A stretch of DNA of 33,426 nucleotides from Alphaproteobacteria bacterium (GTDB lineage: Bacteria > Pseudomonadota > Alphaproteobacteria > Rhizobiales > JAKIUO01): contig JAJRRW010000012.1 of assembly GCA_024279115.1 (NCBI GenBank), positions 1 to 33,426 on the forward strand, given 5' to 3'. Position 1 is the first letter of the stretch. Each line of letters opens with the position of its first letter. Positions 1 to 33,426 of this stretch are shown piece after piece. The position numbers and the translations under genes were made by a program. The notes under the pieces were generated by a model. That model worked only from the letters and a program-made list of their open reading frames with translations, was not told where the DNA came from and did not search any database.

Positions 1-249
1 CACCCATCAAGGCACCCATCAAGGTGGCTTTCGCCATGGCCGGTCAATCTTTGCCGCGCGCAGAAGCACAAGGTGCTTCTTCTCCCATATACAAATCCCC
101 ATTTAACCGCTAAAAAGAACCTGGCTGAAAATAAACACACGAAAGACAAACAAAAGAGTAATCCGTGGGTTAAGTAGTAATTGCGACGAGGGGCTGTGGC
201 TCATGAATGAACCGACAGGCCGAACAGGGAATGATTGGGAGACGATAAA

Positions 250-1728
250 ATGGATACGCCGGAAAAAAGTAATTTCCTGGAGACCATCCGCGAGTTGAGA
301 AGAGAAGCCGATGAGAAGCTGATGGGAAATCGGCACTATCTGGCCATTCAAAAACTGGATGAAATCGCCGAGGCCGTTCAGCAGCGCGAGATGTCGAGCG
401 AAGAGCTGGGAGCCGTGAGCGAGGTGCTGCGCGGTGATGTTGGAGAAGCGTCCCTCAACATAGAGCAACCCTTAGAGCCACAAAGCAGTCCAGTGGTTGA
501 TATAGCCGCCGCCGGTGCTGGTGTCGCGGCTGCTACTATGGCAGCGGGGGCAGTTGGCTCCTTGAGCGAACCGCCCGTTGCCGATGAGCCGGTTGCACAG
601 GTCGTGGAACAAGCAGCGCCTGATACGGGAAAAGAACAAGTTCTTCCTAACTGGTGGAAAGAGAAAGGGGGGGAGGAGGCGCTTGCTGATCTTGACGCCT
701 CGCCGCCCGCTATCGAGCCAGAGCCTGTTATTGCTCCAGAGTCAGCTATCGAGCCAGAGCCGGTAATCGAGATCATTGCTGATAATATTGAGGAAACTAG
801 CCAAGAAGGTTCGTTTGATCCAACGAGCGTTGCAGCTGGTGCTGCGGTGGCCGGTGTTGCCGCTGGTCTGGTTGCAAGTCAGCTTTCGTCTGAAACGGTT
901 GAAACCGCTGGTATTGCCGAAGAAATCGAACTGATTGAAGTCCCTGAAGTCGAGATTGAAGCCGCTGATGTGGAATTGCCGGTGATTAATATCGAGACCA
1001 TCGAGGCACAATCCGTTCTGCCAGAAGTGGCCCCGGAAATTATGCCCGAAATCGAGCTGCCCGATATTGCCGCAATCGCAGCACCCCAAATCGAGCCAGA
1101 AGTCGAGATCGCGGTCCCCCAAATTGAATTGCCTGATGTTGAGGTGATCGCAGCGCCCCAGATAGAGCCTGACGTCGAGCTCGCTGGCGTCCCAGAGGCG
1201 GTTGAAGTGGTCGCTCTTCCTGAAGTTGTTCTGCCAGAAGTCGCCCTTCCAGAAGTTGCTCCACCAGAGCCGCACGGACTGGTGGTCGAAAATGTTGCGC
1301 GCGAAATTGTCATACCCGAAGTTGCCCTGGCCGACATACCCGACATGCCCGCCCCTGAAGCCAGTGCGCAGATTGCCGATCTGCTGTCTGACGTGGATGT
1401 GGACACATCGGCTGCGGTTGCTGCCGGGGCTGCCATCGCCACCGTCGGCGCTGCGGTTGCAATGCGTGATGAGCCAGCCGCCCCTGAAGAGGTGGAGTTG
1501 GTAGAAGCACAAGCTGCAAAGGTCCCCGTTACGCCAGAAGAGCTGTCTTTTCCAGGCGTCCCCGAAACCAGCGTGCAAGAAGTGGCGCCGCCCGAGGTGG
1601 CCGCTGCTCTACCCGCCGCAAAAATACTCAATGGCGATAATATTGCCCGTCACCCAGATTACGGTGGTAGTCGCGGCGGCATTATGAAGCGCTTTGTCAA
1701 TGCCCTGCGGGGCAAGGATTATATCTAG
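250..1728 (+). CDS. Acidic Ala/Pro/Glu/Val-rich repeat protein, unknown function
   Basis: I do not recognise a family. The ATG at 250 is preferred over an in-frame TTG at 235 because GGGAGA at 237-242 lies at ribosome-binding distance. The product is 492 residues. Residues 1-60 look helical and charged and resemble no domain known to me. The rest is low complexity: many short acidic units of the PEV/PQIE/PEVAxPE kind (roughly residues 225-365), interrupted by three Ala/Gly-rich hydrophobic blocks near residues 87-105, 193-209 and 386-405 with small-residue spacing like glycine zippers. The last 40 residues turn basic and contain a GGIMKRFVNALRGKDYI end, which may be a conserved tail. No signal peptide is visible, so a largely disordered cytoplasmic or membrane-associated protein is the most that can be said. 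Long opposite-strand reading frames here are composition artefacts. Confidence 0.75.
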   Translation: MDTPEKSNFLETIRELRREADEKLMGNRHYLAIQKLDEIAEAVQQREMSSEELGAVSEVLRGDVGEASLNIEQPLEPQSSPVVDIAAAGAGVAAATMAAGAVGSLSEPPVADEPVAQVVEQAAPDTGKEQVLPNWWKEKGGEEALADLDASPPAIEPEPVIAPESAIEPEPVIEIIADNIEETSQEGSFDPTSVAAGAAVAGVAAGLVASQLSSETVETAGIAEEIELIEVPEVEIEAADVELPVINIETIEAQSVLPEVAPEIMPEIELPDIAAIAAPQIEPEVEIAVPQIELPDVEVIAAPQIEPDVELAGVPEAVEVVALPEVVLPEVALPEVAPPEPHGLVVENVAREIVIPEVALADIPDMPAPEASAQIADLLSDVDVDTSAAVAAGAAIATVGAAVAMRDEPAAPEEVELVEAQAAKVPVTPEELSFPGVPETSVQEVAPPEVAAALPAAKILNGDNIARHPDYGGSRGGIMKRFVNALRGKDYI

Positions 1729-2081
1729 ATCGGTTTGCGTTCACTCAGACCCATTTCAACGGGCTGTTTTGCTCCGTTTTGGGCGTAAGGAAATTTGAAT
1801 ATATCCCGATATGTCCTGCATTTTCTTACTTGAAAGCGAACCAAAACGGCTTAGCTGTTTCTGTGCCTGAATAAACGCACGATGCTCTGGATCGAAATAG
1901 AGCAGACAAAAACAGTTCATGCAGGAGCGATTATTTGCAATCGCTCCTGTTGTTCTTTCGAGCGTTTACGATCAATCCAGATAAATGGAGATATAGCAGT
2001 GGCTTGCAGATAATTGCGTGCATATTGGCGCGGGTTTTGTTAGGGTACGTCCTAAATCAATTAAGGCATGAGGGAATTAGA
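1729..2081. other. Intergenic region without a gene
   Basis: No convincing reading frame. It holds one strong hairpin (1922-1949, listed separately) between the acidic repeat protein and the Lys-rich protein. An in-frame extension of the downstream gene back to 1935 has no signal sequence at its N-terminus and runs through the hairpin, so it is not taken as coding. Confidence 0.5.
1922..1957 (+). terminator. Strong hairpin, probable intrinsic terminator
   Basis: CAGGAGCGATT (1922-1932) and AATCGCTCCTG (1939-1949) are perfect 11-bp inverted arms around a 6-nt loop, followed by the T-rich TTGTTCTTT. It lies about 190 nt after the stop of the acidic repeat gene. The T tract is interrupted, so the strand and terminator role are less certain than the hairpin itself. 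Confidence 0.6.
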
Positions 2082-2672
2082 ATGAGAGATACTGGAATTC
2101 GCATATTGTCAGTTTTGGCGCTGATCACGGGCTTTGTCCTCGTCCAAATGGTGCCAGCGAGCGCCAAAGTGTGCAAGGAAACAACGAGCAAAACCGCGTG
2201 TGAGAGGTCAACCAGCTGTAGCTGGGTCAAGGGATATACAATCTCCAAGGGCAAGCAAAAAGGTAAAAAAGTCAGCTCTTATTGCCGTAAAAAAGGTGGC
2301 AAGAAAAAAGCCAGTGACACAACTGCCAGCAATAAGAAAAACAGCAAGGCTAAAAAGACCGAAAAGAAAAGCCAGGTAAAATCAACCAGCAGGAAAACCA
2401 CAAACAGCAAAACCGCGCCCAAAACGGACAGCGCAAGCAAAAAATCGGCGGATAAAAAAGCTGAGAAATCAGCAAAGGCCAAGAAAGCTTCCAAAGTAAA
2501 AAAAGGCGATCCAAAACAATCCAAGGGTCAAAAGGCTGACCAAAAAAAATCGGACGATAAAGCTAAAAAGGCCAAAAAGAAAAAGTCTAAGTCCAATAAA
2601 AAAGACAAGAAAACGGATGCAAAAAACAACAAGAAGGCCAAGAAAACTAAAAACGACAAAGACAAAAAATAG
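2082..2672 (+). CDS. Secreted Lys-rich protein with an N-terminal four-Cys segment
   Basis: The start at 2082 is chosen because it opens a clean Sec signal peptide (basic n-region, hydrophobic core, cleavage after PASA near residue 28) and has AGGGAA just upstream; an earlier in-frame start at 1935 does not. The mature protein begins with a short segment holding cysteines at about 31, 40, 46 and 68 (C-x8-C-x5-C-x21-C, with a Trp after the third), which could form two disulfides in the periplasm. From residue 70 to the end (196) it is almost entirely Lys, Ser, Ala, Asp, Thr and Asn, dominated by KK/KA/KS steps, hence extremely basic and probably disordered. I know no named family. Binding to an anionic partner such as polysaccharide, nucleic acid or envelope is a guess. 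An intrinsic terminator follows at once. Confidence 0.8.
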   Translation: MRDTGIRILSVLALITGFVLVQMVPASAKVCKETTSKTACERSTSCSWVKGYTISKGKQKGKKVSSYCRKKGGKKKASDTTASNKKNSKAKKTEKKSQVKSTSRKTTNSKTAPKTDSASKKSADKKAEKSAKAKKASKVKKGDPKQSKGQKADQKKSDDKAKKAKKKKSKSNKKDKKTDAKNNKKAKKTKNDKDKK

Positions 2673-2708
2673 CCGTTTCTGGCTGTAAGTTTATATCACG
2701 AGAGACCG

Positions 2709-2735
2709 AAAAAGGAGGCGCAAGCCTCCTTTTTT
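2709..2735 (+). terminator. Intrinsic terminator of the Lys-rich protein gene
   Basis: AAAGGAGGC (2711-2719), loop GCAA, GCCTCCTTT (2724-2732), then further T residues. The GNRA-like loop, GC-rich stem and T tail are typical of a rho-independent terminator, 37 nt after the stop codon. Confidence 0.85.
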
Positions 2736-2770
2736 GTTGGTGCACACAATACCAGTATCGTATGATCCAT

Positions 2771-2803
2771 GGTCAGGACCTACTTATTTTGTATGTCCTG
2801 ACC
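2771..2803. repeat. 13-bp-arm palindrome upstream of sbcD
   Basis: GGTCAGGACCTAC (2771-2783) faces GTATGTCCTGACC (2791-2803) with one mismatch and a 7-nt AT-rich centre. There is no T tract, so a terminator is unlikely; an operator or a small dispersed palindromic repeat fits better. The 11-mer ATGGTCAGGAC at its left edge recurs at 13767-13777, where a weaker CAGGA/TCCTG pair also has a 7-nt centre. Confidence 0.7.
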
Positions 2804-2847
2804 CTCAAGATATTCGATATGTATGAGCGTGCAAAGGAGGCCGTTTT

Positions 2848-4182
2848 ATAAAAATCTTGCATACAGCGTACTGGCATATCGGGCATGAACTGGCGGGCTG
2901 GTCGCGCGAGCTTGAGCAGGCACGTGTTCTCGACGAAATTTCTGCATTGGTCCTTGCCAACAAGGTCGATGCTCTGGTGATTGCGGGTGATGTTTTCGAT
3001 CATCAAAACCCCTCCAGTGCCATGTACAAAATGTTGTATGAATTTTTCGATGAGCTGGCCATCAAGGCCCCTGATCTCCTCAGCGTGATGATCGCTGGCA
3101 ATCATGATAGTGCGGGGCGTCTTGAGGCTCCCGGGCCGTTGTTAAAGCGCGCCAATGTGGTGGCGATTGGGTCTTTGCACCTGGTGGATGGTCTGCCAGA
3201 TCTTGAGCGCCATTTGATCCGCGTTGAGCGGGCGGGGAAGACCAAAGGCTACATCCTGGCCATTCCCTATCTTCGGCCAGCGGACCTGCCAGGCTTTGGG
3301 GCTCCGCTTGAAGCTGATATGGCGTCGCCGCTGGTCCACGGCATCAAGCAACTTTACCAGCGCACCATCAAGGCCTGTCGCCAGCAGATCGGCGCTCTGC
3401 CGCTTGTGGTGACCGGGCATCTGCATGTGAAAGGTGCCAGCCTGTCAGAATCCCTGTCAGAGCGACGCATCGTCATTGGCGGTGAGCATGCGGTCCCCGC
3501 CGATATTTTTGGTCTTGAAGCAGACTATGTGGCGCTTGGCCATTTGCATCGGGCGCAAAACCTTGGTTCTTCTGGGGCAAAAGAAACTGGCAGCCTGAAA
3601 GAAATTGGCGGCAGCAAAAAATCGGGCGCCAAAAAAGGTAAATCCACTGCCACCAAGCCCTCCCGGCAAGGCCTCGTTCGCTATGCGGGCTCTCCCATGC
3701 CTTTGTCAGTGGTTGAGCGCAGTTATGAGCACGGCGTCAGTGTCGTCGAGCTGACCGGCAAAACCACCATTTGCAACCATCAAAAACTATCTCGCCCGGT
3801 GCCGTTTTTGCGGGTGCCCAAAAAAGGGCGCGTCAAGATCGAAGAGGTTTGCAAGGCTCTTGAGGCCTTGGAGCTTGATCCAAAGGCCTCGTTGGCACAG
3901 CGTCCGTTTGTGCAGATTGCCTTGCAGATAGAGGGCCCTCAACCCGGTATTCGTGCCAAGCTCGATGAGATTTGCTTGCAATTTGCGCTTCGTGATGTGG
4001 CGCCCGACATTGCCTGGCCGGGGCAACAAAGCGCACCCAAAAGCCTTGAACCGGTTAAGCGGCTTGGCGAGCTGCATCCAGATGATTTGTTTAAGGAGGC
4101 CTTTGTCGAGGCCTATGGCAGCGAGCCAGAAGCCGAACATATGGCTTGTTTTCACCAGCTCTTGAACGAGGTGGATAGATGA
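2848..4182 (+). pseudogene. sbcD: SbcD nuclease subunit, start codon and catalytic Asp altered
   Basis: SbcD is the Mn-dependent nuclease subunit of SbcCD (bacterial Mre11-Rad50), which cuts hairpins and blocked DNA ends. The frame runs to an ATGA overlap with sbcC. AAAGGAGG (2833-2840) is placed for initiation at 2848, but the codon there is ATA, followed by KILHTAYWH where the family has MKILHTADWH. Thus the start is lost and Asp8 of the first metal motif (D-x-H) is Tyr (TAC at 2869). The next in-frame start-like codon, TTG 2857, is 16 nt from the ribosome site. The other phosphoesterase motifs are intact: GDVFD, GNHDS, TGHLH and GHLH. A Lys/Ser/Gly-rich insert lies near residues 240-270. 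About 444 codons, a normal length. The rest shows no decay, so loss is recent, or the changes are sequencing errors. Confidence 0.8.
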
Positions 4183-7100
4183 AAATTCTTGCCATACGGG
4201 GGCTTAATCTGGCGTCTTTGCAAGGAAAGTTCGAACTTGATTTCACCCAGGAGCCATTGTTTGGTTGCGGGCTGTTTGCCATAACCGGGGAAACCGGCGC
4301 TGGCAAATCGACCATTCTTGATGCCATGTGCCTGGCGCTTTATGGCCGCTATCCCCGCATCACCGCGCAAGGGGAAAAAAACAAGATCGAAAATACCATG
4401 GGGGAGGCGCTGGCCACCAGTGATCCTCGCTCGATCCTGCGCACGGGTTGTTCGCAGGCCTTTGCGCAAGTTGATTTGATGGTGGATGATAAGCATTTGC
4501 AGGCCAGCTGGCGGGTGCGCCGCGCCTTTGGTAAAACGAGTGGAAACCTGCTTGATTTCGAACGGGCCCTCATAGATTTGCGAGATAATAGTGTCTTGGC
4601 ATCGGGCAAAAAACGGGTCGATGAGGAAATCGCCCGTCGTTTGAAACTTACCTACGAACAATTTGGGCGCACCGTGCTGTTGGCGCAAAATGATTTTGAC
4701 GCTTTCTTGCGTGCTGGCGATGGCGATCGTGCCGATTTGCTGGAAAAAATCACCGGCACGGAGCTCTATTCGAATATTTCCGCAAAAGCTTTTGAGGCGG
4801 AGCGCCGCGCGCTGGCTGATCTGCAAGAGCTGCAAAAAGCCACCGGTTTCATAGAAGTTTTGTCAAAAGAAGATCGTAGCAGACTGCAAGAGCTGGTGAA
4901 GGCCAGCAGGAGCACTCACCAGGAATGGGCAAAAAAGGGACAAAAAATACGCCAGGACCTTGATTGGTATGGCCGCCATGAAGAAGCGGTCAAGCGGCTG
5001 GGCGAGGCCAAAAACCAGGCAAAGCACGCCAAGCAGCAATGGGCTGATGCGGGGGAGGATAGAGCACTGCTGGCAAATCTGGAGAGGGCGCGATCAGCGT
5101 AAGGATTGATTGAAAAAGCCGAGCGTCACGAGCAATCGCTTGATGCATTGCACAAGCAAACGTCAAGCCAGCAGGCCGAAATCAAACAATTACAGCATTG
5201 GCTGGCACAGGCAGATGAGAGGGAGCGGCAACAGGCGCAAAAAAGCGAGGCATCGGAACAGGCGTTAAAAAATGCAGCGCCGTTGTTTGTCCGCGCAATG
5301 CATCTAGATACGCAGATCAGCGCATTGAAAACGCGTCAAGACGAAGGACAAGCAGCGCTGCTTGAAGCAAAGAAAACCAGGGCAGAGTTGCTTGAACAAC
5401 AAGCAAAGCAGCTAGAAAAAACCAAACAGATGGGCGAGCGCCTTGAGGTTTTGCAGCGCGCTCAACTAGCAGAGGCAGCATTGGAGGAGGTGTCAAGGCG
5501 GGCAAAAGACATGGCCTCCTTGTTTCGCTCCCTTGGTGATCTGCAGGTAAAGCAGGAGGATTTGCGCGCTCAACAAGCGGCTCAACAACAACAAAGCGAG
5601 GCCAGTGCCGAAAAACTGGCTGAAATGATGGATGATGGGCAAACCCTGAAAGACAGCCTTGCCAGGTTGCGCGCCAAATGCGACGACAGCGCCAAAAATC
5701 TTGCCAACAACAAACCGGACCAGATGCGCCTCAAGCGGGACCATCAATCAGATTGTCAGGCGCAATTTAACCGATTGTATCATCATGTTGAACAGCTGGT
5801 CGAGCAAACCACCCTTATCGAAAAAACGGGCAAAACATTGCGCGAGGCGCAGCACAAATCAACCCGGAGCAGCGAGCAAGTACAAGAACTTGAGACCGCA
5901 TTGAGCGACCTCAAAAGCCGGGCGGCAGAAGCCGAGCGGGCATTGATCCGCTCCAAAAGTGCGTTGTCAAAACAGGTTTTGTCGCTGCGCGCCAAGCTGC
6001 AACCAGATGAACCTTGCGTGGTATGTGGCTCAACCGACCATCCAGGCCAAGATGATAAGGCGAATAATGAGCTGCTTGAGCTGATGCGGGCTCGTAGCCG
6101 CGAACTGGCTGAAGAAATTGACCGCAATGAGCAAGCACGCAATCGTGCTCAACAAGCGCTGCAACATGCAAAAGCACGGATCGAAAGTGCGGATGACCGA
6201 CTGGCAATCGCCACTGACAAGCTGGCGCAGTTGCAACAAAAAACCGGGAGCTTGAGCCGCGAGGTGCAAGCAGCGGCCAGACGCCTCGATCTGTCGTTGA
6301 GGGTCGTGGGGTCACCGCAAAAGCTGCTAGTGCATATAGCAGAACTGCGCCAAACCAATGAGCATCAGATGGTCGATGTGCGCAAGCAGCTCCTCACCAT
6401 CCAGCAATTGGAGGCACAAAACCGCTCTTGCGCCGAGCAGGTGCTAGCGCTTGAAAGCGCACGCCAAAAGCAGCTCAAAGACCATGACGAACTGGTGAAA
6501 ACAGATCGTAAATCGCGGCAAGAGGCCCATCAACTGGCCGAGCGAGCGGACCGATTGAGCACCCATAGTCACCTGGTGTCCGATCAATTGCTGTCCTTAT
6601 TGTCGGATCTGGAAATTTCCAAACGGGACCTTAAAGGCGATCTAAAAGCGCTTTTGAAGCGCTTGCAAAAGCAGACCAGCCGTTATGACCAGCAACAAAA
6701 AGAAGCGGAACAAATCAAAAGCTCGCTCAACAAGGCACAAGGAGAAGGGGCCGTGCTGGAGGAGCGCATTGAGCATATTGGCGCGCGCTGTGTTGAACTT
6801 GCAGGCCAGTTAGACGAGATTGTCAAAAAGTTGCAAAGGCAGCAAAATGAGCGCCGCGAATTGTTCGCGGGGCGAGGGGTTGCGAAAATCCGCTCCGATA
6901 TGGAAGGGGCGATCAAGCGGGACAATAGGGCCTTGCAAGAGGTCATTGTTGGCAAGCGCGAGAGCGCAGCAAGACTTGAAGAAGTCGAAAAAAATCTTGC
7001 GCGTGGGCGTGAGTTGACAAAAACCACCAGCCGCTCACAGCAACAGGCCCAAAAGGCAAGAGACGCCGCCTTGCGCAGAAAAAAGCTACAATTGCCGCAA

Positions 7101-7934
7101 GCCCTGTCTTTGCTGGCAATCCGCGATGAACAAGCGGGGATATTGAGCAAGCGCATAGAGCATTTGGTGGAACACCGGACCAAAAGCGCTGCCCTGTTAT
7201 CGGATCGAAAACAACATCTCAGCGAGATAGAAAACACCAATAAACCGCCGCGCGCACGCGTTGATCTTGAGGATGATTTGCGCGAGATTGAAGCAGATCA
7301 AGCCATGTTGATGATTGATCTTGGCAAGAATGAGAGTGCTCTTGAGCTCAACGATACAGCCCGTAAAAACCGCCAGAAATTGTCACGCAAAATCGAAGGG
7401 GTTGAAAAAAAGTATGCCCTGTGGGCCGTGATGAGCGGCGCGATTGGCTCCAAAACGGGCGATAAATTTCGCCGGTTTGCGCAAGGTGTCACCCTTGATC
7501 ATCTGATCGCGCTGGCCAATCAGCAATTACGCCATATCAATCCGCGCTATAAAATTGAGCGCAATACCATCGGTGGCCTTGGTTTGCAGGTGATGGATAT
7601 CGAGATGGGCGGCGAAATTCGCTCTGTGCGCTCCTTGTCAGGGGGGGAGCGGTTTTTGGTGTCGTTGGCGCTGGCCCTTGGCCTCTCGCAACTGGATGGT
7701 CGCTCGTCCTTTGTCGATACGCTGATGATTGATGAAGGCTTTGGGGCGCTTGATGCGCGCTCACTCGATATTGTCGTTGAAGCGCTTGAAAGCTTGCAAA
7801 GTCAGGGCCGCAAAGTGGGAGTGATCAGCCATATCGAGGCGCTGACAGAGCGTATTCCGGTGCAGGTACGGGTCGAAAAACAAGGCAGTGGCCGCAGCCG
7901 TGTTCGGGTCATCGAGCAGGGGGTGGGGGGGTAA
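4179..7934 (+). pseudogene. sbcC: SbcC ATPase subunit, interrupted by an in-frame TAA
   Basis: SbcC is the Rad50-like SMC-family ATPase that partners SbcD. Residues 37-45 (GETGAGKST) are the Walker A; a Q-loop segment (LLAQNDFDAF) follows near 170; then long Gln/Glu/Lys coiled coils flank a zinc hook CVVC at residues 613-616; the ABC signature SLSGGER (about 1153) and Walker B LMIDEGFGALD (about 1185) close the protein. The two parts are in one frame, separated only by TAA at 5100-5102 (codon 308), inside the first coiled coil just after the ATPase N-lobe. Truncation there separates Walker A from Walker B, so neither fragment can hydrolyse ATP alone. Re-initiation at TTG 5106 is possible but poorly placed. 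The downstream 942 codons are free of other stops, arguing for a recent nonsense change (for example from CAA) or a base-call error. Confidence 0.85.
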
Positions 7935-8254
7935 GGGGCACGAGTGGCTCTTGTCACCTAAAGTGTCTGGCAGCGATGGAGCAACATTGTAACAAACCCG
8001 CGCGCGGGGCTTGCCCGCCCTCGCGCAGGCCGTGCGGAGCACGAATAGCGGTGCGCTAAATAATCCGACCAACGGAAGGCAAGCGTGACCGCGCGCCGGG
8101 CGTTGCCCGCCCTAGAGTGCTTCCGAGAAAAGTGGGTACCGGTTTTCCGATAAGAAGCACGATAAAACAAAGAGCTAGGGGCTTTCATTTTGTCAACCTA
8201 AAACGGAAAGACCCTAACGGAGGCCGCGCGCAGCGCGGAATAGCCGTGGGCGAC
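7935..8254. other. Intergenic region between convergent sbcC and fdxA
   Basis: No gene. It is repeat-rich: an imperfect direct repeat ending in TTGCCCGCCCT at about 8000-8023 and again at about 8089-8113, followed by the nested palindromic element at 8110-8180. CCGCGC/GCGCGG at 8224-8238 (3-nt loop) is a small hairpin just beyond the fdxA stop and may help end the minus-strand transcript, though it lacks a T tract. Confidence 0.5.
8110..8180. repeat. Nested palindromic Rhizobiales-type intergenic repeat
   Basis: Three nested inverted pairs are visible: outer CCCTAG (8110-8115) with CTAGGG (8175-8180), middle GTGCTTC (8117-8123) with GAAGCAC (8154-8160), and an inner core around GGTACC (8135-8140) flanked by GAAAAGTG and GGTTTTCC. 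The AAAGTGGGTACCGGTTTTCCG core followed by GATAAAACAAAGAGCTAG matches, from memory, a very common intergenic repeat of rhizobial genomes. No coding potential. Confidence 0.7.
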
Positions 8255-8596
8255 TTATTCGTCGCCGCTGCCAGGTTCTTCGGAGAAATATTTCTCGAAT
8301 TTTCCGGTTTCTTCGGTGTATTTTTCGGCGTCGGCCGGGGGATCTTTTTTGATAGTGATATTGGGCCAAAGCTCGGCATATTTGGTGTTGATCTCGACCC
8401 AGCGATCCATACCAGGTTCCGTATCTGGCTTGATGGCGTCCACCGGACATTCTGGTTCGCAGACGCCGCAGTCAATGCACTCATCAGGGTGAATGACGAG
8501 AAAATTCTCACCCTCATAAAAACAGTCTACCGGACAGACTTCAACACAATCGGTATGTTTGCATTTAACGCAGGCATCGATGACGATATAAGTCAT
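8255..8596 (-). CDS. fdxA: Ferredoxin FdxA (7Fe-8S type)
   Basis: Small cytoplasmic electron carrier with two iron-sulfur clusters. The 113 residues start [17 protein letters not shown]; cysteines at 9, 12, 17, 21 and 25 and at 40, 43, 46 and 50 give the [3Fe-4S]/[4Fe-4S] pattern of bacterial FdxA, with [12 protein letters not shown] as the second cluster motif. The acidic C-terminal extension (residues 60-113, including the [22 protein letters not shown] tail) is typical of the family. GGGGGAG sits about 10 nt before the ATG. It is last in a minus-strand series behind the S4 protein and helicase genes, an order I recall from other Rhizobiales. A TTGACA box at 8654-8659 may also give it its own promoter. 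Confidence 0.95.
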
Positions 8597-8630
8597 TGTT
8601 TGATAGCTCCCCCTGAAAATTCCATTGCCT

Positions 8631-8659
8631 TAAGTGGCCTTGAGTGGCTCGGTTGTCAA
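8631..8659 (-). promoter_or_regulatory. Possible fdxA promoter
   Basis: On the minus strand TTGACA (8654-8659) is followed after 17 nt by CACTTA (8631-8636), about 35 nt before the fdxA ATG. The -35 is perfect and embedded in the small palindrome GGTTGACAACC, while the -10 is a poor match. Confidence 0.35.
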
Positions 8660-8747
8660 CCGCTTTGCACGCGGCCTCGAATAGTTATAAAATAAATAAA
8701 ACAAAAAATAGCTTCGGACCAGTCTTTTTCGAGTTGATTTCCAGCGA

Positions 8748-9146
8748 TTACTTGTCACTGGCATCATATAGAGTATTCCAGCGCAAGCGATCGGTTTGGC
8801 GGCGCTCGCGTTTGGTGGGGCGACCAGCTCCCTTGTCGCGTTCTGGTCGCCGGGGTCTGTGCGCTGGTTGCTTGACCGGGGCAGGGGTGAGGTCTTCATA
8901 GAGGGTGGCAGCTTCGATTGCCGGGCCACGGCGGCTGCCCAGTTCAACGACCTTGAGGACAAATAGATTGGTAGCAATGGCTGCGGTGATGACATCATCG
9001 ACGCGGATCACTTGTGAGGCTTTGGAGACCTTGATCGTGTTGACCCTGATCTTGCCGTCCTTGACGAGCTTGGTGGCCTTCGATCTGGTTTTCACCTTTC
9101 TCGAATACCATAGCCATTTGTCGAGGCGGATTGAGGGATCGGGCAT
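8748..9146 (-). CDS. S4-domain RNA-binding protein, Hsp15-like
   Basis: The opening SIRLDKWLWYSRKVKTRSKATKLV is the classic start of an S4 RNA-binding fold (residues about 5-65: RLDKWLW, then KDGKIRVNTIKVSKASQVIRVDDVI). This matches the small Hsp15/RlmB-neighbour S4 proteins that bind structured or ribosomal RNA. The tail is basic (KQPAHRPRRPERDKGAGRPTKRERRQ). The ATG at 9146 is preferred because family members begin within a few residues of RLDKWLW; in-frame starts at 9203 and 9227 would add 19 or 27 residues of no clear similarity. It follows the SUV3-like helicase on the same strand, consistent with an RNA-metabolism unit. Confidence 0.85.
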   Translation of the reverse strand: MPDPSIRLDKWLWYSRKVKTRSKATKLVKDGKIRVNTIKVSKASQVIRVDDVITAAIATNLFVLKVVELGSRRGPAIEAATLYEDLTPAPVKQPAHRPRRPERDKGAGRPTKRERRQTDRLRWNTLYDASDK

Positions 9147-9303
9147 CACAACAGCTCTATTCATCACTAAGTTTAATTCGTCATCGCCAATTTCGTTTGT
9201 CATTTTCGCGCGGGTGGGGATCCGCACCCACAGCCCCTGCGGATTAAATTCTCAATTTGAGGACTGCCTGTTTGGCAATTTGACAAAGCGCGGAGTGTGG
9301 TTC

Positions 9304-9346
9304 CCCGTCTGCGCGGAGGACATACTTACTTATAGCGGCAGACGGG
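9304..9346. other. Inverted repeat between helicase and S4 genes
   Basis: CCCGTCTGC (9304-9312) and GCAGACGGG (9338-9346) are perfect 9-bp arms around 25 nt, just beyond the helicase stop. There is no T tract on either strand. It could stabilise the mRNA end or mark a processing site. Confidence 0.4.
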
Positions 9347-9373
9347 CAGGCTGGCAATTGATCGCTTTGATCG

Positions 9374-12277
9374 TTATTTTTTCTTTTTTTCCAACTGTTT
9401 TTTTAAATCACCAAGCGCTGCGAAGGGGCTGTCTGGGTCGGCCCGGCGAGGTTTGGGACGTGGGCGGTTAGGGGCGTTTTGGCCAGGTCTTTGTTCCTTG
9501 CGGCCCTTGCCTTTAAAGTCTGCATTGTTCGATCGTCTTGATTGGCCTTTGCGTCCCGATTTATCCTTGTGCCCTGACTTGTCCTTGTGGGATGAGCGAC
9601 TGTCCTGGCCGCTTTGGCGTTGAGGGCGCGAAAATTGCTGGCGTTTGGGGCGCCAGATTTCTTCGAACTGGTCCGGGGCGGGCTTCGCTGGTTCTGATGG
9701 CATTTCTGGGATGGTGACAAAGTTCTGGAGCGCTGTGAGTGCTGCTCTGGAGGCCTTTTTTGCATCATCGCTGTCAGTTTTGACGAAGATTTTCTTGCGT
9801 TCAACCGCAAATCCAAGGGCTGGTAAAATGTCTTTCATCTCATCCCAGCTGCAGCCAAGGATCGACAGCATGTCAGCTTGCACCAAGAAGCCGCCATTGC
9901 CGGTTGCTCCAACCGGCTGCGGGTCCGTGCTTTTTTGGGCGCGCCAGATAATCAGCGGCCTGATTTGCTGATCGAGACGTTCCAGCATATCCATGCGTAC
10001 GACGCGGGGACCGCAGGGCTGGAAGCCGGCGGTGCGGTAAAACTGCTCGGGCAGTTTCTTGTCATTGATATCAGAGGTCAGGCCCGCGCGCGGCGCATCA
10101 GGCAAATCATAGGGTTCAATATTGTTGGAGCGCTCATAAAGCGCCCAGAACAACAGCAAAAGTTCGGAAGCCGCCGGCTTTAAAAGGCTTGGCACGAAGA
10201 CATTAAAAGCGCCAAACCGCACGCCATATTTGCGCAATTGCTTGCGGGCCGGTTGATCGAGCAGACGCAGATCCTGGGTAATATCTATTCTTTTCAGACT
10301 ACCAAAATTTTCGATCAGCTGAAAAGCGATACCGCGCGACAGGCCGGTAATATCGCTGGCGGTTTGCAATTCCACCAGCGGTTTGAGAACCTCGCCGACC
10401 AGCGCGCCGAGCCATGTTTCAAGGCGTTTGAGGATGCGCTCCTTGTCGCTTGTTGCCAGATGTTCATCGGAAAACAGGTGCGGCGTGGGAGCCAGCACAT
10501 TTTCGCTGCGATCCAGCCGCCCGATCAGCTCCCCGTCGAACAAGATATTGCCGGTGCGCGACAAAGAAAAGGCGCTGTCCTTGGAACCGATCAGCTGTTC
10601 GGCTTTTTTGGCCAGTTCTCCCGCCAGGATCTTGGCGGCAGCATGGCGCACGGCCTTGCCCTGTAGCCCCTCGGCGCTGCCATCTGGCGCGTAACAAAAA
10701 CCATTTAAACGGCCCACAAAATGTTTCTCCACGTAAATATCACCCTTCTTGTCGATCTCGGCAAACAGCTCTTCCTTATCCCGCAAGCGGCGCATCAAAG
10801 CCGAGGTACGCCGATCAACAAAACGCTGTGTCAGTTTCGAATGCAAGGCATCCGATAATCGGTCTTCTATCGCATGTGTGCGCTGTTGCCAACTTTTTGG
10901 ATCATCCAGCCAATCTGCGCGGCTTGAAACCGCCGTCCAGGTGCGGACATGGGCGATGCGATTGGCCAATGTATCTATGTCACCGGTAATATTATCGGCA
11001 TGGGCCACCTGATCTTCAAACCAGGTGTCGGGAATGACCCCGGCATCACTCATGATATACTTGTATATGGCTGCAATAATGTCCGCATGTTGTTGAGGGG
11101 ATACATTGCGGTAGTCTGGCAATTGGCACACATCCCACAAGCGTTGCAGCGATTGCTCGTCGTTTGCCAGCATTTGCACATCAAGATCCTTGGACAGGGC
11201 CTCAAGGGCGAGCATATCGTCGCTGATACGGCTTTTGACAAGATGGGGCTTGTCAGGCGCAAGGGTCAGGCAATTTCGCAAGGCGTCAAGGGATGAAAAA
11301 TCCAGCTTGCTATTGCGCCATTGCAAGGCCTTGAGAGGCGCAAAGTGATGGTTCTCCAGTTGATCGACAAGGCCTTGTTCGAAGGGCTCTACATTGCCCG
11401 TGACGCCAAAAGTGCCATCATTGAGGTGGCGGCCCGCGCGCCCGGCAATCTGCGCAAGTTCGGCGGGCAGCAGGGTGCGAAACTGCATCCCGTCAAATTT
11501 GCGGGCTCCGGCAAAAGCCACGTGATCGACATCGAGGTTAAGCCCCATGCCAATGGCGTCGGTGGCAACGATAAAATCAACATCCCCCGATTGATAAAGC
11601 TCCACCTGGGCGTTTCTGGTGCGCGGTGACAAGGCTCCCATGACAACCGCTGCGCCGCCCCGCTGGCGACGGATCAGCTCGGCAATGGCGTACACATCGG
11701 AGGCCGAAAAAGCCACAATGGCGGTGCGTCGTGGCAGTCGCGATATTTTCTTTTGTCCAGCGTAGGAGAGTTTTGAGAGTCTTGGCCGCGAGACAATATT
11801 GCAATTGGGTACAAGCTTTTGAATGATCCCCATCATGGTGTCGGCGCCCAGCAGCAAGGTCTCAAGATTGCCACGCATATGAATGATGCGGTCGGTGAAC
11901 ACATGCCCGCGCTCGGGGTCGGCAGCCAGCTGCACCTCGTCAATGGCAACGAGATCGACCTTGATGTCGCGCGGCATGGCCTCGACGGTACAGACATAAT
12001 AGCGCGGATTTTCGGGTTTTATTTTTTCTTCACCGGTGATCAGGGCGACATTTTCAGGCGCGGTGCGCGTGCATAATTTGTCATAGACCTCACGCGCCAG
12101 CAGGCGCAGGGGAAGACCGATCATGCCGCTGCCATGCCCCAGCATGCGCTCGATGGCGAGATGGGTTTTTCCGGTATTGGTCGGCCCCAACACGGCGGTG
12201 ACGTGGCGCGCCGGTGCCGCTTGTTGGGCGGAGGCCTTGAAGGGGGATATATGGTTGCTAGTCCTGGTCAAGAACAC
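9374..12277 (-). CDS. SUV3-like superfamily 2 RNA helicase
   Basis: ATP-dependent helicase of the SUV3/mitochondrial-degradosome type found across alphaproteobacteria. Walker A is GPTNTGKT (residues 31-38), the DExH-type motif is DEVQL (113-117), motif V is TDAIGMGLNLDV and motif VI is QIAGRAGR; these place both RecA domains within the first ~330 residues. A long C-terminal region follows, ending in about 90 very basic residues with HKDKSG-type repeats and PRPKPRR, probably an RNA-binding tail. The first start is a GTG at 12277, but GAGG is only a few bases before it; TTG at 12271 is better spaced, so the N-terminus is uncertain by a few residues. It lies between the NUDIX and S4 genes in one direction. 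The RNA-turnover role is by family analogy. Confidence 0.88.
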   Translation of the reverse strand: MFLTRTSNHISPFKASAQQAAPARHVTAVLGPTNTGKTHLAIERMLGHGSGMIGLPLRLLAREVYDKLCTRTAPENVALITGEEKIKPENPRYYVCTVEAMPRDIKVDLVAIDEVQLAADPERGHVFTDRIIHMRGNLETLLLGADTMMGIIQKLVPNCNIVSRPRLSKLSYAGQKKISRLPRRTAIVAFSASDVYAIAELIRRQRGGAAVVMGALSPRTRNAQVELYQSGDVDFIVATDAIGMGLNLDVDHVAFAGARKFDGMQFRTLLPAELAQIAGRAGRHLNDGTFGVTGNVEPFEQGLVDQLENHHFAPLKALQWRNSKLDFSSLDALRNCLTLAPDKPHLVKSRISDDMLALEALSKDLDVQMLANDEQSLQRLWDVCQLPDYRNVSPQQHADIIAAIYKYIMSDAGVIPDTWFEDQVAHADNITGDIDTLANRIAHVRTWTAVSSRADWLDDPKSWQQRTHAIEDRLSDALHSKLTQRFVDRRTSALMRRLRDKEELFAEIDKKGDIYVEKHFVGRLNGFCYAPDGSAEGLQGKAVRHAAAKILAGELAKKAEQLIGSKDSAFSLSRTGNILFDGELIGRLDRSENVLAPTPHLFSDEHLATSDKERILKRLETWLGALVGEVLKPLVELQTASDITGLSRGIAFQLIENFGSLKRIDITQDLRLLDQPARKQLRKYGVRFGAFNVFVPSLLKPAASELLLLFWALYERSNNIEPYDLPDAPRAGLTSDINDKKLPEQFYRTAGFQPCGPRVVRMDMLERLDQQIRPLIIWRAQKSTDPQPVGATGNGGFLVQADMLSILGCSWDEMKDILPALGFAVERKKIFVKTDSDDAKKASRAALTALQNFVTIPEMPSEPAKPAPDQFEEIWRPKRQQFSRPQRQSGQDSRSSHKDKSGHKDKSGRKGQSRRSNNADFKGKGRKEQRPGQNAPNRPRPKPRRADPDSPFAALGDLKKQLEKKKK

Positions 12278-12363
12278 TGCCTCGGGTTGATTTTTTGGGG
12301 GTCGCTTGGTTGGGGTTGGTCAAATAATAGTGGACGGCCAGGGCTCAGCAGATTTGCGCGACC

Positions 12364-12831
12364 CTAAAACGACGCGCTGATCTTGGCTTCGAGTTGCGCC
12401 CTTTTCCTTTTGCGGCCCGGGTCGAAACGACGGATCAGCGTGGCCAGTTTTTTTTCCTCGATCAGCAGGGCCGCTTTTTTCAATTTCAACCAGCGCAGTT
12501 GACGCTGCCCTTTTTCTGGAAAATCGAGATGTTGGGCGGTCACTTTCATGGCGAATACATCGACATCGCAAATGATACTCTCGCCATTGTCGAGCCGTTT
12601 TACATAGTCAAAACTGCCGATTTGCTGTTTGCCGACCCGCCCCTTGAGACCAGCCTCTTCAAAGGCTTCGAGTGCGGCAAGTTTGGAGGGGGCGAGCTGG
12701 TCTTCGGGCCAGCCTTTCGGGATGATCCAGCGCTTTGAGCGGCGGCGCGTGATCAGCAGCACTTCGATATGGTCGCGAAAAACAATATAGGGGAGTGCTG
12801 CATACTGTTTTTTTGTTTTCATTCCAGCCAT
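12364..12831 (-). CDS. NUDIX hydrolase, diadenosine/diphosphoinositol-phosphatase-like
   Basis: A 155-residue NUDIX pyrophosphohydrolase. The NUDIX box lies at residues 40-62 (KGWP....LEAFEEAGL): G40, E55, E58, E59 and G61 are present, while the usual RE dipeptide is LE and the first Glu is Leu. That degenerate form with KGWP is seen in small DIPP-like enzymes that cleave diphosphoinositol polyphosphates or diadenosine polyphosphates, so activity is likely but the substrate is unknown. The C-terminus is basic (RRFDPGRKRKRAQLEAKI). MKTKKQ at 12822 is an alternative start. The gene sits between the DUF3108 and helicase genes, all leftward, with short gaps. Confidence 0.88.
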   Translation of the reverse strand: MAGMKTKKQYAALPYIVFRDHIEVLLITRRRSKRWIIPKGWPEDQLAPSKLAALEAFEEAGLKGRVGKQQIGSFDYVKRLDNGESIICDVDVFAMKVTAQHLDFPEKGQRQLRWLKLKKAALLIEEKKLATLIRRFDPGRKRKRAQLEAKISASF

Positions 12832-12860
12832 ATATATAACCGCTCAATGATCGCCAACAA

Positions 12861-13745
12861 TTATCGTACGAGCGCAATCTGGCGGCCGCTTGCATTGCGA
12901 ATGTCAAAGCGGGCAAGATTGGCTTCGGCTGTCCCAACGGGCAGGGGCAGGAGGAAGCGGTAAGGTGCATAATTTCGGCTTTTTGGCAGTGGCATCAGCC
13001 ATAGTTCAATGCCCTTGGATTTGGTCATGAACTTGACGTCTTTTTTGTGCCGCTTATAGCCGGCAATGGGTTGATAGCGGACCCGGCAAATGATCACCGG
13101 ACCAGCATAGCCACCCGATTGACTGCGGTTGACGCGAACGGAGCGCTTGTAGGACAGTTTCAGATTAAATCGCTGTTTGCCATCATAGATCGGAATAGTG
13201 TTGGCACAGGCCGAGCGGTGGGATTTGCCCTGGCGCGAGATCAGCATGATGGCGCTCATGGGATCCATGACCCGTTTCAGATGAGCGCTTTTGACCTGCA
13301 CATATTCGCGCGACAATTTTTTATCGGGGACACTGACCACGCGGCTGACGCGATTCCCAGAAAAGGTCATGTCGATTTTGCCGGCCTTTTTACCATTGCT
13401 GAAGGCGAAATAATAATTATCAGGAAGGGGCTTGCGATTGCGCACAGATCCCGTTGTGCGGGTGACACCGCGCCAACTCAAGGATTTGAAAATGGAGCCA
13501 AGCAGTGGAACCGACAATTTGGTGTTCGATTCCATGACATAGGTGCGACCCTTGACGGTTGACTTGAACTTGAGCTTGCCCAGTGCAATGCCGTTATATT
13601 TTATATGGTAGGTGGCGCTGACATTGGAATCAACAAGCTGAGCAGAGGCGTTCGTGCTGATCGTCACCGATAGTATCGCTCCCAGTAACAGGGCTGATCC
13701 ACTTTTCAAAGCGCTCATCGCGGCAGGGGTAAAAGAAACAGCCAT
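12861..13745 (-). CDS. Exported DUF3108 domain protein
   Basis: A 294-residue protein with a long Sec signal (hydrophobic core SALLLGAILSVTIS, cleavage after NASA near residue 35). The mature part matches DUF3108: YHIKYNGIALGKLKFKSTVKGRTYVMESNTKLS near the start, DNYYFAFSNGKKAGKIDMTF in the middle, and an IPIYDGKQRFNLKLSY strand, giving a beta-rich periplasmic fold. The function is not established. ATG 13745 is chosen over the upstream in-frame TTG 13754 because GGAG lies about 9 nt before it. It is divergent from rpmB, a neighbour pair I recall from other Rhizobiales, and probably heads the leftward NUDIX/helicase unit. Confidence 0.88.
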   Translation of the reverse strand: MAVSFTPAAMSALKSGSALLLGAILSVTISTNASAQLVDSNVSATYHIKYNGIALGKLKFKSTVKGRTYVMESNTKLSVPLLGSIFKSLSWRGVTRTTGSVRNRKPLPDNYYFAFSNGKKAGKIDMTFSGNRVSRVVSVPDKKLSREYVQVKSAHLKRVMDPMSAIMLISRQGKSHRSACANTIPIYDGKQRFNLKLSYKRSVRVNRSQSGGYAGPVIICRVRYQPIAGYKRHKKDVKFMTKSKGIELWLMPLPKSRNYAPYRFLLPLPVGTAEANLARFDIRNASGRQIALVR

Positions 13746-13814
13746 AAGGGCCAAACTCCAGATTTTATGGTCAGGACGGTAATTCCTGTATTGAGTATAT
13801 CGTAAACGTGGTTA

Positions 13815-13843
13815 ATTAAGGCCATAAAAGTTTATTTGGTCAA
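13815..13843 (-). promoter_or_regulatory. Possible promoter of the DUF3108-led unit
   Basis: On the minus strand TTGACC (13838-13843), 17-nt spacer, CTTAAT (13815-13820), about 70 nt before the DUF3108 ATG. A moderate match to the housekeeping consensus. Confidence 0.4.
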
Positions 13844-13943
13844 TTGTATGGCTGATGGTTTTTGGGGATATTTTGCGTTACTGGCCGCTTTTTTCAGTAT
13901 TTGCAGGAGAATATGTGCAGTTGTTTCAAGGTGTTTCTTAAGG

Positions 13944-13980
13944 CTTGACGGCATCGGTCCGGCCCACTATATATTGGGCC
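13944..13980 (+). promoter_or_regulatory. rpmB promoter, exact alphaproteobacterial consensus, with a palindrome over the -10
   Basis: CTTGAC (13944-13949), exactly 17 nt, CTATAT (13967-13972) equals the housekeeping consensus known from Sinorhizobium. The -10 is framed by GGCCCA (13961-13966) and TGGGCC (13975-13980), a perfect 6-bp inverted repeat around CTATATAT, which could be an operator. Transcription should start near 13979-13981. Confidence 0.8.
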
Positions 13981-13984
13981 TTAT

Positions 13985-14012
13985 CCCGTGAGGTTATTCG
14001 CGGGTTTTTTTT
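13985..14012 (+). terminator. Promoter-proximal hairpin with T8, possible rpmB leader attenuator
   Basis: CCCGTG (13985-13990), loop AGGTTATT, CGCGGG (13999-14004) with one G-T pair, then eight T. It begins about five bases after the predicted transcript start, so default termination would release an RNA of only ~30 nt. It sits on the rpmB strand, 140 nt before the gene; no other plus-strand gene precedes it for several kilobases. Confidence 0.6.
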
Positions 14013-14150
14013 GTTTCATGGTGTTTGATGGCGAAATAAACCCGAAGTCGAAATTGCGGAGAATTACCAGTCATAAAATATGGCCAGCGATCGAAGAGCA
14101 GATCTTTTGGCGATCAGTGGTCAGAACTTAAAGTAACGGAGCGAATTATC

Positions 14151-14444
14151 ATGTCGAGGGTGTGCGAACTTTCTGGCAAAGGGGTTATGAGCGGCAATAA
14201 TGTGTCTCATGCCAAAAACAGAACGCGGCGTCGTTTCTTGCCAAATCTGTGTCAGGTTTCACTGGCCAGCGATGTGTTGGGACGCTCGTTCAGCTTGCGT
14301 ATCAGCGCCCGTGCCTTGCGCTCGGTTGAGCATCGCGGTGGTCTTGATCCCTATCTGCTTAAGGCAAGTGATCTTGAATTGTCGCTAAATGCCAGACGCA
14401 TCAAACGTGAAATCAAAAAGAAAACGGCAGCTGCTGCAAGCTAG
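14151..14444 (+). CDS. rpmB: Large-subunit ribosomal protein bL28
   Basis: Structural protein of the 50S subunit. The 97-residue product opens [29 protein letters not shown], the signature N-terminus of bL28, and continues with [35 protein letters not shown] and a basic Lys-rich C-terminus, the usual length for alphaproteobacteria. GGAG lies 10 nt before the ATG. It stands alone on the plus strand behind a consensus promoter and a short terminator-like hairpin in its ~170-nt leader. The foldback element at 14497 follows. Confidence 0.97.
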
Positions 14445-14496
14445 TTTGTGGCGTTTTCGACCTCTTTACAAGATATGCGGTCCCGTCTGGCTCTCG

Positions 14497-14652
14497 GTCA
14501 TAAACTCATAGATGGTTTTGGACTGTGTTGATCTGATTGCTGTCAGCTTGAGAGGGGAATTTGTGCGTTGGGATTCTCCAATAATCAAATTGCTCGCTTA
14601 AACTGCTGACCATTGGGGCAACACAGTGTAAATCCGTTTATGAGTCTATGAC
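14497..14652. repeat. 156-bp foldback (MITE-like) element between rpmB and the methyltransferase gene
   Basis: The left arm 14497-14547 (starting GTCATAAACTCATAGATGG) is a near match to the reverse complement of the right arm 14605-14652 (starting GTCATAGACTCATAAACGG when reversed). Shared blocks are GTCATA, ACTCATA, ACTGTGTTG and GTCAGC. Pairing continues more weakly inward (AATTTG 14559-14564 with CAAATT 14586-14591). Similarity stops sharply outside the arms. No target duplication is evident. No gene inside. Confidence 0.65.
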
Positions 14653-14685
14653 TTGGTGTCATGACCTTACCGTGGAGAAAAAGTC

Positions 14686-16014
14686 ATGCGTCCGGCTGGT
14701 CGGCTTGAAGCTGCAATCACAATCCTTGAAAATCATGCGCAAGCGCAATATCCCGCCCGGCTGGTCCTGTCCACCTGGGCGAGGGGCAACCGCTTTGCCG
14801 GCAGTAAAGACCGCGCCGCCATTGCCAATCTGGTGTTTGATGTGTTGCGGCGCTCAACCTCCCATGCGGCGTTTATGGGTAGCAGCAAGCCTCGTTCGTT
14901 GGCACTGGCCGCTTTTCTGGATGGCTGGGGCTATACGCTGGAGGAACTCGGCGAGATGTGCGATGGCGGGCAATATGCGCCGCAACCTTTGAGCGAGGAT
15001 GAGCGCGCCGGGCTCACTCGTTTGCTGGAAAGCCAAAGTCCTGATAGTGCCCTCGCTGGCTCCTCTGCTGGCTCTCTTGCTGCCGCAATGGCCGATGTGC
15101 CTGCCTGGATTTACCCCTCTTTTGAACGAGCATTTGGTGAGCGTTCCTTGGTTGAGGGGCAGGCTCTGGCGGTGCGCGCTCCCATCGACCTGCGGGTCAA
15201 TCGGCTGAAAATAAAACGATCTACCCTGCTGAAAAAGCTCGAGGAATATGGACCCGAGGCGCCAGATGATCTGGCCGATATTGTGCGTATTCCCGCATCT
15301 GTTGGCGCGCAAAAAAGCCCGCGTCTTGATATGCTGGACGCCTATCACAAGGGCTGGTTTGAGATCCAGGATATGGGGTCGCAAATGGTCTCGGTCCTGA
15401 GCGGTGCCAAGGCGGGCATGCAGGTGCTTGATCTTTGCGCAGGCTCGGGAGGCAAGACGCTGGCCATGGCGGCCTTGATGGAAAATCGCGGGCAAATTCA
15501 TGCCTATGACAATGAAGAGAAGCGATTATCGCCGATCAGCGAACGTCTGCATCGCGCCGGTGCTCACAATGTCAAAATACTACCCTCCAACAATCAAGGG
15601 GTGCTCGACAAGCTCAATGACAAGATGGATGTGGTGCTGGTCGATACTCCTTGTACGGGATCTGGCACCTGGCGGCGCAAGCCAGACAGCAAATGGCGTT
15701 TGACGCAAGCGCAACTTGACGAGCGTCTGCTGGAACAAAAAGCCGTTTTGAGCCAGGGGGCCAAAGCGGTTAAGCCGGGAGGGCGGATGATTTATGTGAC
15801 CTGTTCGCTCCTGCCCCAGGAAAACGGTGATCAGGTTGCCTCATTCCTTGAGGCGCATCCTGGATTTTCACTTATCTCTCCCGAGCAGATCTGGAGCCAA
15901 GCGCAAAGCGCCCCTCTGCCTGCTTCGGCAATTTCGGGCGATAATATGCTGCAATTGACGCCGGCTCACAATGGCACAGACGGCTTCTTCGTGGCAATTT
16001 TGCAAAAATCCTAG
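14686..16014 (+). CDS. RsmB/NOP-family rRNA cytosine-C5 methyltransferase
   Basis: SAM-dependent RNA m5C methyltransferase, 442 residues, probably acting on 16S rRNA. The SAM-binding motif I is VLDLCAGSGGKTLAM (around residue 247); the two catalytic cysteines characteristic of the NOP/RsmB family are in VLVDTPCTGSGTWRRKP and YVTCSLLPQENGDQV. The N-terminal ~170 residues match the alphaproteobacterial form (RLVLSTWARGNRFAGSKDRAAIANLVFDVLRR), which is shorter than E. coli RsmB. GGAG lies about 10 nt before the ATG. The exact modified base cannot be told from sequence, so no symbol is given. Confidence 0.93.
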   Translation: MRPAGRLEAAITILENHAQAQYPARLVLSTWARGNRFAGSKDRAAIANLVFDVLRRSTSHAAFMGSSKPRSLALAAFLDGWGYTLEELGEMCDGGQYAPQPLSEDERAGLTRLLESQSPDSALAGSSAGSLAAAMADVPAWIYPSFERAFGERSLVEGQALAVRAPIDLRVNRLKIKRSTLLKKLEEYGPEAPDDLADIVRIPASVGAQKSPRLDMLDAYHKGWFEIQDMGSQMVSVLSGAKAGMQVLDLCAGSGGKTLAMAALMENRGQIHAYDNEEKRLSPISERLHRAGAHNVKILPSNNQGVLDKLNDKMDVVLVDTPCTGSGTWRRKPDSKWRLTQAQLDERLLEQKAVLSQGAKAVKPGGRMIYVTCSLLPQENGDQVASFLEAHPGFSLISPEQIWSQAQSAPLPASAISGDNMLQLTPAHNGTDGFFVAILQKS

Positions 16015-16046
16015 TTTTTTCTCGCTCTTTTTCCATGTCGGGATCT

Positions 16047-16112
16047 GCCATTTGGCGCACTTTTTGCTGCCATTCGGCACGGTTTTTGCTACTATTTTGC
16101 ACGGCGGGGAAT
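16047..16112 (+). promoter_or_regulatory. Tandem ~22-bp repeat forming two sigma-54-like -24/-12 elements
   Basis: Two adjacent units begin GCCATT.GGC.C and end TTTTTGCT (18 of 22 positions shared), and a third degraded unit follows (ACTATTTTGCACGG). Each of the first two has GG (16054-16055; 16076-16077) and GC (16066-16067; 16088-16089) exactly 10 nt apart. The second, CGGCACG-N4-TTGCT, differs from the consensus TGGCACG-N4-TTGCW at one base. A start near 16101 would leave a short leader with GGAGGG and ATG 16132. Confidence 0.45.
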
Positions 16113-16131
16113 GAGAGGAGGGTGTTTGTCT

Positions 16132-16887
16132 ATGCTGGTACAAAAAGTCAAAGGGGCGGTGAAGTCTGTCCTGCCTGCCTCTGCCCTGGCATTGCGGCGG
16201 CGCTTCAAGCGCTATGCGCGCTCTTTTCGAGATCAAAACCTTCCCCTCGAACAAGTGTTTTCGGATATTTATAAAAAAAACCTCTGGGGAGGAGAAGCTG
16301 GAGAGTTTTGTTCTGGAGAAGGATCATCGCTCAAAACCAATGCGGTCTATTGCCAATATGTGACAGAATTTATTGCCCGCCACCAAATCAAACGCGTGCT
16401 GGATGTCGGCTGTGGAGATTTTCAGGTCAGCAGCAAAATCGTTGATCCAGGTTTTGAGTATGTCGGGCTTGATGTGGTGGAGCCGTTGATCGCCAGCAAT
16501 CAGCAAAAATTTGGCAAGCAACATATAAGTTTCCAATGTCTTGATGTGACGGTCGATGAGCTGCCACAGGCCGACCTGATTTTGATCCGGGAAGTTTTGC
16601 AGCATCTCTCCAATCAACAGATCAACACCATTCTTGAGAAAATCAAGCATGTTCCTTATGCCATTATCACCGAATATCAGCCGCAGCGTGACCATTTGCG
16701 GTCCGTCAATATCGACAAGCCGCATGGGATGGATACCAGGATCTGGGACCATTCGGGCATCTATCTGGAGGCCCCGCCATTTTCAGTGCCAGGGGTCGAG
16801 ATTGTTCTGGAAAGCGCCATTGAGGACTATCTGGTCCATCCCGGCGAGCGACTGGTTACATACCTGCTTCGGCACAAATCAAAATAA
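16132..16887 (+). CDS. Class I SAM-dependent methyltransferase
   Basis: A 251-residue methyltransferase of unknown substrate. Motif I is VLDVGCGDF (around residue 91), followed by an acidic residue ending the next strand (YVGLDVVEP) and a motif IV-like DLILIREVLQHLS, typical of the Methyltransf_11/23 fold. The first ~50 residues are basic. ATG 16132 is preferred to an in-frame ATG at 16111 because GGAGGG (16116-16121) fits only the later one. The tandem -24/-12-like repeat lies just upstream, suggesting it may be transcribed apart from the RNA methyltransferase gene before it. Confidence 0.85.
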   Translation: MLVQKVKGAVKSVLPASALALRRRFKRYARSFRDQNLPLEQVFSDIYKKNLWGGEAGEFCSGEGSSLKTNAVYCQYVTEFIARHQIKRVLDVGCGDFQVSSKIVDPGFEYVGLDVVEPLIASNQQKFGKQHISFQCLDVTVDELPQADLILIREVLQHLSNQQINTILEKIKHVPYAIITEYQPQRDHLRSVNIDKPHGMDTRIWDHSGIYLEAPPFSVPGVEIVLESAIEDYLVHPGERLVTYLLRHKSK

Positions 16888-16997
16888 CAAAAAATTCAAC
16901 CGATTGTACGGGACTAACCCGTTGCCATGAGATAAGCTTGGCTCAATAAAATCATTTGTGTGTCGATGAGAGTAATATTAATCAATAAGCATGCGCT

Positions 16998-18539
16998 ATG
17001 ACCCAGTTATTGAGTGTTTCCAAAGCTGTCCGGCTGGCTGGGGTATCCCGCCGCAAACTCCAGGACAAAATAGGCTCTGGTGAGCTTGCAACGTTTGAGG
17101 GCAAGGTTCGCATTGAAGATCTGTTGCGGGTGTTTCCGCGCATTGATCTCGATAAAGATCCCACACTTGAACAAATCGCCCAGATAAGATCCAAGTCAAA
17201 ACCGATGTTTGACTGGCAGCAAAGAGATCCCCCCAGTGCCGAAATCTTGTTGCGGCGTTTGCAGACCTTGAGCGGCCTGTTTTTACAGACCCAGCAAGCG
17301 CTTGATCAAAATAAAGAGCTTTTGAAAGAGGCTGTGGAGCAATTGGATGTGCTGGCCCGCGATGAACAGCTTGGCGAGGTTGCTCAAAAAAAGGTCACGT
17401 CTTTATTTGAGGACTTGTCGGAGCGGCGTAGTGCGCTGAATGTCGAGCAGGATCAAATGCTGGAGGCGCAAGGCGCTCGCCAGTCCAGGCAACAGCGCTT
17501 TTCTCATAATAAGGCGGTTTTGTTCACCAAGAATTTGCTCATGCATATCATCGCGCCCAGTGTGCAGATCATTCCAAGCGGTCATGAATTCTTGATCGAG
17601 GGTGCTGACACCGTTCTTGAAGCCGCCACCAGATCCGGCCTCAATGTCAATTACGGGTGCAATGATGCCAAATGCGGCGGCTGCAAGGCGCGGCTGATTT
17701 CCGGACAGGTGGTGGAAACCACAACGCCTGGATACAAGTTGAGCGCCCATGAGAAGAAAATGGGCTATGTGCTCATGTGCTGTAACACCGCTATCACCGA
17801 TCTGACCCTGGAAGCGGCAGAGGCAAATAGCCCCCATGATCTGCCCGAGCAACATCTTGAAACGCGTATATCGGGCCTGCAACAGTTGAATGATGATACC
17901 ATTCTTTTGCATCTGCGCGCCTCTGCGTCCGAAAATTTTCGTTTTCTGGCTGGACAAAAAGCCGTCTTGACGCTGGCCAGCGGCACAAGCCTAACACGCT
18001 CCATCATCAGTTGCCCGTGCGATGGCCAAAACCTCTATTTCATCATTCAAAAGGCAGGGGGCGACAAGCAGCTGGAGCCATTTTACGAGGATTTGCGGGT
18101 CGGGGACAAAATGCAACTGGTGGGGCCGCAAGGTGAGTTTTACTTGCAAAGCATGTCCACCAACCCGTCCTTGTTTATCGCCGATGATGCAGGCTTTGCT
18201 CCCATCAAATCTCTGGTAGAGCATGCCATCTCCATAGATCGCATCAAAAGCTTTGATTTTTACCACCATGGATCGTCTGACAGCCCGGCCTATTATCATA
18301 ATCTGTGCCGTTCGTGGCAAGATGCGTTCGAAAATTTCACCTATATCAATTTGCAATCAGATCTGTCGGCGCAAGAAATTGCGGCGCATATTTTATCGGA
18401 TCACCCCGACCCCGCCAAATTTGACGTCTATATTGCTGGCGCGCAGCCATTTGTGGATATCATAAAAATGGCCCTCCTTGCTGAAGGCTTGCCATCAGCG
18501 CGCCTGCGCGTTGAGATCATGTCACACGGTGCGGGTTGA
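16998..18539 (+). CDS. HTH / coiled coil / 2Fe-2S ferredoxin / flavoreductase fusion protein
   Basis: A 513-residue multidomain protein. Residues 4-47 (SVSKAVRLAGVSRRKLQDKIGSGEL...VRIEDLLRVFP) look like a MerR/excisionase-type helix-turn-helix; 90-175 is Gln/Glu/Lys-rich coiled coil; 195-275 is a plant-type 2Fe-2S domain with C221-x4-C226-x2-C229 and C261 or C262; 285-510 is a ferredoxin-NADP-reductase-like FAD/NAD module (ADDAGFAPIKSLVEHA, where the usual GGTG is DDAG, and YIAGAQPFVD at the end). The FAD motif RxYS is not canonical (LTRS). It is therefore either a redox enzyme tethered to DNA or a redox-sensing regulator. The sulfurtransferase gene begins 24 nt later, suggesting co-transcription. 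No clear ribosome site precedes the ATG. Confidence 0.85.
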   Translation: MTQLLSVSKAVRLAGVSRRKLQDKIGSGELATFEGKVRIEDLLRVFPRIDLDKDPTLEQIAQIRSKSKPMFDWQQRDPPSAEILLRRLQTLSGLFLQTQQALDQNKELLKEAVEQLDVLARDEQLGEVAQKKVTSLFEDLSERRSALNVEQDQMLEAQGARQSRQQRFSHNKAVLFTKNLLMHIIAPSVQIIPSGHEFLIEGADTVLEAATRSGLNVNYGCNDAKCGGCKARLISGQVVETTTPGYKLSAHEKKMGYVLMCCNTAITDLTLEAAEANSPHDLPEQHLETRISGLQQLNDDTILLHLRASASENFRFLAGQKAVLTLASGTSLTRSIISCPCDGQNLYFIIQKAGGDKQLEPFYEDLRVGDKMQLVGPQGEFYLQSMSTNPSLFIADDAGFAPIKSLVEHAISIDRIKSFDFYHHGSSDSPAYYHNLCRSWQDAFENFTYINLQSDLSAQEIAAHILSDHPDPAKFDVYIAGAQPFVDIIKMALLAEGLPSARLRVEIMSHGAG

Positions 18540-18563
18540 GTTTAATAAAACAAGGAAAACACC

Positions 18564-19403
18564 ATGACGACATGCCCTCTCGTTTCGAGTGATTGGTTAG
18601 CGGAACGATTAGATGATCCGCATATGCGATTGATTGATGCCAGCTGGCATCTGCCGGGCGGCGATCGCAACGCGCAAAAAGAACATGAGCAATCGCATAT
18701 TCGCGGCGCAGTGTTTTTCGATATTGATCGCTATGCGGCCCCGTCCGATCTTCCGCACATGATGCCAAGTGCCAGCGACTTTGCCTCTTTTGCCGGAGCG
18801 CTGGGCCTCGCCGATACGGATACCCTCGTCGTCTATAATACTTGCGGCCTGTTTTCGGCTCCCAGAGTGTGGTGGATGTTCAAGACATTTGGTGCGCAAA
18901 AGGTTTATATACTGGATGGCGGATTGCCCAAATGGATTACAGAGGGGCGCCCCGTTGAAAGTGGCACTGTTGCCCCTTCGCCAGCCGTGTTCAAGGCGCA
19001 GCTCGCCGCCAATGCCATCGCCAGCGCCGAGCAGGTTCTGGCTGGGGCGACCAGTGGTCAGGATCAGATCTATGATGCCAGATCGCAGGTTCGCTATAGT
19101 GGCCAACAAAAAGAATCCCGGCCCGGCCTGCGCAGTGGTCATATCCCGGGAACCGTCAATTTGCCGTTCACGGAGTTGCTGAATGAAGGGCGGCTCAAAC
19201 CGCGCGATCAGTTGCAAGAGGTTTTTGCCGCGCTGGATTTTGACCCCGCAAAACCGGTGATTACCACATGCGGTTCTGGTATCACTGCTGCGGTCATTTA
19301 TCTGGCGCTGGAATGTATGGGAGTTAGCGGCGCGCGGATCTATGATGGGTCGTGGACCGAGTGGGGAGGGCGCGACGAGCTGCCAGTGGCAACGGGCACG
19401 TGA
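18564..19403 (+). CDS. sseA: 3-mercaptopyruvate sulfurtransferase
   Basis: Two-domain rhodanese that moves sulfur from 3-mercaptopyruvate to thiol acceptors. The N-terminal rhodanese domain includes the family stretch RLIDASWHLPGGDRN and HIRGAVFFDID; the C-terminal domain carries the active loop CGSGITA near residue 236, the CG(S/T)GxTA form of mercaptopyruvate rather than thiosulfate transferases, and ends with DGSWTEWG. At 279 residues it is full length. AAGGA lies about 8 nt before the ATG. It sits between the iron-sulfur flavoprotein and the M20 amidohydrolase with short gaps, so a shared sulfur/thiol-related role is plausible but unproved. Confidence 0.94.
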   Translation: MTTCPLVSSDWLAERLDDPHMRLIDASWHLPGGDRNAQKEHEQSHIRGAVFFDIDRYAAPSDLPHMMPSASDFASFAGALGLADTDTLVVYNTCGLFSAPRVWWMFKTFGAQKVYILDGGLPKWITEGRPVESGTVAPSPAVFKAQLAANAIASAEQVLAGATSGQDQIYDARSQVRYSGQQKESRPGLRSGHIPGTVNLPFTELLNEGRLKPRDQLQEVFAALDFDPAKPVITTCGSGITAAVIYLALECMGVSGARIYDGSWTEWGGRDELPVATGT

Positions 19404-19445
19404 TCTCAATGACGCCAGCAGTTTTAACCGGGCTATGGATATGAC

Positions 19446-20618
19446 ATGAACGAGCTAACACCACTGGCACTGTCGCACGCGCTTGGCGAGGAAATGGCCC
19501 GTTGGCGTCAAAAAATTCATGCCAATCCCGAAACCGCCTTTACCGAATTTGAGACCGCCGGTTTCGTTGCCAGTCAGTTGCAAAGCTTTGGCATCGAGGT
19601 CCATCAAGGCTTGGCGACCACCGGTATTGTCGGGGTGCTCGAAAACGGCGATGGCCCGATGATTGGCCTTCGTGCCGATATGGATGCGCTGCATATTCAC
19701 GAGCAGACCAATCTGCCTTATGGGTCCAAAAATGAGGGTAAAATGCATGCCTGTGGCCATGATGGTCATACGGCGATGCTGCTGGGGGCGGCCAGAATTC
19801 TGGCCGAGACGAAACATTTTTCTGGCACCATTATTTTCATTTTCCAGCCGGCGGAAGAAAATGAAGGCGGCGCCGAGGTGATGATCAAGGACGGCCTGTT
19901 CGAGCGTTTTCCAGTAGAGCAGGTCTATGGCTTGCACAATTGGCCCGCGCTTGAAGAGGGCCGCATGGCGGTTGGCCCCGGTCCCATGATGGCGGCCAAC
20001 GAGACCTTCGAAATCAACATCGCCGGCACCGGCGCTCATGCTGCCATGCCGCATCTGGGCACTGATCCGGTCATTGCTGCCGCCCAGCTCATCACGGCGC
20101 TGCAAACCCTTGTCAGTCGCCGCACCGACCCGCAAGCAGCGGCTGTCATAACGGTGACGCAAATTCATGGTGGCGATACCTGGAATGTCATTCCAGACCA
20201 TGTCGATCTGCGCGGCACCCTCCGCTGGTTTAACCCTGAGATTGGTGCCGCGTTGAAGGCGTCGCTAGAAGAGCTGTGCACGGGGCTGGTCAAATCGCTT
20301 GGCTGCGAGGCGCAACTTTCCTTTGTGCATGCCTATCCCGCCACGATCAATACGCCAGATACGGCGAACATTTGCGCCGATGTGATGGCGGAGCTGATCG
20401 GTGAAGATTTCGTCGATCGCGATCCCGTGCCCAGCATGGGGGCAGAAGATTTCTCCTTCATGTTGCAGCAAAAGCCTGGCAGCTATGCGTGGCTTGGCAC
20501 CGGCACAGCGCCTGATTGCCCAAAGCTTCACAATCCCCATTATGACTTCAATGACAGGCAATTGCCCTTGGGTGCGGCCTATTGGGTGCAGCTCGCGCAA
20601 ACATTGCTAAAAGCGTGA
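19446..20618 (+). CDS. M20-family amidohydrolase (HipO-like)
   Basis: Metal-dependent amide hydrolase, 390 residues, of the hippurate / N-acyl-amino-acid hydrolase group. Metal and catalytic motifs are present: GLRADMDALHIHE, MHACGHDGHTAM, QPAEENEGGAEVMIKDG and GLHNWP, then the dimerisation domain (FEINIAGTGAHAAMPHLGTDPV) and the C-terminal MGAEDFSFM. The substrate cannot be deduced. It follows sseA by 42 nt and precedes the C69 hydrolase by 9 nt, which suggests joint expression of two N-acyl or peptide hydrolases. Confidence 0.93.
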   Translation: MNELTPLALSHALGEEMARWRQKIHANPETAFTEFETAGFVASQLQSFGIEVHQGLATTGIVGVLENGDGPMIGLRADMDALHIHEQTNLPYGSKNEGKMHACGHDGHTAMLLGAARILAETKHFSGTIIFIFQPAEENEGGAEVMIKDGLFERFPVEQVYGLHNWPALEEGRMAVGPGPMMAANETFEINIAGTGAHAAMPHLGTDPVIAAAQLITALQTLVSRRTDPQAAAVITVTQIHGGDTWNVIPDHVDLRGTLRWFNPEIGAALKASLEELCTGLVKSLGCEAQLSFVHAYPATINTPDTANICADVMAELIGEDFVDRDPVPSMGAEDFSFMLQQKPGSYAWLGTGTAPDCPKLHNPHYDFNDRQLPLGAAYWVQLAQTLLKA

Positions 20619-20627
20619 GGCGGGACC

Positions 20628-21548
20628 ATGTGCGACAGTTTCATAGCTCTTGCTGATGCGACCCTTGATGGATCGCTGATCTTTGCAAAAAATAGCGACC
20701 GGCCAGCGGGGGAGGGACAGACCGTGCAGGGTTTCCCGGCCCGCCAGTATGAGCCGGGAGCTATTGTTGCCTGTACCTATATTGAGATCCCGCAGGCCTC
20801 CAAAACCTTGTCGGTCCTGCTGTCGAAAATCGACTGGATGTGGGGCGCTGAAATGGGGGTCAATGAGGCGGGGGTGGTGATTGGCAATGAGGCTGTCTGG
20901 ACCAATCTTGCTCCGGGCCAAGCCGCTTTGCTTGGTATGGATCTTGTGCGTCTTGGACTTGAGCGAGGAGCAACCGCGCTGGCCGCTGTTGAGGTTATAA
21001 CCGGTCTTTTGCAAACATTCGGGCAGGGCGGTGCGTGTGCGAACGGGGATGCCAGTTTCACCTATGATAACAGTTTTTTGATCGCCGATGTGAACGAAGC
21101 TTATGTGCTGGAAACAGCGGGCAAAAACTGGGTTGCCAAACGCATCGACAAGGGCACCGCCAATATTTCCAACCGGCTGTCCATCAGGGCACAATATGAT
21201 TTGTGCAGTGATGGATTGCGGGAGGCTGTGTCCTCGCCAGACCCGGCGCATCAAAACAGCTCTATTGATTTTGCCGCCCGGTTCAGCGAGGCATCGTTGA
21301 CAATAGAGCCGGGATCGCGCGAGCATTGGGGAGCGCAATATCTGGCTGAACATAGTGGCAAGATCAGCCCCCAGACCATGAAAGATATACTCCAGGATCA
21401 TCAAAGTGGTATTTGCATGCATGGCGGCTTTGAGACGACGGCTTCCATGGTTGTTCAATTGCACCGGGATGGAGCGATGAACCTTTGGGTTGTGGACGAT
21501 CCTCACCCCTGTGCGGGCCAATATCGGCAGATGCGGCCCTTTGAATAG
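20628..21548 (+). CDS. C69-family secernin-like hydrolase
   Basis: N-terminal nucleophile hydrolase of the peptidase C69/secernin family. The start MCDSFIALADATLDGSLIFAKNSDR is diagnostic: Met removal would expose Cys2 as nucleophile. Further family blocks are YIEIPQ, WMWGAEMGVNEAGVVIGNEAVW, LLGMDLVRLGLERG, DNSFLIADVNEAYVLETAGKNW and ISNRLSI. At 306 residues it ends soon after the LWVVDDPHPC segment, shorter than many secernins (about 400), so the C-terminal extension is absent. A 28-codon frame just after (21577) is too short to call a remnant. GAGGCGGG precedes the ATG. Dipeptidase or acylase activity is by family analogy. Confidence 0.88.
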   Translation: MCDSFIALADATLDGSLIFAKNSDRPAGEGQTVQGFPARQYEPGAIVACTYIEIPQASKTLSVLLSKIDWMWGAEMGVNEAGVVIGNEAVWTNLAPGQAALLGMDLVRLGLERGATALAAVEVITGLLQTFGQGGACANGDASFTYDNSFLIADVNEAYVLETAGKNWVAKRIDKGTANISNRLSIRAQYDLCSDGLREAVSSPDPAHQNSSIDFAARFSEASLTIEPGSREHWGAQYLAEHSGKISPQTMKDILQDHQSGICMHGGFETTASMVVQLHRDGAMNLWVVDDPHPCAGQYRQMRPFE

Positions 21549-21846
21549 GGTTTTTCAATTTGCACAAGGCGCGACTATGGAGCGCATCGCCGCGATGAAG
21601 CGGGAGCGCCCGGCCTATGAATGGCGTTACGCCTGGTGCGGGATGAATGAGTATATTGTGTGAAGAAGGGGGTAGTCTGGTCCGGTCTGGCTGGGCCAGA
21701 TATCTCCAGGAAGACCTGCCTGTCAGTCCTCACCATACATTCAACGAAAAATAATGCAGAAAGCACGGTGAGGTATCAAGTTATTGAAAATTCGAGTCCT
21801 TTAAAATATTCAGACCACGATTTTCAGGATCGGACTGGCGTGTAGG
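21549..21846. other. Intergenic region between convergent C69 and DUF2853 genes
   Basis: No gene supported. It contains CTGGC/GCCAG close together near 21697 and CCTCACC with GGTGAGG (about 21728 and 21767), weak hairpins without T tracts that may end either transcript. Confidence 0.4.
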
Positions 21847-22188
21847 CTATTTGTAAACGGAGGCTTTTCTGAACCGTTTGGTCAGCATATAGTAGACCAC
21901 TGCCCGGTATTTGTTACGGTTCGAACGGCCATAGACATCAATCACTTCATCAATTGCTTCGTCAAGCTTTGGCGTGTCTTTCATTCCCAGCTTGTCGATC
22001 AAAAAGCTTTTCTTGACTGTTTCAAGTTCCGACTTGCTTGAGCTTGAGATCGTTGAAGAGTCTGCTTTATAGATTGAGGGACCACAGCCAATTGTTACTT
22101 TACGCAACAGGTCCATGTCCGGTTTCATATTGCATTTGTTTTCAAGATCGGACGCGTACTTTTCGATAAGTTCATCTCTCTTGCTCAT
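21847..22188 (-). CDS. DUF2853 family protein
   Basis: A 113-residue cytoplasmic protein that matches DUF2853 from memory of the family: MSKRDELIEKYASDLENKC at the start, PDMDLLRKVTIGCGPSIYKADSSTIS in the middle, and DEAIDEVIDVYGRSNRNKYRAVVYYMLTKRF at the end. The fold is helical; the function is unknown. ATG 22188 is preferred over 22203 because GGAG is placed for it and lies inside the longer reading. It is a single minus-strand gene facing the C69 gene. Confidence 0.88.
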   Translation of the reverse strand: MSKRDELIEKYASDLENKCNMKPDMDLLRKVTIGCGPSIYKADSSTISSSSKSELETVKKSFLIDKLGMKDTPKLDEAIDEVIDVYGRSNRNKYRAVVYYMLTKRFRKASVYK

Positions 22189-22755
22189 ATTTTTAATCTC
22201 CATTGAATTGAGTGCTTCGTGACGACAAGTATAAAACTACAAATCTAACTTTGATCGATTCGTACTTAGTTGAACACTAGGCGAGACAGGGCATAAAAAA
22301 CAATAGCCAATGAACAGGATATCTACAGGCTTGGTACAAGTCTTGTTGATGACAAGGGGGCGCTGGCGGTTTCCCTCATAGTTTTGGTGCGCGGCCAGCC
22401 ATTCAATTCGTGTGCTGCTTCATGAGCTTGGCAACATCTGCACAAAGAATATTTTATAGCTCGCCGCTCCAATATGACCGTTGGTGGCTGATCTGGGGGA
22501 GCTGGAAAACTAGCTGTGGTAGGTCAGGTAGGTCTGCGAGGGAGACATTGTTTTTGCCTCAAGGTTTGCGCCAGCGCCAAGAGCTGAAAATAATAGGAGT
22601 GAAAATAGAACCTTATTCATCCTTGTTTCCCTTTGTAATATCGACATTATCCCCGACCTCGGACAGGTTTTATTTTAGCACTTTGTATTTAGAAAGGGAA
22701 ATATTTTGCTTGCTCAAGGTGAGAATGAACCCTGGTCACCGCAACCATCAACCCC
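22189..22755. other. Gene-poor region between DUF2853 and the APS kinase fusion
   Basis: Apart from a possible 36-codon secreted peptide (22510-22620) no coding feature is convincing. TTTCCCTTT (22626-22634) and AAAGGGAAA (22693-22701) form a 9-bp inverted repeat. A 142-codon plus-strand frame (22410-22838) overlaps the APS kinase end and has no family features. Confidence 0.4.
22510..22620 (-). CDS. Possible small signal-peptide-bearing ORF (36 aa)
   Basis: On the minus strand ATG 22620 opens MNKVLFSLLLFSALGAGANL, a textbook Sec signal, followed by EAKTMSPSQTYLTYHS and TAG. GGGAAACAAGG lies directly upstream. It may be a tiny secreted peptide, or the surviving start of a longer exported protein: a +1 shift near the stop reopens about 55 codons without stops. 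Nothing around it supports a function. Confidence 0.3.
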   Translation of the reverse strand: MNKVLFSLLLFSALGAGANLEAKTMSPSQTYLTYHS

Positions 22756-24252
22756 TTAGATTATCTTGTTTTTTGCCAATTCGGCGAGGACGATATCGGC
22801 AAGATCTTTTGATGATGTGGTGCTGGCGTGAAGGGTGATCTCGGGCGTTTGTGGTGGCTCATAGGGAGAATCGAGACCCGTGAAATTTTTGAGCAGACCA
22901 GCCCGCGCCTTTTTATATAACCCCTTGGGGTCGCGCGCCTCGCAGACCTCCAGCGGTGTATCGACAAATATTTCTACAAATTCATCCTTGTCAAACATGT
23001 CGCGTGCGGCCTGACGTTCGGAACGAAAAGGCGAGATAAACGAGACCAGCACAATGAGGCCCGCTTCCACAAACAGTTTGGCTGTTTCGGAAATGCGGCG
23101 CAGGTTTTCAACCCGGTCTGCATCTGTAAATCCCAGGTCTCGACAAAGGCCGTGGCGCACATTGTCGCCATCAAGTACATAGGTGTGCTTGCCTTGCGCG
23201 TGCAGTTTTTTCTCGACGAGACTGGCAACCGCAGACTTCCCCGAACCTGAAAGACCGGTAAACCAAAGAACGCAAGGATTTTGGCGATTATTGCGGGCCC
23301 GTGCTGCTTTGTCGATCTCAAGCTTTTGCCAATGCAGATTGGTTGCCCGGCGCAGACCGTGCTTGATGATGCCAAAGGCAACAAGCTCTCCCGATTGAGT
23401 ATCTCTCAACAAGAAGCTGCCGGTTTCGCGGTGGTTCTCGAATGGTTCAAATGGGACAGAGCTATCCAGCGACAGGTTGCCATAGCCAAGATTGCCCGAC
23501 AGCAGGCGCTTTGCAGCCTGATGTTCAAGAGTTTCGGGATTGAAACAATGCTTCAGGGTGCTGATGTGAGCCTGCGCTGTTTGCGAGCCATTATCGAAAT
23601 TATAGTGACGACCCGGCAGCATGGGACTCTTTGAAATCCAGGAAAGATAGACCGCAAATTGATCAAGGCTTTCATCGGGGCTGGCTTTTCTGGCGGCGGG
23701 AGCGGGCTTTGAGGCAAGGCTTGAGAGCAACGGTGTCAATGCCTCGCCGTCATGCCAGTCAAAATGAGGGGATTTGCTATGGAGATTATCGCCAGAACGC
23801 AGGTCAACTGGTATGAAGTGCATGCTTTGACAATCAAACTCGACTGGATGATCATTGAACTTGTCTTGCAGGGCTCGAAACCGCTCTTGGGAATAGTCGA
23901 CATGTGACATATTGTCTATGGCCACGATTATGTGGGGAATAGCGGCAAGGCAGCTTAGCGTTTTTATCCAATAGTCTTTTTGTTCCAAGCCAAAATCTGC
24001 ATCAATAACCATGACGAGAATATCGCCACGCAATGATAAAAGGGCGGTGTTAAAGGCCTGGTGGCCCAGTAAAGAAAGGTCGAAAACCGTCATGCAGGGT
24101 GATGAAACCTGGTATTGCTGCGGGTATTTATTCGATCGCTTGGCGTCTGGTTGAAGGTGCGGCCTGGCATCGGGAAACAGGCTGGCACAAATATCATTTT
24201 CTGACAGGCGGGACGGCGAAACCAGTAGTAGATGAGGATTGCGATCAGCCAT
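22756..24252 (-). CDS. Decayed CysN GTPase domain fused to an intact CysC APS kinase
   Basis: The C-terminal ~200 residues are a complete adenylylsulfate kinase, which phosphorylates APS to PAPS: P-loop WFTGLSGSGKSAVAS, YVLDGDNVRHGLCRDLGF, then ENLRRISETAKLF, ISPFRSER, FVDTPLEVCEARDPKGLYKKAR. The first ~310 residues align by eye with CysN (ATP sulfurylase GTPase) as in CysNC/NodQ fusions, down to the linker LRRATNLHWQ. But the GTPase is dead: the P-loop region reads SPSRLSEND, the DTPGHE switch is DLSLLGHQ, NKMD is DNMS, and the central barrel is mostly missing (about 300 residues instead of ~430). A CysN-domain-3-like stretch (NHRETGSFLLRD) remains. No cysD is present here. ATG 24252 and TTG 24279 are both possible starts. 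It follows cysQ on the same strand. Confidence 0.88.
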   Translation of the reverse strand: MADRNPHLLLVSPSRLSENDICASLFPDARPHLQPDAKRSNKYPQQYQVSSPCMTVFDLSLLGHQAFNTALLSLRGDILVMVIDADFGLEQKDYWIKTLSCLAAIPHIIVAIDNMSHVDYSQERFRALQDKFNDHPVEFDCQSMHFIPVDLRSGDNLHSKSPHFDWHDGEALTPLLSSLASKPAPAARKASPDESLDQFAVYLSWISKSPMLPGRHYNFDNGSQTAQAHISTLKHCFNPETLEHQAAKRLLSGNLGYGNLSLDSSVPFEPFENHRETGSFLLRDTQSGELVAFGIIKHGLRRATNLHWQKLEIDKAARARNNRQNPCVLWFTGLSGSGKSAVASLVEKKLHAQGKHTYVLDGDNVRHGLCRDLGFTDADRVENLRRISETAKLFVEAGLIVLVSFISPFRSERQAARDMFDKDEFVEIFVDTPLEVCEARDPKGLYKKARAGLLKNFTGLDSPYEPPQTPEITLHASTTSSKDLADIVLAELAKNKII

Positions 24253-24303
24253 ACATTTGCCTTGCTGTCGATGGGTCAAACATGCCGGGTCCCATCATGA
24301 TAA

Positions 24304-25134
24304 TTATACAAGCTGCCTATCAGCTATATCGGCATCTGCCCAGGCGATAAAAAAGGGGTTCAGATAATTCTTGTCGACTTTTCCATATGTCAAAGGCTTG
24401 CCATCGACCGTCAACACCTGTCCTCCAGCTGCTCTCAAAACAGCATCGCCAACAGCGGTATCCCACTCCATGGTTGGACCAAAGCGTGGATAAAGGTCGG
24501 CATCGCCGCGTGCCAACAAACAAAATTTTAACGAGGATCCAGCGCTTTGCAGATTGCGAACCTTGTATTGTGCGATAAAGGCTTTGGTCTCTTTTGTCAT
24601 ATGAGATTTACTGGCAACAACAGCCAGTCCATTTTCAGGGCTGGTGCTGGTTGTCACCCGCGTCATGTCAAGGTCGCTCAAGGTGGTTTTTGGCCCAAAA
24701 GGATCAAGTTGTGTGGCGATGACTTTATCAGGCGCAAGGGTCACGTAAAGGTCTTTGGTCGCTGGCGCATAAACCATCCCAAAGACCGGCTCCGCCTTGT
24801 CGATCAGGGCGATATTGACCGTAAACTCATGACTTTTGTTGATAAATTCTTTGGTGCCATCGAGGGGGTCAACCAGAAAAAAGCGCTCACCAATATCCGG
24901 GATAATCCCGTGGCTTGCCGCTTCTTCGGCGATGACTGGAATTTGCGGTGCTATGTTGGCAAGGCGCTCAAGAAGGATGGTTTCAGCGGCCTGGTCTGCA
25001 GCCGTAACGGGACTATTGTCGGTTTTAAATGCCACTTCGACATTTTGATCATAGAACTCCATCTCAATGCGGCCCGCCGCCTGAACCGCAGACAACAGCT
25101 CGTTAGCCAGTTCGTGATGTTTGTTAAATGTCAT
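24304..25134 (-). CDS. cysQ: 3'(2'),5'-bisphosphate nucleotidase CysQ
   Basis: Mg-dependent phosphatase that converts PAP, the by-product of PAPS-using sulfotransferases, to AMP. The inositol-monophosphatase fold is clear: AEE metal ligands at residues 69-71, DPLDGTKEF at 89-97, and EWDTAVGDAVLRAAGG near the C-terminus; SPVTAADQAAE matches the family start. 276 residues, full length. It is followed 51 nt later by the APS kinase fusion and preceded by the RfbC-like epimerase, all leftward. Pairing PAPS synthesis with PAP removal next to a polysaccharide locus that also has a sulfotransferase supports a sulfation role. Confidence 0.95.
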   Translation of the reverse strand: MTFNKHHELANELLSAVQAAGRIEMEFYDQNVEVAFKTDNSPVTAADQAAETILLERLANIAPQIPVIAEEAASHGIIPDIGERFFLVDPLDGTKEFINKSHEFTVNIALIDKAEPVFGMVYAPATKDLYVTLAPDKVIATQLDPFGPKTTLSDLDMTRVTTSTSPENGLAVVASKSHMTKETKAFIAQYKVRNLQSAGSSLKFCLLARGDADLYPRFGPTMEWDTAVGDAVLRAAGGQVLTVDGKPLTYGKVDKNYLNPFFIAWADADIADRQLV

Positions 25135-25253
25135 GCCAGCAATCTTGTTTCTTCAGGCCAGATATTCATTTATCAGTTCAATCGTCTATTTACAACCGGC
25201 GGGGCGCTGGAGCGGGGAACGGAACGGAAGGAGCAAGAACAGAACAGCCCTGG

Positions 25254-25808
25254 CTAGTCAATCCGATCGCGTTGAACCGGATCTGTAAAAGCCGGCCAGC
25301 TATTATCCGCATCAGAAATCACCTTGGGCTCATGAGGCCAGTCGATGGCAAAAAAGGGATCGTTCCAGGCGATGCCTTTGGCGTGTCCTGGCTCATGGGG
25401 GCTGCGCATTTGATAGTGGATTGCCGTATGCTCCTCGAGCGTTAAAAAGCCATGGGCGCAGCCTGTTGGAATAAACACGGCATTCATGTCTTTGGCGCTT
25501 AGGGTAAAGCTTTGCCATTGGCCAAAGGTTTGGCTGTTAGGCCTGATGTCGAGGACGATATCATAGGCGCTGCCAGAGACGCAGCGTACCAGCTTGGATT
25601 CGGCGAAGGGCGGGTTTTGATAGTGCAGGCCCCGCAGGGTAAAGGCGCGCAGATTGCCAGAAAGGTTTATCTGCGTCGAGTTGAAATGGATACCGGCCTC
25701 CAAAAACGCCTGCGGGCAATAGAGGCGCGAAAAAAAACCGCGTTCATCGCCATGAGGCTCAGCAAGGACTTCAACCACTCCTTCAAGGCGGGTTTTTTGA
25801 AAGCGCAT
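25254..25808 (-). CDS. RfbC/RmlC-type sugar 3,5-epimerase
   Basis: A 184-residue cupin of the dTDP-4-dehydrorhamnose 3,5-epimerase family. Family blocks: GDERGFFSRLYC, QINLSGNLRAFTLRGLHYQ with the catalytic-base His62, KLVRCVSGSAYDIVLDIR, and IPTGCAHGFLTLEEHTAIHYQM, where Tyr132 can be the acid. With CDP-glucose dehydratase and a sugar C-methyltransferase in the same operon, the substrate is more likely a CDP-4-keto-6-deoxy sugar than dTDP-linked, so rfbC is not assigned. It starts 28 nt after the methyltransferase stop. Confidence 0.92.
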   Translation of the reverse strand: MRFQKTRLEGVVEVLAEPHGDERGFFSRLYCPQAFLEAGIHFNSTQINLSGNLRAFTLRGLHYQNPPFAESKLVRCVSGSAYDIVLDIRPNSQTFGQWQSFTLSAKDMNAVFIPTGCAHGFLTLEEHTAIHYQMRSPHEPGHAKGIAWNDPFFAIDWPHEPKVISDADNSWPAFTDPVQRDRID

Positions 25809-25836
25809 GATCTGCTTCTCCTCGTTTGACTGTTCG

Positions 25837-27071
25837 TTACCAGATTTTTACATGCGGAACCGCTGTCACAAAGCGCCCCCCCCAGTCACTGATATGGGCC
25901 ATTGAGGTGCTGATTTCCTCGAACAGGTTCCATGGCAGGATGAGGACATAATCGGGCTTTTCGTGCGCCAGTGCCTCGGGAGTGCGAACGGGGATATGGC
26001 TGCCGGGTAACAGATGGTTCTGCTTGGCTGGATTGCGATCGACAACAAAGTCGATATCATCGCTGGTCACGCCGCAATAATTGAGGAACGTATTGCCCTT
26101 GGCAGCAGCGCCATAAGCAGCAACCCGCGCATTTTCTTGTTTCGCCCGCAGCAAAAAGGCCAGGAACTCGTCGCGAATGGAGGCAATATTATGAGAAAAT
26201 TGCTGATAGGTGGCGAGTTGATGAAGGCCTGCTTGTGCTTCCTTGGCACGTATCAGCGTGACGCCGGGTTGCGCCTCATGGAACGCCGCGCCATGGCAGG
26301 CAAACACCCGCAAGGAGCCTCCATGGGTTGGCAATTCGCGCACATCAAACACCCGCATGCCAACAGCGGTCAGAACCTTTTCGACGCTAAGCAATGACAG
26401 ATAGGAATAATGCTCATGATAGATGGTGTCGAACTGGTATCCTTCAATGAGGTTGAGCAGATGCGGGAATTCGAAGGTCACGACGCCCTGGGGTTTTAAT
26501 ATTTTGGGAAAACCAGCGGCAAAGAACCGAATATCGGGGACATGGGCAAACACATTATTGGCAGCAATCAGATCAGCTTTAACGCCATCGTCAGCCAAGG
26601 CCTGTGCACTTGTTTCATCAAAAAAACGGATTTTGGTTGGCACGCCCAGTTCAATGGCGGCCTTGGCGGCAGCACCGGCTGGTTCGATCCCCAGCACCGG
26701 GATTTCCTGCTCGACAAAATAGCGCAAAAGATAGCCATCATTGCTGGCCACCTCGACAACAAGACTATCCGCGTTGAGCCCAAAGCGCGCGCTCATATCC
26801 TTGCTATAGCGTTTGGCATGGGCCAGCCAGCCCTTGGAAAATGACGAAAATACGCGTAGTCATGATCAAATATTTCATCGGCTGGCACTGCGGCATCCAG
26901 TTGTACCAAAAAGCATGTGCCGCATGTTTTGGCATGTAACGGATAAGAGCGCTCCGCAGCAATATGGCTCGCTTTGTTTGGCAAATAGCTGTTGGCGAGC
27001 GGCATTTCGCCAAGGTCGGCAAAACTCGTCTCAAGCGGGGCACCGCAAAAGCGGCAAGGGGGATTGGTCAT
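25837..27071 (-). pseudogene. Sugar C-methyltransferase, frameshifted
   Basis: SAM-dependent methyltransferase of the TylC3/NovU type that adds a C-methyl group to NDP-4-keto-deoxysugars. The N-terminal zinc domain (residues 1-~75: CRFCGAPLETSFADLG, then CGTC, ending DHDYAYF) is in one frame, 26793-27071; the rest, with SAM motif VVEVASNDGYLL, the HEHYSYLS block and C-terminal domain (AAYGAAAKGNTFLNY), is in another, 25837-26796. The break is exact: reading TTTT at 26847-26850 (minus strand) as TTTTT restores FSSFSKGWLAHAKRYSKDM across the junction. So one T is missing from a homopolymer; this is real loss, slippage, or a base-call error. It overlaps the dehydratase stop by ATGA. A G8 tract at 25876-25883 near its end is in frame. 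Confidence 0.88.
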
Positions 27072-28129
27072 TTAAGGTCCATAAAACTGGTTATTTGATG
27101 GCGGGTGAATTGATCCATATCGGTGCCATTCTTGAGTTCAAGATACCAGGCTGCCGTCCATTCAACAGCCTTTTGGTCGGGAAGATAGTCTTGCCAGTTG
27201 AGCACCAGACGGGCTTTGCTGGTATCAAGGCTAAGGCTTTTCATTTCTTTGGGCAACGGGCCCTTTTCCTGCTGCCAGCCACGCGGTGTCTGCAAGGCTT
27301 CTTGCATTATATCAGCCAGCCGTGAAACAGAGATCGGCCTCTCGCCGGTGGGCCCGAAATTAAGAGTGCCCGGCACTGTTTTTGGTTCGGCAAGTGACAG
27401 TTTTTCGATGTATAAAAAATAGCCATTCAGGCAATCAAGCACATGTTGCCAGGGTCTTGTTGCCTGTGGATAGCGCAGGATCAGTGGTTGCTGGCTTTGT
27501 GCGGCGCGCCAGATATCGGGCACAATGCGGTCGGTTGAAAAATCACCGCCACCGATGACATTGCCGCCGCGCGCCGTGGCGATTTTAACGCCGGAATCAG
27601 CGAAAAACGCACTGGCATAGCTGGCCGTGACAAGTTCAGCGGCCGCTTTGGAGACGGAATAGGGATCATGGCCCCCCATGCGATCTTCCTCCACGAAGGG
27701 CTGACCTTCCTCGTTGTTTTTATAGACCTTGTCCGAGGTGATGATCAATATGGTGTCCAGCGTGTTGACGCCGCGCGCCGCTTCAAGCAGATTTGCGGTG
27801 CCCATAATATTGGCCTCTAAGGTCGCCAATGGGGAGGTGTAGGAGGGCCGCACCAGTGCTTGTGCGGCCATGTGAATGATGATGTCGGGGCGCACCTGCT
27901 GGACAATTTGCGCCAATTTGTCGGCATCGCGAATATCGGCGATGACCGAGTTTATATCGGCAGTAATGTGAGCCAGAGAGAACAGGTTGGGCAAGGTATG
28001 AGGTTGCAGGGCAAGGCCCGTGACCTTCGCCCCAAGCGAAGACAGCCAGTGCGCCGCCCAGGCCCCCTTGAAGCCGGTGTGGCCGGTCAATAATATCTTT
28101 TTACCTCGCCAGAACGTTGAATTGACCAT
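27068..28129 (-). CDS. rfbG: CDP-glucose 4,6-dehydratase
   Basis: NAD-dependent short-chain dehydrogenase/reductase that turns CDP-glucose into CDP-4-keto-6-deoxyglucose, the entry to 3,6-dideoxy and branched deoxysugars. 353 residues: nucleotide fold TGHTGFKG at 15-22, catalytic T131-S-D133-K134, and Y157-x3-K161 in DPYSVSK, plus the family stretches ARGGNVIGGGDF and RPWQHVLD. ATG 28129 opens MVNSTFWRGKKILLTGHTG; a longer in-frame reading upstream is not homologous. It begins one base after the rfbF stop and overlaps the C-methyltransferase start by 4 nt, so the three are tightly coupled. Confidence 0.95.
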   Translation of the reverse strand: MVNSTFWRGKKILLTGHTGFKGAWAAHWLSSLGAKVTGLALQPHTLPNLFSLAHITADINSVIADIRDADKLAQIVQQVRPDIIIHMAAQALVRPSYTSPLATLEANIMGTANLLEAARGVNTLDTILIITSDKVYKNNEEGQPFVEEDRMGGHDPYSVSKAAAELVTASYASAFFADSGVKIATARGGNVIGGGDFSTDRIVPDIWRAAQSQQPLILRYPQATRPWQHVLDCLNGYFLYIEKLSLAEPKTVPGTLNFGPTGERPISVSRLADIMQEALQTPRGWQQEKGPLPKEMKSLSLDTSKARLVLNWQDYLPDQKAVEWTAAWYLELKNGTDMDQFTRHQITSFMDLK

Positions 28130-28130
28130 A

Positions 28131-28905
28131 CTAGTTCCAAACCTTCCAGGGGGCATGGCCAGATTGCCAGAGTTGTTCGAGATGTTTGCGATCACGCAAG
28201 GTATCCATGGCGTGCCAGAACCCGAGGTGGCGAAATGCCGTGAGCTCTCCAGCTTTGGCCAGATGATTGAGCGGCTCCCCCTCCCAGGACGTATCATCAT
28301 CTTTGATGAGATCAATGACATCGGGCTGCAAGACGAAGAAGCCGCCATTGATCAGACCTTCATCTCCGGGCGGTTTTTCGGTAAAGCGGGTGATGCGGTC
28401 CCCGTCGAGCTCGATAGCTCCATAGCGCCCGGGGGGGGATCACCGCCGTCATGGTGGCGCGCTGGCCATGTTGTTTGTGAAATCTGGTCAAGGCGGCGAT
28501 ATCAACATTGGCAACACCATCGCCATAGGTCATGCCAAACGCTTCCCCTTCATCGAGAAAGGAGCGTATCCGCTTCAGGCGCCCGCCGGTCATCACATCC
28601 TCGCCCGTATCGACCAGCGTGACTTTCCATGGCTCTGTCTGCGACTGGTGATAGGTGATTTCCCCGGAGCGCGCATCCACCGTGATGTCGGAATTATGCA
28701 GCACATAATTGGCGAAATATTCTTTGATCATATAGCCCTTGTAACCAAGGCAGATAATGAATTCGTCGAGCCCGTGATGGGCATAAAGCTTCATGATATG
28801 CCACAATATGGGCCGTCCACCAATCTCGATCATCGGCTTTGGCTTGAGATGGCTCTCTTCGGATATGCGGGTTCCATATCCCCCCGCCAGTATCACTGTT
28901 TTCAT
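28131..28905 (-). pseudogene. rfbF: Glucose-1-phosphate cytidylyltransferase, frameshifted at a C8 tract
   Basis: Makes CDP-glucose from CTP and glucose-1-phosphate. ATG 28905 opens MKTVILAGGYGTRISEESHL and KPKPMIEIGGRPILWHIMKLY; YGDGVANVDI follows. The frame then fails in a run of eight C (minus strand; G8 at 28431-28438). With seven C the reading continues VIPPGRYGAIELDGDRITRF and on into DTSWEGEPLNHLAKAGELTAFRHLGFWHAMDTLRDRKHLEQLW and the WKVWN end (28131-28331), giving the expected ~257 residues. As sequenced the protein stops at 28360 after about 181 residues. Slipped-strand phase variation, decay or miscounted homopolymer are all possible. It is the first gene of the leftward operon. 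Confidence 0.9.
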
Positions 28906-28915
28906 GGCTGTTTCT

Positions 28916-28944
28916 CTTGACTGCATTGTTGATCTTATTTACAT
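28916..28944 (+). promoter_or_regulatory. Possible promoter of the rightward polysaccharide operon
   Basis: CTTGAC (28916-28921), 17 nt, TTACAT (28939-28944). The -35 matches the alphaproteobacterial consensus exactly and the -10 is fair. It would give a leader of about 80-100 nt before the acetyltransferase gene. Confidence 0.4.
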
Positions 28945-28961
28945 CGGCATATTCAAGAGAG

Positions 28962-28990
28962 AATTTAGCGGACACCTATCTTATGCACAA
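28962..28990 (-). promoter_or_regulatory. Possible promoter of rfbF operon
   Basis: On the minus strand TTGTGC (28985-28990), 17 nt, TAAATT (28962-28967), about 57 nt before the rfbF ATG. Moderate match, overlapping region with the opposite promoter candidate. Confidence 0.35.
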
Positions 28991-29028
28991 TAAGGAATGT
29001 GATCTGATTGGACTGATAGTTAGCGTTA

Positions 29029-29694
29029 ATGGGACGAACCCGTAATATGCCGTTGGTGGATATCGCAATTATTTGGGGAGCAACCGGGCAAGCGAGAGTT
29101 GTCAGGCCGATCTTGCGACAAATGGATATACGACTTGGCGCCTTGTATGATCGCTCGCAAGACCTTGAAAGTCCTTTCAAAAACACCCCGCTTTTTTATG
29201 AAAAAACACAATTGACGCGTTGGATAGACGAAAACCTTGATAAAACCATCGGGTTTGTGGCGGCCATCGGGGGAGCTTTGGGTGCCGACCGGCTGGCTGT
29301 TGAGGAGGAGCTTTTGGCCCAAGGGCTGCAGGCTGTGAATGTGATCCATGAACGGGCCTGGGTCGCCAAGACGGCAAAGGTCGGCCAGGGGTGTCAGATC
29401 CTGGCGATGTCGGCCGTTTGTGATGATGTTGTGATTGGTCGGCAGGTTATCATAAATACCAGCGCTTCGGTTGATCACGAATGCCATCTTGGCGACGGCG
29501 TTCATATTATGCCAGGGGCCGTTCTGGCCGGCTGTGTTCAGGTTGGTCAGTGCACCATGATTGGTACAAATGCGACCATATTGCCGGGGCTGCGAATTGG
29601 TTCGCATGTCAAGGTAGGGGCGGGCGCTGTTGTTACTCGTGATATTGAAGACGGTAAAACTGTCGTCGGTTGTCCTGCGCGGCTAGTCGATTGA
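29029..29694 (+). CDS. NeuD/PglD-like sugar O- or N-acetyltransferase
   Basis: A 221-residue left-handed beta-helix acyltransferase with the PglD/NeuD layout: an N-terminal Rossmann-like half (DIAIIWGATGQARVV, VAAIGG...) and, from about residue 100, hexapeptide repeats (VAKTAKVGQGCQI, VVIGRQVIINTSASVDHECHLGDGVHI, GAVLAGCVQVGQCTMIGTNATILPGLRIG, VKVGAGAVVTRDI) ending VVGCPARLV. The His in SVDHECHLGD corresponds to the catalytic base. The usual GGHA nucleotide loop is GATGQA. An ATG at 29047 is an equally possible start; neither has a clear ribosome site. In context it probably acetylates an amino- or deoxy-sugar nucleotide, perhaps the product of the nearby DegT enzyme. Confidence 0.88.
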   Translation: MGRTRNMPLVDIAIIWGATGQARVVRPILRQMDIRLGALYDRSQDLESPFKNTPLFYEKTQLTRWIDENLDKTIGFVAAIGGALGADRLAVEEELLAQGLQAVNVIHERAWVAKTAKVGQGCQILAMSAVCDDVVIGRQVIINTSASVDHECHLGDGVHIMPGAVLAGCVQVGQCTMIGTNATILPGLRIGSHVKVGAGAVVTRDIEDGKTVVGCPARLVD

Positions 29695-29803
29695 TTGATT
29701 GGCGGGAATAATTTGGTATTTGAAAAATATCGCTGATTGTCTTGACCTTGAGAAGGGGATAAAAAGGCACTGTGATCCAACATCATGATGAGGAGTGGGC
29801 GAA

Positions 29804-30559
29804 GTGAGCGGTACACAGGATGACGATCAGGAATTCGAGGCGGAAAATCGGGCCGACATAAAAAAAATGGCGGCAGATGAAGAGCTTAACCAGGCGGCCA
29901 TGGATTTGATGGTCAAGGCGCAGGACCACAAATATTCCTATCATTTTCGCTGGATGGGGCGGCCGATTATTCAATATCCGCAAGACATTATTGCCATGCA
30001 GGAAATTATCTGGCAGGTGCAGCCCGATATTATTGTTGAAACAGGTGTGGCACGTGGTGGCTCTACCGTTTTTCACGCCTCACTGCTCAACTTGCTGGGG
30101 GGAGAGCGAAAAATTATCGCCATCGACATCGATATCCGCGCTCACAATCGAAAAGCACTTGACGAACATCCGATGCGACCATGGATCGAATTGATCGAGG
30201 CGTCGTCGATTGATCCAGATCTTGTCGAGCAGGTGAAAAGACAATGTGCGGGTAAACGGGTGCTGGTTATTTTAGATTCCAATCACACCCATGAGCATGT
30301 GCTTGCCGAATTGGAGGCCTATGCTCCGCTGGTTGGCAAAGACAGTTATCTGATCGTCATGGATACGGTTGTCGAGGATTTGCCCCCTGGCTCTTTTCCC
30401 GATCGCTCGTGGGATGTTGGCGATAACCCCAAGACGGCAGTGAGGGAATTTTTGAAAACCACAGATCGTTTTGAAATTGATGGCGTGCAAGATGCCAAAT
30501 TGCTTCTGACAGTCGCGCCAAGCGGTTATCTACGTTGTATCAAGGATGCTATGTCGTGA
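29804..30559 (+). CDS. CmcI/rhamnosyl O-methyltransferase family protein
   Basis: Class I SAM-dependent O-methyltransferase of the cephalosporin-hydroxylase/CmcI family, which includes methyltransferases for sugars in surface polymers. The SAM motif is PDIIVETGVARGGSTVFHASLL; the metal/SAM block is LVILDSNHTHEHVLAELEAY, followed by DSYLIVMDTVVEDLP, all typical. GTG 29804 is preferred: GAGGAG at 29789-29794 is correctly spaced, whereas the earlier in-frame GTG at 29795 overlaps it. Its stop overlaps the aminotransferase start by GTGA, indicating coupled translation. Confidence 0.88.
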   Translation: MSGTQDDDQEFEAENRADIKKMAADEELNQAAMDLMVKAQDHKYSYHFRWMGRPIIQYPQDIIAMQEIIWQVQPDIIVETGVARGGSTVFHASLLNLLGGERKIIAIDIDIRAHNRKALDEHPMRPWIELIEASSIDPDLVEQVKRQCAGKRVLVILDSNHTHEHVLAELEAYAPLVGKDSYLIVMDTVVEDLPPGSFPDRSWDVGDNPKTAVREFLKTTDRFEIDGVQDAKLLLTVAPSGYLRCIKDAMS

Positions 30560-31698
30560 AAAATATTGGCGTTGCCGGCCCCTGGATCACCGAGCTTGAA
30601 ACGTCTTATGTGGCCGATGCGGCAAAGAATGCATGGTTTTCGAACCATGCTGTGTACCACCAACGCTTCGAGGCGGCGTTTGCTGACGCGATTGGCACTC
30701 CTTATGCCATGGCTTTGCCGTCTTGCACGTCGGCCCTGCATCTCATTCTCGCGGCCCTTGGCATTGGGCCTGGCGATGAGGTGATTGTCTCGGACGCCAC
30801 CTGGATTGCTTCGTCGGCCCCGATCAGCTATGTGGGAGCGACGCCGGTTTTTGTCGATATGGACCCCTTGACCTGGTGCATGGATGCAAGGGCCTTTGAG
30901 CGCGCCATTAGCGAAAAAACCAAAGCCGCCATTGTTGTTGATTTATATGGCGGCATGCCCGACTGGGATGCGCTTGAGGGCATTGCCAGTGCTCATAATA
31001 TTCCTCTTATTGAAGATGCTGCCGAAGCCGTGGGGTCTTGCTATAAAGGGCGTATGGCAGGCAGTTTTGGGGTTGCTGGAGCCTTTAGTTTTCATGGTTC
31101 GAAAACCATGACCACGGGGGAGGGCGGCATGCTTGTCACCGATGACAAGGTGTTGTTTGAGCGGGCGCAGTTTTTACGTGATCATGGCCGCCCGGCTGGC
31201 GATCGCTTCTTTCAAAACACCGAGGTTGGTTTCAAATATAAAATGAGTGCCATGCAGGCGGCTATGGGGCTGGCTCAAACCGAGCGTCTTGATGAGCTGG
31301 TGGAGCGCAAACAAGCAATATTTGGCTGGTATGAAAAGGCGTTGGCAGGTCGCGATGATATTGTCCTCAATCATCAGCCAGCGGACGTCCTTAATAGCTA
31401 TTGGATGGTGACGGCTGTTTTGGATAAATCGCTGGGCATCAAAAAGCTGGATCTGATGGAAAGTCTGTCAGGGCATGGCATTGATAGTCGGCCGTTTTTT
31501 CATCCCCTAAGTTCGTTGCACGCCTATGAGAACAGTCCGCAGGCAATCAAGGCGCGTGACGAAAACAAAGTCGCCTATGATATTTCACCACGCGGCATCA
31601 ATCTGCCATCGGGATTTCAGCTTGATGAAGAAACGGTCCAGACGGTTTGTGAAAAATTCCAGCAGAGTATCGGCGAATTGCAATCAGCGACAAGATAG
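30556..31698 (+). CDS. DegT/DnrJ/EryC1-type PLP sugar aminotransferase
   Basis: PLP enzyme that aminates NDP-4-keto (or 3-keto) deoxysugars; closest in feel to perosamine-synthase-like members. 380 residues with SCTSALHLILAALGIGPGDEVIVSDATWIASSAPI, the cofactor-binding IPLIEDAAEAVGS, and the PLP Lys183 in FSFHGSKTMTTGEGGMLVTDD; FKYKMSAMQAAMGLAQ follows. Start GTG 30556 overlaps the upstream stop (GTGA) and has AAGGA 9 nt before it; an earlier TTG at 30535 is less likely. The sugar substrate is not clear from sequence. Confidence 0.92.
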   Translation: MKNIGVAGPWITELETSYVADAAKNAWFSNHAVYHQRFEAAFADAIGTPYAMALPSCTSALHLILAALGIGPGDEVIVSDATWIASSAPISYVGATPVFVDMDPLTWCMDARAFERAISEKTKAAIVVDLYGGMPDWDALEGIASAHNIPLIEDAAEAVGSCYKGRMAGSFGVAGAFSFHGSKTMTTGEGGMLVTDDKVLFERAQFLRDHGRPAGDRFFQNTEVGFKYKMSAMQAAMGLAQTERLDELVERKQAIFGWYEKALAGRDDIVLNHQPADVLNSYWMVTAVLDKSLGIKKLDLMESLSGHGIDSRPFFHPLSSLHAYENSPQAIKARDENKVAYDISPRGINLPSGFQLDEETVQTVCEKFQQSIGELQSATR

Positions 31699-31725
31699 CA
31701 TTGAGCGCATCATTGAAGCCTTTTT

Positions 31726-32589
31726 ATGAGGTGGGACTTGCATAAAATATTAAGCAAAATTTCTTTGCGCGCTCGCTATCTTGGCATGGCTGTGCCGCGC
31801 TATCTAAGAACCGGCGAAAAACAACCGCAAATCATTTTTATACATGTGCCCAAGGCAGCGGGCTCTTCGATTAACCGCTATATCAGGCATAGCGTTGGCC
31901 CGTTGATAGGGAACAATCACGCCAATCTCAACGAGGTCCATTTTACCAATGATGGCCAAAAGCGAGATCGACAGATTTTAGCGGCACGCCGGGTTCGTTA
32001 TGTCTATGGGCATATGGCATGGGAAACCATGGAAGCGGTGCGTCAGGGGCGTGAGGCCTATGTTTTTACCATGCTGCGAGCGCCCGCCGCCAGATTGCGC
32101 TCGGAATATTTTTACGCTAAAAATCTACCAATGAAACGACTGCAAGTGGCGATTGCAGATGGTCAACTAGCGGCTCAAATAGCTGAGATGTCGCCTCTGG
32201 AATTTTTTACCTGCCAGCATCCGCGCCTGCGTCTTGGTCTGGATAATTTCATGGTGAGGCAGCTTTGTGGTGATTTTTCCATGTCTCCCCAGACAGATGA
32301 TGACTGGCGCGACTTGCTTGAAAAAGCCAAAAACCATTTGCACCAACTCGACTATGTAGGTTTTCAAGAGCGTTTTGATGACGATTTTGGGGAGATCACC
32401 CTTGGTGCGGGTTTGCCGCAAGTCAAGCGCGCAACAAGGGTCAACACGACGAAAAGCCTGTTGTCTGAAACAGCATCTTCTTCCCCAATACCGGCCGAAT
32501 TTGATGATGAGGTGAAAAATGCCATTGTCCCGCTCATTCGCTGGGATCTGGAGCTGTATGATTTTGCCCGTGAGACTTTTACAGCGTAA
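31726..32589 (+). CDS. PAPS-dependent sulfotransferase family protein
   Basis: A 287-residue protein with the Sulfotransfer_2-like fold. The 5'-phosphosulfate loop is IIFIHVPKAAGSSINRYI (His40-Val-Pro-Lys to Ser48), and the 3'-phosphate motif is TMLRAPAARLRSEYFYAK (Arg118, Ser126), both typical of carbohydrate sulfotransferases. RYVYGHM matches the strand between them. The ATG at 31726 has no clear ribosome site; AGGTGGG suggests TTG 31738 as an alternative. It lies in the rightward operon, while the APS kinase fusion and CysQ are in the leftward one, so PAPS supply and use are at one locus. The acceptor is probably the surface glycan or a lipid-linked sugar. Confidence 0.85.
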   Translation: MRWDLHKILSKISLRARYLGMAVPRYLRTGEKQPQIIFIHVPKAAGSSINRYIRHSVGPLIGNNHANLNEVHFTNDGQKRDRQILAARRVRYVYGHMAWETMEAVRQGREAYVFTMLRAPAARLRSEYFYAKNLPMKRLQVAIADGQLAAQIAEMSPLEFFTCQHPRLRLGLDNFMVRQLCGDFSMSPQTDDDWRDLLEKAKNHLHQLDYVGFQERFDDDFGEITLGAGLPQVKRATRVNTTKSLLSETASSSPIPAEFDDEVKNAIVPLIRWDLELYDFARETFTA

Positions 32590-32648
32590 CATATGTTTAT
32601 TCAACCAGTGGCCTTGCTGCTTGCCATATTGAGCTGTAAACGAACATA

Positions 32649-32676
32649 GCCGGTCTTTTTCCGGCCTGTTTTTGGA
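32649..32676 (+). terminator. Weak terminator-like hairpin before the glycosyltransferase gene
   Basis: GCCGG (32649-32653), loop TCTTTTT, CCGGC (32661-32665), then CTGTTTTT. The stem is only 5 bp, so it may attenuate rather than end transcription into the next gene. Confidence 0.4.
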
Positions 32677-32685
32677 GGCATCGTC

Positions 32686-33426
32686 TTGAATTCACGACCT
32701 GAAAATAAAACCACACCAGTTCTATCGATTGTTATTCCAACGCGCGAGCGCGCCCGCTATCTGGACAAATGCGTCGAGACGGCTCTGGCGTGCGGGGATA
32801 AAGAGATTGAAGTCGTGGTGAGCGATAATGCGAGCCTCGATCATACCAGAGCTGTTGTTGAGCGCTTTGAGGATCCGCGTTTGCGCTATGTGAATACGGG
32901 TCGCCGCGTACCGATGACTGAAAATTTTGAGTTCGCGCTGGCCGCTGCAACCGGCGACAATATTATTTTCATTGGCGATGATGATGCGATGGTCCCTCAG
33001 GCTGTGAGCGCCCTGCTGGTTCTCTTGCGAACAAAAAAACCTGATGCTGTTCGTTGGTGGACGGGAAACTATCGCTGGCCCAGTAATCCCCCAGATTGTG
33101 ACGATGGGCTACTAAGTTTCAAACCAAAATTGCTGGTTGGCGGCTCACGTCAACTGGATGCAAAACAAATATGGGAGCAATTTTGCAGCAAGCGAATAAA
33201 AAACTATCGTGGCGGCATCAATATTTATCATGGCTGCATATCGCGCCGCGTCATCGACCAGGTGTCTGATCGTATCGGTAAATATTTTTTTGCCGTAAGT
33301 CCAGATGTCGGGGCGGCAATTATAAATACGCTGTTTTGCGATGACCTGATTGAAATGGGGCGCCCGGTGTCGATCTCTGGAACCTCCAGTGCGAGCACCG
33401 GTTCGTCATCAACCAGCTACCATAAG
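32686..33426 (+). CDS. Family 2 glycosyltransferase, cut by the window end
   Basis: GT-A type glycosyltransferase. TTG 32686 is chosen because GGAGG at 32674-32678 is 7 nt upstream and the sequence that follows is the family N-terminus: VLSIVIPTRERARYLDKCVETAL, then EIEVVVSDNASLDHT, and the donor/metal motif IIFIGDDDAMV (DDD near residue 100). The frame stays open for 247 codons to the last base, so the C-terminus is missing. It presumably adds one sugar in the surface polysaccharide made by this locus. Confidence 0.9.
   Translation, partial: MNSRPENKTTPVLSIVIPTRERARYLDKCVETALACGDKEIEVVVSDNASLDHTRAVVERFEDPRLRYVNTGRRVPMTENFEFALAAATGDNIIFIGDDDAMVPQAVSALLVLLRTKKPDAVRWWTGNYRWPSNPPDCDDGLLSFKPKLLVGGSRQLDAKQIWEQFCSKRIKNYRGGINIYHGCISRRVIDQVSDRIGKYFFAVSPDVGAAIINTLFCDDLIEMGRPVSISGTSSASTGSSSTSYHK

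Follow-up and report, generated by a model that had tools for sequence, protein, structure and literature searches.

Why should a bacterium keep the remains of a GTPase whose catalytic motifs have disappeared, fused to an APS kinase that looks fit to work? The question is raised by a gene on the reverse strand of a 33,426-nucleotide stretch of DNA (the window) from an alphaproteobacterium of the order Rhizobiales (contig JAJRRW010000012.1 of assembly GCA_024279115.1), the end of the window being also the end of the contig. A sequence-only reading had described the product as a CysN in which all GTPase signatures are replaced and the central barrel is largely gone, joined to an intact CysC, and this description is borne out by alignment, phmmer and profile matches (Table 1). 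An alternative upstream TTG start at 24279 would lengthen the fusion to 507 aa.

Table 1. Features of the fusion gene and of two further genes of the window.
Feature	Position	Strand	Basis
Pseudo-CysN/CysC fusion, 498 aa from ATG	22756..24252	-	ORF and profile matches
Residues 1-60, former P-loop/switch I part, G1 gone	24073..24252	-	Alignment and codon model
Residues 61-190, dead G-domain core	23683..24072	-	phmmer, codon model (purifying selection), fold match
Degenerate G3, FDLSLLGHQ replaces ADTPGHEQY	24058..24084	-	Alignment to intact relatives
Degenerate G4, DNMS replaces NKMD	23905..23916	-	Alignment to intact relatives
Junction of deleted CysN domain II (~96 aa)	23665..23706	-	phmmer and alignment
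CysN domain III (eEF1A C-terminal-like barrel), residues 198-297	23362..23661	-	PF22594 E 1.4e-17; length constant in relatives
CysC APS kinase, residues 300-498	22759..23355	-	Profiles; P-loop GLSGSGKS at 333-340; SFISPFR, KGLYKKARAG/FTGLDSPYE found
cysQ, 3'(2'),5'-bisphosphate nucleotidase, directly upstream of the fusion	24304..25134	-	TIGR01331 E 1.3e-83
Sulfotransfer_2 family protein, candidate PAPS user	31726..32589	+	PF03567 E 5.5e-08, over cut-off

In the alignment to intact relatives, the G1 motif GSVDDGKS has no counterpart in the fusion, the position of the G4 motif NKxDL reads DNMSH, and domain II comprises 14 residues against 96; inspection of motifs together with this alignment revealed no P-loop, DxxG or NKxD anywhere in the N-terminal half. 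Residues 75-181 match positions 103-209 of the CysN model TIGR02034 weakly, and the protein misses the cut-off of that model (121.9 against 336.1 bits). In a phmmer comparison with the CysN chain 1zun_B (E 9e-22), residues 62-179 pair with 112-233 and residues 196-296 with 332-432, and the approximately 100 residues of domain II missing between the two blocks form a clean deletion; with domain II cut so short, the protein departs from the three-domain architecture (G, II and III) of CysN. The CysC half lies over the cut-offs of Pfam APS_kinase PF01583 (residues 326-474, E 1.8e-68, 229.8 against 21.1 bits) and of NCBIfam apsK TIGR00455 (E 4e-75, 251 against 138.7 bits), carries the active-site segments GLSGSGKS, LDGDNVRHGL, FISPFR and KGLYKKARAG, and can be aligned end to end with plant and human APS kinases. 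It is, as far as its residues tell, a working-looking APS kinase, and no second strong match to APS kinase occurs in the draft genome (2.83 Mb). The ATP-sulfurylase-like domain PF01747 gave no match in the fusion, which places it outside the EhAPSK/TdAPSK-type class.

A homologue with the same degenerate half, which the sequence-only reading had asked for, is present in a congeneric genome (G001). This orthologue shares 54% identity with the protein of the window (genome G000), agrees with it in architecture and in the domain II junction, reads SDISGQAHK and DNMAM at G3 and G4, and likewise lies directly behind cysQ. Within the remnant, a stretch of about 130 residues for which a G fold is predicted has retained 41% identity, with conserved patches FGLE-K and CLAAIP-IAIDNM. 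As the dead state is common to both proteins, the simplest assumption is that it goes back to their last common ancestor, and the features that they have in common would then have been kept within a dead protein. The fusion is accessory in the genus, three of the four congeners (G002, G003 and G004) being without a match. A scan of genome contigs returned only the congener already known, and a scan of viral contigs only a distant CysC-like match.

Whether the N-terminal half is still under selection was addressed with codon models. For the G000/G001 pair, omega = 1 was rejected for the G core at residues 61-190 (2dlnL 64.8), for domain III (41.5) and for CysC (118), dS being saturated in this pair so that the sizes of omega cannot be relied on and it is solely the rejection of neutrality that carries weight. 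For residues 1-60 omega was 0.73 and neutrality was not rejected (2dlnL 0.4, 37 codons). The earlier estimate that some 310 residues remain alignable to CysN is thus right and can be refined, in that about 60 N-terminal residues are not measurably constrained and about 250 are; the accompanying claim that the half is not a product of random decay holds for its core. Neither of the outcomes named beforehand as counting against that reading, namely a lack of homologues with the same degenerate half or a neutrally evolving N-terminal region, was found. A second, closer decayed pair, from genomes G361 and G267 (dS 0.3-0.7), gave omega values of 0.28 for the G domain, 0.28 for domain II, 0.16 for domain III and 0.14 for CysC, and omega = 1 was again rejected for the G domain (2dlnL 30.9); intact pairs of the same group, g113, showed 0.06-0.07 for G and 0.03-0.05 for CysC. 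Since omega of CysC and domain III in the decayed pair is raised by a factor similar to that of G (about fourfold over intact), the G part is not singled out for release. The remnant is relaxed yet constrained, and the relaxation reaches CysC.

The fold of residues 1-189 was predicted by AlphaFold from a two-sequence alignment (pLDDT 61.5, pTM 0.64). In the comparison with CysN that had been proposed at the outset, VIA-align against solved structures returned 1zun_B as the best match to this low-confidence model (Z 14.9 over 169 residues), with EF1A-type G domains at 12-14, and Foldseek alone placed EF-Tu first and 1zun_B at rank 46 (TMq 0.57). A full-length prediction from a two-row alignment (pLDDT 51.8) was used for secondary structure only. 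The model favours, without proving, a kept G fold in residues 1-189, and the N-terminal half, to judge from sequence and predicted fold together, is a descendant of CysN. It would rank structurally as a pseudo-GTPase, with a GTPase fold (predicted at pLDDT 61.5), motifs gone and retention by selection.

The genome around the fusion offers a reason why a GTPase might have been released. Profile searches of the own and four congeneric genomes found no protein of family PF01507, so that CysD and CysH are both absent, and no CysN over cut-off; the CysD model TIGR02039 had no match in the own genome. Docking of the remnant to CysD, one form of the docking to ATP sulfurylase suggested by the sequence-only reading, is thereby ruled out. 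Sat is present once in each of the five genomes, and the own copy clusters with aprA (E 3e-293), aprB and qmo-like genes in a sat-aprBA-qmo locus that, by its gene content, appears to encode the dissimilatory APS pathway. With both Sat and AprBA present, APS can come from either, and with CysH absent, PAPS is not needed by a CysH-type reductase.

The relation between CysD and the state of CysN was followed through 397 genomes of the order, 60 of them without a CysD match, CysN-like halves being inspected in both kinds. CysD is missing and Sat present in all 21 genomes whose CysN half is decayed, and all 22 scorable genomes with an intact-motif CysN carry CysD, the intact set being drawn from best matches and hence a sample rather than a census. 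The association across the 43 scorable genomes is perfect (Fisher p 1e-12, kinship ignored). Five rows were unscorable, being cut at contig ends or uncertain for CysD; G192 and G357, considered as exceptions because they show no full CysD and no Sat, have contig edges beside CysN-CysC and were set aside as such, and G373 was left out of the tree because of assembly gaps. The weak CysD-model matches in G040 and G010 come from short PF01507 proteins that fall far short of the CysD cut-off, and in 15 of 19 further decayed genomes PF01507 is absent altogether. Genes of the apr or qmo type stand at the Sat locus in G064, G088, G025, G267, G046, G040, G010, G334, G028 and G049. In group g113 the decayed G361 and G267 nest in a supported clade with four intact genomes that carry both CysD and Sat; as Sat is also present in these intact sisters, the arrangement suggests that decay tracks the loss of CysD rather than the presence of Sat. 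Group g43 sets the decayed G046 (no CysD, with Sat) against G085 and G119 (with CysD, no Sat). The tree of domain III and CysC requires seven state changes, at least five of them on supported branches; a single origin of all decayed fusions was rejected (AU p 3.6e-7), and a sign test on five independent pairs taken from supported branches only gave p 0.06. Decay of the CysN half has arisen independently and repeatedly in related bacteria without CysD but with Sat, a pattern that lay beyond the reach of the sequence-only reading.

The 21 decayed proteins also indicate which part of CysN remains attached to the kinase. Their G part measures 5-258 residues (about 240 when intact) and their domain II 14-122, whereas domain III with its linker measures 132-140 residues, against exactly 133 in all intact proteins. 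The decay is graded, from single motif changes (DTQGH in G334; DTPDH and EKID in G010) up to total loss of G and domain II in G021 (331 aa) and G051 (367 aa), where only domain III remains on CysC; the CysD-less G167 and G359 retain domains II and III. As these four genomes do without the G part, the G shell in itself can be dispensed with. What persists is domain III together with CysC, the GTPase core being a pseudo-GTPase relic that may be present or absent. The earlier interpretation is supported in part, for retention against neutral drift but not for the G shell as such; domain III, which had not been singled out, is the part that always persists. Two genomes hold additional arrangements: G050 has a Sat-CysC fusion (L104 154-1992) alongside a decayed CysN-CysC (L103), and G051, which is without CysD, has two copies (L053 261-1690 and L054 3303-4406), the first of which is split, with a 186-aa G remnant separate from a 282-aa ORF of domain III and CysC before a polyketide synthase gene, while the second consists of domain III and CysC only.

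The gene neighbourhood points to a use for PAPS. CysQ genes adjoin the fusion in G000, G001 and G088. Polysaccharide genes are its immediate neighbours in G064, G167 and G046; in G361 a single gene separates them from the fusion, and in G000 and G001 they neighbour cysQ. Outside G000, these genes belong to sugar-nucleotide synthesis or polysaccharide export and encode Wza (along with Wzc and its phosphatase), UDP-glucose/GDP-mannose dehydrogenase and mannose-1-phosphate guanylyltransferase. The window itself contains an rfb-type cluster on the same strand as the fusion, and the candidate sulfotransferase gene lies about 7 kb away on the opposite strand. Such a setting is consistent with a supply of PAPS for sulfated polysaccharide. 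Two irregularities of the window were noted in passing. At 27068-28926 (-) a nucleotidyl transferase ORF of only 188 aa, covering 1-140 of the 245 profile positions, is followed by an ORF with about 80 residues ahead of its dehydratase domain, as if a frameshift had split an rfbF-like gene; at 4179-7934 (+) ORFs of 307 and 942 aa, in a shared frame and separated by a stop at 5100-5102, resemble by eye one SbcC-type ATPase with an in-frame stop.

Taken together, these observations are probably best explained if the fusion is an APS kinase that makes PAPS for sulfation and holds a selected pseudo-GTPase relic of CysN as a structural or activity-supporting module. An ancestor would have had the ordinary complex of CysD and CysN-CysC, and CysD would have been lost in a lineage with a Sat-type ATP sulfurylase and the dissimilatory sat-aprBA-qmo module, a loss that would have removed the sole known partner of the GTPase half. 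The CysC half would still have been needed, PAPS being the donor for sulfotransferases and CysQ presumably clearing the by-product PAP. The GTPase motifs, the switch regions and domain II would then have decayed, selection keeping domain III and, in the lineage of the window, the G-fold core; the part kept would most likely serve the CysC dimer, in the manner of the dead domain of the Entamoeba enzyme discussed below. We infer that PAPS goes to sulfation, that APS comes from Sat or AprBA and that the module acts on CysC. Against this explanation it may be held that deletions towards CysC could harm CysC, so that domain III might be kept by the fusion alone, and that the candidate sulfotransferase is distant and on the other strand. 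CysC of Mycobacterium tuberculosis, moreover, is an active dimer when isolated from its CysN part (PMC4373884), and a CysN module is thus not needed by CysC in general.

That counter-precedent leaves a strong rival, somewhat less probable than not, according to which the CysN half is functionless and is being lost stepwise, domain III alone being too tightly joined to CysC for safe deletion. The decay series speaks for it, running from point changes in the G motifs (G010, G334 and G015) through loss of motifs to proteins without G and domain II (G021 and G051), as does the higher omega of the G domain in G361/G267 (0.28) than in intact sister pairs (0.06-0.07). The same value is, however, only about four times the intact one, CysC and domain III of this pair are raised alike, neutrality was rejected for the G core in both decayed pairs, and a remnant of some 130 residues with a predicted G fold has been retained at 41% identity. 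A docking platform, by which the relic would tether CysC to Sat, AprBA or a sulfotransferase for direct passage of APS or PAPS, is unlikely. It would suit the presence of Sat in every genome with a decayed fusion and the conserved patches of a remnant with a predicted fold, but Sat is unrelated to CysD, the inherited CysD-binding face would not fit it, and the G part is absent in other Sat genomes. Sensing of GTP or ATP by an N-terminal half with rebuilt motifs is very improbable for the protein of the window, which has no P-loop, DxxG or NKxD, even though the decayed fusions of G361 and G267 (L058 and L066) keep a P-loop-like GGAGSGK[ST] and NKMD while the switch I part is missing, and to judge by these motifs may bind nucleotide. 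An error of sequencing or assembly in an intact CysN-CysC gene is hardly conceivable and the loss of motifs and domain unlikely to be an artefact, for although the genome is a 145-contig draft, the frame stays open across 498 codons, the changes take in three motifs as well as a complete domain, an independent congener in the same state refutes the error, and CysD is absent from five genomes.

These genomes form a clean, repeated natural experiment in which the loss of a partner, CysD, accompanies the decay of its GTPase, and which bears on why dead domains persist; intact and decayed sisters occur within one genus, and the order of losses can be read across genomes. A wider and tentative proposal, which we would rate as rather doubtful, is that domain III, with or without the dead G core, is a general APS-kinase-supporting module hidden in CysN-CysC that becomes visible once CysD is lost, bacteria then having repeatedly converted a subunit of a GTPase-driven ATP sulfurylase into a domain that regulates APS kinase or helps to assemble it, a parallel to the dead domains of the Sat type in Entamoeba and Thiobacillus. 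The decay also matters in practice for annotation, whose models match a portion of the decayed protein and might name it a bifunctional sulfate adenylyltransferase/APS kinase, a mislabel that would predict CysDN-type sulfate activation where none exists.

A literature search of limited coverage returned no description of a decayed CysN on CysC, and several known systems resemble the fusion in part. The APS kinase of Entamoeba histolytica (PMC13213808) likewise combines a C-terminal active kinase with an N-terminal dead sulfate-activation domain, the removal of which leads to aggregation and to a drop in kcat of about 100-fold (PMC13213808); this dead domain belongs to the Sat type and is unrelated to CysN, whereas that of the fusion is a GTPase. 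The two-domain APS kinase of the sulfur oxidiser Thiobacillus denitrificans (PDB 3CR8; PMC13213808) is also a bacterial kinase joined to an inactive ATP-sulfurylase-like domain, and differs in that this domain is of the Sat type, not homologous to CysN, and the enzyme a hexamer. In fungal ATP sulfurylase (Penicillium chrysogenum, PDB 1I2D) one half of a sulfate-activating fusion is similarly regulatory, as a mirror image, the allosteric half being the APS-kinase-like one. Among pseudo-GTPases, degenerate septins (PMC10731463) and domains of p190RhoGAP (PMC5593906) have kept their fold after loss of motifs and play assembly or supporting roles, in eukaryotes and in other GTPase families. The closest system is the CysN/CysC (NodQ) subunit of the CysD-CysN complex (1zun chain B; M. 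tuberculosis CysNC), whose G core, domain III and CysC are homologous and follow one another in an identical order; the fusion of the window is a new variant of this family, devoid of G1, G3, G4 and domain II and encoded in a genome without the CysD partner.
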